In this document: piece by piece, positions 1 to 64,000 of the stretch
How positions within the stretch are numbered: the first letter of the stretch is position 1
Layout: each line of letters begins with the position of its first letter
DNA from: Candidatus Rokuibacteriota bacterium
GTDB lineage: Bacteria; Methylomirabilota; Methylomirabilia; Rokubacteriales; CSP1-6
Length of the DNA: 64,000 nt
Direction: 5' to 3'
NCBI GenBank assembly: GCA_003220435.1
Contig: QHSL01000066.1
Location: 1-64,000 of the forward strand
The notes under the pieces: generated by a model
What the model saw: only the letters and a program-made list of their open reading frames with translations
Databases searched by the model: none
Told to the model about the DNA's origin: nothing
Made by a program: the position numbers and the translations under genes

Positions 1-311
1 AGGTCCTGTACTTCAAGGACTTCGCCTCGGGCGCCATGATCGAGTCCGTCGTCCGCCGGGCCAAGAAGCTCGCCCTCAAGCGCTACATCGGTCGCGGCGA
101 GAAGGGCATCATGGTCGACGACCTGCTGACCGCGGTCCGCGAAGAGTTCAAGGAGAACGAAGACCTGCCCAACACCACCAACCCCGACGACTGGGCGAAG
201 ATCGCCGGCAAGAAGGGCGAGCGTATCGCCTTCGTCAAGCTGCTGACGAGCGAGATGCCGAGTCAGCCACCGAGCATCGAGCGCATCGTCGCCACCGGGC
301 AGTATCTCTAG
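1..311 (+). CDS. arc: Proteasome-associated AAA ATPase (Mpa/ARC), C-terminal fragment
   Basis: The gene enters from the left edge, so only the last 103 codons or so are visible (open frame from base 3). Mpa/ARC is the hexameric ATPase that unfolds pupylated proteins and threads them into the bacterial 20S proteasome. The visible part matches the end of its AAA domain (FASGAMIE...[10 protein letters not shown]) and finishes in TGQYL. The terminal GQYL tail is the docking signature that opens the proteasome gate, as in mycobacterial Mpa. Family assignment rests on this tail and the flanking helices. In actinobacteria dop, pup and the prc genes lie downstream of the ATPase; here the next gene is a convergent dehydrogenase, so any partners must lie upstream or elsewhere. 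Confidence 0.88.
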
Positions 312-326
312 GTACGCCCGCCCGAT

Positions 327-1304
327 CTAGCCGACCAGGCTGCGTAGCTCCGGGACCACCCAGAGCGGCATCCGCCCGGCCTCTACGCGCTGGATGTTGT
401 CGAAGCCGTTGCGGTACGCCTTCGTCCAGTTGTCCCACGTCGGTCCCGCGCTGTGCGGCGTGAGGGTCACGTTCGGCAGCGAGAAGAGCGGGTGATTCGG
501 CTTCGGCGGCTCTTCCACCATCACGTCGAGGCCGGCGGCGGCGATGGTTCCCGACGTGAGCGCCTGGTGTAGCGCGTCCTCGTCGACGACGGGGCCGCGG
601 CACGTGTTGATGAGGATCGCGCCCTTCTTCATCATCGCGAACTCGCGCGTGGACATCATCTTTCGAGTGACGTCGTTCAGCGGCACGTGCAGGGTCACGA
701 CGTCGGAGGTGCGGAGGATCTCGGTGAAGAGGGCGAAGCGGACCCCGAGCGCGTCCTCCTGATCCTCCGTCAGCCGGAGGATGTCGAAGTAGCGCACGTC
801 CATGTCGAAGCCCTGGACGCGGCGCGCGACCTTCTTGCCGATGTTGCCGAGACCGACGATGCCGAGTCGCTTCCCCTCCACCTCGTAGGTGCGGTTGGCG
901 GCGAAGTCGGCGGCGCGCCACTTGCCGGCGGCGACGTTGTTATGGTGGTACACGAGCTTCTTGAGCACGGCGAGCATCAGCATGACGGCGTGCTCGGCGA
1001 CGGCGACCGAGTTGGCGCCCCCGTTGTTGGCGACCGGCACCCTGGCTTTGCGCGCGGCCTCGATGTCGACGCGATCGTAGCCGGCGCTGGTCAGCTGCAC
1101 GAGCTTCAGCTTGGGCGCGGCGCGGAAGAACTCGTTACCGATGCCCTGGCGCGGCGAGCCGAGATAGTACTCGGCGTCTACCGCCGCATCGTAGAATTCG
1201 GGCTTGCCCGGATCGACGACGACCAGCTCCATGCCGGGCGGTAGCAGTTCGCGCGCGATTTCCATGATGGGGGCGGGCTGGGGCGGCGTGAGGATCTTGG
1301 TCAC
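327..1304 (-). CDS. D-2-hydroxyacid dehydrogenase (NAD-dependent)
   Basis: This 325-residue protein has the layout of the D-isomer 2-hydroxyacid dehydrogenases (phosphoglycerate/glyoxylate/formate dehydrogenase-like), which reduce 2-keto acids with NAD(P)H in the cytoplasm. The Rossmann nucleotide-binding motif GLGNIG lies at residues 151-156. The catalytic Arg is in NTCRGP (R236), the Glu in VEEPP (about E264) and the His in TPHSAGP (H284), so the triad is complete. Translation starts at GTG, chosen because AGGAGG sits about 8 nt upstream. The length is normal for the family. Substrate cannot be read from the sequence. It is convergent with the proteasome ATPase and divergent from the amidohydrolase at 1398. 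Confidence 0.93.
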   Translation of the reverse strand: MTKILTPPQPAPIMEIARELLPPGMELVVVDPGKPEFYDAAVDAEYYLGSPRQGIGNEFFRAAPKLKLVQLTSAGYDRVDIEAARKARVPVANNGGANSVAVAEHAVMLMLAVLKKLVYHHNNVAAGKWRAADFAANRTYEVEGKRLGIVGLGNIGKKVARRVQGFDMDVRYFDILRLTEDQEDALGVRFALFTEILRTSDVVTLHVPLNDVTRKMMSTREFAMMKKGAILINTCRGPVVDEDALHQALTSGTIAAAGLDVMVEEPPKPNHPLFSLPNVTLTPHSAGPTWDNWTKAYRNGFDNIQRVEAGRMPLWVVPELRSLVG

Positions 1305-1397
1305 GATCTCCTCCTGAGGATTGGATGCTGAGCCGCCATAGTATAGTCGCGTTGAGGTAGGCTGTGCCGCGACTCACGCTTCGGATAGGAGGACGCC

Positions 1398-2231
1398 ATG
1401 CTGATCGTCGATTCCCAGATCCACCTCTGGCAGAACGGCAAGATGAGCGCGCAGCATCGTCAGATCCCGACTTTTTCGGTCGATGATGCGCTGGCTGAAA
1501 TGGCCTCGGCCGGGGTCGATTGCGCGGTGATCCATCCGCCCAGTTCGCTCGGCGAGGCGGTCAACGTTCTCGCCGTCGAGGCGGCGCGCCGGTACCCCGA
1601 CAAATTCTGCATCCTCGGGCATTTCGACCTAGAAAACCCGGATCGCGAGAGCATCGTCGCGCGTTGGCGCGAGCGGCCGGGCATGCTCGGGTTTCGGTTC
1701 ACCTTCAACCAGCCGCAGCAGAAGGCGTGGTGGACCGATGGCTCGCTCGAGTGGTTCTGGTCGGCTTCCGAGAGGGCCGGACTGCCCATCGGGCTCTTGG
1801 CCGGCGGCAACATGACGGCGCTGGCGAAGATCGCCGAGCGGCATCCTCGTCTGAAGCTGCACATCGATCACCTCGGGCGCGGGGGCGGCGGCAGCGCCGG
1901 AACCGACGGCGCGGCCTTCGCCGATCTCAAGGACATGCTCGCGCTCGCCAAGTACCCTAACGTCGGAGTCAAGATGTCGGGCGCGCCGAGCTACTCGAGC
2001 CAGCCGTACCCGTACAAGAACATCCACGGCTATCTGCGTCAGATCTTCGAGGCGTTCGGGCCCGAGCGCTCGTTCTGGGGCACCGACATCACCCGCATGC
2101 CGTGCTCGTATCGGCAATGCGTGACGATGTTCACCGAGGAGCTGCCGTGGCTGAAGGGCCGCGACCTCGAGCGGGTGATGGGCGGGGCCGTCGTCGACTG
2201 GCTCGGCTGGAAGCGTCCCGCCGCTGCCTGA
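1398..2231 (+). CDS. Amidohydrolase family 2 (TIM-barrel metal-dependent hydrolase)
   Basis: The 277-residue protein belongs to the amidohydrolase-2 group, which includes 2-pyrone-4,6-dicarboxylate lactonase, sulfomuconolactone hydrolase and related decarboxylases. The N-terminal strand reads VDSQIHLW, where H9 is a likely metal ligand. A second histidine cluster, KLHIDHLG, is at residues 153-160, and the late active-site aspartate is in WGTDITR (D230). The start is supported by AGGAGG about 6 nt before ATG. Members usually open lactone or amide rings in aromatic catabolism, but the substrate here is unknown. A strong hairpin at 2302-2338 probably ends its transcript. Confidence 0.88.
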   Translation: MLIVDSQIHLWQNGKMSAQHRQIPTFSVDDALAEMASAGVDCAVIHPPSSLGEAVNVLAVEAARRYPDKFCILGHFDLENPDRESIVARWRERPGMLGFRFTFNQPQQKAWWTDGSLEWFWSASERAGLPIGLLAGGNMTALAKIAERHPRLKLHIDHLGRGGGGSAGTDGAAFADLKDMLALAKYPNVGVKMSGAPSYSSQPYPYKNIHGYLRQIFEAFGPERSFWGTDITRMPCSYRQCVTMFTEELPWLKGRDLERVMGGAVVDWLGWKRPAAA

Positions 2232-2301
2232 TCGCGCCAGGTCCCTCGTCTACGCCGATTCCTGCGCCATCGTGAAGTTGGTCGTGATCCGGTCTTGAAT
2301 G

Positions 2302-2338
2302 GACGCGTGGGCGGGGCCACCTTGGCCCCGCCCGCGTC
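2302..2338. terminator. Strong GC hairpin between convergent genes
   Basis: An 11-bp perfect stem (GGGCGGGGCCA with TGGCCCCGCCC, 3-nt loop) is extended by GACGC/GCGTC around a 2-nt bulge. It lies 70 nt after the amidohydrolase stop and 24 nt after the end of the minus-strand gene at 2362. It lacks a long T run, so it may act bidirectionally or by pausing. Confidence 0.65.
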
Positions 2339-2361
2339 GCCGGCCGACGTCTCGGACCGAA

Positions 2362-2745
2362 CTACTCGATGGTGATGCTCCCCGCAGTCACCGTCGCGGT
2401 CGGCAACGCCACCGTGTCGAGGATCAGCGCGAGACTCGCCGCCGAGGTCGTTACCGTGAAGGGCACGCCCGGTAGCAGGAGGGTCCCATCGCCCATGTCC
2501 ACTGTCGCGATGCCGCCGAGAGTGGCGCTCCCGTCCCCCGCGACGGACCCATTGCGAACCGCTCCTTCCACGATGACGTCTTGCCGTGCCCAGAGGAGTG
2601 AGGTGCCCAGAAGCACGGCATGAAACTGGCCCGTCGCCGAGCCGTCCTGAGCGATGGAAACACCCTGGCCAAGAGTCAAGCCGCTCAGCGAGACGCCGTT
2701 GAAGGTCGCCCCGCCGGGGAAGATCGCCTCACCGGCGCCCGTCAC
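2362..2745 (-). CDS. Hypothetical small beta-rich protein, probably secreted; start uncertain
   Basis: I do not recognise this 127-residue protein. It is rich in Gly, Thr, Ser, Val and Ala, has no Cys, and alternates short hydrophobic strands with turns, a pattern seen in extracellular beta-sandwich or autotransporter-like proteins. The listed start is a GTG. The frame stays open upstream to a stop at 2803, and the extra residues are Ala/Pro-rich (APAPAPAAAEDVAG), like a linker after a signal peptide. No signal peptide or clear ribosome-binding site is visible, so the gene may have lost its 5' end by frameshift. Composition resembles the anchor-type secreted protein at 9985-10635. Confidence 0.4.
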   Translation of the reverse strand: MTGAGEAIFPGGATFNGVSLSGLTLGQGVSIAQDGSATGQFHAVLLGTSLLWARQDVIVEGAVRNGSVAGDGSATLGGIATVDMGDGTLLLPGVPFTVTTSAASLALILDTVALPTATVTAGSITIE

Positions 2746-3296
2746 CCCCGCAACGTCCTCCGCCGCAGCCGGAGCAGGCGCCGGGGCGCTCGCCAGCCCC
2801 GACTACGGGCAGGAGGGAAGCTCCACGGCAGTAGCGGCCGCGGAGGCGATATCCCCGTGACGAAAGTTCTGCTTTAGCCACGTGGATCCTCGGACGGGAA
2901 AGACCTCTCTCCTGGAGATGATCGGCGGGCGCCGGGACACGCGGCCCCGGGAACCCAGTAAGTCGGGGCCAGCACGCCGAGTGCGAGCTGAATCGAGATG
3001 TAGTAGCCTGCTGGCGAACGCGATGGGACGTTCGGCGGCGCAGTCTCTCGAAACCGGTGCGACATGGCACGCGACGGCTATCTGTCCGCCGCGGTTCTTC
3101 GGCGGGCAGCGGCAAAGACTCAGCGACAGCGCCGAGGACAAGGGCAACGCCGATACCATCATGGGGATGGAGGATGGAGCAGTCCGCCGCAAGATCCTGG
3201 GACAATTGCGCGCGCCTCTACAACATCGAACGCCGGCGGCCGCGATGACGAAGGACGCTAACCGCGTCTCTGCGGCCCTCGACTAGGAATCCGAAC
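2746..3296. other. 551-bp intergenic stretch without a supported gene
   Basis: Several frames stay open here on both strands, but none has a ribosome-binding site, a recognisable domain or codon usage like the neighbours. The frames read as Arg/Ser/Pro-rich noise. The stretch is less GC-biased than surrounding coding DNA and probably holds the promoter of the monooxygenase gene at 3297. I see no convincing promoter hexamers or hairpin. Confidence 0.5.
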
Positions 3297-4457
3297 ATGA
3301 TCACACAATTTGGCAGCCTGTTCGCGGGGCACGTCGACCTAGACGACGAGGGGCTGGACGGCACGGCGGCGAACGACCGCTGGCTCTCCGACGAGCGACT
3401 GGCGGAGGTGTTTCCCAAGAGCGAGGCCATCGCGAAATTAATGGATCGGAAGGGCTACGACACCTTCTGGCTCGCGGAGCACCACTTCCAGCGCGAAGGG
3501 TACGAGTGCATCCCGAACATCCTGATGCTGGCCCTGCACCTGTGTCACATCACGAAGAACATCAAGATCGGCTGCGGCTTCAACATCGCGCCGATGTGGC
3601 ATCCACTGCGGATGGCCGAGGATTACGCCACCGCCGACTGGCTGACCGGAGGCCGGATCATCTTCGGCGTCGGCCGCGGCTATCACACGCGCGAGGTCGA
3701 AGTCTTCGGCGCGCCGCTGCGCGACCAGGACGCCAACCGCGAGCTCTTCGAGGAGCAGGTCGACCTCATCTTCAAATCGTTCAACGAGCGCGCCTTCTCG
3801 CACCAGGGCAAGTACTACACGATCCCACCACCCCAGATGCCCTACCGCGGGTACGAGCTCTCCGAGATCACATTGGTGCCGCGCCCGAAGACGCTGCCCG
3901 TCGAGTGCTGGCAGCCGGTGGTCAGCGCGAGCACACGGGCGCTCGACTTCATGGCCAAGCACAACATCAAGGGCATCATCGGTGGCGGCGCCGCGCAGGG
4001 CGGCGCCAACGAGAAGGTCGTGCACGCGTTTCGCGAGGCGCGCGCCCGCGCCGGACGGGAGACCGAGCTGGGCGGCGACCTCTGCATCGGGTTCTCGTTT
4101 CACATCGCCGACAGCGTCGAGCAAGGCATCAAGGAGGCGACGCCGTTCTTCGAGGAGAACATCAAGATGTTCGCGCCGCTCGGCTTCGTGCCGGGCCTGA
4201 CGCCCGAGCAAATCGACGCGGTCGCCGACCCCAAGCGGGCGCGTCAGGCCGGGCTACCCACCCTGCGCAACGCGATCAAGGCGGGCACGTGGCTGATCGG
4301 CCCGCCGGAGCAGATCACCGAGCAGCTGATGGACATCCAGCACAAGTACCCCGGCCTGGAGGTCGTCAACGTCGGCCAGCCGGTCGGCACACCCCAGGCC
4401 GTGATTCTGGAGCAGCTGGAACGCTTCGCGGCGCAGGTCATGCCGGCGTTCAAGTGA
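3297..4457 (+). CDS. LLM-class flavin-dependent oxidoreductase (luciferase-like monooxygenase)
   Basis: The 386-residue protein has the bacterial luciferase (alpha/beta) TIM-barrel pattern. Diagnostic segments are TFWLAEHHFQ near residue 60, IKIGCGFNIAPMWHPLRMAEDYATADWLTGGRIIFGVGRGY in the first 130 residues, and the C-terminal substrate-pocket region ending in LERFAAQVMPAFK. Members use FMNH2 or F420H2 to oxidise small organics such as alkanes, sulfonates or nitriloacetate. I cannot tell the cofactor or substrate. It is a single gene, closed downstream by the hairpin at 4459-4485. Confidence 0.92.
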   Translation: MITQFGSLFAGHVDLDDEGLDGTAANDRWLSDERLAEVFPKSEAIAKLMDRKGYDTFWLAEHHFQREGYECIPNILMLALHLCHITKNIKIGCGFNIAPMWHPLRMAEDYATADWLTGGRIIFGVGRGYHTREVEVFGAPLRDQDANRELFEEQVDLIFKSFNERAFSHQGKYYTIPPPQMPYRGYELSEITLVPRPKTLPVECWQPVVSASTRALDFMAKHNIKGIIGGGAAQGGANEKVVHAFREARARAGRETELGGDLCIGFSFHIADSVEQGIKEATPFFEENIKMFAPLGFVPGLTPEQIDAVADPKRARQAGLPTLRNAIKAGTWLIGPPEQITEQLMDIQHKYPGLEVVNVGQPVGTPQAVILEQLERFAAQVMPAFK

Positions 4458-4458
4458 C

Positions 4459-4485
4459 ATGGGGGGCCACGAAATGGCCCCCCAT
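4459..4485. terminator. Hairpin terminator between convergent genes
   Basis: An 11-bp perfect stem (ATGGGGGGCCA with TGGCCCCCCAT) has a CGAAA loop. It starts 2 nt after the monooxygenase stop codon and faces the convergent gene ending at 4537. There is no T tract. Confidence 0.65.
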
Positions 4486-4536
4486 ACCCCCCAACGCTCG
4501 GAAGCGGCCCGGCGGAGCCGTGCCGCTCCTCGAGAT

Positions 4537-4998
4537 TTATGCCGGCAGCCTGAACCCCTGGCGCGCCAGCAGCTTCCAGGCGCCGTCCTGCTTTTGCCAC
4601 ACCTGAAGGGCGCCGATCCTGGTGGTCGTCTGCTTGCCCTCGAGCTCCGATTCGGCCAGATAGATGTGGCGGGCGATGGCGGCATTGCCGACCACCGCTA
4701 CCTTGAGCTCGGGGAAGGCCAGCGACTTGACGGTCTGCTTGCGGGTCATCACCCCGTTGATGAATTGCTCTTTGGTCTCGACTCGCCCATCGGAATGGCC
4801 GTAGCTGATCTGAGCGGATGCGACCTGTTCCAACTTGGCCTTGTCGGCTTCGAACAGGGCCTTTCGCAGGACCTCGACGCTCTCTTTGACCGCCGCCTCG
4901 TCGTTGGCTTGCGCGCTGGCGAAGCCGCTGAGCAGAAGGCCGGAAGCGCCGAGAGCAAACGAGCCTGCGACCACCACGTCACGACGCGATACGTCCAT
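4537..4998 (-). CDS. Exported SnoaL/NTF2-like protein with Tat signal
   Basis: The 153-residue protein opens with SRRDVVVAG followed by a hydrophobic stretch and ASAQA, a twin-arginine export signal with a likely cleavage site near residue 31. The mature domain, about 120 residues, has the NTF2-like cone pattern: an N-terminal helix (AVKESVEVLRKALFEADKAKLEQV), a Gly-His-Ser turn, then paired strands ending LQVWQKQDGAWKLLARQGFRL. Such DUF4440/SnoaL-like proteins bind or isomerise small hydrophobic ligands, but many have no known activity. It is monocistronic, and GAGGGA lies just upstream of ATG. Confidence 0.8.
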   Translation of the reverse strand: MDVSRRDVVVAGSFALGASGLLLSGFASAQANDEAAVKESVEVLRKALFEADKAKLEQVASAQISYGHSDGRVETKEQFINGVMTRKQTVKSLAFPELKVAVVGNAAIARHIYLAESELEGKQTTTRIGALQVWQKQDGAWKLLARQGFRLPA

Positions 4999-5109
4999 GG
5001 GTCCCTCCTCGACAGGTTAGATCAAGGTCCAGTGTCGCCGAAGCGTACCCCTCTCCGGCCATCCTGTCGAAGGGCAATTTTGGCTGCGCGCGCCGGCGTC
5101 TGGAAACCC

Positions 5110-5139
5110 TTGACAACGGCGTTCCGGAGGCGGAAATAA
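5110..5139 (+). promoter_or_regulatory. Candidate sigma-70-type promoter
   Basis: TTGACA at 5110-5115 is followed after about 18 nt by the weak -10-like AAATAA. It would drive the gene starting at 5181. The -35 is perfect but the -10 is poor. Confidence 0.4.
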
Positions 5140-5180
5140 GAGGACCAACGCGCACCTGATCATGTGAGAGGAGAAGAACG

Positions 5181-6008
5181 ATGGACGTCGGCAAGGAACG
5201 GATCGCTTGCGGCCCGGTCTGCTTCGCCCTGCAGTATCGCGACATCGACGGAGGCGCACCGCACGGCCAGGGCGCCGGAGGCGGGAACCATGCCGACCAG
5301 GGCGTGTGCCTGCAAGTCGTCGGCGTCGTCGACGGCGCCGAACGGGAGCTGCTCCGCTTCGAGTGCTTCGACAATCATCCCCACTATCACTACGACCCGG
5401 CGAACAAGAACGTCAGCGTCATGCTCGACCCCACGGTCACCGGCAATCCGCTCCGGTGGGCCATGACCCAGCTGCGCCGGAAGCTGCCGGCGATGCTGGG
5501 GCACGCCGGGTACGAGCAGATCGCGCTGCAGATCGACCCCTCGCAGCTGATGCCCGCGCTGGACGAGGTGGAGGCCAAGGCGTGCGAGATCGCGATCAGC
5601 AAGCGCCGCACGGTTCGCCACAATCGGGGGACCGACGTGATCGAGGCGGGCAACATCCGCTTCGGCCTGGAGATGCGCGTCGCCGGCCAGGGCGACGGCG
5701 GTATCGCCATCCACGTGCTCGGCGACATCGCCGGCCAGGAGATCGAGCTGCTCGCCTTCGACTGCTTCCGCATCTACCCGCACTACCACTACGGGCCCCG
5801 GTACAAGAACGAGCGGATCTACCTGGACAAGACGCTGGTGCCGGATCCCTTCAGGTGGGCCCTCGACCAGTTCAAGAGCGGGAGGCTCCCGGCCATGCTG
5901 ACGCGCGCCGGTTACCCGACGGTGGCGGCCGCGCTCGACGAAGGCCTCATCGCTCGCAAGCTCACCGAAGTGGAAGCGAGAGGGCAAGCAATGGTCCAGG
6001 CTGGATAG
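5181..6008 (+). CDS. Protein of unknown function with two tandem PHYHY-motif domains
   Basis: I cannot name this 275-residue protein. It is built from two homologous halves, roughly residues 42-116 and 160-247. Each runs ELL-x-F-(E/D)CF, then a PHYHY motif (residues 67-71 and 200-204), then NPLRWA or DPFRWA, then LPAML-x-x-AGY. The paired His-Tyr-His-Tyr motifs and a conserved Cys five to seven residues upstream suggest a metal or haem site in each half, which is inference. No signal peptide or membrane segment is present, so it should be cytoplasmic. Its stop is 3 nt from the stop of the convergent UGSC selenoprotein gene. AGGAGAAG precedes the ATG. Confidence 0.8.
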   Translation: MDVGKERIACGPVCFALQYRDIDGGAPHGQGAGGGNHADQGVCLQVVGVVDGAERELLRFECFDNHPHYHYDPANKNVSVMLDPTVTGNPLRWAMTQLRRKLPAMLGHAGYEQIALQIDPSQLMPALDEVEAKACEIAISKRRTVRHNRGTDVIEAGNIRFGLEMRVAGQGDGGIAIHVLGDIAGQEIELLAFDCFRIYPHYHYGPRYKNERIYLDKTLVPDPFRWALDQFKSGRLPAMLTRAGYPTVAAALDEGLIARKLTEVEARGQAMVQAG

Positions 6009-6011
6009 ACG

Positions 6012-6545
6012 CTAGCCCGAGACCCTTCGCAGGAGCGTCACGACCTCCTCCACCAGCCGGTCGGCGCGCTCGTCGAGCTCCTTGTCGTCGAGGTTCGCGA
6101 TCGGATGCGGGACCTCGAGGAACCGGTAGCCCGGCATGCCCCAGCTCGTCGCCATGGCCTCACCCGTCGGCCGGAACGGCTCGGTCACGACGGCGATGGC
6201 CGGCACACCCGCCCGCTCGAAGAGGATCGCGTCGAGCACACTGCTCGACGAGCAGGACCCTCAGTCGCCGATGCCGGAGACGACGAAGTCGCTCTGCCTC
6301 CGCAGCGCGTCGATTGCCGCCTCGTCCACCTCGTGGCTGGGCGAGCGCTTGCGCACCATGCGGGCCACGGTCATGCCGTGGCGGCGGCCGAGGCGGTCGG
6401 CGAGCCGTAGGAGCAGCTTGTCGGAGTTGAACTTCGTGTTCTCGACGAGCCCGATCCTGAGCCCGTCGAGCTTGCCCGGCCGCGGTGCCATCATCGCCTC
6501 GCGACCGACGGGCGCCGCGGTGGGGTCGAAGAGGGGCGAGCTCAT
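6012..6545 (-). CDS. UGSC-family selenoprotein (in-frame TGA read as selenocysteine)
   Basis: Read through one TGA at 6261-6263, this frame gives 177 residues with selenocysteine at position 95 in the motif GDUGSCSSS. UGSC-containing proteins are a named selenoprotein family found in metagenomic selenoproteome surveys; their reaction is not established to my knowledge. The homologous sequence continues without a break on both sides of the TGA: FVVSGIGD before, VLDAILFERAGVPAIAVV after. A SECIS-like hairpin follows the TGA (6224-6260). The N-terminal half has a Rossmann-like strand (GLRIGLVENTKFNSD). U95 and C98 form a U-x-x-C redox pair. The ATG overlaps the upstream stop as ATGA, so it is coupled to the gene at 6542-7570. 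Confidence 0.9.
6224..6260 (-). promoter_or_regulatory. Bacterial SECIS-like element of the UGSC gene
   Basis: Immediately 3' of the UGA on the minus strand, CGTCGAGC (6250-6243) pairs perfectly with GCTCGACG (6237-6230) around the loop AGTGT. The loop starts 18 nt after the UGA and has G at its second position. A lower stem of GGGUC with GAUCC (6260-6256 with 6228-6224, one G-U pair) closes the element around an internal loop. This fits the bacterial SECIS consensus of 16-37 nt spacing and G in the first two loop positions. Confidence 0.8.
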
Positions 6546-7570
6546 GGGATCCCTCCTATCGCGATCGTGACCGCCTTCGTCCACTTGTTGCCCCAGCCGG
6601 GGAGGCACGCCGACCAGCTCCCGGCGCGGCCGCCGGCACAGACGATCAGAATGTCGTCCGGCTTCTCGAAGAGGTAACGCCAGGTCGTCTCGTCGGCTGG
6701 CGCGACGTCGCCGGGCAGACGTGCGGCGCGCTTCAGGTCGGCCACGCGGCGGCGCGTGTGCTCGACCAGGAAGCTCTGGACCTGCCGTCGTGACCACCCA
6801 CTCTGCCGGAGAACCTCCGCGTGCTCGCCGGCGACGACCAGCAGGGCCTGGTTGAAGCCTTTCACGTTGGGAAGGCCAAGGTTCGAGAGCGCGTCGGCGA
6901 AGCAGCGCAGGAGCGGCTCGGGCTCGGCGGCGAGCTGGTTGTAGACCTGGTAGAGGCTGTTGGAGGCATAGACCGTCACCGCGCTCAGTCCCGGGCTGAG
7001 CCCGCGCGCGACGTGGAGCGGCTCCCACGGGTGGTCGTCCTCGTTCTCGGCGAAGCAGAAGGAGTATTTCCCGGGGTTGCCGAGCGCGGCGCGGTCGAGC
7101 AAGCCCGGTCGCGTCTGCATGACGTTCATCATCACCAGGCGGACTGCCCGGCCGATCGTGGCATTGGGGCGCCAGCCCTGGCCGAAGGCGTTGTTGCCGG
7201 AGTTGAGCCCGAGGCGTCGCGCGATCGGGCCGTTGACCATCAACACCATCGCCGAGCCGCCGGTGCTCGACGCCGGCCCGTGGTAGGCGAAGTCGGGGTG
7301 GCAGAGGCCGCGGACCGCCGCGGCGACCACGGGCATGTACTCCGGGCGGCAGCCCGCGAGCACGGCATTGATCGCCACCTTCTCGCCGACGACAACGGTG
7401 TTCCGGCCGGGGATCTCGCCCAGGATCTCGTCGCGCCGCAGCCCGGCGCCCGCCAGCATCTCGGCGACGGACTTCTCGGTGGGCGGGACGACCGGGAGCC
7501 CGTCGGTCCATCCGCGCTCGAAGTACGCTTCGATCAGGCTCGCGGGATCGGGCTCGGCTGTCGGGATCAT
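6542..7570 (-). CDS. Conserved protein of unknown function, partner of UGSC selenoprotein
   Basis: This 342-residue protein is not one I can name with a function. It begins with a short helix and WTDGLPVVPPTEKSVAEML, continues with GRNTVVVGEKVAINAVLAGCRPEYMPVV, and has a Gly/Asn-rich core (SSTGGSAMVLMVNGP, LNSGNNAFGQGWRPNATIGRAVR). No signal peptide or obvious catalytic signature is present. Its ATG overlaps the stop of the upstream hydrolase (ATGA), and its own stop overlaps the start of the UGSC gene (ATGA). Translation of the three should be coupled, and the products probably act in one reaction or complex. The start is fixed by this overlap; a longer frame upstream is the antisense-phase read of the hydrolase gene. 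Confidence 0.85.
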   Translation of the reverse strand: MIPTAEPDPASLIEAYFERGWTDGLPVVPPTEKSVAEMLAGAGLRRDEILGEIPGRNTVVVGEKVAINAVLAGCRPEYMPVVAAAVRGLCHPDFAYHGPASSTGGSAMVLMVNGPIARRLGLNSGNNAFGQGWRPNATIGRAVRLVMMNVMQTRPGLLDRAALGNPGKYSFCFAENEDDHPWEPLHVARGLSPGLSAVTVYASNSLYQVYNQLAAEPEPLLRCFADALSNLGLPNVKGFNQALLVVAGEHAEVLRQSGWSRRQVQSFLVEHTRRRVADLKRAARLPGDVAPADETTWRYLFEKPDDILIVCAGGRAGSWSACLPGWGNKWTKAVTIAIGGIP

Positions 7571-8451
7571 GCGAGGTGCCTCTTGAAGAAAGCGATCGTC
7601 CGCTCCCAGGCCAGCTTGGCCGACGGTTCGTGGTAACGCGGCGTCGAGTTGTTGTGAAAACCGTGCTGGGTTCCGGGATACATGTGCATCTCGTACTGAA
7701 CGCCGCTCGCCTTCAGCGCCCCCTCGAAGGCCGGCCACATCGTGTTGATGCGCTCGTCGCTCTCGGCGTACTGGATCAGCAGGGATGCCTTGATGTCCGA
7801 CACTCTCGTGGTCTCGGCCGCCGCGCCGTAGAACGGGACGGCCGCTTTCAGGTCGGCGCCGAGCGTGACCGCCAGGAAGTTGGTCGTCCCGCCGCCCCAG
7901 CAGAAGCCCGTGACCCCGAGCTTGCCAGTGGACAGCGCGTGCGCCTTCAAGAAGCGCGCGCCGTTGACCATGTCCGTGCGCAGCTTGCCCTGGTCGAGGG
8001 TGGCCTGGAGGGTCCGGCCGTCGTCGTCGTTGCCCGGATACCCGCCGACGGGCGCCAACCCATCGGGGGCGAGGGCCAGGAACCCCTCGGTGGCGACTCG
8101 CCGGGCCACGTCCTCGATGTAAGGATTGAGCCCCCGGTTCTCGTGGACGACCAGAGCCGCGGGGAACGGCCCCTGCGCATTCGGCTGCACCAGGTAGCCA
8201 CGCATGGTGCCCGATGTGCCGCCGGGCGACGGGTAGGCTACGTAGCGGGCCTTGATCCGCTGGTCGGTGAAGGAGATCGTCTGGGCCAGCGCGTAGCGGG
8301 GCAACAGCGCCTCCGCCATGGCCAGCGCCGACACGCCGCCGATCGTCAGCGCGCCGGCCCGCTGCAGGAACTCGCGCCGGTCGATGCCTCCGTGGCAGTA
8401 CTCGTCGTAGAGATCGAAGACGCGCTGGTCGATTTCGCTCTGGGTCAGCAT
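7567..8451 (-). CDS. Dienelactone hydrolase family protein with Tat-like signal
   Basis: The 294-residue alpha/beta hydrolase has the dienelactone hydrolase triad: nucleophile Cys in GFCWGG (C184), Asp in AESDERIN (D232) and His in TQHGFHN (H263). Family members open enol-lactones from aromatic degradation. The N-terminus carries DRREFLQRAG followed by a hydrophobic segment and ALAQ, consistent with Tat export, though the 30 or so residues before it are long for a signal. GGAGGAGG lies 6 nt before the ATG. It is the first gene of the coupled operon ending in the UGSC selenoprotein. A TAGAAT box at 8479-8484 (minus) may be its -10. Confidence 0.92.
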   Translation of the reverse strand: MLTQSEIDQRVFDLYDEYCHGGIDRREFLQRAGALTIGGVSALAMAEALLPRYALAQTISFTDQRIKARYVAYPSPGGTSGTMRGYLVQPNAQGPFPAALVVHENRGLNPYIEDVARRVATEGFLALAPDGLAPVGGYPGNDDDGRTLQATLDQGKLRTDMVNGARFLKAHALSTGKLGVTGFCWGGGTTNFLAVTLGADLKAAVPFYGAAAETTRVSDIKASLLIQYAESDERINTMWPAFEGALKASGVQYEMHMYPGTQHGFHNNSTPRYHEPSAKLAWERTIAFFKRHLA

Positions 8452-8506
8452 GGCTCAACCTCCTCCGCTCCAGGCGGCATTCTAGCTCAAGGTCGCGCCG
8501 GACGCC

Positions 8507-8535
8507 TTGACAGGGCCGCTCACGCGGACTAGCTT
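8507..8535 (+). promoter_or_regulatory. Candidate promoter for the gene at 8631
   Basis: TTGACA (8507-8512), a 17-nt spacer and TAGCTT (8530-8535) face the plus-strand gene starting at 8631. It overlaps the control region of the divergent hydrolase operon. Confidence 0.5.
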
Positions 8536-8630
8536 CTCAAGCCGGAGGACGCCGCGACGATCCAGCATACGTTGATCTCCCGTACGCGCAAGGAAGTGAA
8601 GCGGCGCGCCAAGTCGCGCTGAGGTAGCCG

Positions 8631-9230
8631 ATGAACACGCAGAGAATTTCCAGGATCGTTGGCGGCGTCGTGGCCGCGGCCGCGCTGTCGGTCGTGGTGA
8701 TGGTGGCGTGGTCGAACATGAACCGGTCGGATCCCTCCCCCTCCTCACCGCTGACCGAGGGGCCGGTGCTCGGGGATCTGACAGGCTACGTCGGGCGAGT
8801 CGACCAGAAGGCGCGGACGGTCGAGGTCTCCGAGGACCGGCTCGGCCAGCGCCCGGTCACGATGACCGTGACCGATGACACATCGATCACGGTGCGCGGC
8901 CAGCCGCGTGGCCTCCGTGACCTCACGAAGGATCTGCCGGTGCGGGCGTTCTACGAGGTCCGGAACGACGTGAGGTACGTGACCAGGATTCAGGTCGTCA
9001 CGGAGAACGCCTCGCCGCCTTCACCGGCGGCTCGGCAATCGGCCACCTTCAACACCGCATCAGCTCCGGCGCCGGCACCACCCATCGCGCCGGCACCGCC
9101 CTTCGCACCGGCGCCCGTGGCCGAAGCGGCAGCGCCGCCGCCGCAGACGGTCTCGGCCGCTCGCCCGGTCGCTACCGACGCCGGCGACGGCAGCGCAGCA
9201 GTCGACTGGCTCCTGTCGCGCCGGCGCTGA
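8631..9230 (+). CDS. Membrane-anchored hypothetical protein with Pro/Ala-rich tail
   Basis: The 199-residue protein starts with a positively charged N-terminus and one hydrophobic helix (residues about 9-29), so it is anchored in or exported across the inner membrane. Residues 45-125 form a beta-rich domain (GYVGRVDQKARTVEVSEDRLGQRPVTMTVTDDTSITVRG) resembling small OB-like or DUF-type periplasmic domains that contain a 'dispersed standard-value' pattern. Residues 135-175 are an Ala-Pro linker, typical of proteins spanning the periplasm or wall. I do not recognise a family. GAGGTAG precedes the ATG. Confidence 0.7.
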   Translation: MNTQRISRIVGGVVAAAALSVVVMVAWSNMNRSDPSPSSPLTEGPVLGDLTGYVGRVDQKARTVEVSEDRLGQRPVTMTVTDDTSITVRGQPRGLRDLTKDLPVRAFYEVRNDVRYVTRIQVVTENASPPSPAARQSATFNTASAPAPAPPIAPAPPFAPAPVAEAAAPPPQTVSAARPVATDAGDGSAAVDWLLSRRR

Positions 9231-9332
9231 GTGGATCCCCCCGCCGCCCGCTGAGACCGTCGCGCGGCATCCTGCTGCCTCCGCCCCCAGGGCGCTCGCG
9301 ACGAACACCCTGAGAGCGGCCGCAGACGTCGA

Positions 9333-9923
9333 TTACGACGGCGTCGCGAAGAAGGCGGGGCAGGTCGTTGGATTCAGCGCCGTGAAGGACTCCGTGATTG
9401 ACGGGTTCTCCTTGTGGAGCTGAATGTTGCCGCCACCGGGACCGGTGCCGCCTAACGTGTCGTTCGAATCGTGCAACGTGTTATAGACGGTCACGCCGCC
9501 CTGGCTCAGCTTGATGACGAACTCGTCGTCGACGCCTGGCTCGCCGACGTCTTTGGCCTTGACGGCCCAATCGACGTCACCGAACTGGTTCGTCCTGGCC
9601 GTGCCGCAAATGATGCGGGTCCCGGTCGGCTGGTGTGTCTTGGGGTCAGTGCTCGTGTCTCCGCCGTCGATGTACGCCGTGATGGTGAGCCAGTGGACGT
9701 TCAGGCCCGTGCCGTGGTCGTGGTACTCGAGATGACCCCACAGCCCGTGCCCGTCTCCCCCTGGCCTGCATGAGCCACCGATGGCGAAGGTCCCCTTCGC
9801 GCCCGAGTCGCGAACAATGAAGCCGCCACCCGTCAGGAAGTCGCATCTGACCCAGGCGCTGGCGGGGTTACCGGCGGCGAGCGCCAACGCCGCTATTCCA
9901 AGTACGCTGATGAGCTTACGCAT
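9333..9923 (-). CDS. Secreted protein, resembles post-COAP-1-type domain proteins
   Basis: The 196-residue protein has a clear Sec signal (MRKLISVLGIAALALAAGNPASA, cleavage after about residue 23). The mature part begins VRCDFLTGGGFIV and contains YHDHGTGLNVHWLTITAYI, GTRIICGTARTN and a VKAKDVGEPGVDDEFVIKLS segment. This beta-rich pattern resembles a domain found after 'choice-of-anchor' regions in surface proteins, which I give as a resemblance only. Two Cys near the N-terminus and one in CGTAR could form disulfides outside the cytoplasm. The ATG was chosen at the signal peptide with GGAGGAAG just upstream; the frame also stays open further 5'. Confidence 0.7.
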   Translation of the reverse strand: MRKLISVLGIAALALAAGNPASAWVRCDFLTGGGFIVRDSGAKGTFAIGGSCRPGGDGHGLWGHLEYHDHGTGLNVHWLTITAYIDGGDTSTDPKTHQPTGTRIICGTARTNQFGDVDWAVKAKDVGEPGVDDEFVIKLSQGGVTVYNTLHDSNDTLGGTGPGGGNIQLHKENPSITESFTALNPTTCPAFFATPS

Positions 9924-9984
9924 CGTTCTTCCTCCGCTCGCGTCAAGACGGTTCGCTGGTAGTCTCAAGGAGAGGTCCTGGCGC

Positions 9985-10635
9985 CTAGTAGGAGGCCCGC
10001 AGCGCCTGGGCGCTCCCGCCGCTGCGGCCGGCCTGCGCGGACGCGACCACCACGTCCGCAACGCCGGAGACGATCGCGTGAAGCGCGTTCACCACCATGG
10101 TGCCGTCCGACCCCACTGACTGTTCGTTGATGATCAGCACGCCTCCGGCAATACCGATCGTCTGGTTCGGGTCTCCGGTCACGGGAATCGGGATACCGTT
10201 GATCGCGAGGCCGCCGATGTTGGAAACGGCAGAGGCGCCGTCCGCGACCGCGAGTGCCCGTGACATGACGAAGTCGGCGCCGATGCTCGTCCCGGCGACG
10301 TTCAGGGCGAGGGCAGCGAGCGAGGCCTCGGAGTCGATTTGATCCGGGTAGCCGATCGTGACCGCGTGGAGAACCTCCCCCGCGACAAGGGACCCGACAC
10401 TCCCTGTCAACGACGAAGCGCCGAGAGCGTCACTGGTCCCGGCCACGAGAGTCCCGGTGCCTGCCAGCACCGCCGTCGTGCCGAGCAGGGTCCCGGTGAT
10501 GGTGCCCGTCGTCCCCGTAACGGTGTCGATCAGGCCGCCGAGTTGAGCCTCGCTGGCTGCTGGCCATACCAGCAGAGCCACGATCGTCGCGGCGACCGCG
10601 ACGACACCTGTGCGATAGAAAACTGTGTGACCCAT
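9985..10635 (-). CDS. Secreted protein resembling choice-of-anchor P family
   Basis: The 216-residue product has a Sec signal peptide (hydrophobic residues 10-30 ending ASEA) and then a low-complexity Gly/Thr/Leu segment (TVTGTTGTITGTLLGTT). The domain from about residue 75 to 205 has the repeated motif of choice-of-anchor P proteins: SLAALALNVAGTSIGADFV, GGLAINGIPIPVTGDPNQTI, and a closing TMVVNALHAIVSGVADVVVASAQAG. I see no C-terminal sorting signal, so it may be released rather than anchored. GGAGG 9 nt before ATG fixes this start over an earlier in-frame one. It is separated by 61 nt from the secreted protein at 9333-9923, and both may be cotranscribed. Confidence 0.75.
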   Translation of the reverse strand: MGHTVFYRTGVVAVAATIVALLVWPAASEAQLGGLIDTVTGTTGTITGTLLGTTAVLAGTGTLVAGTSDALGASSLTGSVGSLVAGEVLHAVTIGYPDQIDSEASLAALALNVAGTSIGADFVMSRALAVADGASAVSNIGGLAINGIPIPVTGDPNQTIGIAGGVLIINEQSVGSDGTMVVNALHAIVSGVADVVVASAQAGRSGGSAQALRASY

Positions 10636-11225
10636 TCCTGAACCTCCATGCGATCCGTTGTCGTTGGTGGGCGCTCCGCTCGCCTGGCCTATGGCGAGCG
10701 ACTCCATGAGCGCGCCGGTGATCGCGCCGGTTGCGCAGTGAGCTGGAGTCCTCCTTCCCGCGCTCGGCGTCTGTCTTGTGCATCAAGATACGGCGGCCGG
10801 CATAAAGAACAATTGCGAGAACCACTGAATTTCGCCCAAGATTTCTAAGGAACTGTAGGTGAGGGATTTGCTGAGCGCCAGATGGCGGCGGGACCGACCG
10901 GAATGCGTGTGAAGATTTCCGGAATTCCACCCGGGTCGCCATCCTCAGATGACGAGCGCCACCAGAAGAAGACCTGATCGTCTGAACATGTGCTGGCCGA
11001 TGCCCGCCACACGCCAGCCGTTCGGCCTGCGCGATGCAATCCGGACGGAGGGCAGCTCGGCCCCCGATCCGAGCGGACGCGGGGGCAGGCCGCGTTGCCG
11101 AGGCCGAGGCAGCATGCTACCGTCCGAACGTGACTGCCGCGAACGTGGTGCGTCGGTGCCGCGGTCGGCGCGCCGAGCGCGGAGACCGCGTCGTCGTCAT
11201 CCTCGGGTGACGGGCGAGGAAGCGC
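10636..11225. other. 590-bp divergent intergenic region
   Basis: The region lies between the minus-strand secreted protein and the plus-strand histidine kinase. A locally AT-richer patch (about 10775-10860) could hold promoters for either side, but I find no good -35/-10 pair or sigma-54 (-24/-12) site. Frames open here carry no recognisable domain and look like noise. Confidence 0.5.
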
Positions 11226-12755
11226 GTGCGCCTCAGCGTCCGGCACAAGCTCACCCTTCTGAGCGCGCTGGTCATCCTGGTCGTCTCCTCGGGGTTCACG
11301 TGGGTCAACCTCGTCCTTGCGCGCCGGGCAATCGAAGAAGATCTGAGGACGCGCGCGATCGTCTACGCGCGTGAGGTGGCCGCCGCCATCGGCGGCCGCC
11401 GCGAGCTCGAGCGCGGTCCCGAGCTCACCCGGCTGATCGCGCGCCTCCTCGAGATCCGCCCCACCGTCCTCCAGTTGGACATTCTCGCCTTCGGGCCCGA
11501 GGGGGCGACCGTCGTCGCCACCAACGAGCCGACCGTCCGGCTGCCGTTCAGTCGGCGCGACGCCGAAGAGGTGCAGGCGGGCCGCGTTGTCTCGCGCGCA
11601 ATCCCCGCCGACGCCGGCGACCGTCGAGAGGTGATGGCCCCCATTACCCTCGAGGGCGCGGTGGTCGGTGCGGTGGCGGTGAAATTCTCTGCGCGGCGCG
11701 CCGAGGAGCTCACGGGGCGGATCCGATTGTGGGCGCTCACGCTGGCCGCGGTGTCGCTGGTGCTCACGGGGCTGTTGATGAGCGTGGCGATCCAGGTCGT
11801 CGTGGACCGTCCGATCCGCCGATTCATGGACGCGATCTCAACCGCCGCCGACGAGGGCGTGCCGGGCACGGTTGCGGTGACAACGACGGACGAGTTCGGC
11901 GTCCTCGCTCGGCACTTCAACGAGATGGTGTCGCGCATCGGTCGGTTCGGCGAGGAGCTCCGGACGCGCATCGCCGAGGCCACCGGCGAGCTCGACCGGC
12001 GGTATCAGCAGGTCGAGCGGCTCAACGCGCTGCTCTTCGAGATGCAGCGCCGGCTCGGGCACGCGGAGCGGCTGGCTCTCAGCGGGCGGGTCATGGCGGA
12101 GGTGGCCCACGAAGTCGGCACGCCTCTGCACTCGGTCGCGGGCCATCTCGAGCTGCTCCGCAAGGACCTGCCCGCCGCTCTGGTGTCCGATGACGTCGCG
12201 CGCCGCCTCGCTGTCATCGAGGCCCAGGTCGCGCGCGTCATCGAGATCATCGGCCGGCTCCTCGATGCCACGCGGCGGGCCCCCGGAGCGCCGAGCGCAG
12301 TCGACCTCAACGATCTGGTGCGGGATACCGCCTTGCTGGTCCGCCCGGGGCTCGCCAGCGCCGGGCTCGATCTCGACGTCCGCGCCGAGGCCGCCCTGCC
12401 CGCAGTGCTCGGCCAGCGGGATCAGCTCCAACAGGTGGTTCTCAACCTCCTGACGAACGCGATCGACGCCACGCCGTCCGGCGGACGGATCGAGGTGACG
12501 ACCCGCTCCCGGCCGGCCCGGGCGGAGGTGGAGATCGCGATCGCCGATACCGGCGTCGGTATCTCGTCGGCGGATCGCAAGCACATCTTCGAGCCCTTCT
12601 TCTCGACGAAGGAAACCGGAGGCGGCACCGGGCTCGGCCTGTTCATCACGGCCGAGATCGTGCGCGAGCACAAGGGCAAGATCGAGCTCGAGAGCGACGA
12701 GAAACAGGGGAGCACCTTCCGCGTCATCCTGCCCGCGGTGCGGAGTGGAGCGTGA
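11226..12755 (+). CDS. Membrane sensor histidine kinase (HAMP-HisKA-HATPase)
   Basis: The 509-residue kinase has a first transmembrane helix at residues 9-31, a periplasmic sensor domain of about 135 residues with no recognised fold, a second helix near 169-191, and a HAMP linker to about residue 245. The phosphoacceptor is H295 in EVAHEVGTPLHS. The ATPase domain shows the N box (NLLTNAID, N411), the G1 box DTGVGIS (441-447), the F box FEPFFSTK and the G2 box GGGTGLGL. It should autophosphorylate and pass phosphate to the regulator encoded next. The start is GTG. Its stop overlaps the regulator start as GTGA. Confidence 0.95.
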   Translation: MRLSVRHKLTLLSALVILVVSSGFTWVNLVLARRAIEEDLRTRAIVYAREVAAAIGGRRELERGPELTRLIARLLEIRPTVLQLDILAFGPEGATVVATNEPTVRLPFSRRDAEEVQAGRVVSRAIPADAGDRREVMAPITLEGAVVGAVAVKFSARRAEELTGRIRLWALTLAAVSLVLTGLLMSVAIQVVVDRPIRRFMDAISTAADEGVPGTVAVTTTDEFGVLARHFNEMVSRIGRFGEELRTRIAEATGELDRRYQQVERLNALLFEMQRRLGHAERLALSGRVMAEVAHEVGTPLHSVAGHLELLRKDLPAALVSDDVARRLAVIEAQVARVIEIIGRLLDATRRAPGAPSAVDLNDLVRDTALLVRPGLASAGLDLDVRAEAALPAVLGQRDQLQQVVLNLLTNAIDATPSGGRIEVTTRSRPARAEVEIAIADTGVGISSADRKHIFEPFFSTKETGGGTGLGLFITAEIVREHKGKIELESDEKQGSTFRVILPAVRSGA

Positions 12756-14116
12756 GCGGGCCATCCCCGTTGCTCCTGGTCGCCGACGACGATCAGGTCG
12801 CGCGCGAGCTGCTGGCCGAGGCGCTCGAGCGTGAAGGGTACCGCGTACGCGTCGCCGCCGGCGGCGAGGAGTGCCTTCGCCTGGCCGAGGCCGAGCCCTT
12901 CGACATGGCCCTGGTCGACCTCCGCATGCCCGATCTCGACGGGCTCGGCGTCCTGAAGCGGCTGGCCACGATCCAGCCCGGCCTGCCGGTCGTCATCCTC
13001 ACGGCCTTCGCCACCATCGAGACGGCGATCGAAGCCGTCGCGGCGGGCGCCTCCGACTACCTCTCCAAGCCGTTCCGGATGGAGGAGATCAAGGTCGTCG
13101 CCCGGCGTACCCTCGCCGCGCGACGCCTCGCCAGCGAGAATCTGCAGTACCGGCAAGAGCTCAAGGCGCGCTACGGCTTCGACACCCTGGTCGGCCAGTC
13201 GCACCAGATGGTGGAGATCTACAAGCTCGTTGCGCGCGTCGCCAGTCTCGAGACGACGGTCCTGATCCAGGGGGAGACCGGCACGGGCAAGGAGCTTGTC
13301 GCTCGAGCGATCCACGACGCCAGCGCTCGCGCGGGTCGCCCGTTCGTCGTGGTGGACTGCGCCGCGCTGCCCGAGACACTCTTCGAATCGGAGTTGTTCG
13401 GCCATGAGCGTGGCGCGTTCACGGGCGCGTTCGCCACGCGTCGAGGCCTCCTCGAAACGTCGGTCGGTGGCACGTGCTTCCTCGACGAGATCGGCGAGCT
13501 CACCGCGCCGCTCCAGGGCAAGCTCCTGCGAGCGCTTCAGGAGCGCGCCATCCGCCGCGTCGGTGGGAACGACGCGATCCCGATAGACGTCCGGTTGGTG
13601 GCAGCGACCAACCGCGACCTGCGCAAGCTCGCCTCCGAGGGAGGATTTCGGGACGATCTTTACTATCGGCTGAACGTCGTCACGATCACGGTGCCGCCGC
13701 TGCGCGAGCGGTCGTCGGACATCCCGCTGCTCGCCCTGCACTTCCTCGACACCTTCGCCCACCGGACCGGCCGCCCGGTCAAGCGGCTCGCGCTCGAGGC
13801 GGTCGCGCTGCTCGCCGCCTACCATTGGCCGGGAAACGTGCGCGAGCTCGAGCACGTCATCGAGCGCGCGGTGGCGTTGTCGCCCGCGGAGACGCTCCTG
13901 CCCGACGATTTTCCGCTTCATCTCCGCGAGGAGCCCGACCGCGCCCCTCGGCTCCCGGCGGCCGGGATGACGCTGGAGGACGTGAAGCGCTGGTATGTGA
14001 ACAAGGTGCTGGACGAGGCCGGGGGCAATAAGGTCCGGGCCGCCGAGCTCCTCGGAATCGACCGGCGCACGCTCTACCGAATCCTCGAGCGTCAGGCGAC
14101 CGAGGACGAGGCGTGA
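12752..14116 (+). CDS. Sigma-54-dependent response regulator, NtrC family
   Basis: This 454-residue regulator has three domains in order. The receiver domain carries phosphoacceptor D56 in ALVDLRMPD. The AAA+ domain has Walker A GETGTGKE (174-181), the sigma-54 contact loop GAFTGA (221-226) and Walker B FLDEIGE. A Fis-type helix-turn-helix near the C-terminus reads NKVRAAELLGIDRRTLYRIL. It should activate sigma-54 promoters when phosphorylated by the adjacent kinase. All catalytic motifs are intact. GTG starts overlap at both ends, so kinase, regulator and protease genes form one translationally coupled unit. No target promoter is apparent in the window. Confidence 0.96.
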   Translation: MSGPSPLLLVADDDQVARELLAEALEREGYRVRVAAGGEECLRLAEAEPFDMALVDLRMPDLDGLGVLKRLATIQPGLPVVILTAFATIETAIEAVAAGASDYLSKPFRMEEIKVVARRTLAARRLASENLQYRQELKARYGFDTLVGQSHQMVEIYKLVARVASLETTVLIQGETGTGKELVARAIHDASARAGRPFVVVDCAALPETLFESELFGHERGAFTGAFATRRGLLETSVGGTCFLDEIGELTAPLQGKLLRALQERAIRRVGGNDAIPIDVRLVAATNRDLRKLASEGGFRDDLYYRLNVVTITVPPLRERSSDIPLLALHFLDTFAHRTGRPVKRLALEAVALLAAYHWPGNVRELEHVIERAVALSPAETLLPDDFPLHLREEPDRAPRLPAAGMTLEDVKRWYVNKVLDEAGGNKVRAAELLGIDRRTLYRILERQATEDEA

Positions 14117-14835
14117 AGCGTGCGCTCACGCTGGCGGCCCTGGCTCTCACCGGGGCCGGTTGCGTCTCGCCACCGCGACCTCCTGATCGAGGCGAGCTCA
14201 TCCGCGGCATCCTCACGTCGACGGTACAGCTTCGGTCCGAACGCGACGGGGCCATCCACCGGGCGGCGTCGGGAGTTGTCGTCGCGGCGGATCCTCGGTC
14301 GGACCGTTCGTGGATCATCACCGCGCGGCACTTCGTCGATCCGTCCCCGCCCCATAACATCTACGTTCGGTTGCCGGGTCGCATCGGCGTCACGCCGGCG
14401 ACGCTGGCCTTCGTGAGCCCGGACCGTGACCTCGCCGTCATCGAAGCGAAGTACCTCGACGTCGCCCCCGCTCGCCTGAAGATGGCGGCGAGCCTTGGCG
14501 ACGAGATCCTGGTCATCGCGTTCCCGTGGGGCCAGCGGTTCACCGTGGTGAGGGGTGTCGTCAGTCAGGTCTCCACGCTCGCCAGCATCACCGGACCCGC
14601 ACGGATGGTGGACGCTTCGGTCAGCTACGGATCGAGCGGCGGGGGCGTCTTCGACGCGCAGACCGGTGAGCTGGTTGGGATCGTCGAGAGTTACCGCACC
14701 GCAAAAGTGGCCATCCCCGAGATGAAGGACCGAGTGCTCGAGATCCCGATCGCGGGCGAGACGACGCTGATTTCGGCGCCGGCGATCCTCCGTTTCCTCG
14801 TGGACTCTGGTCTGAGCGACTTTCTGCCGAGATGA
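14113..14835 (+). CDS. Lipoprotein trypsin-like serine protease
   Basis: The 240-residue protein begins with a lipoprotein signal whose lipobox is LTGAGC (C17), so it should be tethered to a membrane outside the cytoplasm. The chymotrypsin-fold triad is visible: His in ITARHFV (H73), Asp in SPDRDLAVIE (D106) and Ser in YGSSGGGVFD (S175). It lacks a PDZ domain, unlike DegP/HtrA. Its GTG start overlaps the regulator stop, tying it to the two-component system. It may process an envelope signal for, or be an output of, that system. The overlap decides the start. Confidence 0.85.
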   Translation: MKRALTLAALALTGAGCVSPPRPPDRGELIRGILTSTVQLRSERDGAIHRAASGVVVAADPRSDRSWIITARHFVDPSPPHNIYVRLPGRIGVTPATLAFVSPDRDLAVIEAKYLDVAPARLKMAASLGDEILVIAFPWGQRFTVVRGVVSQVSTLASITGPARMVDASVSYGSSGGGVFDAQTGELVGIVESYRTAKVAIPEMKDRVLEIPIAGETTLISAPAILRFLVDSGLSDFLPR

Positions 14836-15035
14836 GATTGATGTAGCGGTGGGAGGTTGCATTGTGGCGCTTTGCCACATTGCGGAGGTTCGCCACAGAG
14901 GAGACCGCGCAGCAGGACGCGCTTACACGCCTAACTCTGCGGAAAGACGTCACATCGAAATTCGAGCCACTCGGCACGCCGATTGCTCCATAAGACTGCA
15001 TGTTCGAACTTCACCCCACAGGAGAACGAGACCAC

Positions 15036-15338
15036 ATGAAGAAGGCGCTAGGACTCGCGCTCGCATTGACGCTCGGGCTGACGATCGCTGCTGCCGCCGA
15101 AGAGGCGCAGGGGACGATCCGGATGATCAATCCTGCCGACCACTCGATCGTTCTGGAGAACGGCACCCGACTCTGGGTGGCGGAAGGCCAGTTCGCCAAC
15201 CTCTCGCTCGGTGACCAGATCCAGGCGTCGTACGAGATGAAGGGCGACAAGAAGATGGTCATCCAGCTGGGCCGCCGCCCGCTGGGACTGGATGGCAGCC
15301 GCGACCCCCTGGACTCGCTCCAGGCCGGCGACAACTAG
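15036..15338 (+). CDS. Small exported DUF1344-like protein
   Basis: The 100-residue protein has a Sec signal (MKKALGLALALTLGLTIAAAAEE) and a compact beta-barrel-like domain: GTIRMINPADHSIVLENGTRLWVAEGQ, then LSLGDQIQASYEMKGDKKMVIQL. That layout matches DUF1344-type periplasmic proteins, whose role is unknown. The ATG after AGGAGAACGAGACCAC is preferred over an upstream in-frame ATG at 15000 because the signal peptide starts here. It lies 200 nt after the protease gene and ends before a strong terminator. Confidence 0.78.
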   Translation: MKKALGLALALTLGLTIAAAAEEAQGTIRMINPADHSIVLENGTRLWVAEGQFANLSLGDQIQASYEMKGDKKMVIQLGRRPLGLDGSRDPLDSLQAGDN

Positions 15339-15371
15339 ACACAAGCTCGAACCGCTCGCACTCGATTCACG

Positions 15372-15401
15372 GAGGCCCCGCCGAGGCATCGGCGGGGCCT
15401 C
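15372..15401. terminator. Strong bidirectional hairpin terminator
   Basis: A 13-bp perfect stem (GAGGCCCCGCCGA with TCGGCGGGGCCTC) has a GGCA loop and is followed by GCCGTTTCC. It separates the DUF1344-like gene from the convergent grdE-like gene. Confidence 0.8.
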
Positions 15402-15437
15402 GCCGTTTCCGACCACGACGGCCCGCGCCCGGGTCAG

Positions 15438-16751
15438 CTACTCGCGGCAGCTCAGGCTGCCGAAGCCGTAATGATCGTCGTAGCGCCACGGCGGCGGCAG
15501 CGGCCCGGACGTGGGGAGCGTGGCCCCATCGACGCCGCCGTGGAGGCCGATGGTCGAGCCGCGGCGCACGATCTTCGTCGGCAGGCCGATCACGCGCGAG
15601 ACGGCGGGCGCCTCGGGCACGGCCAGCGTGACGTTCTTGAAGAAGCTCGTGCTCACGATCGCGTCGGCCTCGGGCAGGGGCTCGAGCATCGTGGGCGCGC
15701 CGTCGGTCGCGTCGTCCTCGCTGGTGAGGAAGACGGTCTTGATGCCGAGCCGCTCGCACGCCTGGATGCTCCGGACCACTTCGATGAACTCGTTGCCGCC
15801 CGCGTCCCACGTGACCACCGCGCCCTGCGCGCCGAGCTGCTTGGCGAGCTTGGCGGTTTGATTTGCCATCAGCTGCTTCTCGGTCTGCGTGGTCCATTCC
15901 GTGCGCAGCGAGATCACGCCGAGGAAGTTCCAGTCCCGCCCGTGGCGGCGGTAGAGGTCGAGGAAGAGGGGATTGTTCGCCACGGTCCACGACATAGCGA
16001 ACGCGGTGCGATAGGGCCCGGTGAGCGCGCCATCCAGGATCTCGTTCGGGTGCAGATACCAGGGCGGCGTGAGCTGCGTCAGGCCGTAGGTGGCCGTGCA
16101 GAACGCGGTCGGTGAGCCCGACATCGCCTGTGGCGAATGGACGCACCAGATGTAAACCACGCGCGGGAGCGACGGATCGACCGGTGTGAGCTCGAACACC
16201 TCGCGCTCCGGCGGCGTGAGCGAGCGCACGGCCTCGCCGAGCTGGTCCGAGACCGTCAGCGCGGCCTTGTGCACGGCATAGTTCTTCACCTCTTCGTTCA
16301 GCGTCGAGTCGGGCTCGACGACCAGGCAGAGGTTGACGAGCTTCTGGTAGGGGTACATCTCGCCGTAGGGCCCGGACATGTCCAGATAGGTCTCGACGAA
16401 GTCGCCGCCGGCGTCGTGCCAGTTGACGCTCGACACCTCGACCACGCCCATGCCGGCGAGGCGATGCGTGCGGCCTTCACCGACCGTGGCGATCTCACGC
16501 CCGCAGATGCCGGGATAGCAGACGCCCACGCCCTCTACTTTGATACGCGGCTCGATCACGTCGCGCACCGGCCAGATCCGCGCCGACTCGCCCGGCCGCG
16601 CGATCTCGAGCTCGGCGCTGGCGATTCGTGAATCCTGTCGGACCGCCGCCAGCACGGCGTCGCGATCCACCGTGAGCCGGCCCGCGTCGTAGCGCGTGGT
16701 CCGGCCGAAGGCGATGTCCGTCACCGGGAAGGTGCCCATCTCAAGACGCAT
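15438..16751 (-). CDS. GrdE-like glycine/sarcosine/betaine reductase component B subunit
   Basis: The 437-residue protein aligns along its length with GrdE/GrdG proproteins of clostridial glycine, sarcosine and betaine reductase. Typical segments are MRLEMGTFPVTDIAFG, ARPGESARIWPVRDVIEPRIKVEG, GEGRTHRLAGMGVV, YLDMSGPYGEMYPY and NPLFLDLYRRHGRDWNFLGVI. Component B activates the amine substrate as a Schiff base on a pyruvoyl group made by self-cleavage before a Cys. At the expected place (about residues 246-252) the sequence is GPYRTAF with no Cys, so pyruvoyl formation is doubtful. The start overlaps the end of the grdB-like gene by 11 nt. No grdA, grdC or grdD is present. Confidence 0.85.
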   Translation of the reverse strand: MRLEMGTFPVTDIAFGRTTRYDAGRLTVDRDAVLAAVRQDSRIASAELEIARPGESARIWPVRDVIEPRIKVEGVGVCYPGICGREIATVGEGRTHRLAGMGVVEVSSVNWHDAGGDFVETYLDMSGPYGEMYPYQKLVNLCLVVEPDSTLNEEVKNYAVHKAALTVSDQLGEAVRSLTPPEREVFELTPVDPSLPRVVYIWCVHSPQAMSGSPTAFCTATYGLTQLTPPWYLHPNEILDGALTGPYRTAFAMSWTVANNPLFLDLYRRHGRDWNFLGVISLRTEWTTQTEKQLMANQTAKLAKQLGAQGAVVTWDAGGNEFIEVVRSIQACERLGIKTVFLTSEDDATDGAPTMLEPLPEADAIVSTSFFKNVTLAVPEAPAVSRVIGLPTKIVRRGSTIGLHGGVDGATLPTSGPLPPPWRYDDHYGFGSLSCRE

Positions 16752-18090
16752 GCGCGGCCTCCTCGGTCTTGCCGGGCGTCATCGGGTCGAAGAGCGTCGG
16801 CCCGGGCACGGCGATGGTCAGCGTCTTGAGCGCGGTGGTCACGATGCGCATGCCGAAGGCGTAGTCCTTCTCGGGGCTGAGCGTGGGATCGCCGCACACG
16901 TGCTCGATGCGCGCGCCGCGGATCACGCGATTCGCGCCGGTCGTGAGCGCGAAGTTGTAGATGGCCGAGATCATCCCCACCGGGATTCCCGCTCGCTCGA
17001 TCTCCTTGGCTATCGTTGCGCCGCAACGATTGCAGGTCCCTCAGGTGGCGACGAGCAGCGCGCCGTCCACGCCGCTCGCCTTGAGATCCGCGGCGATGCT
17101 GCGCCCGTGCCCCACCGACACCGCCACCGGCGTGCTCACGCCGGGCAGCGCGTAGATGTGCTCGTGCACGCGGCCGATCTTCCCCTGGCGCTCGAGATCG
17201 CGCAGGAACGAGAGCGGCAGGATGTAGTTCGGGTTGCTGTTGACGATGTGATTGAAGTAGCCGGCGTGATAGGCCTCCCACTCCTGGGGTGAGAGCGACT
17301 CGAGCTCGGCCACCGCGTGCCGGTGATAGCGCACGGCATTCGCCGAGACCTGCTTGTCGGGGTTGCCCTTTCGCACCAGGCCGCCGGTCGTGACCATGGC
17401 GATGCGGGCGCGCGAGAGATCGGCGATGGGCGGGGCGGGGGAGACGCGCTCGGGCGCGGCGTACGGCACCTCCGACCGGTAGGGCCGCCCGTGGAGCTTG
17501 TCGAGGAGCATGTCGAGCGCGCGCTGATACCCCGGACGCCCGCGATCGTGAACGCGGCGCGCGCCCCGGGGCATGTAGCCCTCCACCTCGGCCGAGCCGA
17601 GCGCCTCGCCGCGGCCGAGACGCCGCGCCAGCGGCGCCAGCGCGTCGAGCGCGGCTTGCATGGAGGTGGTCGACGAGCCGGTGGGCACGATGTAGATCCC
17701 GCGGCGGGCGGCCGACGCGCCGGGGTTCTCGGGATGCATCGCGGTGATCGCGGGCACGCGCTGGGCCTGCGCGACCTTGCAGACCAGCGCGCACGCCAGG
17801 CCGTAGCGCCCGGAGCCGAACGCCGGGCCGGCGACGAGCACGTCGGGCTCGAGCCGCGCCAGCTCGGCGGCGATCGCGCGCGAGGCTTCCTCGCCACGCT
17901 CGTTGACGAAGTTGTCGCCGCCGATCAGCGTGGCCTCGACGCGCGCCCCGTCGCCCAGCGCCTTCTCGAGCGCGCGGCCCGGGCCCACGGCGCCGGCCTT
18001 CGCCGCGACGCCGACGTGCGCCTGGTCCTCGCCGCCGATGCCGCCGAAGAACTGGTTCACGTAGTGCACGACGCGCAGCTGACCGCTCAT
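16741..18090 (-). CDS. GrdB-like selenoprotein (glycine/betaine reductase component B)
   Basis: Read through TGA at 17041-17043, this gives 449 residues with selenocysteine at position 350 in VATUGTCNRCGATIAKEIERAG. The UGTC-x-RCG motif is the hallmark of GrdB/GrdF/GrdH, where Sec attacks the Schiff-base substrate. The protein starts VVHYVNQFFGGIGGEDQA, as these selenoproteins do, and continues after the Sec with GMISAIYNFALTTGANRVIRG and GDPTLSPEKD. A SECIS-like hairpin follows the TGA. Gene order is grdB then grdE. In clostridia the complex makes acetyl phosphate during amino-acid fermentation; here the companion subunits are missing, so a different reductive role is likely. Confidence 0.92.
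17012..17040 (-). promoter_or_regulatory. Bacterial SECIS-like element of the grdB-like gene
   Basis: On the minus strand, after UGA and 10 nt, ATCGTTGC pairs perfectly with GCAACGAT around the 3-nt loop GGC. The loop starts 18 nt after the UGA and begins with G, the same geometry as in the UGSC gene. The 10 nt between UGA and stem (GGGACCTGCA) also resemble those of the UGSC gene (GGGTCCTGCT). Confidence 0.78.
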
Positions 18091-18110
18091 GGTGGTGCTC
18101 CTCCCGGGTG

Positions 18111-18134
18111 GATTCTAGCGGAAATGCTAGAATC
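18111..18134. repeat. Perfect inverted repeat between divergent grdB and liv genes
   Basis: GATTCTAGC and GCTAGAATC flank a 6-nt centre (GGAAAT). Each arm also contains a TAGAAT box reading outward, so the element could be an operator, a pair of face-to-face -10 boxes, or both. It is 21 nt from the grdB start and 66 nt from the liv operon start. Confidence 0.6.
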
Positions 18135-18199
18135 CCTCTCGCGCTTTGCGCCGAGACGTTGCCGCCGATTTGCTCACTCTCGAGAGAGGAGTCGCCGTG

Positions 18200-19477
18200 A
18201 TGAAGACTGCGACACGGGTCGTGATCGTGTTCGGAATCCTCGGGCTGGCGCTGGGCGCCGGCCTCGTGCAGGGACAGCAGCCACCGAGCGGCGAGTACAA
18301 GATCGGCGTGCTCGAGCCGCTCACCGGCAATCTCGCGGTCCAGGGGAAGCTGCACGTCGAGGGCTACGAGATCATGCGCGACCTCATCAACACCCGCTTC
18401 GGCGGAGTGATGGGCAAGAAGCTGGTCTTCGCGGTCGGCGACGCCGTCGATCCAACCGCGGCCGCGTCGGAAGCGACCCGGCTGGCCGCGCGCGAGGGCG
18501 TGAAGATCATCACCGGGACGTTCTCCTCCACGCTCTGCGGCGCGGCCAGCGAGGCGGCGGCGCGGCAGAACGTCATCTACTGGGAGACGTCCTGCGTCGA
18601 CCCGCGGCTCACCCGGCGCAATCTCAAGAACGTGTTCCGCACCGAGATCGACGGCACCGGGTTCGGCTGGTACAACATCGAGTTCATCGCCAAGCACCTG
18701 GCCCATCGCCTCGGCAAGAAGACGAACGAGCTCAAGATCGCCTACCTCTCGGAGGACTCCTCCTACGGCCAGAGCGTGACCGAGTCCGCCCGCCAACGCG
18801 CCAAGCAGGAGTTCGGCATGCAGGAGGTCGGGCCCGAGTACTACACGTTCACCACCAACGATCTGACGCCGGTCCTCCTGAAGCTGAAGGCCGCCAACCC
18901 CGACATCCTCCACCACATCTCGCGTGATCAGGACGCCATCCTGTTCTGGCGCCAGGCGCGCGAGCAGAACTTCCAGGTCAAGGCGGTCGTGCACGCCGGC
19001 GCCACCGGCTACGGCAACCCGGGCTTCGGCAAGGCGTTCGGCAACGACGCCAACGGGCCCTTCGCGCTGCTCGAGCCCGGCCCGGGCCTGATCATCGAGA
19101 AGTTCCGGCCAGAAGGCCAGCTGGTCGAGCGCGCGTTCCGCGAAGCGGTGAAGACGAAGACGGGCGCGGACGTGCTCGCGGGCGGACATCAGCTCGCGGG
19201 CGGCGGCCTCTGGGTCCTGAAGCTGGCGCTCGACGCCGCGAAGACCGACGACCTCGACAAGTTCCGCGCCGCCGTCCTGTCGCTCGATCTGCCGGTCGGG
19301 TCCGCCGTCAACGGCTGGGGCGTGAAGTTCGACGAGACCGGGCAGAACTCGAACGCGCGCGTGCAGCACTACATGCTGCAATGGCAGAACGGCTCCCTCG
19401 TCACGGTGTGGCCGGAGGAATTCACGACCCATCGCGCCAAGTGGATTCCGCTCGGTCCCTGGGATCAGCGGAAGTAG
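18200..19477 (+). CDS. livK: Branched-chain amino-acid-type ABC substrate-binding protein (LivK-like)
   Basis: The 425-residue protein has a Sec signal (hydrophobic residues 5-25, then QGQQ) and the type I periplasmic-binding fold of the Leu/Ile/Val family: YKIGVLEPLTGNLAVQGKLHVEGYEIMRDLIN, then GVKIITGTFSSTLCGAASEAAARQNVIYWE and a C-terminal lobe. It should capture a small amino acid, amide or related solute in the periplasm. The ATG was chosen because GAGAGGAG lies 9 nt upstream; the adjacent GTG codon is an alternative. It heads the complete liv operon, and is divergent from the grd genes, so the solute could relate to their substrate. Confidence 0.92.
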   Translation: MKTATRVVIVFGILGLALGAGLVQGQQPPSGEYKIGVLEPLTGNLAVQGKLHVEGYEIMRDLINTRFGGVMGKKLVFAVGDAVDPTAAASEATRLAAREGVKIITGTFSSTLCGAASEAAARQNVIYWETSCVDPRLTRRNLKNVFRTEIDGTGFGWYNIEFIAKHLAHRLGKKTNELKIAYLSEDSSYGQSVTESARQRAKQEFGMQEVGPEYYTFTTNDLTPVLLKLKAANPDILHHISRDQDAILFWRQAREQNFQVKAVVHAGATGYGNPGFGKAFGNDANGPFALLEPGPGLIIEKFRPEGQLVERAFREAVKTKTGADVLAGGHQLAGGGLWVLKLALDAAKTDDLDKFRAAVLSLDLPVGSAVNGWGVKFDETGQNSNARVQHYMLQWQNGSLVTVWPEEFTTHRAKWIPLGPWDQRK

Positions 19478-20359
19478 GTGACCGCTCTTCCGCAGCTGAT
19501 CGTCTCGACGCTGCTGCTGGGCGGCGTCTACGCGCTCATCGCCGTCGGGCTCACGCTGATCTTCGGCGTGCTGCGCGTCGTGAACTTCGCCCACGGCGAA
19601 TTCCTCATGCTCGGCATGTATCTGGCCTTCTGGGCGTTCGCCCTGCTCCACTTCGACCCGTACCTGACGCTGGTGGTGTCGCTGCCGATCTCGTTCGCGG
19701 TCGGCTGGGCGAGCTACCGCGGCGTGATGCGCCCGATCGTCCACGCCTCGCACAACGTGCAGGTGTTCACCACGGTCGGGCTCTCGATCGCGCTCCAGAA
19801 TCTGGCGCTCGTGCTGTTCACGGCCGACGCGCGCTTCGTGCGCACCGACTATTACGCGGTCGTCGTGCGGATCGCCGGCGCCGCGTTCAACGTGGCGCAG
19901 ATCGTGGCGTTCGCCATCGCCGTTGCCCTCACCGCCGGGCTCTTCACGTTCATGCGCTGGTCCTACACCGGCAAGGTGATGCGCGCGACGGCGCAAGATC
20001 GAGACGCCTCCGCGCTCATGGGCATCGACACTGACCGGGTCTACGCGATCACCTGGGCGGTGGGCATCGCCTGCGTCGGCGCCGCCGGGGTGCTGCTGGC
20101 GCCGATCTATCCCGTCTATCCGACCGCCGGCCTGCAGTTCGTGCTGATCGCCTACGTCGCGGTCGTCCTGGGAGGCCTCGGCGACATGGCCGGCGCGCTG
20201 ATCGCCGCGCTGGCGGTCGCCGCGGTCGAGGTGGTGGGCTCGTACACGATCGGCACGGCGTGGAAGGAAGTGCTCTACCTGCTGCTGTTCATCGGGATCC
20301 TCGTGGTGCGCCCCGCCGGGCTCTTCGGCCAGCGTGGCGCCGAGGCGCTCGGCGCGTGA
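19478..20359 (+). CDS. livH: Branched-chain amino-acid-type ABC permease (LivH)
   Basis: The 293-residue inner-membrane protein has about eight hydrophobic helices and the LivH hallmark GLTLIFGVLRVVNFAHGEFLMLGMY in its first third. The EAA-like cytoplasmic loop reads MRATAQDRDASALMGIDTDRVYAITWAVG. GTG is the first codon after the livK stop with no gap. It pairs with LivM to form the channel of the transporter. Confidence 0.95.
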   Translation: MTALPQLIVSTLLLGGVYALIAVGLTLIFGVLRVVNFAHGEFLMLGMYLAFWAFALLHFDPYLTLVVSLPISFAVGWASYRGVMRPIVHASHNVQVFTTVGLSIALQNLALVLFTADARFVRTDYYAVVVRIAGAAFNVAQIVAFAIAVALTAGLFTFMRWSYTGKVMRATAQDRDASALMGIDTDRVYAITWAVGIACVGAAGVLLAPIYPVYPTAGLQFVLIAYVAVVLGGLGDMAGALIAALAVAAVEVVGSYTIGTAWKEVLYLLLFIGILVVRPAGLFGQRGAEALGA

Positions 20360-21327
20360 AGGCCGTCGCGCCGGCCACGGTCGTCTTCCTCTGCGCCGGG
20401 CTCGCGCCGCTCGTCGTGCGCGATGCGTTCCTGCTCGACAGCCTCGTGCTGGTCCTGATCTGGGGCAGCGCGGCGGCGGCGTGGAACGTGGCCGGCGGCT
20501 ACGCGGGCCAGATCTCGCTCGGCCACTCCGCGTTCTTCGGGATCGGCGCGTACGCCGCCGCCCTGATCGTCACCCGATGGGAGCTCTCGCCGTGGCTCGG
20601 CCTCGCCGTCGGCGCCCTGGTGGCGACCGCGATCGGGCTCGTCGTCGGCTACCTCTCGAATCGTCTGCGCGGCCCGTACTTCGTGCTCGCGACCATCGCG
20701 TTCTCGCAGGTGCTGCTCATCGTCGGCAGCCGCTGGCGCGGCTTCACCGCCGGCTCCGAGGGCATCCCGGTCCCGTTCCGCCCCGGGTTCTGGACCCTCG
20801 GCATCGCGGACAAGCGGGTGTGGGTCTGGATCGCGCTGGCCCTCGCGGTTCTCGCCTATCTCGTCCAGCGCTACCTCGACCGGTCGCGCCGCGGCTACCA
20901 GCTGGTGGCGGTGCGCGAGGACGAGGACGCGGCGCTCTCGCTCGGCGTGCCGGCGCGCTGGCTGAAGGTCGCCGCGATCTGCGTCAGCGCTGCGCTCACC
21001 GCCGCCTGCGGCGCGCTGTGGGCTCAATACATCGGCTTCGTCGATCCGTTCTACGTGTTTTCGGTGGACCTGTCGGTGAAGTTCGCGCTGGCGGCCATCA
21101 TCGGCGGCCTCGGCACGGCGCTCGGCCCGTTCCTCGGCGCGGCCCTCATCACGACCGTCGAGACGTACTTGCGCGCCCAGTTCGGCGGCCTCGGCACCGG
21201 GCTCATCGGCATCTACCTGATCGTCTACGGCTGCGCGCTCATCGTGATGGTGCGATGGGTTCCGCATGGCCTCGTCGGGTGGATCGGCGAGGGGCTGCGC
21301 CGGCGCGCCGCGCCGGCGGCTCGATGA
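20356..21327 (+). CDS. livM: Branched-chain amino-acid-type ABC permease (LivM)
   Basis: The 323-residue membrane protein carries the LivM signature WNVAGGYAGQISLGHSAFFGIGAYAAAL and the loop GYQLVAVREDEDAALSLGVPARWLKV. It starts at GTG overlapping the livH stop (GTGA) and its stop overlaps the livG start (ATGA). About nine hydrophobic segments are visible. A longer in-frame upstream extension reads as the wrong phase of livH and is rejected. Confidence 0.95.
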   Translation: MKAVAPATVVFLCAGLAPLVVRDAFLLDSLVLVLIWGSAAAAWNVAGGYAGQISLGHSAFFGIGAYAAALIVTRWELSPWLGLAVGALVATAIGLVVGYLSNRLRGPYFVLATIAFSQVLLIVGSRWRGFTAGSEGIPVPFRPGFWTLGIADKRVWVWIALALAVLAYLVQRYLDRSRRGYQLVAVREDEDAALSLGVPARWLKVAAICVSAALTAACGALWAQYIGFVDPFYVFSVDLSVKFALAAIIGGLGTALGPFLGAALITTVETYLRAQFGGLGTGLIGIYLIVYGCALIVMVRWVPHGLVGWIGEGLRRRAAPAAR

Positions 21328-22046
21328 GCCTCCTTTCCGTCTCCGGCGTCTCCAAGCGCTTCGGCGGCATCGTCGCCAACCGGGGGATCTCGTTCGACGT
21401 GGAGCCGGGCGAGCTCGTGGGCATCATCGGGCCGAACGGCGCGGGCAAGTCCACGCTGTTCGAGGTCATCACCGGCTTCTACCGCCCGGACGAGGGCGAG
21501 GTGAGGCTCGACGGCGCACGGCTCACCGGGCTCTCGCCGGACGTCGTCTGCCGGCGCGGCATCGCGCGCACCTTCCAGAAGCTCCGGCCGTTCCAGGGGC
21601 TCACCGTGCTCGACAACGTGATGGTCGGGGCGCTCACGCGCACGACGGACGTGCGGCACGCGCGCGAGCGGGCGCGCGAGCTGGTGGGGAAGGTCGGGCT
21701 CGCCGAGAAGGCCGAGGCCCACGCCCGCACGCTCTCCACCGGCCAGCGCAAGCGGTTGGAGCTGGCGCGCGGGCTCGCCACCGAGCCGCGCGTCTTGCTG
21801 CTCGACGAGGTCACCGGCGGCGTGGACCAGCGAACGATCCCCGAGCTGGTTCGGCTCGTTCGCAGCCTGCACGCGGGCGGCCTGACGCTGCTGGTGATCG
21901 AGCACAACATGCGGGTGATCACCGCCGTCGCCCAGCGCATCGTCGCGCTCCACCTCGGCGAAGTCATCGCCGACGGCCCACCCGACCAGGTGACGCGCGA
22001 CCGCCGGGTGGTCGAGGCCTATCTAGGCCTGGCGTACGTGCCGTGA
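21324..22046 (+). CDS. livG: Branched-chain amino-acid-type ABC ATPase (LivG)
   Basis: The 240-residue ATPase has Walker A GPNGAGKST, the signature region LSTGQRKRLELARGLA, Walker B VLLLDEV and the switch His in VIEHNM. The variant signature LSTGQ in place of LSGGQ is common in LivG. Note that the usual catalytic-site sequence LDEP is LDEVTGGVD here. It couples ATP hydrolysis to transport together with LivF. The ATG overlaps the livM stop and its stop overlaps the livF start. Confidence 0.94.
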   Translation: MSLLSVSGVSKRFGGIVANRGISFDVEPGELVGIIGPNGAGKSTLFEVITGFYRPDEGEVRLDGARLTGLSPDVVCRRGIARTFQKLRPFQGLTVLDNVMVGALTRTTDVRHARERARELVGKVGLAEKAEAHARTLSTGQRKRLELARGLATEPRVLLLDEVTGGVDQRTIPELVRLVRSLHAGGLTLLVIEHNMRVITAVAQRIVALHLGEVIADGPPDQVTRDRRVVEAYLGLAYVP

Positions 22047-22783
22047 CGCATCCCGCGGCGACTCCCATGCTGACGGTCGAGGGGCTCGACGTCGCCTACG
22101 GCGACTTCCAGGTGCTGTGGGGTGCCGAGCTCCGCGTCGACGAGGGAGAGATCGTCTGCGTGCTGGGCCCGAATGGCGCCGGCAAGTCGACGCTGATGAA
22201 CACGATCTCGGGGCTGGTGAAGCCACGCGCCGGGCGCGTCACGTTCCTCGACCAGCGCGTCGACGGGCTTCCCGCGCACCGCTCGGCGGGACACGGCCTG
22301 GCGCACGTGCTCGAGCGCCGGCGCCTGTTCCCGTTCCTCACCGTGCTCGACAACGTGCTGCTGGGCTCCCACAACCCCCGGGCGCGCTCGCATCGCGCCG
22401 AGACGCTCGAGCGGGTGGAAGCGCTGTTCCCCGTGGTGCGGGTCCGGCGCGCGCAGCTCGCTCACACCCTCTCGGGCGGCGAGCAGCAGATGGTCGCGAT
22501 CGCCCGCGGCCTCATGGCGCGGCCCCGCCTGCTGATGGTCGACGAGCCGTTCCTGGGGCTCGCACCGCAGGTCGCCCGGGACATCGGCCTCCTCCTCCGC
22601 CGCATCCGGGAGGAGGAAGGGATCAGCGTGGTGTTCATCGAGCAGAACGTGGAGGTGGCATTGCGCCTGGCCGACCGCGGCTACGTCCTGGAATCCGGGC
22701 GCACGATCCTCAGCGGCCCATCTGCCGAGCTCCTGCGCTCGTCGGAGGTCAAGCGAATCTTCCTGGGCGACGTCGCGCTCTGA
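22043..22783 (+). CDS. livF: Branched-chain amino-acid-type ABC ATPase (LivF)
   Basis: The 246-residue ATPase has Walker A GPNGAGKST, the C-loop LSGGEQQMVAIARGLM, Walker B LLMVDEP and VFIEQNV at the switch. The pattern LERRRLFPFLTVLDNVLLG is typical of LivF. GTG overlaps the livG stop (GTGA). A downstream in-frame ATG in PMLTVEGLDVAYG is a possible alternative start, eight codons in. This completes the five-gene transporter. Confidence 0.94.
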   Translation: MTHPAATPMLTVEGLDVAYGDFQVLWGAELRVDEGEIVCVLGPNGAGKSTLMNTISGLVKPRAGRVTFLDQRVDGLPAHRSAGHGLAHVLERRRLFPFLTVLDNVLLGSHNPRARSHRAETLERVEALFPVVRVRRAQLAHTLSGGEQQMVAIARGLMARPRLLMVDEPFLGLAPQVARDIGLLLRRIREEEGISVVFIEQNVEVALRLADRGYVLESGRTILSGPSAELLRSSEVKRIFLGDVAL

Positions 22784-22796
22784 TCCGGGTCGGCGC

Positions 22797-22825
22797 TTGA
22801 CAGCGCGTCGGGTGCGGCGTTAGAG
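22797..22825 (+). promoter_or_regulatory. Sigma-70-type promoter for the binding protein gene at 22868
   Basis: TTGACA (22797-22802), a 17-nt spacer and TTAGAG (22820-22825) lie 14 nt after the livF stop and 42 nt before the next ATG. It is the best canonical promoter in the window. Confidence 0.65.
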
Positions 22826-22867
22826 GTGAGCCGGCGGAAGGGCGTCCGCTCGCAAGAGGAGGTTGCC

Positions 22868-24403
22868 ATGGCCAGAACGGCATTCGTCTCCCTCCTGATC
22901 CTCGTTGTTGGACTGTCGGGCGGAGAGGTCAGCGCACAGAATCAGGCGACTGGCCAGATCACCATCGCCTTCGACGCCTCGATCGCCACGTCGTTTCTCG
23001 ATCCGGCCGAGACGCCGGGCATCGGCACGCCGTTCGTCTTCCTGTACGCGATGCACGACGCGCTGATCAAGCCGCTGCCCGGGAACAACATGGCGCCCTG
23101 TCTCGCTGAATCATGGACGGAGAGCGCCGACGGGCTCGTGTACGAGTTCAAGCTGCGCGAGGGGCTCAAGTTCCACAACGGCGATCCGTTCACCGCCGAG
23201 GACGTCAAGTTCAGCTTCCAGCGCTACAAGGGCACGTCCTTCAAGCTGCTGCACGAACGGGTGAAGTCGGTGGACATCGTCGATCCGCACCGCATCCGCT
23301 TCGTGCTGAAAGAGCCGTGGCCGGACTTCCTCGTGTTCTACGCGACCCCCGCGACCGGCGCTGCGTGGGTCGTGCCGAAGAAGTATATCGAGAAGGTCGG
23401 CGAGGAGGGCTTCAAGCGTCAACCCGTCGGGCTCGGGCCCTATCGCTTCGCGCGCATGACGCCGGGCGTCGAGCTGGTGCTCGAGGCGAACGAGCAGTAC
23501 TGGCGCAAGAAGCCGACGATCAAGACGGTCGTCATCAAGGGCATCCCCGACCGCACGACGCGCCTGGCCATGCTGAAAACCGGCGAGGCGGATCTGGCCT
23601 ACCTGATGATCGGCGTGGAGGCGGCGACCGTCAAAGCCGATCCCAGGCTTCGCCTGGCGAAGGTGATCCCGGCCGCCACCTGGTGGCTCGAGTTCCCGGA
23701 GCAATGGAATCCGAAGTCGCCCTGGAGCGACCGCCGCGTGCGGCTGGCGACGGCCCTGGCGATCGACGCGCAGGCCATCAACGACGCCGAGCGCATGGGT
23801 TTCTCGCGACTGACTGGATCGATCATCCCGAGCGTGCTGGACTTCGCGCTGCGCATTGAGCCGTACGGCCACCATCCCGCCCAGGCCAAGCGCCTGTTAG
23901 TCGAGGCCGGCTATCCCAACGGCCTCGACGTCGGGGAGCTCCGCTCGACGACGGAGTTCAGCTCATTCGCCGAGGCCGTGGCCAACTCGCTCGGCACGGT
24001 CGGCATACGGGCGCGCGTGCGGCCCGTGGAGCGAGCGACTTTCTTCGAAGTCTGGCGGGCCAAGAAGCCCACGGGCATGATCCTGGGCGCCACCGCGGCG
24101 CTCGGCAACGCGGCGACCCGCCTGGAGGCGTTCGTCATCACCGGCGCGACCTACGCGTACGGTGGTTATGGGGACATCGACGACCTGTTCATCCAGCAAG
24201 CGCGGGAGCGCGACCGGAAGCGGCGCGAGGCGATCCTTCACCAGATCCAGCAGCTGATGCACGAGCGCGTCATGCACGCGCCGATCTTCGAGCCCGCCAC
24301 GCTGCACGGCATCGGGCCCCGACTCGAAGAGCCGGCCGTGGGCTTGAACTCGCTGCTGTATTTCGCCGCGCCGTACGAGGAGATGCGCCTGAAAAAGCAG
24401 TGA
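22868..24403 (+). CDS. ABC substrate-binding protein, peptide/nickel family (SBP family 5)
   Basis: The 511-residue protein has a Sec signal (hydrophobic residues 5-21, then VSAQ) and the DppA/OppA-type fold: LAESWTESADGLVYEFKLREGLKFHNGDPFTAEDVKFSFQRYKG, PVGLGPYRF and LATALAIDAQAINDAERMG. Such proteins deliver peptides or other oligomeric solutes to Dpp/Opp permeases. No permease gene is next to it, so it is an orphan or serves a distant transporter. GAGGAGG before ATG and an upstream promoter support independent expression. The amidase remnant follows 30 nt later and was probably in the same operon. Confidence 0.92.
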   Translation: MARTAFVSLLILVVGLSGGEVSAQNQATGQITIAFDASIATSFLDPAETPGIGTPFVFLYAMHDALIKPLPGNNMAPCLAESWTESADGLVYEFKLREGLKFHNGDPFTAEDVKFSFQRYKGTSFKLLHERVKSVDIVDPHRIRFVLKEPWPDFLVFYATPATGAAWVVPKKYIEKVGEEGFKRQPVGLGPYRFARMTPGVELVLEANEQYWRKKPTIKTVVIKGIPDRTTRLAMLKTGEADLAYLMIGVEAATVKADPRLRLAKVIPAATWWLEFPEQWNPKSPWSDRRVRLATALAIDAQAINDAERMGFSRLTGSIIPSVLDFALRIEPYGHHPAQAKRLLVEAGYPNGLDVGELRSTTEFSSFAEAVANSLGTVGIRARVRPVERATFFEVWRAKKPTGMILGATAALGNAATRLEAFVITGATYAYGGYGDIDDLFIQQARERDRKRREAILHQIQQLMHERVMHAPIFEPATLHGIGPRLEEPAVGLNSLLYFAAPYEEMRLKKQ

Positions 24404-24433
24404 GCGCCGTCCAGGCGTTGAAAGGAGAGAGTC

Positions 24434-25898
24434 ATGGCCAGCGCGAAACTTCCGACTCCCGATGAGCTCAGGGCGGTCGGTCGGCAACTGGGGCTGAATC
24501 TGTCAGACGCCGACGTCGCGTTCTTCCTCGAGACCATGGGCGGCAACGTGTCGGCCTATCACGCCATCGAGGCCATGGCCGACCCGATCCCGCCCGTGAA
24601 GTATCCGCGCACGCCCGGCTCTCGCCCCGAGGGCGCGGAGAACAAGTACAACGCCTGGTACTACAAGAGCGAAGTCCACGGCGCGTCCTCGGGCAAGCTC
24701 CGGGGTAAGCGCATCGCGCTGAAGGACAACGTGTGCCTGGCCGGCGTGCCGATGATGAACGGCGCCTCCACGCTCGAGGGCTACGTACCCGACGTCGACG
24801 CGACGATCGTCACGCGGATGCTCGACGCCGGCGGCACCATCCTGGGCAAGGTCCACTGCGAGTACTTCTGCTTCTCGGGCGGCAGCCACACCAGCGCGGC
24901 CGGCCCCGTGCAGAATCCGCGGAAGCCGGGCTACTCGGCGGGCGGATCGTCGTCGGGCAGCGCGGCGGTGGTGGCGGCCGGTGAGGTCGACATGGCCATC
25001 GGCGGCGACCAGGGCGGCTCGATCCGCATCCCGGCCGCCTATTGCGGCGTGTACGGTCTCAAGCCGACGCACGGTCTGGTGCCGTACACCGGAATCTTCC
25101 CGATCGAGATGACGCTCGATCACACCGGCCCCATGACGGCGACGGTGGCCGACAACGCGCTGCTGCTCGAGGTGCTGGCCGGCCCCGACGGGCTCGATCC
25201 GCGCCAGATGAACGTCAAGACCGCCGCCTACACGAACGCGCTGACCGGCGACGCGCGCGGCATGAAGATCGCGGTCGTGAAGGAAGGCTTCGGTCACGCG
25301 AACTCGGAGTCGGACGTCGACGCGCTGGTGCGCAAGGGGGCCGCGACGCTTACGCAGCTCGGCGCGCAGGTGGACGAGGTGTCGATCCCGTTCCACCTGG
25401 CCGGTCCCGCCATCTGGACGCCGATCGCCGCTGTACGTCACGAGCCTCATCGACGCCCACTCGGCCTGGCGCCAGCGCGCCGACGAGTTCTCCGACACGC
25501 TGAAGACGACGATCCTGTTCGGCCAGTACGCGCTGAACAAGTACCGCGGCCACTACTACGCGAAGTGCCAGAACCTGGCGCGCTCGCTGCGCGCCGCCTA
25601 CGACGCGGTGCTCAGGGACTACGACCTGCTGCTGATGCCGACGCTCCCGTTGAAGGCCACGCCGATCCCGAAGCCGGGGGCGCCGCGGATGGAGATCATC
25701 CAGCGGGGGTTCGAGATGCTGCCGAACACGGCGCCGTTCGACGTCACCGGCCATCCGGCGATGAGCGTGCCGTGCGGGCTCAGCGACGGGCTGCCGGCCG
25801 GGATGATGCTGACGGCGAAGCACTTCGACGAGGTATCGATCTACCGGGCGGCGTCGGCGTTCGAGAAGGCGGGGGACTGGAAGGGGATCCGGCCGTAA
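24434..25898 (+). pseudogene. Amidase-signature enzyme, disrupted by internal deletion and frameshift
   Basis: The first 330 or so codons encode an intact amidase N-terminus. It has the catalytic Lys in ALKDNV, the cis-Ser region AGGSSSGSAAVVAAG and the nucleophile region GGDQGGSIRIPAAYCG. Homologues of the Rhodococcus-type amidase continue from WTPIA through about 20 residues (containing GNGMGFNWKG) into LYVTSL. Here WTPIA joins LYVTSLIDAHSAWRQRADE directly, and the frame changes at about 25430. The C-terminal part (LFGQYALNKYRGHYYAKCQNLARSL... to FEKAGDWKGIRP) is intact in the new frame, ending at 25898. The gene has therefore lost about 60 nt and its phase. An assembly error is possible. 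Confidence 0.85.
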
Positions 25899-25901
25899 GG
25901 G

Positions 25902-26813
25902 CTACGCCCACGCCCGGTTGTCGACGGTGTTCTCGAAGGTCGCGCCGGGCACGGTCATCTTCCACTTCACCGTCCAGGTGTAGGTGTCCTCGAAGCGCTC
26001 GCGGGTGTAGGGCTGCGGCGCCGCGTGCAGCAGACGCCAGGCCTGCAGCTCGTGCGGCTCGAGCAGCCCGCCCGTCTCGCGCGCGAGGTAGTGGACGAAG
26101 GGCGTCGGGTCCTTCTCGAGTAGCTCGACCGCCCGGGCCTGCGCGCGGAACATCCGGGCCAGGGTGGGCCCGTCGAGGTCGTCGCCGGCCGCCTCGCTGC
26201 GCGTCGAGTGCGACTCGATGAGGATGCGCATGCCCCACTTCTGGGCCACGCTGATCCAGGGTTCCATCAGGCTCGCCGCCGCGACCGCGCCGTCGCGCAC
26301 CGCCTCGAGGCGCTTGAGCATCGAGCCGGCGTTGATCCGCTTGACGTGCTCGGGCGCGAGGAAGCCTTCCATCATCTTCAGCGTGGTGAACTCCGAGCCA
26401 TTGTTCGGCGTCACGGCGATCGGCTTGTCCTTCAGCATCTCGGGCTCGTAGATCTTGGAGTCGCGGGCGACGACGACGGCGAACTTCGACATCGAGGCGC
26501 CCAGCGCCACGATCTTGCGCCCGCGCAAGCCCTGCGCATTGGCCTCGACTGCGCGCTTCATGATGCCCCATTCGCACATGCGGTAGCAGTCGATGCCGCC
26601 CTCGTTGTAGACCGAGTCGAGCGGGCGCTCGAAGACGGAATCGAACTTGACGGCATGCGAAGTCGTGACCTGGGCCATCCCCGGCGTGGTCACGAACTCG
26701 AGGTCGAGACCCTCGTCCCGAAAGAAGCCTTTGTCGCGGGCGACCAGTACCGGCAGGTCGTGGACCGCGTTCATGATCGCCACCTGGGGCTTGTGCCTGG
26801 TCTCGGGAGTCAT
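25902..26813 (-). CDS. Solute-binding-protein-like (NMT1/SsuA fold) without signal peptide
   Basis: The 303-residue protein has the type II periplasmic-binding fold seen in ThiY/NMT1 and SsuA proteins: VAIMNAVHDLPVLVARDKGFFRDEGLDLEFV at the start, GRKIVALGASMSKFAVVV and KPIAVTPNNGSEFTTLKMM in the first lobe, DGAVAAASLMEPW later. There is no N-terminal hydrophobic segment after the ATG chosen by GAGGAGGCGCC. The protein may therefore be cytoplasmic, acting as a sensor or enzyme rather than as a transport protein. The frame stays open upstream but without an export signal. It is convergent with the amidase remnant, ending 3 nt away. Confidence 0.8.
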   Translation of the reverse strand: MTPETRHKPQVAIMNAVHDLPVLVARDKGFFRDEGLDLEFVTTPGMAQVTTSHAVKFDSVFERPLDSVYNEGGIDCYRMCEWGIMKRAVEANAQGLRGRKIVALGASMSKFAVVVARDSKIYEPEMLKDKPIAVTPNNGSEFTTLKMMEGFLAPEHVKRINAGSMLKRLEAVRDGAVAAASLMEPWISVAQKWGMRILIESHSTRSEAAGDDLDGPTLARMFRAQARAVELLEKDPTPFVHYLARETGGLLEPHELQAWRLLHAAPQPYTRERFEDTYTWTVKWKMTVPGATFENTVDNRAWA

Positions 26814-27033
26814 GGCGCCTCCTCTGGGCTGCCGATTATCCGCCTCCTGGACTTTCAAAGGCAATCCGCGTAGCGGACTCGGACGCAAGCCTGACATTCC
26901 GCATCACCTGTCAAGTGTGCCATTTCCAACCTTTCAGAAATGACCTTGTATAGGTGGTGCCGCTCGGATTACGATTCGAGCGCCAAGCGCAATGGCGCTG
27001 AAGAGGAGTTCCTTTATACGCAGAGGAAGAGCC

Positions 27034-28326
27034 ATGGGGAAGAAAAACGTCAGTCACTACGTGACGCGCCCGGGCAAGCATCTCGGAGATCCCCCGATCA
27101 CGATTCCTGTCGCTGAAGACCTGCTGTCTGTTCCGGGGATTCCGACTCGCGATGGCGACGTCGCCTTCTTCGCGAGAGAGGATCCCCTGGAGAACATGGC
27201 CGTGGCCGAGAGCGCCTCGGCAGACTGGGCGCGGCGGCAGCGCAGTAGCTATTCCCCAGAATTGCGAGCGTTCTACGAAGAGCACGAGCATCACATGGAA
27301 CCGATCGTGGAGTGGGTGAAGAACAGCGGCGACCTGAAGCCGACGGGCACACCCAACGGCGACGATGTGACCGAGGCGATACGACGCAAGGCGCGCGAGC
27401 TCGGCTACGGTGAGGTCGGCTTCACCCGGAACGACCGCCACTACGTGTATCAGAGCCGAAAGCCGCTGTTGAAGACCGACCTGCCTCACGCCATTTGCCT
27501 GGCGCTCGAGCAGGACTACGACAAGACCCAGTCGATTCCCAGCATGGCGGGAGAAGAGACCCACTTCGGCACCTATTTCAACCAGGGGCCGCTCACGATG
27601 GCGCTCGCGAACTTCATCCTGTCCCTGGGCTACCGGGTGCAGGTGTCGGGGCCCACCTGGCACTACGGCCCGATGATCCCGATGTTCGTGCAGGCCGGCC
27701 TGGGTCAGCTCGGCGCCAACGGACAGCTGCTCTCGCCTCACTTCGGATCCAGGGCTCGGCTCCAGATCATCTTCACCGACGCGAAGGTGACCCACGACCA
27801 GCCGGTTGACTATGGCATCCACAAATTCTGCCAGGTCTGCCAGGTCTGCGTGCAGCGCTGTCCCGGCCGTGCCCTGATGCCCGAGAAGGTCTGGTACAGA
27901 GGCGTCGAAAAGAACAAGCTGGTCTTCAAGCGCTGCCGCCCGGTCATGGCGCGCTACCTGGGCTGTGGAATCTGCATGAAGGTCTGCCCGGTTCAGAAGT
28001 ACGGGATGCAGCCGGTGATGGAGCACTACGTCGAAACCGGGGAAGTCCTCGGAAAGGGGACCGACAGCCTGGAGGGCTACACGCTTCACGACAAGGGCTA
28101 CTTCGGATCAGGCCAACTGCCGAGCTTCGACGCGGACTTCTTCAAGATGCCGCGCGGCAGGTCCGAGGACTGGGTGCTGATGGAATTCAGAGACAAGCTG
28201 ATGACCGCGCATGGCGACGAAAGTGTCGACCATGACCAGATGTGGGAGGATCTCCGCAAGAAGGTCGAGGCATCGATGGACAAGCGGTCGGCCGCCGTGG
28301 ATGCGGGGATGGATCGCGGCGTCTAG
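27034..28326 (+). CDS. Reductive-dehalogenase-like double [4Fe-4S] protein
   Basis: The 430-residue protein has the catalytic-domain pattern of RdhA: an N-terminal half with ELGYGEVGFTRNDRHYVY and GPLTMALANFILSLGYRVQVSG (corrinoid-binding region), then AGLGQLGANGQLLSPHFGSRARLQIIFTD. Two ferredoxin-type clusters follow: C266-x2-C269-x2-C272-x3-C276-P and C301-x9-C311-x2-C314-x3-C318-P. RdhA enzymes use cobalamin and Fe-S clusters to remove halogens; the related QueG reduces epoxyqueuosine. No Tat signal and no rdhB anchor gene are present, so it is probably cytoplasmic, as are the aerobic RdhAs. ATG at 27034 was preferred to 26992 because GAGGAAGA precedes it. Confidence 0.85.
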   Translation: MGKKNVSHYVTRPGKHLGDPPITIPVAEDLLSVPGIPTRDGDVAFFAREDPLENMAVAESASADWARRQRSSYSPELRAFYEEHEHHMEPIVEWVKNSGDLKPTGTPNGDDVTEAIRRKARELGYGEVGFTRNDRHYVYQSRKPLLKTDLPHAICLALEQDYDKTQSIPSMAGEETHFGTYFNQGPLTMALANFILSLGYRVQVSGPTWHYGPMIPMFVQAGLGQLGANGQLLSPHFGSRARLQIIFTDAKVTHDQPVDYGIHKFCQVCQVCVQRCPGRALMPEKVWYRGVEKNKLVFKRCRPVMARYLGCGICMKVCPVQKYGMQPVMEHYVETGEVLGKGTDSLEGYTLHDKGYFGSGQLPSFDADFFKMPRGRSEDWVLMEFRDKLMTAHGDESVDHDQMWEDLRKKVEASMDKRSAAVDAGMDRGV

Positions 28327-28356
28327 GAACCCTCGAAGCGGCCGAAGCGTGGGCGA

Positions 28357-28389
28357 TTGACCGCCGGCGCGTTGGACGTCGGCGGTCAA
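28357..28389. terminator. Hairpin between convergent genes
   Basis: TTGACCGCCG (28357-28366) pairs perfectly with CGGCGGTCAA (28380-28389). It lies 30 nt after the dehalogenase-like gene and overlaps the stop codon of the gene at 28386. Confidence 0.6.
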
Positions 28390-28670
28390 GCCACGTGAAA
28401 GCGCTCCGATTCAGGGGGCTTCGACCACAGCTCTTCGGCACCTCGCATCGCCACCGCGCGCTCCGGACTCGCCCGCCATCCATCGTAGATGTCGTTGCTC
28501 GTCCACACCACCAGCGTGGTGATTTTCGTCGCATCGCCCGTCGAGTACAACGTCTGGCGGCTCACAAAGCCCGGCGCCCGACTCTGTGCGAGGCCGTTGC
28601 CGTCCAGGAGCTTCTTGGCCTCGTTGACCTTGTCCGCTTTGGCCCAATGATGAGTCAGCACTCCGATCAT
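28386..28670 (-). CDS. Small antibiotic-biosynthesis-monooxygenase-like (ABM) protein
   Basis: The 94-residue protein has the dimeric alpha-beta barrel pattern of ABM domains: VLTHHWAKADKVNEAKKLL, then PGFVSRQTLYSTGDATKITTLVVWTSNDIYDGWRASPERAV. Such small proteins include quinol or haem-degrading monooxygenases and many of unknown role. GGGAGGTAAGGAATTC precedes the ATG. A TAGAAT box at 28716-28721 on the minus strand may be its own promoter, but it also lies just downstream of pcaB and could be read with the pca operon. Confidence 0.72.
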   Translation of the reverse strand: MIGVLTHHWAKADKVNEAKKLLDGNGLAQSRAPGFVSRQTLYSTGDATKITTLVVWTSNDIYDGWRASPERAVAMRGAEELWSKPPESERFHVA

Positions 28671-28718
28671 GAATTCCTTACCTCCCGTTCTGAGGCAGCC
28701 CGGCAGCCGGTGCGAATT

Positions 28719-30044
28719 CTAACCCGGGATGCCGGCCAGCGTCTCGTCGAGGACGGGCGCCAGCTCGGTGACGACCGCCTCGAGCGAGAACACGCCGTCG
28801 ATGTGTCCGGCCAGCGACGGCCGGGCGGCGATGGCGACGTCCCTGAGATGCCGACCCTCCTTGACCGCCACCGTGGACCAGTCGTCGACGAGCGCCTGCG
28901 CGCTCGACCGATCGAGATCGCGTGCCATCACGCGGGCCAGCCGCTCGGAGAACACGAGGCCCTGGAGCGATTGCAGATTGGCCCTCATACGCTCGGCGTT
29001 CACCACGAGACCGCCGGCGATCCGCTCCAGGGCATCGAGCGCGCTGCCCGCGGCGTCCACCAGCGCGGGGATGGTCACGAGCTCGGCCTGCCAGCCACCG
29101 AGCGCGCGCTCGTGCTCGCCGAGCGAGCCTGAGAGCAGCGTGGCCATCAGGCCGGGCGCGCGCACCGCCGCGGCCAGGGCCTGAAGACAGGCCACGGGGT
29201 TGCGCTTGTGGGGCATGGCGCTGGAGCCGCCCACGCCCTTGGTCGGCGCCGACTCGAGCATCTCGCCGACCTCGGCCTGGGAGAGCAAGGAGACGTCGCG
29301 TGCGATCTTACCGATCGTCTCCGTGACGATCGCCAGCTCGGCCATCACCCGCAGCAGCTCGTCGCGCTGGTCGTGCCACACCCGCGCCTCGTGCAGGTGC
29401 AGCCGCATCGCGAGGCCGTTGCGCACACCCGCGCGCGTGCCGCCGAGGGCATCCAGTGTGCCGACGGCGCCGCCGAGCTGGATGCAGAGCGCCCGCTCGC
29501 GCGCCTCGGCGAGGCGCAGCCGGCAGCGGTGGAGCGCCGCCGCCCAGCGCGCGATCTTGAGCCCTGCCGTGATCGGTGTGGCCGGCTGCATGAGCGTCCG
29601 ACCCAGCATCACGACGCCGGCGTGGCGCCGCGCGTGACCGGCCAGGCGGCTCGCCGCCGTGGCGAGGACGCCGTCGGCGTCGGCGAGGCACGGTTTCAGG
29701 CAGAGGATCAGGGCGGTGTCGAGCACGTCCTGGCTCGTCGAGCCGTAGTGGACGAAGGCCGCCGCTCGCGCGTCAACGGATGCGACGTGCTCCGTGAGCG
29801 CCTTGACCAGCGGAACGGCCAGCGAGCCCGAGCGCTTGGCTTCACCGGCCAGCGCCTCGGGGTTCAGGCTCAGGTCAGCACACACGTTGGCGATGATCCG
29901 CGCGGCATCCTGGGGGATGACGCCGACCTCTGCTTCGGCGCCGGCCAGCGCGCGCTCGAAGTCGAGCATCGCCCGCACGAACGCGTCGGCGGAAAACGCC
30001 TGGGTGAACGTGTCGCGCGCGAAGCTCCTGCCGACGAGGCTCAC
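28719..30044 (-). CDS. pcaB: 3-carboxy-cis,cis-muconate cycloisomerase
   Basis: The 441-residue protein belongs to the fumarase/aspartase superfamily and matches PcaB, which converts 3-carboxy-cis,cis-muconate (made by PcaHG) to 4-carboxymuconolactone. Visible signatures are FVHYGSTSQDVLDTA near residue 100 and the superfamily motif GSSAMPHKRNP at 273-283, followed by NLQSLQGLVFSERL late in the protein. The length is normal. GTG at 30044, 19 nt after the pcaG stop, was chosen because upstream residues are unlike the family; no strong ribosome-binding site is seen, so translation may depend on coupling. It is the third gene of pcaHGB. Confidence 0.92.
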   Translation of the reverse strand: MSLVGRSFARDTFTQAFSADAFVRAMLDFERALAGAEAEVGVIPQDAARIIANVCADLSLNPEALAGEAKRSGSLAVPLVKALTEHVASVDARAAAFVHYGSTSQDVLDTALILCLKPCLADADGVLATAASRLAGHARRHAGVVMLGRTLMQPATPITAGLKIARWAAALHRCRLRLAEARERALCIQLGGAVGTLDALGGTRAGVRNGLAMRLHLHEARVWHDQRDELLRVMAELAIVTETIGKIARDVSLLSQAEVGEMLESAPTKGVGGSSAMPHKRNPVACLQALAAAVRAPGLMATLLSGSLGEHERALGGWQAELVTIPALVDAAGSALDALERIAGGLVVNAERMRANLQSLQGLVFSERLARVMARDLDRSSAQALVDDWSTVAVKEGRHLRDVAIAARPSLAGHIDGVFSLEAVVTELAPVLDETLAGIPG

Positions 30045-30063
30045 GACGATGGGCGCTCGCGCG

Positions 30064-30612
30064 CTAGAACTCGATGAAGACCGCTTCGCCGGCTCCCCGC
30101 AGTCGGACGTCCCAGCGATAGATCTTGGGATCGCCGGCATCACGAGCCGCGATCAGCGTGCGGAGCCGGTCAGGATCGCCGATGGCGCGAGCGAGCGGAT
30201 CATCCTTGATCAATTCGAGCGGAGCGAGGAACACGCGCGTGCGCAGTCCCTTCAGGAGGCCGCGCGCGAAGATCGCGACGCTGATCTGGGGCGCATATCT
30301 CTCGCCGCCGGGGCCCGTGAAGGATCCGGGCATGACCGTTTCGACGGCATAGCGCCCGTCGGAGTCCGTCGAGACGCGGCCGTAGCCGTACGGTCTGGAT
30401 CCATCGTCGCCGGAGGGGAACTTGCCGACCGCGTCCGCCTGCCAGGTCTCGAAGAGCGCGTCGTAGATCGGCGCGCCATTGCCGTCGAACACGCGCCCGG
30501 TCAGCGTGATGCGATCGCCGCGACCGGGGAACAGGACGCCGCCGCCGTCCTTCCACAGCAGCTCGCGCGCGAAGAAGGGGCCGACGGTCTGCGACGGTGT
30601 GGGCTTCGGCAT
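30064..30612 (-). CDS. pcaG: Protocatechuate 3,4-dioxygenase alpha subunit
   Basis: The 182-residue subunit has the intradiol dioxygenase core: TPSQTVGPFFARELLW at the N-terminus, ITLTGRVFDGNGAPIYDALFETWQADAVGKF, then DGRYAVETVMPG and YAPQISVAIFARGLLKGLRTRVF. Alpha subunits lack the iron ligands and shape the substrate pocket with PcaH. The start lies 2 nt after the pcaH stop, so the pair is coupled and should be made in equal amounts. Confidence 0.94.
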   Translation of the reverse strand: MPKPTPSQTVGPFFARELLWKDGGGVLFPGRGDRITLTGRVFDGNGAPIYDALFETWQADAVGKFPSGDDGSRPYGYGRVSTDSDGRYAVETVMPGSFTGPGGERYAPQISVAIFARGLLKGLRTRVFLAPLELIKDDPLARAIGDPDRLRTLIAARDAGDPKIYRWDVRLRGAGEAVFIEF

Positions 30613-30614
30613 CG

Positions 30615-31283
30615 TCACACCCCCATCGGCGTGGCGCGCGGCCCGCGCACCACCATGTCCCAGCGGTACCCGAGCGCGACGCCCTCGACGCCCTGCTCGA
30701 GATCGAGATCGGCGATCAAGAGCCTGCGCCCGGCCTCGGGCACGCTCTGGAAGATCGGATCGATCGCCAGCAGGGGATCGCCGGGGAAGAACATCTGTGT
30801 GATGAGCCGCTGCGCGTACGCGTTGCCGAATAGCGAGAAGTGGATGTGCGCCGGGCGCCACCCGAACGCGTGGTTCTGCCACGGATACGCGCCGGGCTTG
30901 ACCGTCACGATCCGGTAGCGCCCCTCGTCGTCCGTGAGCACCTGGCCCTTGCCGAGGAAATTCGGATCCAGCGGCGCCTCGTGGTCGTCCACGGGGTGCG
31001 GATATTTTCCGGAGGCGTTGGCCTGCCACACCTCGATGAGCGACCGCCGCACCGGCCGGCCGTCCTCGTCGAGGAGACGGCCGACCAGCACCATCTTCTC
31101 GCCGAGGGGGGCGCTCCGACCCCAGGTCGTCAGATCGGCCTCGCTGTCCTTCACGAAATGCTTCGGGAACACCGGGCCCGTCGCCTCGAGCGGGCTCGGC
31201 GCGACGCGTACCAGCGGCTCGGACGGCGCCCGGAGCCGCGTGCTCTTGTAGTCGGGATAGAGGTACGGCGGGTGGACGTCCAT
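30615..31283 (-). CDS. pcaH: Protocatechuate 3,4-dioxygenase beta subunit (iron-binding)
   Basis: The 222-residue subunit carries all four non-haem iron ligands by comparison with Pseudomonas PcaH: Y94 (GKYPHP), Y133 (GAYPW), H146 and H148 (RPAHIHFS). With PcaG it cleaves protocatechuate between the hydroxyls to 3-carboxy-cis,cis-muconate. GGAGGGAGACCAC before ATG fixes the start. It heads pcaHGB; the later steps (pcaC, pcaD, pcaIJ) are not in the window. A TAGAAT box at 31320-31325 (minus) is a plausible -10. Confidence 0.96.
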   Translation of the reverse strand: MDVHPPYLYPDYKSTRLRAPSEPLVRVAPSPLEATGPVFPKHFVKDSEADLTTWGRSAPLGEKMVLVGRLLDEDGRPVRRSLIEVWQANASGKYPHPVDDHEAPLDPNFLGKGQVLTDDEGRYRIVTVKPGAYPWQNHAFGWRPAHIHFSLFGNAYAQRLITQMFFPGDPLLAIDPIFQSVPEAGRRLLIADLDLEQGVEGVALGYRWDMVVRGPRATPMGV

Positions 31284-31355
31284 GTGGTCTCCCTCCAGGA
31301 AATTCGGCGACACCGGCAGATTCTACTCCGTCGGGTCGCTGGCAAAGCTCGCTGG

Positions 31356-31739
31356 TCAGGTTAAGGGCGTGTAGAGCCGAAGGCCGGGAATGTCGCGGAA
31401 GTCCGCGGCGTTCAGCGTCCACAGCAGCGCATCCCGAGCGATGGCGGCCGCCCCGATCGCGAGGTCGCGCTCGCGCTGTCGTGCGCGCGCCACACGCCGA
31501 TAGAGTCCGGCAGCGATCACCGCCTCGCTCGCGCCGAAGGGAAACGCGGCGTTCGCCGGAAGAAGCGCCTCCTGATCCTGGATCTCTGCCTCGTTGCGCG
31601 GCCCACGGAGCCACTCGTAGAGGACGAGCGCCGACAGGCCGAGCCGTTCGCCCTGACGGATCGCGCCGCCGAGCGCCGTGGACGAGTGGCGCCGGCCCGT
31701 CAACGCGTCGACGAGGACAGACGTGTCGAGCAGGATCAC
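31356..31739 (-). CDS. vapC: PIN-domain toxin (VapC family)
   Basis: The 127-residue PIN-domain protein has the first acidic residue in LLDTSVLVDAL, a conserved Glu in VLYEWLRGP and late acidic residues in ERDLAIGAAAIARDALLWTLNAADFRDIPGL. VapC toxins are Mg-dependent RNases. The GTG chosen overlaps the antitoxin stop as GTGA; an earlier GTG at 31757 is possible. Expression is expected to be repressed by the cognate VapB. Confidence 0.88.
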   Translation of the reverse strand: MILLDTSVLVDALTGRRHSSTALGGAIRQGERLGLSALVLYEWLRGPRNEAEIQDQEALLPANAAFPFGASEAVIAAGLYRRVARARQRERDLAIGAAAIARDALLWTLNAADFRDIPGLRLYTPLT

Positions 31740-32011
31740 CGCGGCGAGCGGGCCCACCGGCGCCGCGCGGCCCGGATCTCACGCAGTTCGGCGTTCACTT
31801 CGGCCTGCGGCCGGGTCGGGGGCGCCTTCATGATCCGGTCCACGACGGCCAGCAGCCGCTGGCGTTCCTCGTCAGTCAGCTTGTCCGAGCGCGCTTCGTA
31901 CTCTTTGATGGACTCCCGCACGACCTGGCTCTGCGGGCGGCCCAGCCGGGTAGCGAGGCGGCGGATCCGCTCCACCGTCTCGTCGTCGAGCGTGAAGGTC
32001 ACCTTTACCAT
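31736..32011 (-). CDS. vapB: Ribbon-helix-helix antitoxin (VapB-like)
   Basis: The 91-residue protein begins VKVTFTLDDETVERIRRLATRLGRPQSQVVRESIKEY, a ribbon-helix-helix DNA-binding domain. The charged C-terminal tail (AELREIRAARRRW) would wrap the toxin. It is immediately upstream of the PIN toxin with a 4-nt overlap, the usual antitoxin-first order. An in-frame ATG six codons earlier is an alternative start. Confidence 0.82.
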   Translation of the reverse strand: MVKVTFTLDDETVERIRRLATRLGRPQSQVVRESIKEYEARSDKLTDEERQRLLAVVDRIMKAPPTRPQAEVNAELREIRAARRRWARSPR

Positions 32012-32101
32012 ACCCTGCCATACTACCATACTGATATGGGAGGCCCATTTGACGACGCGGCCGTCGGCGCTCATCATGCGGCCCGGCCAAAGGAGGCCTC
32101 C

Positions 32102-33112
32102 ATGGTGAGCCGACGCTCGTTCCTCGCTGGCAGCGGTGCCGCGGCGGCGCTCGCCGTCGCGTCGCGCGCGTTCGCGCAGTGGCAGCCGAGCCAGCGCTAT
32201 CCCGATCCCTCGGTGCAGATCGTCGATCAGAGCTTCGCGCGCTACCGGCTGAACCTCGCCAAGGTCGAGCGGCTCGCGACGGGCTTCCGCTGGTCCGAGG
32301 GGCCCGTGTGGTTCGGCGACGGGCGCTATGTGCTGTGGAGCGACATCCCGAACAATCGCATCATGCGCTGGGACGAGGAGACCGGGACCGCGTCGGTCTT
32401 CCGCAAGCCGTCGAACTTCGCCAACGGCAACTCGCGCGACCGCCAGGGGCGCCTGATCACCTGCGAGCACGGCACGCGTCGCGTCTCCCGCACCGAGTAC
32501 GACGGCACGATCACGACCGTGGCTGACAAGTTCGACGGCAAGCCTCTGAACTCACCGAACGACATCGTGTGCAAGTCCGACAGCTCGATCTGGTTCACCG
32601 ATCCGCCGTTCGGCATCTTCGGCTACTACGAGGGCTACATCGCCAAGCCAGAGCTGCCGACGAACGTCTATCGCGTCGACGGCAAGGGAGGCGCGCCGAC
32701 GGTGGCGACGGGCGACGTGAACCGGCCCAACGGCCTCGCGTTCTCGCCGGACGAATCGAGGCTCTATGTCGTCGAGGCCGGCGTGACGCCGCGCGAGATC
32801 GTCGTCTTCGACGTCGTCGTCGGCACCAGACTCCAGAACAAGCGCAAGTTCATCGACGCCGGTCAGGGCACGCCCGACGGCTTCCGCTGCGACGTCGACG
32901 GCAACCTCTGGTGCGGCTGGGGCATGGGGCAGGAGGGGCTGGACGGCGTCCACGTCTTCAATCCCGACGGCAAGCTGATCGCCCGCATCAACCTGCCCGA
33001 GCGCTGCGCCAACCTCTGCTTCGGCGGGACGTATCGCAACCGCCTGTTCATGGCCGCGAGCACGTCGTTATACTCGCTCTACGTCAACACCCAGGGCGCG
33101 ATCGGAGGTTGA
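32102..33112 (+). CDS. SMP-30/gluconolactonase-family exported lactonase
   Basis: The 336-residue protein has a Tat signal (SRRSFLAGSGAAAALAVASRAFAQ). The mature part is the six-bladed propeller of SMP-30/gluconolactonase. Typical metal-site segments are the Glu in FRWSEGPVWF, the Asn in LNSPNDIVC and the Asp in GLAFSPDESRLYV, so a divalent-metal lactonase in the periplasm is expected. Substrate is unknown. AAAGGAGG precedes the ATG. It is divergent from vapBC, with under 100 nt of shared control region. Confidence 0.92.
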   Translation: MVSRRSFLAGSGAAAALAVASRAFAQWQPSQRYPDPSVQIVDQSFARYRLNLAKVERLATGFRWSEGPVWFGDGRYVLWSDIPNNRIMRWDEETGTASVFRKPSNFANGNSRDRQGRLITCEHGTRRVSRTEYDGTITTVADKFDGKPLNSPNDIVCKSDSSIWFTDPPFGIFGYYEGYIAKPELPTNVYRVDGKGGAPTVATGDVNRPNGLAFSPDESRLYVVEAGVTPREIVVFDVVVGTRLQNKRKFIDAGQGTPDGFRCDVDGNLWCGWGMGQEGLDGVHVFNPDGKLIARINLPERCANLCFGGTYRNRLFMAASTSLYSLYVNTQGAIGG

Positions 33113-33135
33113 GCGGGGGCGCCGCATTTTCGGGG

Positions 33136-33414
33136 GTGCGCGGGGTCGCGACCGTCAGGATCGACAACGAGCGCGTGCGGGTGACCGAGTGGCGCTTCGC
33201 GCCGGGGGCCAGTACCGGCCCGCACCGTCACGAGATGGCGTACGTGGTGGTGCCGCTGACCACGGGTCGGTTGGCGGCGAGCGGGGCTGCCGGCGAGACG
33301 CTCAATGAATTGGTCGCCGGCGTGCCGTACTTCCGGCCGGCCGGCGTCGAGCACGACGTCCGCAACGCCAACGCCTTCGAGTTCGCGTTCATCGAGATCG
33401 AGCTGAAGGCGTAG
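33136..33414 (+). CDS. Small cupin-domain protein
   Basis: The 92-residue single-domain cupin has motif 1 ASTGPHRHEMAYVVVPLTTG (His-x-His plus Glu metal ligands) and motif 2 near PYFRPAGVEHDVRN. Cupins of this size bind a metal and a small acid or sugar and can be enzymes or sensors. GTG at 33136 is the best start, though a TTG at 33109 would overlap the preceding lactonase stop. The gene follows the lactonase closely and is probably cotranscribed. Confidence 0.75.
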   Translation: MRGVATVRIDNERVRVTEWRFAPGASTGPHRHEMAYVVVPLTTGRLAASGAAGETLNELVAGVPYFRPAGVEHDVRNANAFEFAFIEIELKA

Positions 33415-33429
33415 CGTTCTTCCGGCGAC

Positions 33430-33888
33430 CTACGCGAGATCGCGGCCCGAGCGGGTCAGGAGACGATCGAGGTGATTGGCGAAGCGCTGCCGGTCGCTCT
33501 GATTGAATGGCGCCGGGCCGCCGAGGATATCGCCGGTGGACCGCAGCTCCTGCATGAGATTGCGCACGGCCAGACGCTCACGGACGTTGTCCTCCGTATA
33601 CAGCTCTCCTCGCGGGTCGAGCGCGTGAGCTCTCCGCCCGATCACCTCGGCGGCCAGGGGTATGTCGGCCGTGATCACCAGGTCGCCGGGCTGGATCTGC
33701 TCGATGATCGAATGGTCGGCGACGTTGAAGCCCTTTGCCACGCGGACGCTCTTGATGAAAGGGGATGGCGGGACGCGAAGCAGCGTGTTGGCGACCAGCG
33801 TCGTCAGCACCTGCGCGCGCTCGGCAGCGCGGAACAGGATCTCCTTGATGACCTGGGGGCACGCATCGGCGTCGACCCAGATCTGCAC
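33430..33888 (-). CDS. yaiI: YaiI/YqxD-family (UPF0178) PIN-like protein
   Basis: The 152-residue protein matches UPF0178 from its first residues: [57 protein letters not shown] and the C-terminal [23 protein letters not shown]. The fold is related to PIN/NYN nucleases, with acidic residues in VDADACP and ITADIP. Its biological role is not settled. It is monocistronic and convergent with the cupin gene. Confidence 0.95.
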
Positions 33889-33902
33889 TCAGCGCCTTCC
33901 CA

Positions 33903-34166
33903 CTAGCGCGCGCCGATCGTGTCGGCGACGAGCCGGCACATGTCGACCCCGGCCATCCTGAGATCGTAGGTCGCACACCCGCTGAAGACCGGATTGTCCG
34001 CAATGTCTTCTTCATTCACTCGAGCCGGGTCCAGTCCGAAGACGGAGGCGTAAGAGCAGACGACATAGCCGATGTAGCCGGTGGCGAGGCGCGGCTTGCC
34101 GGGTCGTGTAACGCAGCCGGAGACGGCCAGGAGGACCAGCACACCTGCGATCCAGAGGGTGGGCAT
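33903..34166 (-). CDS. Small lipoprotein, hypothetical
   Basis: The 87-residue protein has a signal with lipobox AVSGC (C18), followed by VTRPGKPRLATGYIGYVVCSYASVFGLDPARVNEEDIADNPVFSGCATYDLRMAGVDMC. Three further Cys could pair in the periplasm. I do not recognise a family. An upstream in-frame ATG (MGARM) four codons earlier is possible. It lies 14 nt upstream of yaiI on the same strand and may be cotranscribed. Confidence 0.6.
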   Translation of the reverse strand: MPTLWIAGVLVLLAVSGCVTRPGKPRLATGYIGYVVCSYASVFGLDPARVNEEDIADNPVFSGCATYDLRMAGVDMCRLVADTIGAR

Positions 34167-34296
34167 GCGTGCTCCCATCCCTGTGACTATATAGGACGAG
34201 CGCGTCGCCTGACGGCAGCCGTGGGGGGATGGCGATCTGGTAGTAGACTCGGCGGCAAGCTCTCGAGCCGCTACGCCGGAAGGGAGAACATACCCG

Positions 34297-35694
34297 ATGA
34301 CTACGATCGATCCCGTGTGGGCGACCGTCGCCGAACTGTCCCGCGCGTTCGGCGCGCGCACGCTTTCGCCCGTCGACGCCGTCGAGGCACTGATCGGCCG
34401 GATCCGCCGGCGCAACCCGGTCCTGCACGCGTACATCGCGGTGTACGAGGCCGAGGCGCGGCTGGCTGCGGAAGCCGCGGACAAGGCCATTCGTTCCGGC
34501 CATCGCGTCGGACCGCTCCACGGCGTGCCCATCGCGCTCAAGGATCTCGTCGATCTCGAGGGGCGCATTACCACGGGCGGGTCGAAGGTGTGGGCCGAGC
34601 GTGTGTCGCCGGTCACCGCGACGCTCGCCGAGCGGCTCATCGCTGCCGGCATGATCATCCTCGGCAAGACGCACACGGTCGAGTTCGCCATGGGCAGCTG
34701 GGGCACCAACACGCACATGGGCGCTCCGCGCAATCCGTGGGATCTCAAGGTGCATCGCACGCCCGGCGGCTCGTCGAGCGGGTCGGGCGTCGCCGTCGCC
34801 GCGGGCCTCGCACCGGTCGCGATCGGCACCGATACCGGCGGCTCCGTGCGCATTCCCGCGGCCTGGTGCGGCATCGTGGGGCTCAAGGTGACGGCGGGAC
34901 GAATCAGCACCTACGGTGTGCTGCCGCTCAGCTCGACGCTCGACACGCCTGGACCGCTGGCGCGCTCGGTCGAGGACGCCGCGCTGATCTATCGCGCGCT
35001 CAGCGGTCCTGACCCGAGGGATCCACAGACCCTCGCGTGGGCGCCGACCGATCCACTTCCCGCCCTCCGACGCGGCGTCGCGGGTCTGCGGTTGGCCGTC
35101 CTGCCCGACGTGGAGCGCACGGGAGTCGAGAAGGAGGTGCTGGTCGCGTACGACGCCGCCGTCGACACGCTCGCCAAGCTCGGAGCCCGCATCGTCCGCC
35201 TTGAGCTTCCGCACCGCCTGAGCGACTACGCGGCGGCGACGGGACGCATCATCGGCGCCGAGGGCTACCGATTCGTCGGCCACCTCGTCGACGACGAGAG
35301 TCTTCCCACGGACCCGCACGTGCGTCCGCGAATCCAGCTTGGCCGGACCATCTTGGCGCGCGACTACCTGCTGACCCTCGCGGCGCGCGAGGAGCACAAG
35401 CGTGCCTTCGCCACGGCGCTCGCCGACGTCGACGCCCTGCTGACGCCGACCGCCCAGACCTTGGCGATCCCGATCGATCGGGCGGACCAGTCGGGCACCG
35501 CCGCGCACTTCACGCGACCGGGCAACTACCTGGGGCTCTGCGGCCTCGCCGTCCCCAGCGGCTTCTCGGCGGATGGCATGCCGACGTCGCTCCAGATCCT
35601 CTGCCACGCCGGCGACGAGGCGACAGCGCTGCGCATCGGCTGGGCCTACGAACAGGCCGCCGGCTGGATGGCGCGCCGGCCGCCGGAGCCGTGA
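34297..35694 (+). CDS. Amidase-signature family hydrolase
   Basis: The 465-residue enzyme has the Lys-cisSer-Ser triad of the amidase signature family: Lys in IALKDLVD, cis-Ser in PGGSSSGSGVAVAAG and nucleophile Ser in GTDTGGSVRIPAAWCG. It should hydrolyse a small amide in the cytoplasm. GatA is unlikely because no gatB or gatC is adjacent. Substrate is unknown. AGGGAGAA precedes the ATG. It is convergent with the leuD gene, which ends 16 nt away. It is one of three amidase genes in the window; this one is intact. Confidence 0.93.
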   Translation: MTTIDPVWATVAELSRAFGARTLSPVDAVEALIGRIRRRNPVLHAYIAVYEAEARLAAEAADKAIRSGHRVGPLHGVPIALKDLVDLEGRITTGGSKVWAERVSPVTATLAERLIAAGMIILGKTHTVEFAMGSWGTNTHMGAPRNPWDLKVHRTPGGSSSGSGVAVAAGLAPVAIGTDTGGSVRIPAAWCGIVGLKVTAGRISTYGVLPLSSTLDTPGPLARSVEDAALIYRALSGPDPRDPQTLAWAPTDPLPALRRGVAGLRLAVLPDVERTGVEKEVLVAYDAAVDTLAKLGARIVRLELPHRLSDYAAATGRIIGAEGYRFVGHLVDDESLPTDPHVRPRIQLGRTILARDYLLTLAAREEHKRAFATALADVDALLTPTAQTLAIPIDRADQSGTAAHFTRPGNYLGLCGLAVPSGFSADGMPTSLQILCHAGDEATALRIGWAYEQAAGWMARRPPEP

Positions 35695-35710
35695 GGAGGG
35701 ACGGGGCGAA

Positions 35711-36310
35711 CTAGAACCCCGCTACGTAGGGGAGCTTCCTCGCCGTCGTCTCGATCGCCGTCCCCGCCTCCAGCAGCACCGCCGTCGAATCCCACGTGCC
35801 GCCCACGAGCTGGTTGCGTGGTCCGTCGGGTACGGTCGCCTTGATCGTGCGGTCGCCGAAGCGCACCTCTTGCTTCTCGACATCCACCGCCACCGGCGAC
35901 TGCGGCGAGCGGCTGATCTCGCGCTGCAGCAGTTCGAGATCAGCCTGCGAGGCGACCAGGCACGGAATCCCCAGCATCACGCAGTTGCCGAAGAAGATCT
36001 CGCCGAAGGAGCCGCCGACGATGGCCGCGATGCCCCAGCGCATCAGCGCCTGAGGCGCGTGCTCACGCGACGACCCACAGCCGAAGTTCTGGCCGACCAC
36101 CAGCACGGACGCGCCCTTGTACACCGGAGAGTTGAACGGGTGCTCGGGGTTCTGCTTCTTCGCGTCCTCGAAGACGTGCTCGCCCATGGTCTGGAAGGTC
36201 ACTTCCTTGAGGAAGCGCGCTGGAATGATGCGGTCGGTGTCGATGTCGTTTCCCGGCAACGGAATCCCGCGGCCGGTCATCTGGCGCCGCTTGTAGTCGG
36301 TCGTATTCAT
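35711..36310 (-). CDS. leuD: 3-isopropylmalate dehydratase small subunit
   Basis: The 199-residue subunit shows [17 protein letters not shown] near the start and the swivel-domain signature [17 protein letters not shown], followed by [17 protein letters not shown]. With LeuC it isomerises 2- to 3-isopropylmalate in leucine biosynthesis. The ATG overlaps the leuC stop (ATGA), giving coupled translation. No leuA or leuB is adjacent. Confidence 0.96.
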
Positions 36311-37710
36311 CGAAGAATCTCCCTCACGTCGGCGACGGCGCCGGTGATAGCGGCGGCGGCGACCATCGCTGGACTCATCAACAGTGTACGGCCCGTCGGG
36401 CTCCCCTGGCGGCCGATGAAGTTGCGATTGCTCGACGACGCGCTCATCTCGCGGCCCACGAGCTGGTCGGGGTTCATGCCCAGGCACATCGAGCAGCCGG
36501 CCTTGCGCCACTGGAAGCCCGCGGCGTGGAAGATCTCGTGCAGGCCCTCGGCTTCCGCGGCCTTCGCCACCTGCTGAGAGCCCGGCACGATGAGCGCGCG
36601 CACGCTCTTGGCGACCTTGCCCTTCTTCGCGACCTCGGCGGCGATGCGCAGATCGGACAGGCGCCCGTTGGTGCAGGAGCCGACGAAGGCCACGTCGATC
36701 TTGGCGCCCTTGATCGGCTGGCCGGCCTGGAAGCCCATATGGGCGAGCGCCTCGCGGAACGTGGGCCGATCGGGCTCGGGCGCCGACTCCGGCGCGGGGA
36801 TCCGCTGGCTCACGCCCACGGACATGCCCGGGTTGATGCCCCATGTCACGACGGGCTCGATCGCCGCGCCATCGAGTCGCGCCACGTCATCGAACGCGGC
36901 GCCCGATTCGGTCGCGATCGATTTCCACCAGGCAGCCGCTTTGTCGAAGGCCGCCCCGGCGGGCGCGTACTGCCGGCCGCGGAGATACTCGATCGTCGTC
37001 GCGTCCGGATTGACATAGCCGAAGCGCGCGCCGCCTTCGATGGACATGTTGCAGATTGTTAAACGCTCCTCCATCGTCATGCGGTCGATCACCGATCCCG
37101 CGTATTCGTAGGCGTATCCGACACCGCCTTTGACGCCCAGGTTGTTGATGATCGCCAGAATCACGTCTTTGGCATACACGCCCTTGGATAGCGCGCCCTC
37201 CACGCGTACCTGACGGAGCTTGGGCTTGGCCATCGAGAGGCACTGCGTGGCCAGCACGTCGCGCACCTGCGTGGTGCCGATGCCGAAGGCGATGGCGCCG
37301 ACGGCGCCGTGCGTGGACGTGTGGCTGTCGCCGCAGGCGATGGTCATCCCCGGCTGGGAGAGGCCGAGCTCGGGGCCGATCACGTGGACGATGCCCTGCT
37401 TGCCCGTCGACATGTCGAAGAGCGGCAGATTGAACTCCGTCATGTTCCGGATCATGTGGACCGCCATCTCCTCCGCCAGCGGATCGGCGTAGGGGCGGGT
37501 CTGATCGGTCGTCGGGATGATGTGGTCGAGGGTGCCGAAGGTGCGCTCGGGCATGCGCACCTTGAGCTTGCCGTCCTTCAGCATCTGGAAGGCCTGCGGC
37601 GTCGTCACCTCGTGGATTAGATGCAAGCCGATCAGGAGCTGCGTCTGGCCCGACGGCAGCGTCCGGACCGTGTGAGCTTCCCAAACCTTGTCGAGCAGCG
37701 TGCGTGCCAT
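36307..37710 (-). CDS. leuC: 3-isopropylmalate dehydratase large subunit
   Basis: The 467-residue subunit belongs to the aconitase superfamily, matching the classic bacterial LeuC length. The [4Fe-4S] ligands are C346 ([11 protein letters not shown]), C406 and C409 ([12 protein letters not shown]). Other hallmarks are [23 protein letters not shown] and [23 protein letters not shown] precedes ATG. It is transcribed divergently from the peroxiredoxin gene across 134 nt. Confidence 0.96.
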
Positions 37711-37844
37711 GGGGTTCCTCCTCGGCGCGCGTATGCTGCCTCAGGCCCACCGTGTAGTCCAGTGAAACGTTCTGCACTGAATGGTAAGCTGTGGCCATCG
37801 GCCAACAACTCGTTCACCACTGAGTCGCAACACGGAGGCGCACC

Positions 37845-38504
37845 ATGGCATTGCGGATCAACAGTGAGGCACCAAACTTCACCGCCGAGACCACTCAGGG
37901 CAAGCTCAACTTCCACGAGTGGATCGGCAGCGGATGGGCGATTCTCTTTTCTCACCCGAAGGACTTCACGCCCGTGTGCACGACCGAGCTCGGGTACATG
38001 GCGGGTCTGAAGCCCGAGTTCGACAAGCGCAACTGCAAGATCATCGGCCTGAGCGTCGACCCCGTCGCCGATCACCAGCGCTGGTCGAAGGACATCCAGG
38101 ACGCGGTGGGGCACGCGGTGACGTACCCGATGATCGGCGATCCCGAGCTCAAGATAGCGACGGCCTACGACATGCTGCCCGAGGGCGCGGGCACCACCTC
38201 GCAGGGCCGAACCCCCGCCGACAACGCGACGGTGCGGTCGGTGTTCGTCATCGGGCCCGACAAGAAGATCAAGGCGATGCTCACGTACCCGATGTCGACC
38301 GGCCGCAACTTCGACGAAGTGCTGCGGCTCCTCGACTCCTGCCAGCTGACGTCGAAGCACAAGGTGGCCACGCCGGTGAACTGGAAGCAGGGGCAGGACG
38401 TCATCATCGTCACGGCGGTCTCCGACGACGAGGCGAAGAAGACGTACCCCGCCGGCTTCAAGACGGTGAAGCCCTACCTGCGCTTCGTCGCCCAGCCGAA
38501 GTAG
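37845..38504 (+). CDS. 1-Cys-type (Prx6 subfamily) peroxiredoxin
   Basis: The 219-residue protein reduces peroxides with the cysteine in FTPVCTTELG (C45). The long C-terminal extension (HKVATPVNWKQGQDVIIVTAVSDDEAKKTYPAGFKTVKPYLRF) and TYPMSTGRNFDEVLR place it in the Prx6 group. Sec versions of this enzyme exist in other bacteria; this one keeps Cys. The PutA gene begins 5 nt after its stop, so the two may form an operon that pairs proline oxidation with peroxide removal. Confidence 0.95.
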   Translation: MALRINSEAPNFTAETTQGKLNFHEWIGSGWAILFSHPKDFTPVCTTELGYMAGLKPEFDKRNCKIIGLSVDPVADHQRWSKDIQDAVGHAVTYPMIGDPELKIATAYDMLPEGAGTTSQGRTPADNATVRSVFVIGPDKKIKAMLTYPMSTGRNFDEVLRLLDSCQLTSKHKVATPVNWKQGQDVIIVTAVSDDEAKKTYPAGFKTVKPYLRFVAQPK

Positions 38505-38509
38505 CGTCG

Positions 38510-41500
38510 ATGTGCGCCGCGCCGGTGGCGGTTGGTCGAGCCACCGGCGCGTTGGCGCTCACACGAGCCATGCGCCTCGCCGATCGCGCGGTCGAGCTGG
38601 CCGAAGCGCTCCTGCGTGAGGCGCGCGCCCACCAGACAGCCGACGAGCGCGCCCAGGCGCGCAAGCTCGCCCGCATGATGACCGACCCGTACGGCAAGGA
38701 GCTCACGATCGCCCTCGCCGACCAGGCCTTCCGGAGCCGGCGGCCCGAGCGCATCGCCGATCAGCTCGCCCACCTGCTCGAGCGATACGGCGTGCCCCGG
38801 TACATGGACTGGTGGGAGCGAGTTGCGCTCCTCCTCGGTGGGGCCATGGCGCACTATCTGCCGAGTCTGGTCGTCCCGCCGATCGTGAGCCGGCTGCGTC
38901 ACGAGACGCAGAACGTGATCCTGCCCGGGGAGGAGGAAGACCTGCGCCGCTACCTCGAGGAGCGGCGCCGTACCGGCACGCGGCTCAATCTCAACCAGCT
39001 CGGCGAAGCGATCCTCGGCGAAGCGGAGGCGGCGCGTCGGCTGGAGGCGTACCTGGCGCTGCTCGCCCGCGACGACGTCGAGTACATCTCGGTGAAGGTG
39101 TCGTCGGTCTTCAGCCAGATCGAGCTCGTCGCGTTCCGCGCGACGGTGGCGCGCGTCGCCGAGCGGCTCCGCGCGCTCTACCGCGCGGCGGCGCGGCATC
39201 GGTACCACCACCCGGACGGGCGCATCACACCGAAGTTCATCAACCTGGACATGGAGGAGTACCGCGACCTCGACCTCACGGTGACGGCCTTCCGCGAGGT
39301 GTTGGACGAGCCGGAGTTCATGGCGTTGAGCGCCGGGGTCGTGCTCCAGGCCTATCTCCCTGACTCGCACCGTGTGCAGCGCGCGCTGACGACGTGGGCG
39401 CTCGCCCGCCGGGCCCGCGGCGGCGCGCCGATCAAGCTGCGCATCGTCAAAGGTGCGAACCTCGCCATGGAGCGCATCGAGGCCGCGGTGCACGGCTGGC
39501 CGCAGGCCCCGTACGAGACGAAGCTCGAGGTCGACGCCAACTTCAAGCGCATGCTCGAGTACGGCTGCCGGCCCGAGCATGCCGAGGCGGTGCACCTCGG
39601 CGTCGCCAGCCACAATCTGTTCGACGTCGCCTACGGTCTCGTGCGGCGCGAGACCCAGCACGTCGAGCCGTGGGTCGAGTTCGAGATGCTCGAGGGCATG
39701 GCCAACCATCAGGCGCGGGCGGTGCAGGCGCGCGCGGGCGGCCTGCTGCTCTACGCGCCGGTTGTTCGCGCCGAGGACTTTCACAGCGCGATCGCTTATC
39801 TCGTCCGGCGGCTGGACGAGAACACGGCCCCTGAGAACTTCCTGCGCCACGTCTTCGACCTCGAGCCGGACTCGCCGGAATGGCTCGCCGAGCGCGATCG
39901 ATTCCGCGGCGCGTTCGACCTCGAGACCACGCTGTCCGACGCGCCCCGCCGCACTCAGGACCGGCGGAAGGAAGCGGACGGCGCTCCGGCGTCGCGCCCC
40001 CTCGGCGCGACGTTCCAGAACGATCCCGATACCGATTGGACGCTGGCGGCCAACCGCGCGTGGATCGACGACGTCGTCAGCCGCTGGCGCGAGCGACCGC
40101 CGGATGAAGTTCCGCTACAGATCGGCGGCGACCGCCTCGCGGGAGCGCGGGCCGGGGAGGGACGCGACCCGTCACGTCCCGGGCGCATGGTCTACCGGTA
40201 TGCGCTGGGTAGCCAGGTGAATGTCGATCGCGCGCTGACGGTCGCGCACGCCGGGCAGCCGAGGTGGGCCGCGCTCTCGATCGAGGAGCGAGGCGACCGC
40301 CTGGAGGCGTGCGCGTCCGAGCTGAACCGCCGGCGCGGCGATCTGATCGGCGCCATGATGCTCGACGGGGCCAAGACGGTGACCGAAGGGGACATCGAGG
40401 TCTCCGAGGCGGTCGACTTCGCTCGGTACTATGCCCGCACGCTGCGCGTGACCGCGAGCGAGCTCGGCGACTGTCGGATGGACCCGCTCGGCGTGGTGGT
40501 CGTGACGCCACCGTGGAATTTCCCGCTCTCGATACCGGCGGGCGGCGTGCTCGCCGCGCTTGCGGCCGGCAACGCCGTCGTGCTCAAGCCGGCGCCCGAG
40601 GCGGTGCTCGTCGGCTGGTGGCTGGCCACCTGTTTGTGGGATGGGGGCATCCCACGCGAGATCCTCCAGTTTCTGCCGTGCCCCGACGACGAGGTCGGCC
40701 GCGGGCTGGTGACCGATGCGCGCGTCGGCGCCGTCATCCTCACGGGCTCGGTGGAGACCGCGCGCCTCTTCCTCGGCTGGCGGCCCGACCTCACGCTGTT
40801 CGCGGAGACCAGCGGCAAGAACGCCATCGTCGTCACCTCGCTCGCCGACCGGGATCAGGCCATCCGCGATCTCGTCCGCTCGGCCTTCGGCCACAACGGC
40901 CAGAAGTGCTCGGCGGCCAGCCTCGCCATCTGCGAGGCCGAGGTGTACGACGCCCCCGACTTTCGCCGTCAGCTTCGCGACGCGGCGGCCAGCCTGGGCG
41001 TGGGCAGCGCCTGGGAGACAGCGAGCCGGCTCACGCCGTTGACGCAGCCACCGGGCGCAGCGCTGCGGCGCGCCCTCACCGTCCTCGACGAGGGTGAGGA
41101 CTGGCTGCTCGAGCCGCGCCCGGCTGCGGATAACCCTCAGCTCTGGTCCCCCGGGATCAAGCTCGGAGTGCGTCCCGGCTCGTTCTTTCACCGCACGGAG
41201 TGCTTCGGCCCGGTGCTGGGGCTGATGCGCGCCGAGGATCTCGATCACGCGATCGCGCTCGCGAACGCCCAGCCGTTCGGTCTCACGAGCGGGATCCAGA
41301 CGCTGGACGAGCGTGAGATCGACCGCTGGGTCGCCGGCATCGAGGCCGGGAACCTTTACGTCAACCGCCCGATCACCGGGGCGATCGTGGGCCGTCAGCC
41401 GTTCGGCGGCTGGAAAGCTTCATCGGTCGGGCCCGGCGCCAAGGCGGGCGGTCCCAACTACGTGCTGCAGCTCGCGCGCTGGCGGCAGGTGTCGCACCCG

Positions 41501-42118
41501 GCCGGTGGCGGCGAGCCTCTCCCGGAGTCGTTGGCCGCGCTGCTCGAGCGATGCGTGGCCGAGCTGGCCGACGCCGACGCGCGCGCGCTCGTGCGAGCCA
41601 GCGCGGCGAGCTACGCCCGGGCCTGGCGCCTGCATTTCGGCCTCGAGCACGATCCCAGCGCGATCCGCGGCGAGCGCAACGCGTTTCGCTACCGCCCGTG
41701 CCGTCGCGTGATCGCGCGCGGCGCCACGGCGCGGCGGCAGGCGACGGCGCTCTGTCAGGTCCTGCTGGCGGCGTGCATGGCCGGCGTGCGTCTGACGCTG
41801 AGCCTTCCGCCGGAGTCGGAGCCCTGGGCGTGGCTGGCGGAGTGCGATGGCGTGGAGGTCTCCGTGGAGACCGAGGCGGGGCTCGTGGAGCGCCTGGCGC
41901 ACCCGGGCGACGCGGAGCGCTTGAGGGTGTGGGAGCCGATCTCGACCGCGGCCCGCGCCGCCGCCAACGGGACGGGCGTCACCGTCATCGAGGCGCCCGT
42001 TCTCGCCAACGGACGGCTGGAGCTCCGCCGGTACCTCCGCGAGCAAACGGTCTCCCGCGTTCTGCACCGCTATGGCAGCGTGATGGCGCCCGACGGCAGC
42101 GTGACCGGAGTCGCTTGA
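38510..42118 (+). CDS. putA: Bifunctional proline dehydrogenase / glutamate semialdehyde dehydrogenase
   Basis: The 1202-residue enzyme oxidises proline to glutamate in two steps. The FAD-dependent proline dehydrogenase barrel spans about residues 130-470, with VSSVFSQI, AYLPDSHRVQRALTTWALARRARGGAPIKLRIVKGAN and HLGVASHNLF. The aldehyde dehydrogenase domain spans about 560-1030, with the catalytic Glu in FAETSGKN (E766) and Cys in GHNGQKCSAAS (C800), and NRPITGAIVGRQPFGGWK. A C-terminal region of about 170 residues follows, as in longer PutA forms. There is no N-terminal ribbon-helix-helix domain, so it should not autorepress its gene. ATG follows the peroxiredoxin stop by 5 nt; a later ATG at about 38570 is possible. 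Confidence 0.95.
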   Translation: MCAAPVAVGRATGALALTRAMRLADRAVELAEALLREARAHQTADERAQARKLARMMTDPYGKELTIALADQAFRSRRPERIADQLAHLLERYGVPRYMDWWERVALLLGGAMAHYLPSLVVPPIVSRLRHETQNVILPGEEEDLRRYLEERRRTGTRLNLNQLGEAILGEAEAARRLEAYLALLARDDVEYISVKVSSVFSQIELVAFRATVARVAERLRALYRAAARHRYHHPDGRITPKFINLDMEEYRDLDLTVTAFREVLDEPEFMALSAGVVLQAYLPDSHRVQRALTTWALARRARGGAPIKLRIVKGANLAMERIEAAVHGWPQAPYETKLEVDANFKRMLEYGCRPEHAEAVHLGVASHNLFDVAYGLVRRETQHVEPWVEFEMLEGMANHQARAVQARAGGLLLYAPVVRAEDFHSAIAYLVRRLDENTAPENFLRHVFDLEPDSPEWLAERDRFRGAFDLETTLSDAPRRTQDRRKEADGAPASRPLGATFQNDPDTDWTLAANRAWIDDVVSRWRERPPDEVPLQIGGDRLAGARAGEGRDPSRPGRMVYRYALGSQVNVDRALTVAHAGQPRWAALSIEERGDRLEACASELNRRRGDLIGAMMLDGAKTVTEGDIEVSEAVDFARYYARTLRVTASELGDCRMDPLGVVVVTPPWNFPLSIPAGGVLAALAAGNAVVLKPAPEAVLVGWWLATCLWDGGIPREILQFLPCPDDEVGRGLVTDARVGAVILTGSVETARLFLGWRPDLTLFAETSGKNAIVVTSLADRDQAIRDLVRSAFGHNGQKCSAASLAICEAEVYDAPDFRRQLRDAAASLGVGSAWETASRLTPLTQPPGAALRRALTVLDEGEDWLLEPRPAADNPQLWSPGIKLGVRPGSFFHRTECFGPVLGLMRAEDLDHAIALANAQPFGLTSGIQTLDEREIDRWVAGIEAGNLYVNRPITGAIVGRQPFGGWKASSVGPGAKAGGPNYVLQLARWRQVSHPAGGGEPLPESLAALLERCVAELADADARALVRASAASYARAWRLHFGLEHDPSAIRGERNAFRYRPCRRVIARGATARRQATALCQVLLAACMAGVRLTLSLPPESEPWAWLAECDGVEVSVETEAGLVERLAHPGDAERLRVWEPISTAARAAANGTGVTVIEAPVLANGRLELRRYLREQTVSRVLHRYGSVMAPDGSVTGVA

Positions 42119-42151
42119 CGATATCCCGTTTCCGATGGAGGATCGCGGTCC

Positions 42152-43783
42152 ATGGCTGAGCTTCACGACCTCTCGATCGCCGAGCTCTCGGATCTGATCG
42201 CGGCGCGGAAGCTCTCGCCGCTGGAGCTGGTCGAGGCGCTGATCCAGCGCGTCGAGCACTACGACCCGCAGACGCGCGCCTTCGTCACCCCCACGTTCGA
42301 TCTGGCGCGGCGGCAGGCGCGCGGGGCCGAGGCCGAGATCGCGGCGGGCAGGTATCGGGGCGCGTTGCACGGGATCCCGTTCGCGCTCAAGGACATCTAC
42401 GACACGAAGGGCATCCTCACGTCCGGCCACTCGCGCGTCTTCATCGACCGGATTCCTCGCGAGGACGCGACGACCACCGCCAGGCTCTACGATGCCGGCG
42501 CCGTGCTACTCGGGAAGCTCGCCACGCACGAGATGGCCCACGCCGGGCCGTCGTTCGATCTGCCCTGGCCACCCGCGCGCAACCCATGGAACCTGGCGCA
42601 CTTCACCGGGGGCTCGTCGTCGGGGTCGGGCGCGGCCGTGGCCTCCGGGATGGTCCCGCTGGCGCTCGGCTCGGACACCGGCGGATCGATTCGAGGCCCG
42701 GCGTCGTTCTGCGGCGTCGTGGGTCTCATGCCGACGTTCGGTCTGGTGAGCCGGGCGGGCGTCATCACCAACTCCTACACGTTCGACCACTGCGGGCCGC
42801 TCGCGCGCACCGTCGCGGACTGCGCGCTGGCGCTCGAGGCGCTGGCCGGCTACGACCCGCACGACCCGGGCAGCCTGAGCCGTCCCATCCCCCGCTATCG
42901 TCGGGCTCTCACCGAGGATCTGCGCGGCCTCAAGATCGGCGTTCTCCGCTACCACTGGGAGGAGGATCTTCCCGCCTCCGAAGACGTGCGCAGGGCGATG
43001 GACGCGTCGCTCGACGTCCTCCGCCGGCTGGGCGCCGAGCTCGAGGAATGCCGCGTCAGGCCGCTCGGCGGCTACTTCGACGTGAAGATCATCATCGCCG
43101 AGAGCGAGATCTTCAGCGTCCACCAGACGAATCTCGTCGCGCGGCCCAAGGACTTCGGCGCCGATTTTCGATCCCGCGCGTTCCCGTCCGTGCTGTTCAC
43201 CGCCAACGACTACGTCCAGGCCACGCGCGAGCATCGCCGGATGATGGTGGAGATGGAACCGCTCTACTCGAGGTTCGACGCGTTCGTGACGGCGGGCATG
43301 GGCGAGGCGCCGCGGCTGGCCGATTACCGCAGCGTCTCGTTCTGGCAGAAGCCGAGCTTGCTCACGGCCTGGAACGTCACGGGCCAGCCCGTCCTCGCGC
43401 TTCCCAACGGATTCGGGCGGAACGGGCTGCCCCTCGGCATGCAGATCGTCGGCCGGCCCTTCGGCGAGGAGACGATGCTCCGCATCGGTCACGCCTACCA
43501 GCGCGCCACGGCGTGGTCCACCCGGCGTCCCCAGCTTGCGCGCGGCGCGGCGGCGCCGGAGGTGGTCCCGCCGCCCGTGCTGTCCGGTCCCGTCGATCAG
43601 GTCGACGGAGAGACGCGCGACCTCTGCGTGAAGGCCGCCCGCCGGGCAGGCCTGCAGCTCGACGACCTGATGCTGGCTCAGCTCCTGGAGGGTGCACCGT
43701 ACGCGTTGAGCATGGCGCGTCGCCTCCGCCGCGACCATGACCCGCACCACGAGCCGGCGAACGTGTTCAGCTTCCCGCGCTAG
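42152..43783 (+). CDS. Amidase-signature hydrolase with GatC/AtzG-like C-terminal tail
   Basis: The 543-residue enzyme has the complete amidase triad: Lys in FALKDIYD, cis-Ser in GGSSSGSGAAVASG and Ser in GSDTGGSIRGPASFCG. After the amidase domain (to about residue 465) there is a linker and a tail of about 65 residues (GETRDLCVKAARRAGLQLDDLMLAQLLEGAPYALSMARRL), which looks like the small GatC/AtzG-type helical partner fused to its amidase. The start is supported by GGAGGATCGCGGTCC. The gene follows putA by 33 nt and may be in the same transcript. Substrate is unknown. Confidence 0.9.
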   Translation: MAELHDLSIAELSDLIAARKLSPLELVEALIQRVEHYDPQTRAFVTPTFDLARRQARGAEAEIAAGRYRGALHGIPFALKDIYDTKGILTSGHSRVFIDRIPREDATTTARLYDAGAVLLGKLATHEMAHAGPSFDLPWPPARNPWNLAHFTGGSSSGSGAAVASGMVPLALGSDTGGSIRGPASFCGVVGLMPTFGLVSRAGVITNSYTFDHCGPLARTVADCALALEALAGYDPHDPGSLSRPIPRYRRALTEDLRGLKIGVLRYHWEEDLPASEDVRRAMDASLDVLRRLGAELEECRVRPLGGYFDVKIIIAESEIFSVHQTNLVARPKDFGADFRSRAFPSVLFTANDYVQATREHRRMMVEMEPLYSRFDAFVTAGMGEAPRLADYRSVSFWQKPSLLTAWNVTGQPVLALPNGFGRNGLPLGMQIVGRPFGEETMLRIGHAYQRATAWSTRRPQLARGAAAPEVVPPPVLSGPVDQVDGETRDLCVKAARRAGLQLDDLMLAQLLEGAPYALSMARRLRRDHDPHHEPANVFSFPR

Positions 43784-43798
43784 CCTGCGTCTCGCGAG

Positions 43799-44461
43799 CT
43801 ATTTCGTCGCGAAGCAGTAGAAGAGGCCGTTGCCCCCGGTGCTCTTGAGATCGTTCTGGCTGCAGCCGCCGTCGGGGCCGCGCGAAGGATGCGACGAGTT
43901 CCAGGACTTCGACGCGTCGTCGTCACGCAGGCCCTGCCGGTCGTGATGCCCGACCATCGCGGCGCCTTGACCGCTCTTGCTCCAGTTGCCGCACGTACGA
44001 TCCTCTCCGGCTGCGAACGCGGTGCCGTCCGGCTGGGATCCCGTCAGGATGTCGTGCATGTTGGGCGTGTCGCCCCGGCCGTTGACCGTCTCGCCCTTCT
44101 CGGTCAGCGCCGTCTGCTTGTTGATGTTGTTCTGACCGTGCAGCTCGGCCACGTCCTTGGCGACGATGATGCCCTTGGCGTTCTGCCAGGGGCCGCTCCC
44201 GATCCGATCGCGCGCGTTGACCGCGCCGGCGCCCTGCGTGCTCAGATAGGCGTGCCAGGTCATGCTTCCCGCGCCCGCGGTCGCCGCGAGCAGCAGGCAG
44301 TGCCGGTCCGCACCGGCGAGACCGCCGAGATCTCCACCCTTCCCGGAGCCGACGCTGGTGATGAAGAAGCTCACCCCGCCCTGCTGCGCCTGACCGCCGG
44401 ATGATCCGCCGAGCAGGAGCAGCACCAACGACGCCAGGATCGACAGGCCGATTCGGTTCAT
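43799..44461 (-). CDS. Secreted C-type-lectin/endostatin-like protein
   Basis: The 220-residue protein has a Sec signal (residues about 5-26, ending GQAQ). The mature domain reads FFITSVGSGKGGDLGGLAGADRHCLLLAATAGAG, TWHAYLSTQG, ARDRIGSGPWQNAKGIIVAKDVAELH, and ends HPSRG...CSQNDLKSTGGNGLFYCFATK. The Cys spacing and WNSSHPSRG segment resemble bacterial proteins with a C-type-lectin or endostatin-like fold; that is a resemblance, not an identification. It should act outside the cytoplasm. It is monocistronic; a good AGGGTGAC precedes ATG. Confidence 0.72.
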   Translation of the reverse strand: MNRIGLSILASLVLLLLGGSSGGQAQQGGVSFFITSVGSGKGGDLGGLAGADRHCLLLAATAGAGSMTWHAYLSTQGAGAVNARDRIGSGPWQNAKGIIVAKDVAELHGQNNINKQTALTEKGETVNGRGDTPNMHDILTGSQPDGTAFAAGEDRTCGNWSKSGQGAAMVGHHDRQGLRDDDASKSWNSSHPSRGPDGGCSQNDLKSTGGNGLFYCFATK

Positions 44462-44530
44462 GTCACCCTCCCGAGGACAGAACGTAGCACGAAGCGCAAA
44501 CCCTGGCGGATTCGATGCCCGCCCTCAGCA

Positions 44531-45436
44531 CTAGGTCGCCCGCGGGTCGAGGGCGTCGCGCAGCCGGTCGCCGACCAGGTTGATGGCGAGCACGGTGAGG
44601 AGGATCGCGAGCCCCGGGAGCGTGGGGAGCCACCACGCGACGGTCACGAAATCGCGTCCGAGCGAGATCATATGACCCCACGTCGGGTACGCGCGCCCCG
44701 AGCTCACGCCGAGGAACGAGAGGGCCGCCTCCGCCAGGATCGCCTGCGCCACTTGCAGGGTGGACAGCACCACGATCGACGACACCGTGTTGGGCAGGAC
44801 GTGGCGGACGATGATGCGCAGCCGTCCGACGCCGATCGCGCGCGCCGCCTCGATGAACTCCTTCTCGCGCAGCGCCATCACCTCCGCGCGCACGACGCGC
44901 GTGTAGCGCTCCCATCCCGTCAGCCCGAGCACCACGATGATGGTGACCAGGCTCGGCCCCAGCGCGGCCACGAAGGCGAGCGCCAACAAGATCTGCGGGA
45001 ACGACAGGAAGATGTCGACGACGGTGCCGATGGCGGTGTCCACCTTGCCGCCGACGAAGCCGCTGACCAGCCCCGCGGTGACGCCGACGAGGAGGCTCAC
45101 GATGACCGCCGACACGCCGACGAGCAGCGAGACCCGCGCGCCGTGGACGATCCGGCTCAGCACGTCGCGCCCCACCTGATCGGTGCCGAGCAGGTACGCG
45201 GCGCTGCCGCCCGCTTGCCAGACCGGCGGCGTGAAGCGCCGGAGGAGGCTCTGCTTGGCCGGATCGTGCGGCGCGACCCACGGCGCGGCCAGCGCGACGC
45301 CCACGACCACGAGCAGGATCAGCGAGCCGGCGAGCGCAGCGGGGTTGAGCGCGAACCGTCGCCAGGCCCGCGAGCGGCTGAAGAGCGGCGCGCTCGGCGT
45401 GTAAACGACCGACTCCCGATCGAGCGTGACGGCCAT
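44531..45436 (-). CDS. Peptide-type ABC permease (DppC/OppC)
   Basis: The 301-residue inner-membrane protein has a cytoplasmic N-terminus, about six helices, and the DppC hallmarks APHDPAKQ, LGTDQVGRDVLSRIVHGARVSLLVG and the EAA loop EAARAIGVGRLRIIVRHVLPNTVSSIVV. It pairs with the DppB-like product just upstream. Its ATG shares one base with the upstream stop (TGATG). No ATPase genes follow, so the transporter must borrow ATPases from elsewhere, perhaps from the 55.8-57.9 kb operon. Confidence 0.93.
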   Translation of the reverse strand: MAVTLDRESVVYTPSAPLFSRSRAWRRFALNPAALAGSLILLVVVGVALAAPWVAPHDPAKQSLLRRFTPPVWQAGGSAAYLLGTDQVGRDVLSRIVHGARVSLLVGVSAVIVSLLVGVTAGLVSGFVGGKVDTAIGTVVDIFLSFPQILLALAFVAALGPSLVTIIVVLGLTGWERYTRVVRAEVMALREKEFIEAARAIGVGRLRIIVRHVLPNTVSSIVVLSTLQVAQAILAEAALSFLGVSSGRAYPTWGHMISLGRDFVTVAWWLPTLPGLAILLTVLAINLVGDRLRDALDPRAT

Positions 45437-46350
45437 CAGCGCAGCCTGATCGTGGGGTTGAGGTAGACGTAGAGGACGTCGACCAAGAAATTGACCGTCA
45501 CGATGATGATCGCGAGCAGGAACACACCGGCCTGAACGATGGGGAAGTCGAGCTGCACGATCGACCGGACGAGCAGCCGGCCGACGCCCGGCACGGCGAA
45601 GACCGTCTCGGTCAGGATGGCGCCGCCCAGGAGCAGACCGAACTGCAAGCCGATGACGGTGACGATCGGCAGCGCCGCGTTGCGGAGCGCGTGGCGGAAG
45701 ATCACCAGCCATTCCGAGAGGCCCTTGGCCCGCGCGGTCCGCACGTAGTCGAGGTTGATGGTCTCCAGCATGCTCGAGCGAATCAGCCGCATGAAGAGCG
45801 GCGTGGTGAAGGCCGCCAGCGTGACCGACGGCAGCACCATCGACGCCCACGTCTCCCAGCCCGACACCGGCAGGATCCGCCACTGCACTGCGAAGAGCAG
45901 CATGAGCATGATGCCGATCCAGAACACGGGCATGGACTGGCCGAGGAAGACGACGACCGTGGCCGCATGGTCGGCGATCGTGTTGCGGCGCACCGCGCCG
46001 TAGACGCCGACGGGCAGCGCGACCCCGAGCGCCAGCGCGACGGCCATGGACGTCAGCGCCAGGGTCGTCGGCATACGCTCGACGACGAGACCGAACGCCG
46101 GCTCGCGGTGGAAGAACGATTTGCCGAAGTCGCCGCGCACGGCGTTCGCGACGAAGCGAACGAACTGGGTGGGAAGCGGATCCGTGAGGCCAAGGGCCAC
46201 GCGGAGCTGGACGCGGTCGGCCTCGGGGGCCTCCGGCATGATCAGCGAGACCGGGTCGCCACTGGCGTGGAGGATCGCGAACGTGACGACGGAGACGCCG
46301 ATGCAGACGACGACGAAGCGGAGGAGGCGCCGGATCAGGAACGCGGACAC
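45436..46350 (-). CDS. Peptide-type ABC permease (DppB/OppB)
   Basis: The 304-residue membrane protein has the DppB pattern: an N-terminal helix (RRLLRFVVVCIGVSVVTFAIL), GLTDPLPTQFVRFVANAVRGDFGKSF, six helices in all, and the EAA loop RTARAKGLSEWLVIFRHALRNAALPIVTVIG. It forms the channel with the next product. It starts 20 nt after the binding-protein gene. Confidence 0.94.
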   Translation of the reverse strand: MSAFLIRRLLRFVVVCIGVSVVTFAILHASGDPVSLIMPEAPEADRVQLRVALGLTDPLPTQFVRFVANAVRGDFGKSFFHREPAFGLVVERMPTTLALTSMAVALALGVALPVGVYGAVRRNTIADHAATVVVFLGQSMPVFWIGIMLMLLFAVQWRILPVSGWETWASMVLPSVTLAAFTTPLFMRLIRSSMLETINLDYVRTARAKGLSEWLVIFRHALRNAALPIVTVIGLQFGLLLGGAILTETVFAVPGVGRLLVRSIVQLDFPIVQAGVFLLAIIIVTVNFLVDVLYVYLNPTIRLR

Positions 46351-46370
46351 GGCGCCCCTCCGTCAGCGCC

Positions 46371-47903
46371 TCAGTTCTTCGGCTTGGCCGCGAAGAGCCA
46401 GAGCCACTCGTCGGGGCGCGCCTCGTAGGCGACCTTCTTCGAGATGCCGAGCGTGTCGTTCTGCGTGTACAGGAAGACCGACGGCGCTTCCTCGCGGATC
46501 ATCCGCTGGATCTCCGCGTAGATCCGCTTGCGCTTGGCCTGATCGACGCTCGACCGGGCCTCGTCGATGAGCCTGTCGAGGCCCTCGACGCGCGCGTAGT
46601 GCTTGCCGATCCAGCCGCCGGGCTCGGTGTGATAGAGCGGGTGCAGCACGGCGTCGGCGTCGAAGACCGAGTAGTTCCCCCAGCTGCCGTACGCGCCGTT
46701 GGTGGCCTTGCCCTCGGCCTGGAGGAACTTGTTCCACGCCGGGCCCGGGTCCCACATCTTCACCGTCGTGCGCAATCCGATGTCCGTGAGCATCTGGCCC
46801 AGGGCCTCGAAGTGCGGGCGCCAGTCCACCGCCGCGCTGTGCAGCGTGATGTCGACGCCGTTCGGATAGCCGGCCTGCGCCAGCAGCTCCCTGGCCTTCT
46901 TGGGTTCGTACGGGTACGGCGGGACGGAAGGGTCGTACCCGAACGCGGCCGGCTGGACGACCGTCGCCACCTGCCGCCCCAGCCCGGCCATCATCTTCTG
47001 GAGCATCGCCTGCTTGTCGATGGCGTAGTTCGCGGCCTGGCGGACGGCCTTCTTGTCGAACGGCGCGCTCCGCATGTCGAGGGAAATGTAGTGCACGCGC
47101 AGGATCGGCGTCGTGCTGATCCCCGTCAGGGGATGGCTCTTGATGTCGGGCAGGAGGTCCGCGTTGACGTTGCGGATGATGTCGACGCCGCCGGTCTTGA
47201 GCTCGGCCACCGCGGTCGACACCTCGGGGATCGCCCGGAAGACGAGGTACTTGAAGGCGGGCTTGCCGCGCCAGTGCCCGTCGAAGGCCTCGAGCCGGAT
47301 GTGCTGGTCGCGCTTCCACTCCACGAGCTTCCAGGGGCCGGTCCCGACCGCCGCCGTGCTGCCGAAGGCCTCCTCGCCCACCTTTTCGAGGTGCTTCTTC
47401 GGAACGATGGGGAAGAACACGACGCGCTCGAGCAGGAGCGGGAACGGCTTGTCGGTGACGAGATGGATGGTGTCCGCGTCGACGATCTTGACTTCCTTGA
47501 TGGCGCGGACGTTACCGTACTGGGGCGACTTCTTCTTCTCCTTGCCCGGCTCCAGCACCCGGTCGAACGAGAACTTCACGTCCTCGGCCGTCATGGTCGA
47601 GCCGTCGTGGAACCTGACGCCCTTGCGAAGCTTGAACTCCCACGTCGTGTCGTTGAGCGCCTTCCACGACAGGGCCAGCGAGGGCTCGAACTCGAGCTTG
47701 GCGGTGCGGTGCAGCAGCGAGTCGAACATGTTGATGTTGACGAGGATGCCGACCCGCTCGAAGTGCATGTGCGGGTCGAGGGTCGGCGCGTGTGACGGCA
47801 ACGCGACGGTCAGCGTATCCTTGCCCTGCGCGGCGGCGCCGATCGGCACGGCGACGAGCGCGGCGAACGTCAGGGCAAGTACCACGGAGAGCCAACGCTT
47901 CAT
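46371..47903 (-). CDS. ABC substrate-binding protein, peptide/nickel family
   Basis: The 510-residue protein has a Sec signal (hydrophobic residues 8-24, ending AAAQG). The family-5 fold shows LALSWKALNDTTWEFKLRKGVRFHDGSTMTAEDVKFSFDRVL, VGTGPWKLVEW and VRQAANYAIDKQAMLQKMM. It should bind a peptide or other oligomer in the periplasm for the two permeases encoded next. AGGAGGACACCCC precedes ATG. It heads the three-gene transporter. Confidence 0.94.
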   Translation of the reverse strand: MKRWLSVVLALTFAALVAVPIGAAAQGKDTLTVALPSHAPTLDPHMHFERVGILVNINMFDSLLHRTAKLEFEPSLALSWKALNDTTWEFKLRKGVRFHDGSTMTAEDVKFSFDRVLEPGKEKKKSPQYGNVRAIKEVKIVDADTIHLVTDKPFPLLLERVVFFPIVPKKHLEKVGEEAFGSTAAVGTGPWKLVEWKRDQHIRLEAFDGHWRGKPAFKYLVFRAIPEVSTAVAELKTGGVDIIRNVNADLLPDIKSHPLTGISTTPILRVHYISLDMRSAPFDKKAVRQAANYAIDKQAMLQKMMAGLGRQVATVVQPAAFGYDPSVPPYPYEPKKARELLAQAGYPNGVDITLHSAAVDWRPHFEALGQMLTDIGLRTTVKMWDPGPAWNKFLQAEGKATNGAYGSWGNYSVFDADAVLHPLYHTEPGGWIGKHYARVEGLDRLIDEARSSVDQAKRKRIYAEIQRMIREEAPSVFLYTQNDTLGISKKVAYEARPDEWLWLFAAKPKN

Positions 47904-48051
47904 GGGGTGTCCTCCTTCGCCGTTGCGTGACCATACACCATGCCGGGGGGACAGCGGAAGCCCACTGCGCGCGTGGTCACGATGCTAGAATTCGCCCCGG
48001 CGGCGGGGCCGCGCCCGACCGCGGTCGTGCGCGCCCCAAGCCGTCGCGGGG

Positions 48052-48078
48052 CTGGGGCGCCGCCGGCCGAAGCGCGGC
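48052..48078 (+). repeat. Leader repeat copy 1 (27 nt, shared with 49683-49709)
   Basis: CTGGGGCGCCGCCGGCCGA followed by AGCGCGGC matches the second copy with two mismatches. It ends 19 nt before the GTG of the HpcH-like gene. GCCGC and GCGGC can form a short stem. Confidence 0.55.
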
Positions 48079-48097
48079 TAGCAGGCAAGGGGGAAAC

Positions 48098-48856
48098 GTG
48101 AACATCCGACCGAATCGCGTCAAAGAGAAGCTCGCGGCCGGGCAGGTCGCGACGATCCTGTCCGGGGCGAACGACCCGGACCTGATCGATCAGCTTGGCA
48201 CGCTCGACGTCGACGGCATCTGGCTGGAGGGCGAACACGGCGGCGTCGACTACGCCGATCTCGGCAACTTGACGCGGGCCTGCGACCTCTGGGGGAAGAC
48301 CTCGGTCGTGCGGGTGATGGACAACGACTACGCCACGATCTACCGCACGCTCGACCGCGGCGCCCAGGGCATCGTGGTGCCGCACGTCAACACCCGCGCC
48401 GAGGCCGAAGCGGTCGTCGCGGCCGGCAAGTTCGCGCCGCTGGGCAAGCGCGGCATGTACACGAGCCGCCAGGGCTTTGGCGTGGGCGACTATCTGAAGA
48501 CCGCCAACGACCAGAGCCTGTTGATCGTGCTGATCGAGGACATCGTCGCTGTCCGCAATCTCGACGAGATCGTCAAGGTCGACCACATCGACTGCTTCTT
48601 CGTGGCGCCGAACGATCTGGCGACCTCGATGGGCCACATCGGCAACATGGGCCATCCGGACGTCCAGCGAACGGTGGATGGCGCGTTGACGAAGATCGCG
48701 CAGTCGGCCCGCGTGGCCGGGATGCTCGTGAGCCTGGACACCGTCGAGCGCTACACCCGGCTGGGCGTGCGCGTGGTGATGACGAGCTTCTTCCCGTGGA
48801 TCCAGTCCGGCGCGAAGGCGCTGATCGAGCGTGGCGTCGCCGGAGCCCGGGGCTGA
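48098..48856 (+). CDS. HpcH/HpaI aldolase-family protein
   Basis: The 252-residue TIM-barrel protein matches class II 2-keto-3-deoxy-acid aldolases (HpcH/HpaI), which cleave hydroxy-keto acids from aromatic or sugar-acid degradation. Signatures are VDGIWLEGEHGGVDY, GIVVPHVNTRAEAEAVV (metal-site and substrate residues) and CFFVAPNDLATSMGHIGN. GTG is preceded by AAGGGGGAAAC. The frame ends at TGA (48854-48856) but stays open for 18 more codons (RFFRECILPVLDEIRARG) to a TGA that overlaps the next gene's GTG, suggesting the original C-terminus was longer. Confidence 0.9.
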   Translation: MNIRPNRVKEKLAAGQVATILSGANDPDLIDQLGTLDVDGIWLEGEHGGVDYADLGNLTRACDLWGKTSVVRVMDNDYATIYRTLDRGAQGIVVPHVNTRAEAEAVVAAGKFAPLGKRGMYTSRQGFGVGDYLKTANDQSLLIVLIEDIVAVRNLDEIVKVDHIDCFFVAPNDLATSMGHIGNMGHPDVQRTVDGALTKIAQSARVAGMLVSLDTVERYTRLGVRVVMTSFFPWIQSGAKALIERGVAGARG

Positions 48857-48909
48857 CGGTTCTTCCGCGAGTGCATCCTGCCCGTTCTCGACGAGATCCG
48901 GGCGCGCGG

Positions 48910-49671
48910 GTGAGGTTGACTGACGCGTTCGGAGTGGCGCGCGATGAGGTCGTCGCGTTCGTCGGCGGAGGTGGGAAGACCACGGCGATGTTTCGCCTGG
49001 CGGGCGAGATGGTGGAGAAGGGCGGGCGCGCGATCACGACCACGACCACGCACATCTTCGCCGCGCAGATCGCGCTGGCGCCTGCCCACGTCGCCGCGGC
49101 CGAGGCGACGCAGGCCAGCGTGTCCGCCGCGTTGTCGGCGCACGGCCACGTGCTGGTCATCGGGGCCACCGACGCCGGGTCCGGCCGAGCCGGCGGCGTC
49201 GCACCGGACCTCTTCCGGAGCCTGCGGGCGTGGTGCCCGGGCGTATGCCTTCTCAACGAAGCCGACGGCTCTCGCATGCGCCCGTTCAAGGCCCCGGCTG
49301 CTCACGAGCCCGTGATCCCGGCCGAGACGACGCTCGTCATTCCCGTCGTCGGGGCCGACGTCTTCGGTAAACCGCTGGATGACGTGAACGTCCACCGGCC
49401 CGAGCGCGTCAGCGACTTGAGCGGCGCCCCGCTGGGTGCGTCGATCACGCCCGAGATCGTGGCGCGGGTGCTGGCGCACCCCGACGGCGGGCGGAAGGGC
49501 GTGCCGGCCGGCGCTCGCGTCGTGGTCCTGATCAACAAGGTGGAGCGCCTCCCGGACCGGGCGCCGGCGCGCGAGACGGCCGAGCGCCTCCTTCGGGAGC
49601 CGGCGATTCACTCGGTCGTGCTGGCCGCAGTGCGCGGCGAGAAGCCCGTGCTCGAGCTGTGCACGCGATAG
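48910..49671 (+). CDS. yqeC: YqeC, selenium-dependent hydroxylase accessory protein
   Basis: The 253-residue protein has the P-loop-like FVGGGGKTTAMFRLAGEM (about 17-34) and the family signature LLNEADGSRMRPFKAPAAHEPVIP. It also has GADVFGKPLDDVNVHRPERV and a late VVVLINKVE, together the pattern of YqeC. YqeC is found with SelD and selenium-dependent molybdenum hydroxylases such as xanthine dehydrogenase, where it helps make the labile selenium cofactor. No molybdenum hydroxylase gene is in the window. GTG at 48910 overlaps a TGA as GTGA, which supports this start. Confidence 0.85.
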   Translation: MRLTDAFGVARDEVVAFVGGGGKTTAMFRLAGEMVEKGGRAITTTTTHIFAAQIALAPAHVAAAEATQASVSAALSAHGHVLVIGATDAGSGRAGGVAPDLFRSLRAWCPGVCLLNEADGSRMRPFKAPAAHEPVIPAETTLVIPVVGADVFGKPLDDVNVHRPERVSDLSGAPLGASITPEIVARVLAHPDGGRKGVPAGARVVVLINKVERLPDRAPARETAERLLREPAIHSVVLAAVRGEKPVLELCTR

Positions 49672-49682
49672 TGCTTCAATCA

Positions 49683-49709
49683 CTGGGGCCCCGCCGGCCG
49701 AGGCGCGGC
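49683..49709 (+). repeat. Leader repeat copy 2 (27 nt)
   Basis: CTGGGGCCCCGCCGGCCGA followed by GGCGCGGC differs from copy 1 at two positions. It ends 17 nt before the ATG of the phosphotriesterase-like gene, the same placement as copy 1. Confidence 0.55.
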
Positions 49710-49726
49710 GATGAAAAGAGGACCGC

Positions 49727-50680
49727 ATGGCAACGGTAGAGACGGCGCTCGGCCCGGTGGCGACGACCGAGCTCGGACCGACGCTGATGCACGAGCACAT
49801 CGTCACGCGTTCGCCCGGAGTCCAGGAGAACTGGCCCCATCTCTGGGATCGAAACGCGATCCTGGCGCTGGCCGAGCAGAAGATGGCCGACCTCTACCGT
49901 CGCGGCATCCGCGCCCTCGTGGACCTGACCACCGTCGACCTCGGGCGCGACATCGACTTGATCGTCGGGGTCGCGCGCCGCTCGCGCGTTCACGTGATCG
50001 TCGCCACGGGTGTCTGGTGGAGGCCCCAGCGGTACTTCAGCGTGCACGGCGTCGACGCGGTGGCCGAGCTGTTCATCCGCGACATCACCCTGGGCATCGG
50101 CGCGAGCGGCGTCAAGGCCGCCATCATCAAGTGCGCCACCGATACCGCCGGCGTCACCCCGGTGATCGAGAACGTCCTGCGGGCGTCGGCCCGGGCCCAG
50201 AAGGCGACGGGGGTGCCGATCTCGACGCACACGTGGGCCGCGGGCCGAACCGGCGAGGCGCAGCAGGCGATCTTCGCTCAAGAGGGCGTCGACCTGAGCC
50301 GCGTCATCATCGGCCACAGCGGCGACAGCGAGGACCTCGGCTATCTGCGCGGGCTGATGGAGCGGGGGAGCACGATCGGGATGGACCGCTTCGGTCTCGA
50401 CAACTACTTACCGACGGCGAAGCGGGTCGACGTGATCGCCCGGCTCAGCGCCGAGGGCTACGCCGGCAAGATGGTGCTCTCGCACGACGCCAACTGCTGG
50501 ACCGACATGCTCTCCGAGGACGCCAAGCGGCGGACCCGGCCGCAGTGGAACTACAACCACATCTCCGATGACATCCTGCCGGCCTTGCGCAAGGCGGGCG
50601 TCAAGGACGACCAGATCGACCAGATGCTCGTGCGCAACCCGCGCGCGATCTTCGAGGCGACTCCGACGCGCCGTCGCTGA
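49727..50680 (+). CDS. Phosphotriesterase-family metal-dependent hydrolase
   Basis: The 317-residue TIM-barrel hydrolase has a complete binuclear metal site: H22 and H24 (LMHEHI), bridging K135 (AAIIKCAT), H168 (ISTHTW), H197 (IIGHSGD) and D254 (LSHDAN). Family members are lactonases and organophosphate hydrolases; a lactone substrate is as likely as a phosphotriester. The ATG is preceded by AAGAGGACCGC. Downstream genes encode a DHP-decarboxylase-like protein and a beta-propeller on the same strand, perhaps one pathway. Confidence 0.92.
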   Translation: MATVETALGPVATTELGPTLMHEHIVTRSPGVQENWPHLWDRNAILALAEQKMADLYRRGIRALVDLTTVDLGRDIDLIVGVARRSRVHVIVATGVWWRPQRYFSVHGVDAVAELFIRDITLGIGASGVKAAIIKCATDTAGVTPVIENVLRASARAQKATGVPISTHTWAAGRTGEAQQAIFAQEGVDLSRVIIGHSGDSEDLGYLRGLMERGSTIGMDRFGLDNYLPTAKRVDVIARLSAEGYAGKMVLSHDANCWTDMLSEDAKRRTRPQWNYNHISDDILPALRKAGVKDDQIDQMLVRNPRAIFEATPTRRR

Positions 50681-50734
50681 CTACGGGAGCGTGCTATCGT
50701 GAGCCCGAGGCGCGACAAGGAATGATGGTGGAAG

Positions 50735-51715
50735 ATGGCTGAGCTACCGATCTCGCTGACCTGCGCCGACTACGCTCGCGTCATGCCCCTCGCGACCGGC
50801 GAGGTGAAGCCCGAGGGGATCGCGCTCACGATGATCCTCAGCAGCCGAGGTTCGTGGCCGGGCCGCGCCGAGATGCTGCGGCGGGCCGTGCAGGACCCCG
50901 CGGTGCAAGGGGGCGAGTGGTCGATGGCGCAGTACCTCTATCGCATCGACAAGGGGGACCGGCGCTTCGTCGGCCTCCCGGTGTTCCCGCTGCGCAACTT
51001 CACGGCGCGCGATCTCTACATCCGCCGCGGCGGACCGATCCGGAAGGCGGCGGACCTGGCCGGCAAGCGCATCGGCATGTACAGCTACACCGCGAGCGGG
51101 TCGATCTGGTACCGCCACTTCCTGCGCTTCGTGGGGCTGGATCCGACGACCATCCAGTGGTGGATCGGGGAGATCGACACGCCCTGGTCGGCGCCGACGG
51201 ACCAGAAGCTGCCGGCGGGCGTGAACGCGGCCCCGCCCGGGAGGTCTCTCTCGGAGATGCTGATCGCGGGGGAGCTGGAGGCCATCTACAGCCCGCCGCG
51301 CCCGCAGGCGTACCACCCCAAGGCCGGTCCGATCGTGCGGGTGTTCCCGGAGTTCCGCTACATCGAGCAGGAGTACTTTCTCAAGACCGGCGCGTTTCCT
51401 CCACAGCATCTGATCGTCCTCCGGCGCGAGGCCTGGGAAGCGAACCCCTGGATCGCCCGCAGCCTCACCGAGGCGTTCAGCGCCGCCAACGATTGCTTCA
51501 CCGCGGCGCAGAAGGGGTTCCCGTACGCGACGCCGTGGCTCGAGGCCGAGCTCGAGGACACGGTGGCCGTGATGGGCGAGGACTTCCACGCGTTCGGCTT
51601 CGAGCGGAACCGCGCGCAGATCGACGCGTTCGCCGACGAAGCCTTCCGGCTGGGCCTGACGCGCCGCCGGGTCACGACCGACGAGTACTTCGCCGACTTC
51701 CTCCGAGGAGGCTGA
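50735..51715 (+). CDS. 4,5-dihydroxyphthalate decarboxylase-like protein
   Basis: The 326-residue protein resembles 4,5-dihydroxyphthalate decarboxylases and related solute-binding-fold proteins: LSLTCADY-type start (ISLTCADYARVMPLATGEV), RRAVQ then SMAQYLYRI, GLPVFPLRNFTARDLYIRRGG, and AGKRIGMYSYTASGSIWYRHFL. No signal peptide is present, which fits an enzyme in the cytoplasm more than a transport protein. Whether it decarboxylates anything is not shown by the sequence. The ATG follows a weak ribosome-binding site (GGTGGAAG). It is followed 7 nt later by the propeller gene. Confidence 0.8.
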   Translation: MAELPISLTCADYARVMPLATGEVKPEGIALTMILSSRGSWPGRAEMLRRAVQDPAVQGGEWSMAQYLYRIDKGDRRFVGLPVFPLRNFTARDLYIRRGGPIRKAADLAGKRIGMYSYTASGSIWYRHFLRFVGLDPTTIQWWIGEIDTPWSAPTDQKLPAGVNAAPPGRSLSEMLIAGELEAIYSPPRPQAYHPKAGPIVRVFPEFRYIEQEYFLKTGAFPPQHLIVLRREAWEANPWIARSLTEAFSAANDCFTAAQKGFPYATPWLEAELEDTVAVMGEDFHAFGFERNRAQIDAFADEAFRLGLTRRRVTTDEYFADFLRGG

Positions 51716-51722
51716 CCAGATC

Positions 51723-52685
51723 ATGGCGATCATCCTGGGCACGGGCGCGCATCGTTACGAGGTCGTCGACAACTGGGCGAAGGTGCCGCCGGGGCACGAG
51801 TTCAACGCCGACGTCGCCGCGGTGGGGGTCGACCAACAGGACCGCGTGTACGCGTTCAATCGCGGCAAGCACCCGATGGTCGTGCTCGACCGCGACGGCA
51901 ACTTCCTGCGCTCGTGGGGCGAAGGGCTCTTCCCGCGCGCTCACGGCGTGTACATGGCGCCCGACGACACGATCTGGCTGACCGACGACGGGGACCACAC
52001 CGTCCGCCACTGCACGCTCGACGGCAAGGTGCTGCTGACGCTCGGGATCCCGGGCACGCCGCGGCCCTACATGAGCGGCGAGCCGTTCCACCGCTGCACC
52101 CACACGGCGCTCTCGCCGCAGGGCGATCTCTACGTCTCCGACGGCTACGGCAACTCGCGCGTCCACAAGTTCGCGCCGAACGGCACGCTGCTGCGCTCGT
52201 GGGGCGAGCCCGGCACCGATCCGGGCCAGTTCAACATCCCGCACAACATCTGCTGCGACGCCGACGGCTGGGTGTACGTGGCCGACCGCGAGAACCATCG
52301 CGTCCAGGTCTTCGACGGCCACGGCAAGTTCGAGACCCAGTGGATCAACATGCACCGCCCCTCGGGCCTGTTCATGGAGCGTGGCGGGCAGGGGCGCTTC
52401 TTCGTGGGCGAGATCGGCGGCGGCATGGGCGTCAACTACGACATGCCCAACATCGGCCCGCGCGTCAGCATCTACAGCCACAGGGGTGAGCTGCTGGTGC
52501 GGCTCGGCCAGCGTCCGGCCGGCCTCGAGACCGGCCAGTTCATCTCGCCGCACGGGCTGGCCGTCGACTCGCGCGGCGACATCTACGTGGGCGAGGTGTC
52601 CTACACGAACTGGGGCAACCGCTACAAGGGCCAGCCGCACCCGCCCGGGCTCCGCAGCTTGCAGAAGCTCGTGAAGGTGAGCTGA
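51723..52685 (+). CDS. NHL-repeat six-bladed beta-propeller protein
   Basis: The 320-residue protein consists of NHL-type repeats, for example GVDQQDRVYAFNRGKHPMVVLDRDGNFLRSWGEG, SPQGDLYVSDGYGNSRVHKFAPNGTLLRSWGEPG and CDADGWVYVADRENHRVQVFDGHGKFETQW. This matches the peptidyl-alpha-hydroxyglycine alpha-amidating-lyase-like propellers, which can bind a metal in the central channel. No signal peptide is seen. It is probably cotranscribed with the decarboxylase-like gene (7-nt gap). GGAGGCTGACCAGATC precedes ATG. Confidence 0.88.
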   Translation: MAIILGTGAHRYEVVDNWAKVPPGHEFNADVAAVGVDQQDRVYAFNRGKHPMVVLDRDGNFLRSWGEGLFPRAHGVYMAPDDTIWLTDDGDHTVRHCTLDGKVLLTLGIPGTPRPYMSGEPFHRCTHTALSPQGDLYVSDGYGNSRVHKFAPNGTLLRSWGEPGTDPGQFNIPHNICCDADGWVYVADRENHRVQVFDGHGKFETQWINMHRPSGLFMERGGQGRFFVGEIGGGMGVNYDMPNIGPRVSIYSHRGELLVRLGQRPAGLETGQFISPHGLAVDSRGDIYVGEVSYTNWGNRYKGQPHPPGLRSLQKLVKVS

Positions 52686-52704
52686 CGCTCCGACCGCGTC
52701 GTGG

Positions 52705-53781
52705 TCAGGCGGTGACGAAGGCGGCGTAGTGGTCGCCCTTGGAGATGGGCGCCAGGCCGCTCGCGACTTCGCTCCAGTGCTCTCCGCCGTCGTCGCTGCA
52801 CCACACCTCGCCGGTGGCCGTCGCGGCGAAGAGCGAGAAGGATGTGCCCCAGTCCTCCAGGCACATCGCCTCGAAGGCGGTCCGCAGCCGATCCGGCAAC
52901 CCGTGATTGAGCAACACCTGCCAAGTCTTTCCGCCGTCGGTGCTCCGGGAGATGCGCGAGCCTGCGTAGCGCTCTCGACGCCAGGAGCCGGGTCCCTTCT
53001 CGGCGGACGCCACGAACATCAGCTCGGGCTGCCGCGGGTGGAGCACCAGGAGGTCGGGATAGCCGCCGATCTCGTGCTTCAGGTCGGTCCACTGCTCCCA
53101 CGTCTTGTCGCCGTCGCTGCTCACGTACATCCCGATGCCGGTCGTGATGTAGATGCGCCCGGGATTCATCGGATTGAACAGCGTGCGGTGGACGTCGTCG
53201 TCCATCCCCGGGATCGCGCGGAAGGTCTTTCCTCCGTCGGTGCTCTTGATGAGGCCGCCCTGCTCCACGCCGATGAACAGCGTGTTGGGGTCGTCCGGGT
53301 GGAAGTTGATGTGCTTGGTGTGGGCGACGTGCGGTGGTGCCGGGAAACTCCATTTCGACGTGTCCACCGACCGGAGAGCCGGCAGCTCGGTCCAGCTCCT
53401 TCCGAGATCGTCGCTGAAGAACAGGTGCGCGGGTTCGGTCCCCGCGAAGACACGCACGCCACCGGCCAGACTAGTGCAGGCGAGGCTGTAGACATTGTGC
53501 TGCGTGAGCCCATGGTCCCGCCGCTCCCAGGTCTCGCCGCCGTCTGCGCTGGCCATGATCGAGCCGTGCTTGGAGCCGGCGAAAAGCGTGCCGCTCTCGG
53601 GCTCGAGCAGTAGCGCGTGGATGTGCTTGTCGGTCAAGGTCCGGCGGGCGACGCGCCAGCCGGAACCAGCGGACTCTCGCTCGAGGCACACCACGCCCTC
53701 AATGGTGCCGACCAATACCTGCCGGGAGGGGGCGGGAGAGCGATAGATCGTGGGGCCGCCATGCGAGAGCGTGATCGCCAT
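52705..53781 (-). CDS. BNR/Asp-box repeat beta-propeller (sialidase-like fold)
   Basis: The 358-residue protein has at least six Asp-box repeats of the form S-x-D-G-G-x-T-W: SADGGETWERR, SDDLGRSWTEL, STDGGKTFRAI, SSDGDKTWEQW, STDGGKTWQVL and SDDGGEHWSEV. These make a sialidase- or photosystem-II-assembly-like propeller. Catalytic sialidase residues are not evident, so an enzymatic role is doubtful. There is no export signal. It is convergent with the NHL propeller gene. Confidence 0.88.
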   Translation of the reverse strand: MAITLSHGGPTIYRSPAPSRQVLVGTIEGVVCLERESAGSGWRVARRTLTDKHIHALLLEPESGTLFAGSKHGSIMASADGGETWERRDHGLTQHNVYSLACTSLAGGVRVFAGTEPAHLFFSDDLGRSWTELPALRSVDTSKWSFPAPPHVAHTKHINFHPDDPNTLFIGVEQGGLIKSTDGGKTFRAIPGMDDDVHRTLFNPMNPGRIYITTGIGMYVSSDGDKTWEQWTDLKHEIGGYPDLLVLHPRQPELMFVASAEKGPGSWRRERYAGSRISRSTDGGKTWQVLLNHGLPDRLRTAFEAMCLEDWGTSFSLFAATATGEVWCSDDGGEHWSEVASGLAPISKGDHYAAFVTA

Positions 53782-53889
53782 GAGTGCCTCCTTCTCTGAG
53801 TTCCGCGCCCGAAGACGTCAGACGCTGCCGACGGCCAAGACATTGCGCCGCGTCGCCTCACGTGTCAAGGCTGGGGTAGAATCCGGACC

Positions 53890-54279
53890 ATGAACACGCC
53901 ATCCATCGACCGCCTGGATCATCTGGTGCTCGTCGTCCGGGACGTGGACGCGGCCTGCGCGTTCTATCGCCGCGTGTTGGGCATGGAGGTGGAGACGTTC
54001 GGGCGAGGTCGGACGGCGCTCCGCTTCGGCCGACAGAAGATCAACCTCGAGAGCGCCCCTGGGCTGCCGGCGGATGGGCCCCGGCCCGGCCCCGGCCATC
54101 TCTGCTTTGTCACGGACGCGCCGCTTGCCGACTGGACGACCCACCTCGCGTCGTGTGGTGTTCAGCTGACCGAGGGCCCGGTCAAGCGGAGCGGCGCCGA
54201 GGGGCCGATCGACTCGATCTATCTTCGTGACCCCGACGACAACTCGATCGAGATCGCGACCTACGCGCGTCGTGACTGA
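53890..54279 (+). CDS. VOC-superfamily (glyoxalase/dioxygenase-fold) protein
   Basis: The 129-residue protein has two beta-alpha-beta-beta-beta modules: IDRLDHLVLVVRDVDAACAFYRRVLGMEVETF and GHLCFVTDAPLADWTTHLASCGVQLTEGPV, ending SIYLRDPDDNSIEIATY. H11, a His in GHLCF and the Glu in SIEI are likely metal ligands. Substrate is unknown. A TAGAAT box lies only 7 nt before the ATG, so the transcript may be leaderless. Its stop overlaps the start of the next gene by 8 nt. Confidence 0.9.
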   Translation: MNTPSIDRLDHLVLVVRDVDAACAFYRRVLGMEVETFGRGRTALRFGRQKINLESAPGLPADGPRPGPGHLCFVTDAPLADWTTHLASCGVQLTEGPVKRSGAEGPIDSIYLRDPDDNSIEIATYARRD

Positions 54280-55174
54280 TCGAACCCTCCGCGTCGGCGC
54301 GATCTTTCCCCAGACGGAGTGCGGGACCGACGTCAAGGCGATCGGCGAATTCGTCCAGGCCGTCGAGGCGATGGGGTTCGATCATCTCTTCGTGGCCGAT
54401 CACGTGCTGGGCGCCGATCCCAGGTTCCACTCGCACCCGTCGCTGGCCAACTACTCGCACGAGGCGGTGGTCCACGAGGCCCTCACGCTGCTGGCCTACC
54501 TGGCCGGCGTCACGAGCCGGATCACGCTGGCGACGGGCATCCTGATCTTGCCGCAGCGCCAGACCGCGCTGGTCGCCAAGCAGGCGGCCCAGATCGACGT
54601 GCTGAGCGGCGGCCGGCTGCGCCTCGGCATCGGCGTGGGGTGGAACGCCGTCGAGTACGAGGCGCTCAACGAGACCTTCGACAATCGCGGCAAGCGGAGC
54701 GCAGAGCAGATCGCGGTGCTGCGCGCGCTGTGGACGCAGCCGGTCGTGGACTTCCGCGGCGAGTTCCATCGGATCAGCCACGCCGGGCTCAACCCGATGC
54801 CGATCCAGCGGCCGATCCCGATCTGGTTCGGGGTCGGCAGCCGCGATCACGCGGTGCCGCCCGAGGCGGCGCTGCGTCGCATCGCGCGCCTGGCCGACGG
54901 CTGGAGCCCGAACCTGACGCCCGACGCCCACGGCCAGGCCGTCGTCGAGCGCGTGCGCACGTACGCCCGCGAGGCCGGCCGCGATCCCGCCGGCCTGCCG
55001 CTGGAAGGCCGCATCCGCATCGGCGGCCAGGGCCCGGATGAATGGACGAAACAAGTGAAGGCGTGGAAAGCTCTCGGCGCGACCTCCGTCATCGGCGAGG
55101 CGCGGGGAGCGGGGTTGAGCTTCCCGGACGGGCACCTGGGCGTGCTCCGTAAATTCCGGGAGACCGTACGCTGA
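54272..55174 (+). CDS. LLM-class F420-dependent oxidoreductase
   Basis: The 300-residue luciferase-like protein matches the F420-type LLM enzymes: VGAIFPQTECGTDVKAIGEFVQAVEAMGFDHLFVADHVLG, RITLATGILILPQRQTALVAKQAAQIDVLSGGRLRLGIGVGWN. It should transfer hydride from a reduced deazaflavin or flavin to an organic substrate. The GTG overlaps the VOC stop, so both are coupled. The Sec-containing DsbA-like gene follows 28 nt later, giving a three-gene redox cluster. Confidence 0.92.
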   Translation: MTDRTLRVGAIFPQTECGTDVKAIGEFVQAVEAMGFDHLFVADHVLGADPRFHSHPSLANYSHEAVVHEALTLLAYLAGVTSRITLATGILILPQRQTALVAKQAAQIDVLSGGRLRLGIGVGWNAVEYEALNETFDNRGKRSAEQIAVLRALWTQPVVDFRGEFHRISHAGLNPMPIQRPIPIWFGVGSRDHAVPPEAALRRIARLADGWSPNLTPDAHGQAVVERVRTYAREAGRDPAGLPLEGRIRIGGQGPDEWTKQVKAWKALGATSVIGEARGAGLSFPDGHLGVLRKFRETVR

Positions 55175-55202
55175 GGCAACCGAGACAACGACGGGAGGCA
55201 CC

Positions 55203-55826
55203 GTGGCTGAGCAAGTGACGCTGCAGATCTTCTCCGACTACGTCTGACCCTGGTGCTATCTCAGTACCGTGCGTATTGAGAAGCTCAGGACCGAGCACAA
55301 CGTGAAGATCGAGTGGGTGCACTTCCCGCTGCACCCGGAGACGCCGCCGCAGGGCCGCTCGCTCGCCGAGCTGTTCGCCGGGCGTAGCAACGTGGACCGA
55401 AAGGCCATGCACGCGCAGATGAAGGCGCGCATGGACGCCGAGGGCCTGCCCTACGGCGAGCGCACCATGACCTACAACAGCCGCCTGGCCCAGGAGCTCG
55501 GCAAGTGGGCGGACACGCAGCCCAGCGGCGAGGCGTTCCACGACGCGATGTTCCGCGCCTACTTCGTCGAGTCGCGCGACATCTCCAACCCTGAGGTCCT
55601 GCTCGAGATCGCCGAGCGCGTCGGGCTGTCGGTCGACGGCGCGCGCGAGGTGCTGGGGAAGCGCACGTTCAAGGCGGCCGTCGACCGTGACTGGGAGCTG
55701 TCGCGCCGCTACGGCGTCACCGGCGTGCCGACGTTCGTGGCCGGGCGTCGGGGCGTCGTCGGCGCGCAGCCGTACGAGGTCTTGGAGAAGCTCGTGCAGG
55801 AGGCTGCGAAGGGCGATTCGACTTAA
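55203..55826 (+). CDS. DsbA/FrnE-family selenoprotein with U-P-W-C active site
   Basis: Read through TGA at 55245-55247, the gene encodes 207 residues starting [21 protein letters not shown]. DsbA-family FrnE/2-hydroxychromene-2-carboxylate isomerase-like proteins have CPWCY at this exact place, so Sec (U15) replaces the nucleophilic Cys and C18 is the resolving residue. The cis-Pro loop TGVPTF (P176) and the helical insert are intact. The protein probably exchanges disulfides or reduces thiol adducts in the cytoplasm, since no signal peptide is present. A SECIS-like hairpin follows. The start is GTG with GGGAGGCACC upstream. Confidence 0.9.
55248..55289 (+). promoter_or_regulatory. Bacterial SECIS-like element of the DsbA-type gene
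   Basis: CTCAGTAC (55260-55267) pairs with GTATTGAG (55273-55280), with one G-U pair, around the loop CGTGC. The loop starts 20 nt after the UGA and has G at its second position. CCTG (55249-55252) and CAGG (55286-55289) can form a lower stem. Confidence 0.7.
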
Positions 55827-56839
55827 TCGACGCCCGCGAGCTGCAGCTCGTGGGCACGGTGGCAGCTCACGAAGTGGCCGCGCGAGATCTCCTGCCACGC
55901 CGGCGCCTGGGTGCGGCACACGTCGATGGCGTGCGGGCAACGTGGGTGAAAGTAGCAGCCCGGGGGCGGAGAGGCCGGACTCGCTACCTCCCCTTGCAGC
56001 ACGATGCGTCGCGAGCGCGTGCGCGGATCGGGCTCGGGCACGGCGGACAGGAGCGCCGCGGTGTAGGGGTGCTTGGGGGCGCTGAAGATCTCGTCGGTCT
56101 CGGCCAGCTCGACGATGCGTCCGACGTACATCACCGCCACGCGATTGCTGATGTAGCGCACGACGCTGAGGTCGTGCGCGACGAACAGATACGTCAGCCG
56201 AAAGTCCGACTGCAGGTCGAACAGGAGATTCAGGATCTGGGCCTGCACCGAGACGTCCAGGGCCGAGACCGGCTCGTCGGCAACCACCAGCCGGGGATGC
56301 AGGGCCAGCGCTCGCGCGATGCCGATGCGCTGGCGCTCGCCGCCGCTGAAGGCGTGGGGAAACCGCCGCATGTACTCGGGGCGTAGCCCGACCCGGCGCA
56401 GGAGGTCCGCCACACGCTCCTCGCGCTCTTGACGGCTCTTCATGCCGTGGACGAGCAGCGGCTCGCCCACGAGGTCGAGCAGGGTCATGCGCGGGTTGAG
56501 CGAAGTAAACGGGTCCTGGAAGATCATCTGCATCTCGCGCCGCAGCGCACGCAGCTCCGCCGGGCGGAGCCGGCCCATCTCGACCACCGCGCCTCCCGAC
56601 ACCCGGATGAAGATCTCTCCCGCGGTCGGCTCGATGGCTCTCAGGATGCAGCGAGCGGTCGTGGTTTTTCCGCAGCCACTTTCCCCGACGAGGCCCAGCG
56701 TCTCACCCTCATCGATGTGAAAGTCGACCCCGTCGACCGCGCGGACGTGCCCGACCGTCCGCTTCAGGAAGCCCTTCCGGATGGGGAAGAGCTTCTGCAG
56801 CCCGGCGACCCGTAGCAGCGGCTCGCGCGGCGTGCTCAT
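55823..56839 (-). CDS. Peptide-type ABC ATPase (DppF/OppF)
   Basis: The 338-residue ATPase has Walker [11 protein letters not shown]-loop [15 protein letters not shown], Walker [13 protein letters not shown] and the OppF/DppF C-terminal extension with the cysteine motif [14 protein letters not shown], which may bind a 4Fe-4S cluster. Its ATG overlaps the stop of the upstream ATPase (ATGA). It is the last gene of the five-gene operon and ends 4 nt into the convergent Sec-DsbA gene (overlap of stop regions). Confidence 0.95.
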
Positions 56840-57927
56840 TCGTAGAGGAAACAGCTCACGGCGTGCTGATCGCCGACCGGCCGCAGGCTGGGCTCCAGCC
56901 GATCACACTTTCCAGCCATGAAGTCCGCGCAGCGCGGATGGAAAGGGCACCCGGTCGGCCGATCGTAGGGGTGCGGCACCGAGCCCGCGATCGGGGTCAG
57001 CCTCTCGCGCGACCGGGACCGGATGCGGGGGATCGACCGCAGAAGCGCCCGCGTGTACGGGTGCCGGGGGTTGTGAAAGATCGCGTCGACCGGCGCCTGC
57101 TCGACGACGCGGCCCAGATACATCACCGCCACGTCGGTCGCCATCTCGGCGATGACGCCGAGGTCATGGGTGATGAGCATGATGGCCATCCCGTCTTCCT
57201 GTTGGAGCTGGCGCATCAGCTCGAGGATCTGGGTCTGGGTGGTGACGTCGAGCGCGGTGGTGGGCTCGTCCGCGATCAGGAGCGTCGGCTGGCAGGAGAG
57301 GGCCATCGCGATCATGGCCCGCTGGCGCAAGCCTCCGCTCAGTTGATTGGAGAGCTGATCCACCCGCTGCTCCGGCGACGAGACGCCCACTCGCCGCAGC
57401 ATCTCGATGGTCTTGTCTCGCGCCCCTCGCCGATCGACGGGCTGATGGAGCCGGATCGCCTCGATGATCTGGTTGCCGACGGTGTGGACCGGACTGAACG
57501 AGGACATCGGCTCCTGGAAGATGAGGGCGATCTCCGCGCCGCGGATCGACCGCATCTCGGAGCCGTCCGGCGCGAGCTTTACCAGGTCGACCACGTGGCC
57601 GGTCCCCGTTCCGCCGTCGGCAGCGGGCCGCCGGAAACGGATCTCTCCGTCGACGATCCGGCCCGGCCGATCGACGATGCGCAAGATGGACCTGGCCGTG
57701 ACGCTCTTCCCGCAGCCGCTCTCGCCCACGATCCCCAGCGTCGCGCCCGGGTACAAGTCAAAGCTGACTCCATCAACCGCCTTTACCAACCCCTCGTCCT
57801 GCGGAAAATACGTCTTCAGATTCCGAACGGACAGCAGCGTCTCCCGGGGGAGAGACGTCACGGGTTCACGGCCGACGTCAACCATCGTATGGTCCGCTTC
57901 GAGCGCCGGCTCCGCCGGCGCAATCAT
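56836..57927 (-). CDS. Peptide-type ABC ATPase (DppD/OppD)
   Basis: The 363-residue ATPase has Walker [11 protein letters not shown]-loop [16 protein letters not shown], Walker [13 protein letters not shown] and the OppD Cys-rich end [18 protein letters not shown] hydrolysis here powers transport with DppF. The start is uncertain: ATG at 57927 has no ribosome-binding site, and an ATG about 14 codons later (MVDVG) is possible. The gap to the upstream permease gene is about 74 nt. Confidence 0.94.
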
Positions 57928-58001
57928 GGGGGGAGGCACGGAGGAGTGCGCTGCTAGGCGCGCGACGACCGTCGGAAGGGGGGCGAAGCCCCCCTCCGAG
58001 C

Positions 58002-59108
58002 CTACCGTCCATAGGGGTCTGCGGCGTCTCGCAGTCCATCGCCCAGGAAGTTGAACGCCATGACGGCAATGATCACCGGCACGGCCGGCAGCATGAGCCA
58101 CGGGGAGATCGCCACCGTCTGGACGTTCTGCGCCTGCTGCAACAGGACGCCCCAGCTGATCGCGGGCGGGCGCAGGCCGAGGCCCAGGAAGCTCAGCGCG
58201 GTCTCGCTGATGATCATCGCCGGCAGGGCCAGCGTGGTGGCCGCGATGATGTGGCTCGTGAACGAGGGCACCATGTGGACGAAGATCGTGCGCATCTGGC
58301 TGCACCCGACCAGCCGGGCCGAGACGACGAAATCCTCCTCGCGCATCGCCAGGAAGCGCCCGCGGACGACGCGCGCCAGCTCGGTCCAGCCCAGCATGGA
58401 GATGATGATCGTGATGGCGAAGTAGACCTGTAAGATCGACCACTCCCGCGGGAGAGCCGCGGCGAGCCCCATCCACAGGGGAATCGTCGGGATCGAGCGC
58501 AGGATCTCGATCGTCCGCTGGATCAGCGTGTCGACGATCCCGCCGTAGAAGCCCGAGAGCCCACCGAGCACGACCCCCAGGACGAGGCTCATCGTCACGC
58601 CGAGCAGGCCGATCGTGAGCGAGATGCGCGTGCCGTACATGAGCCGCGACCACAGGTCGCGGCCCTGCACGTCGGTGCCGAGCAGGAAGATCGTCTTGGT
58701 GGCGTCGAGGCTCCCGCCGACGCCGATCAGGTGGCGCGTCGTCGGGATCATGCCGAGGAATCGATACTCGAAGCCCTGGGCGAAGAAGCGAAGCGGGATT
58801 TTCTGGCTGGGGTCGGTGCGATAGACCCGTTTGAAGGTCTGGGGGTCGCGGACGCCCTTGACCCCGTGGACGTACGGGCCGAACTTGCCGTCGTCGAACC
58901 AGTAGACGCGCTGCGGCGGCATCAATCCGCGCTGCGCCTCGGAAGCGTTGGGGTCGGCGTAGGCCAGGAAGTCCGCGCCGAGGACGGCCAGGTAGAATCC
59001 GGCCACGACGACCGCGCTGGCTACGGCCACCCGATGCTTGCGAAACCGCCACCAGGTCAGCTGCCACTGCGAGGCCACGAAGACCCGTTGCTCCGGCGCA
59101 ACGGCCAT
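58002..59108 (-). CDS. Peptide-type ABC permease (DppC/OppC)
   Basis: The 368-residue permease is longer than usual because about 85 residues lie between the first helix and the rest, with GLMPPQRVYWFDDGKFGPYVHG, typical of OppC proteins of this subfamily. Later segments LLGTDVQGRDLWSRLMYGTRISLTIG and the EAA loop VVSARLVGCSQMRTIFVHMVPSFTSHII identify the family. Its ATG shares one base with the upstream stop (TGATG). Confidence 0.94.
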   Translation of the reverse strand: MAVAPEQRVFVASQWQLTWWRFRKHRVAVASAVVVAGFYLAVLGADFLAYADPNASEAQRGLMPPQRVYWFDDGKFGPYVHGVKGVRDPQTFKRVYRTDPSQKIPLRFFAQGFEYRFLGMIPTTRHLIGVGGSLDATKTIFLLGTDVQGRDLWSRLMYGTRISLTIGLLGVTMSLVLGVVLGGLSGFYGGIVDTLIQRTIEILRSIPTIPLWMGLAAALPREWSILQVYFAITIIISMLGWTELARVVRGRFLAMREEDFVVSARLVGCSQMRTIFVHMVPSFTSHIIAATTLALPAMIISETALSFLGLGLRPPAISWGVLLQQAQNVQTVAISPWLMLPAVPVIIAVMAFNFLGDGLRDAADPYGR

Positions 59109-60097
59109 CAGGTCTCCTCGAGCCGAATGCGAGGGTCGATCCACACGAGCAGAACGTCCGAGACGAGCGTGCCGATCACGGTCATCACGCCCAGCAGCAG
59201 CACGATCGTCCCCGCCAGGAACATGTCCTGCGCGATGAGGGCCTTGAGCAGGAGGGGCCCGACCGTCGGCAATCCGAGGACGAGGGACACGATGATGCTG
59301 CCCGATACGATATAGGGCAGGGTGTAGCCGATGGTGCTCGCGAACGGGTTGAGGGCGACCCGCACCGGGTACTTCGTGATCACCCTGGGCTCGGGCAGGC
59401 CCTTGGATCGCGCCGTCACCACGTAGGGCTTGCGGAGCTCGTCCAGCAAGTTCGCCCGCATGATCCGGATCTGCTGCGCCATCCCGGCCAGGCCCAGGAT
59501 CAACGCCGGGATCGGCAGATGCTTGAGCAGATCCCAGACCCGCGCCCAGCTCCAGGGGGCATCGTTGAACTCCGGGGAGAACAACCCGCCGATGTGGGCG
59601 TTGAACAGGACGAATCCGAGATAGAGCAGCACGAGCGCCAGGAGGAAGTTGGGGACGGCGAGGCCGATGAACCCCACGAACGTCGCCAGGTAGTCGCCCA
59701 CCGAGTACTGGCGGACCGCGGAGTAGACGCCGATCGGCAGCGCCAGCGCCCATGTGAGAATCAACGCGGCCACCGAGACCACCACCGTCAGCCACAGGCG
59801 CTCGCCGATCACCTCGGTGACGGGCCGTCGCCACTCCATCGACATGCCGAAGTCTCCCTGCGCGATCAGCTTGACCCACTTGTAGTACTGAACGTAGATC
59901 GGCCGCCCGAGCCCGTACTGGATCCGGAGGTTCTGGGCCTCTTCGTCGGTGACGACGCTGCCCATCGTCGCCATCTGGGCGATGTAGGAGGTCACGTAGT
60001 CGCCCGGCGGCAGCTGGATGATGGCGAACGCCAGGACGGAGATCGCCCAGACGGTGAAGATCGCGAGCACGACGCGACGGCCGATGAACGTCAGCAT
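59108..60097 (-). CDS. Peptide-type ABC permease (DppB/OppB)
   Basis: The 329-residue permease has an N-terminal helix (RRVVLAIFTVWAISVLAFAII), QYYKWVKLIAQGDFGMSMEWRRPV, six helices and the EAA loop VTARSKGLPEPRVITKYPVRVALNPFAS. It forms the channel with the DppC-like product. It is preceded by an intercistronic hairpin that may lower its expression relative to the binding protein. Confidence 0.94.
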   Translation of the reverse strand: MLTFIGRRVVLAIFTVWAISVLAFAIIQLPPGDYVTSYIAQMATMGSVVTDEEAQNLRIQYGLGRPIYVQYYKWVKLIAQGDFGMSMEWRRPVTEVIGERLWLTVVVSVAALILTWALALPIGVYSAVRQYSVGDYLATFVGFIGLAVPNFLLALVLLYLGFVLFNAHIGGLFSPEFNDAPWSWARVWDLLKHLPIPALILGLAGMAQQIRIMRANLLDELRKPYVVTARSKGLPEPRVITKYPVRVALNPFASTIGYTLPYIVSGSIIVSLVLGLPTVGPLLLKALIAQDMFLAGTIVLLLGVMTVIGTLVSDVLLVWIDPRIRLEET

Positions 60098-60102
60098 GGG
60101 GA

Positions 60103-60140
60103 GCCCGGGTCACCGCTCCCGGAGCGGCGGCGACCCGGGC
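60103..60140 (-). promoter_or_regulatory. Intercistronic stem-loop between binding protein and permease genes
   Basis: GCCCGGGTC (60103-60111) and GACCCGGGC (60132-60140) form a 9-bp stem; an inner stem of CCGCT with AGCGG can stack inside. It lies in the 54-nt gap after the binding-protein stop. Such hairpins can protect the upstream message or attenuate the permease genes. Confidence 0.6.
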
Positions 60141-60151
60141 GCGTCGGTCGT

Positions 60152-62215
60152 CTACTTCTTGTAGAAGAACGTCACCGGCCGGGAGATCGTCGGGGTCTTG
60201 CCGTCCGGGCTGTTGTACTGCCGGGAGGGGATGTTGCCCATGTTCGTCTTGACCACGCGCACGCCCATGGAGGCCGGGCCTATGCCGATCACGCCGATGA
60301 TGAAGACCTCCTCGGCCGCGATCTTCCAGACCTCCTTACCGAGCGCGATCCGCTCCTTCTCGGGCACACCGTAGGCCTTCTTGAACTTTTCCATCAGCTC
60401 CTTCAACCGCGGGGGCGGCTCTTTCCCCTGCGTCCCGGCGGACTGGAACCATTTCGCGTAGAGCGGTCCCGAAGTCGCGACCACGGCGATCAGGTCGAAG
60501 GGGAAGACGTGGGTCGGGAACGTGAAGAGGTGCTCGCTTCCGTCGTTGTTCCACGCGGCGAGCTGCTGCTCGTTGGCGATGGTGCGCTGGATGGCGAGGC
60601 TCCGCTCCACTTCCTGGACGACGAGGTCGATGCCGATCTTCTTCCACTGCTCGCGGATCATCTCCGCGATCTGCGTGAATTGGAGAAACTGACCGCCCAA
60701 CGTCATGATCTCGATGCGCAGCCGGCCCTTGCCGTCCGTGCGCTGCCGGTAGCCCTCGGCGTCCTTCTTGGCCAGGCCGATCTTGTCGAGCATCTCGTTG
60801 GCCTTCTTGACGTCGAGCGTCGCCCACATCTTCCGGTACTGCGGCCCGGGATTGTACTTGTTGGAGTCCGCCGGCACCACCGAGCTCGGCGTGCCGGTGC
60901 CCAGCCAGAAGGTCTCGTTGATCTGGTCGCGGTCGATCCCGATCGCGAGCGCGCGCCGGAAGTCGGCCGTGTTCATCCACTTGGCGATCTCCGGGTCGGC
61001 CTCGTAGCTCAGGTTGAACTTGATGATCATGTCGCCGCCGTAGTCACCCGGATCCAGGTGGACCTTGTAGGCGCCCTTGGCCTGGTTCTCGATGAACACC
61101 GGCAGCTTGCCCAGATCGAGGTGCCGCTGCTGGAAGTCGTACTCCCCGGCGATCGCGCGCAGGTTGATGACCTCCAGGTTCTCGGCCAAGGTCAGCACCA
61201 CCCGGTCGATGTAGGGCAGCTGGTTGCCCTCGGGGTCGACGAACACGCTGTAGGGGTTGCGCTCCAGCGTCCAGGTGGGTGTGTTGCTCGGCGTGACCGT
61301 CTTCCAGGGGGTCACGACCGGCAGGTCGGAGTTCTTCGCCCAGTCGTTCTTGAACAGGAACATGCGAACCCAGCTGTCGAACTTCTCCTCCTTGACCTTC
61401 TTGTCCAGCTCCGCCTGGCCGAGGTACTTCGGGTGAAACTGCTTGAGGTAATGGGCCGGCGCGTAGCCGCCCATGCCGTTGAGACCTTGCTGGGCATGGC
61501 CGCCGATCTGGGTGGAGCCGGCCAGCACGTCGGGCAGCAGGTAGTACGGCTCCGGGAACTTGAACTTCACCGTATAGGTGTCGACCTTCTGCACCTCGCC
61601 CTGCTTGCCGTTGATCGCCATCGCCGCGGCGGGCGTGGGCACGAGGTCCTTGTTCCTGTAGATGTCCTCGAACCAGAACACGAAGTCGTCCGCGGTGAAC
61701 GGCTTGCCGTCGCTCCACTTCATCCCCCGGCGCAGCTGCAAGACGAGCGTGCGGCCACCGTCCTGCATCTCGTAGCCCTTGGCGATGTTCGGCGTGACCT
61801 TGTCGCCCGTGTAGTCCCAGAAGAGGAGGTGGTCGGGGCCCGAGCAGCAGCGGTAGCCGTTCCAGAAGTCGGCCGGGCCGGTGAAGCCGCCGCGCCAGGT
61901 GCCGCCGTACTTGCCGATCTCGTGCAGCGGTTTGATCACCAGGGGATCCTGGCCGACGCGCTCGGCCACCGGCGGCAGCTTGCCGGCCTTGACCAGTGCT
62001 GCCAGCTGAGGCGCTTCCTTCAGGGTCTTGGGGAACTTCGCGGAGTCGGTCACGACCTCCGGGCCTTCGAGCTTGCCGATCAAGCTGCTCTTGCCGACGC
62101 CCTGGGCCAGCGCCCCGGCGGCGACGACGGCGCCCAGAGCCCCCACCACGAGAGCGGCGATGAGCCGGGACCGGAATTTGCGCGTATGCGGCCTCCGCCA
62201 CCGAGGTTCCGTCAT
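60152..62215 (-). CDS. ABC substrate-binding protein, peptide/nickel family, large form
   Basis: The 687-residue protein is longer than most family-5 binding proteins (about 500-550) and belongs to a large group seen in soil bacteria. The N-terminus has arginines followed by a hydrophobic helix (residues about 13-34, ending ALAQ), a Sec or Tat export signal. Family segments include LRRGMKWSDGKPFTADDFVFWFEDIYRN, WTLERNPYSVFVDPEGNQLPYID and FRRALAIGIDRDQINETFWLG. AGGGGAGGCGTC precedes ATG. It is the first gene of the SBP-B-C-D-F operon, a complete importer of unknown oligomeric solute. Confidence 0.94.
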   Translation of the reverse strand: MTEPRWRRPHTRKFRSRLIAALVVGALGAVVAAGALAQGVGKSSLIGKLEGPEVVTDSAKFPKTLKEAPQLAALVKAGKLPPVAERVGQDPLVIKPLHEIGKYGGTWRGGFTGPADFWNGYRCCSGPDHLLFWDYTGDKVTPNIAKGYEMQDGGRTLVLQLRRGMKWSDGKPFTADDFVFWFEDIYRNKDLVPTPAAAMAINGKQGEVQKVDTYTVKFKFPEPYYLLPDVLAGSTQIGGHAQQGLNGMGGYAPAHYLKQFHPKYLGQAELDKKVKEEKFDSWVRMFLFKNDWAKNSDLPVVTPWKTVTPSNTPTWTLERNPYSVFVDPEGNQLPYIDRVVLTLAENLEVINLRAIAGEYDFQQRHLDLGKLPVFIENQAKGAYKVHLDPGDYGGDMIIKFNLSYEADPEIAKWMNTADFRRALAIGIDRDQINETFWLGTGTPSSVVPADSNKYNPGPQYRKMWATLDVKKANEMLDKIGLAKKDAEGYRQRTDGKGRLRIEIMTLGGQFLQFTQIAEMIREQWKKIGIDLVVQEVERSLAIQRTIANEQQLAAWNNDGSEHLFTFPTHVFPFDLIAVVATSGPLYAKWFQSAGTQGKEPPPRLKELMEKFKKAYGVPEKERIALGKEVWKIAAEEVFIIGVIGIGPASMGVRVVKTNMGNIPSRQYNSPDGKTPTISRPVTFFYKK

Positions 62216-62451
62216 GACGCCTCCCCTGATTTCGAGCGTTTTGGGACGGCGGGCTCGCGCCCCAGCCGGGGGCCGATTATCGAGACATTCGAGTCGCAAG
62301 TCCAGGTTGTCTTGAGAGGGGGAGTGGCCCACTACCCCTGAGATGCTCGGACTTGGCTGGAATCGCGCCGTCCCGTAAGATACGCTGCCGCCGGGCCAGG
62401 GGGCGATCGGCGTAATACTCGCGCGTCAAAATGGGAGTCGGGAGACACACC

Positions 62452-63204
62452 ATGCCAGTGTTCACGCGTCCGGATGCCGAGATCTACTACGAAGTCCACG
62501 GATCGGGGTTCCCGCTGCTGCTCTTCGCGGCCGGGGGCCTGAAGTCGCAGCTCGACTACTGGCGGCAGAGCCCGAGCAACCCGTCGGCGCCGCCCCCGTG
62601 GATGAACCCGATGGCCGATCTGAGCAGCAAGCTCACCGTGATCGGCATGGATCAGCGCAACGCCGGCAAGTCGCACGGCCTGCTGACGGAGACCCACGGC
62701 TGGCACACCTTCGCGAGCGATCATCTGGCGCTGATGGACCATCTCGGCTTCCGCCGCTTCCACGTGATGGGCGGCTGCATCGGCGGCTCGTACTGCCTGT
62801 CGCTCTGCGAGCTGGCGCCCGAGCGCATCACCGCCGCGGTCTTGCAGAACCCGATCGGCTTCCACGAGAACCGGGACACGTGGGACGACATCGTCACCGG
62901 CTTCGCCAAGAAGATGCTCGCCGAGGATTCGAGCCTGACCGAGGCCACCATCAAGAAGTTCGGTCACAACTTGTTCGGCGGCGATTTCGTCTTCTCGGTG
63001 AGCCGCGAGTTCGTGCGCCGCTGCCGCACGCCGCTCTTGCTGCAGCCGGGCACCGACAAGCCGCACCCGGCCGAGACCAGCGCCGAGATCGCGAAGCTGG
63101 CCCCGAACCTCGAGATCCAGAAGGACTGGCGCGCGCCCACGCATCTGGCCGAGTCGATCCGCCGCGTCGGCGAGTTCCTGAGCCGCAACACGCCGACAGC
63201 TTAG
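62452..63204 (+). CDS. Alpha/beta hydrolase with Cys at the nucleophile position
   Basis: The 250-residue alpha/beta hydrolase has the oxyanion-region sequence FPLLLFAAGGLKSQ and VIGMDQRNAGKS. The nucleophile elbow reads VMGGCIGGSYC, placing Cys109 where most homologues have Ser (G-x-S-x-G). Dienelactone hydrolases also use Cys. A late Asp (GTDKPHPAE) and His (APTHLAES) are candidate triad partners. GGAGACACACC before ATG fixes the start, over an upstream in-frame codon. The M20 peptidase gene starts 8 nt after its stop, so the two are probably cotranscribed. Confidence 0.88.
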   Translation: MPVFTRPDAEIYYEVHGSGFPLLLFAAGGLKSQLDYWRQSPSNPSAPPPWMNPMADLSSKLTVIGMDQRNAGKSHGLLTETHGWHTFASDHLALMDHLGFRRFHVMGGCIGGSYCLSLCELAPERITAAVLQNPIGFHENRDTWDDIVTGFAKKMLAEDSSLTEATIKKFGHNLFGGDFVFSVSREFVRRCRTPLLLQPGTDKPHPAETSAEIAKLAPNLEIQKDWRAPTHLAESIRRVGEFLSRNTPTA

Positions 63205-63212
63205 TCAGCGGC

Positions 63213-64000
63213 ATGAACGACGCGCTGACCGCGCAGACCGTCGAGCTGCTGCAGCAGCTCATCCGCAACCGGTGCGTGAACGACGGCACCGTCGCCTCCG
63301 GCCAGGAGGTGCGCACCAGCGACGTGCTGCGCGGCTATCTCGAAGGCAGCGGCCTCGACCTCGAAGTCTACGAGCCCGCCGGGGCGCCGGGCCGCACGAG
63401 CCTCGTGGCCCGCATCGAGGGCAGCGATCCGGCGGCGCCGACGCTGTGCCTGATGGGTCACACCGACGTCGTGCCGGTGACGCCCGAGCACTGGACGCGT
63501 GATCCCTTCGGCGGCGAGCTCGTGAACGGCGAGGTGTGGGGGCGCGGCGCGATCGACATGCTGAACCTGACGGCCTCCCAGGCCGTCGCCCTCAAGGCGC
63601 TGGCCCGGCGCGGGTGGCGACCGCGAGGCACGCTCGTGTATCTAGCGTGCGCCGACGAGGAGGCCGGTGGCGCGCTGGGCGCCGGCCACGTGTGCAAGCG
63701 CCACTGGGATTCGCTGCGGGCTGACTACCTGCTGACCGAGAACGGCGGCACCGTCAGCGCGCACGGCGGCGAGCTGAACGTCACCGTGCACGTCGGCGAG
63801 AAGGGCGTGGCGTGGCGCCGGCTTCGCGTGAAGGGCACCCCCGGCCACGGCTCGATGCCGTACGGCTCCGACAACGCGCTGGTCAAGGCCGCCCACGTGG
63901 TCTCGCGTCTGGCCGACTACCGGCCGGCGCCGTACCTCGACGACTTATGGCGCAACTTCGTCGGCTCGCTCGAGCTCGACCCGGCCGTCAAGGCCGCGCT
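63213..64000 (+). CDS. M20-family metallopeptidase/deacylase, 5' part (runs off window)
   Basis: The gene is open from ATG at 63213 to the right edge, giving 262 residues of an expected 430 or so. It has the M20 metal site: H83 and D85 in LMGHTDVVPV, D115 in GRGAIDM, and the general base/ligand pair E149-E150 in CADEEAGG. Members hydrolyse dipeptides, N-acyl amino acids or carbamoyl compounds using two zinc ions. The dimerisation (lid) domain begins near GEKGVAWRRLRVKGTPGHGSMP. Substrate cannot be told. Confidence 0.92.
   Translation, partial: MNDALTAQTVELLQQLIRNRCVNDGTVASGQEVRTSDVLRGYLEGSGLDLEVYEPAGAPGRTSLVARIEGSDPAAPTLCLMGHTDVVPVTPEHWTRDPFGGELVNGEVWGRGAIDMLNLTASQAVALKALARRGWRPRGTLVYLACADEEAGGALGAGHVCKRHWDSLRADYLLTENGGTVSAHGGELNVTVHVGEKGVAWRRLRVKGTPGHGSMPYGSDNALVKAAHVVSRLADYRPAPYLDDLWRNFVGSLELDPAVKAA

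Follow-up and report, generated by a model that had tools for sequence, protein, structure and literature searches.

The pair of genes at 15438-18090 of the DNA analysed here, which comes from a soil Rokubacterium, raises the question of how a selenocysteine-containing GrdB protein and its GrdE partner can work where the remaining glycine reductase genes are missing, and on which substrate they act. The window, i.e., the whole stretch that was analysed, comprises 64,000 nucleotides (contig QHSL01000066.1, positions 1 to 64,000, assembly GCA_003220435.1). Glycine reductase is regarded as characteristic of anaerobes that ferment amino acids, with a reaction ending in acetyl phosphate. Rokubacteria are assigned by GTDB to the phylum Methylomirabilota. 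For a metagenome-assembled genome (MAG) from the Methylomirabilota, 63 selenoproteins have been predicted before (PMC13188914), and a literature search, conducted mostly outside subscription papers and hence a weak negative, returned nothing on Rokubacteria together with glycine reductase.

The grdB-like gene is encoded on the minus strand at 16741-18090, starting with ATG at 18090 and ending with the stop codon TGA at 16741-16743, and its reading frame yields a protein of 449 amino acids. Over its full length the protein matches PF07355 (382.6 bits, Pfam cut-off 22) and TIGR01918 (418.6 bits, NCBIfam cut-off 65.45), placing it in the family. The TGA at 17041-17043 lies within the motif UGTCNRCG (context LLVATUGTCNRCGATIAKE) and is read as selenocysteine, Sec350, so that the protein carries the UxxCxxC motif that, together with a SECIS element, characterizes GrdB. 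This element directly follows the TGA (17003-17040, minus strand) and consists of a stem of 8 bp and the loop GGC, which begins 18 nt past the TGA; it is the sole Rfam match within the 64 kb (SECIS_4, 41.5 bits, E 3.4e-6). Among 30 distinct relatives the stem covaries, with 16 two-sided changed cells compared to 4.0 in shuffles (0/500), and 92% of the cells are paired vs 18-62% in slid controls. The TGA is retained in every inspected GrdB copy, and the genome itself encodes tRNA-Sec, SelB and SelA, the latter adjoining SelB. The first-pass annotation of a selenocysteine codon followed by a hairpin is thereby confirmed.

The grdE-like gene (15438-16751, minus strand) encodes 437 amino acids and belongs to the Gly_reductase family PF09338 (281.9 bits, Pfam cut-off 22.2). 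The coupling of both genes by an 11-nt overlap, as annotated before, is exact (16741-16751, minus strand), and good Shine-Dalgarno sequences are found upstream of grdB and grdE. Both genes are under purifying selection, with dN/dS values of approximately 0.12 for GrdB and 0.07 for GrdE in comparison with the nearest species. The two genes thus encode a genuine pair of the glycine reductase kind with a selenocysteine. A sequence search of the PDB gave no match among solved structures, and an AlphaFold model (pLDDT 90) gave no whole-fold match (TM approximately 0.2).

Where canonical GrdE has DGAIVSGNCVSACDK, the GrdE of the window has DGALTGPYRTAF, i.e., the Asn-Cys that forms the pyruvoyl group is replaced. 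Asn-Cys was found in none of the window-group GrdE sequences readable at this site, and the clostridial-type GrdE proteins carry SGNC. FarE and the betaine reductase subunit GrdI were also reported to be devoid of the processing cysteines (PMC10838667). Since no pyruvoyl group can be formed, a primary amine is unlikely as substrate, and quaternary amines, ethers and halides fit better.

By profile and motif the two proteins belong to the GrdB and GrdE families, and they stay below the curated cut-off of each characterized subtype. GrdB scores 370.2 bits with TIGR01917, the equivalog model of the glycine-specific enzyme (cut-off 602.2), and 379.6 bits with the betaine model GrdH (cut-off 775); the sarcosine models GrdF and GrdG give 406.6 of 800 and 224 of 780 bits, respectively, FarE gives 127.4 of 675 bits on GrdE, and the D-proline reductase models PrdB and PrdA give 72.8 of 300 and 25 of 700 bits. 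Sequence motifs for glycine (GrdB) and sarcosine (GrdF) were published (PMC9751293). The tested part of the glycine motif, around AHGGxD...TxGNxTxV, is present in 45 GrdB sequences, all of the clostridial (Firmicutes) type. No window-type sequence matches it, and the sarcosine motif was found in none. The absence of the glycine motif and of the pyruvoyl cysteine suggests that the pair probably acts on a substrate other than glycine, in line with the earlier proposal of a betaine-like or other amine or ether substrate.

In comparison to the known systems, the pair shares with clostridial glycine reductase (GrdA, GrdB, GrdE, GrdC, GrdD) the homology of GrdB and GrdE and the selenocysteine motif with its SECIS element, and relatives of the genome also have GrdA and GrdC; it differs by missing the glycine motif, the SGNC site and GrdD, and grdC and grdA are not in the assembly. 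Betaine reductase GrdH/GrdI likewise has a selenocysteine-containing protein B and a partner reportedly without processing cysteines (PMC10838667), but GrdH and the window GrdB, compared by sequence only, are separated by the score given above. GrdG of the sarcosine system GrdF/GrdG is the best-scoring partner model for the window GrdE, yet the scores are far under the cut-offs and the sarcosine motif is absent. Fluoroacetate reductase FarB/FarE of Cloacibacillus is a relative of GrdBE without pyruvoyl cysteines and was proposed to feed a common GrdA; FarB is said to be without CxxC, whereas the window GrdB keeps it. In D-proline reductase PrdA/PrdB the selenocysteine subunit is related to the C-terminal half of GrdB and GrdA is not needed, but this enzyme is pyruvoyl-dependent and the window GrdE has no pyruvoyl-forming cysteine. 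The genome additionally contains two short PrdB-like genes with in-frame TGA (contig C24, 9026-9604, and contig C82, 32030-32644; contexts UPVC and UPNC, listed in that order), which are candidates for further selenoproteins akin to the GrdB C-terminal half, and similar short genes occur in many relatives.

Phylogenetically, a tree of 91 GrdB sequences, calculated quickly without bootstraps and weak in its deeper branches, places the window GrdB in a clade of 22 rows (SH-aLRT 98) with sequences from Rokubacteria, Entotheonella, Chloroflexota, a Thermomicrobiales MAG and one deltaproteobacterium. This clade is separate from the 29-row clade holding the clostridial type (SH-aLRT 99), as the first-pass annotation had suggested to examine, and also from a Rokubacterial paralogue, GrdB2. 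GrdB2 (L070, 8710-10017, and relatives) is encoded next to grdC/grdA and shows the motif UGTSTRCG, in which a serine replaces the first cysteine of the CxxC following selenocysteine throughout the group.

The absence of grdA, grdC and grdD from the window was noted correctly and extends to the whole assembly (147 contigs, 95.5% complete), in which neither GrdA nor GrdC was found, and only one full-length GrdB. It was concluded from this absence that the pair might be a stand-alone reductase; as a type of system this is not supported by the relatives, most of which possess both GrdA and GrdC. GrdA is present in 12 of 57 genomes of the family, all of them with full-length GrdB, i.e., in 12/16 genomes with and 0/41 without full-length GrdB (p 2.6e-9, the genomes being related and the events not independent), and in all seven GrdB-bearing congeners. 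In the relatives a single GrdA is found per several GrdB in a genome, GrdC scores above its cut-off in 15 of 21 GrdB genomes, and three other family genomes (G009, G017, G037) have GrdB without GrdA.

Compact operons of the window type in the order grdB-grdE-grdC-grdA occur in other lineages, namely in Entotheonella (L124) and in G026, G021, L126 and L135, the last with two BE pairs; GrdA and GrdC are also encoded nearby in L125, L129 and L140, and GrdC in L128. GrdA keeps the CxxU motif and GrdC the FabH-like cysteine region. A grd operon elsewhere, which by the first-pass annotation would refute its reading of the pair, exists in relatives and not in the assembly itself, and GrdD is missing even there.

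Some of these loci have neighbours of their own. In a deltaproteobacterial MAG the window-type grdB-E-C-A genes (L129, 2291-5348) immediately follow those of a tripartite tricarboxylate transporter (TctC, TctA), which may point to a carboxylate as substrate, and the grd cluster carries thioredoxin and thioredoxin reductase. Upstream of the double grdBE-grdC-grdA operon (L135, 2725-6737), a CoA-transferase III, an MFS transporter and a CoA-binding/succinyl-CoA-ligase-like protein are encoded, which would fit acetyl-CoA handling. Beside the grd genes of L140 an open reading frame (13816-15171), with a relative in L070, weakly matches the UGSC family. This family has selenoprotein members. Importers of the peptide type (SBP_bac_5) near several grd loci were dropped as a recurrent neighbour, as a rough background count gave no clear excess.

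The pair stands divergent from a liv-type importer on the plus strand (18146-22783), as annotated, composed of a binding protein (18146-19477), two permeases (19478-20359 and 20260-21327) and an ATPase (21266-22783). This association is not conserved: the importer adjoins the pair only here and in G003, the nearest species, and the other congeners have other neighbours, so that it does not identify the substrate. Being limited to two species, this arrangement is weak evidence, and the importer was dropped as a substrate clue. Between the divergent genes a perfect inverted repeat, GGATTCTAGC-N6-GCTAGAATCC (18110-18135), is found in a region with two TAGAAT boxes resembling -10 elements; the repeat is exact only in these two species.

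Where grdC and grdA would be expected is indicated by G003, with the gene order grdE2, grdB2, a DsbA-like gene, others, grdC, an NlpC/P60 gene and grdA. The DNA just before its grdE2 is 91% identical to positions 315-761 of the window, and for the remainder of this 11-kb grd region no orthologue of comparable identity was found in the own assembly; G001, G005, G006, G007 and G015 share this junction. As the window forms the start of its contig (C17), the break in synteny is 315 bp away from the edge of the contig. At the position where congeners have grdE2, the window (1-315, plus strand) holds the end of an unrelated gene, read by us as a putative proteasomal ATPase-like C-terminus. The first 311 bp belong to this gene, which is located on other contigs in congeners, so that a contig end within the grd cluster is ruled out in this simple form, and the cluster may truly have been lost by rearrangement. 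An assembly gap or edge artefact is more likely than loss as the cause of the missing grdC and grdA. A separate variable feature is the stretch 8450-15436 of the window, containing a sensor kinase and a sigma-54-type response regulator (11226-14116); between a dienelactone-hydrolase-like gene and grdE it is missing in several congeners, and it therefore looks like an insertion or variable region.

GrdD is the subunit that forms acetyl phosphate, which acetate kinase would use. No true GrdD was found above the cut-off in 20 GrdB genomes, while the control G130 scored 586 bits; apart from this control, the 21 GrdB genomes gave at most PlsX-like matches of 23-33 bits, or none. Acetate kinase is absent from the own genome and from seven of the 12 GrdA-bearing family genomes and present in the other five (5/12). 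With GrdD missing, the acetyl group would have to leave in a form different from acetyl phosphate, and transfer to CoA would be the simplest route.

In the known scheme the substrate is bound by GrdBE and its carbon is attacked by selenocysteine, after which GrdA and then GrdC receive the two-carbon unit (PMC13188914, PMC10838667). On this basis we somewhat favour the reading that the pair is a protein B module, specific for its substrate, in a system that resembles glycine reductase and has neither pyruvoyl site nor GrdD, and that this module acts on a compound other than a primary amine and feeds GrdA and then GrdC, the acetyl group not leaving as acetyl phosphate. GrdBE would bind a small compound of the type X-CH2-COO(-), such as a quaternary or tertiary amine, an ether, a halide or similar; Sec350 would attack the CH2 group, expelling X; and the selenium-bound two-carbon unit would be handed over to the selenocysteine of GrdA (CxxU). 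GrdC would take up the acetyl group as thioester, from which it would probably leave to CoA. One set of GrdA and GrdC may serve several GrdBE pairs in the genus, and the grdC/grdA cluster would be missing from this MAG through an assembly break rather than through loss.

That grdC and grdA were instead truly lost, and that GrdBE reduces its substrate directly, is unlikely. D-proline reductase PrdAB works without carrier protein, no GrdA or GrdC is found in an assembly of such completeness, the three other genomes without GrdA, the foreign gene at the contig start and the purifying selection on grdB and grdE agree with it; however, GrdA accompanies GrdB in every GrdB-bearing congener, the missing cluster coincides with the contig edge, and PrdAB requires a pyruvoyl group, which the window GrdE cannot form. 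Equally improbable is a protein B resembling that of betaine reductase (GrdHI), with acetyl phosphate still being formed through an unrecognized substitute for GrdD such as PlsX: betaine GrdI reportedly shares the absence of processing cysteines (PMC10838667) and PlsX-like matches occur in most genomes, but these are short and weak, acetate kinase is often absent and GrdH stays at 379.6 against 775 bits.

Still less probable is a redox or detoxifying selenoenzyme, peroxidase-like or a dehalogenase like FarBE, in place of a catabolic module. PMC3091704 cites a paper on GrdB peroxidase activity, and FarBE is a GrdBE relative whose FarE has no processing cysteines (PMC10838667). Against this, the association with the acyl-handling GrdC points to a two-carbon product, the FarE model reaches 127 of 675 bits, and the CxxC of the window GrdB is said to be missing in FarB. 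The protein B module feeding GrdA and GrdC thus stays the preferred reading, and we tentatively extend it to a possible widespread, selenium-dependent pathway of Rokubacteria, Entotheonella and Chloroflexota, for which no description was found in the papers searched. In it, pyruvoyl-free GrdBE would break the C-X bond in acetyl compounds other than primary amines and, via GrdA and GrdC without GrdD, would yield acetyl-CoA and not acetyl phosphate.

The reading as a stand-alone enzyme is corrected by the finding that the absence in a single MAG coincides with a contig edge. Two questions become directly testable, namely which substrate is used and what becomes of the acetyl group when GrdD is missing. 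A branch without pyruvoyl site and GrdD, spread across uncultured soil and marine bacteria, would widen selenocysteine chemistry to other C-X bonds and alter the energy outcome.
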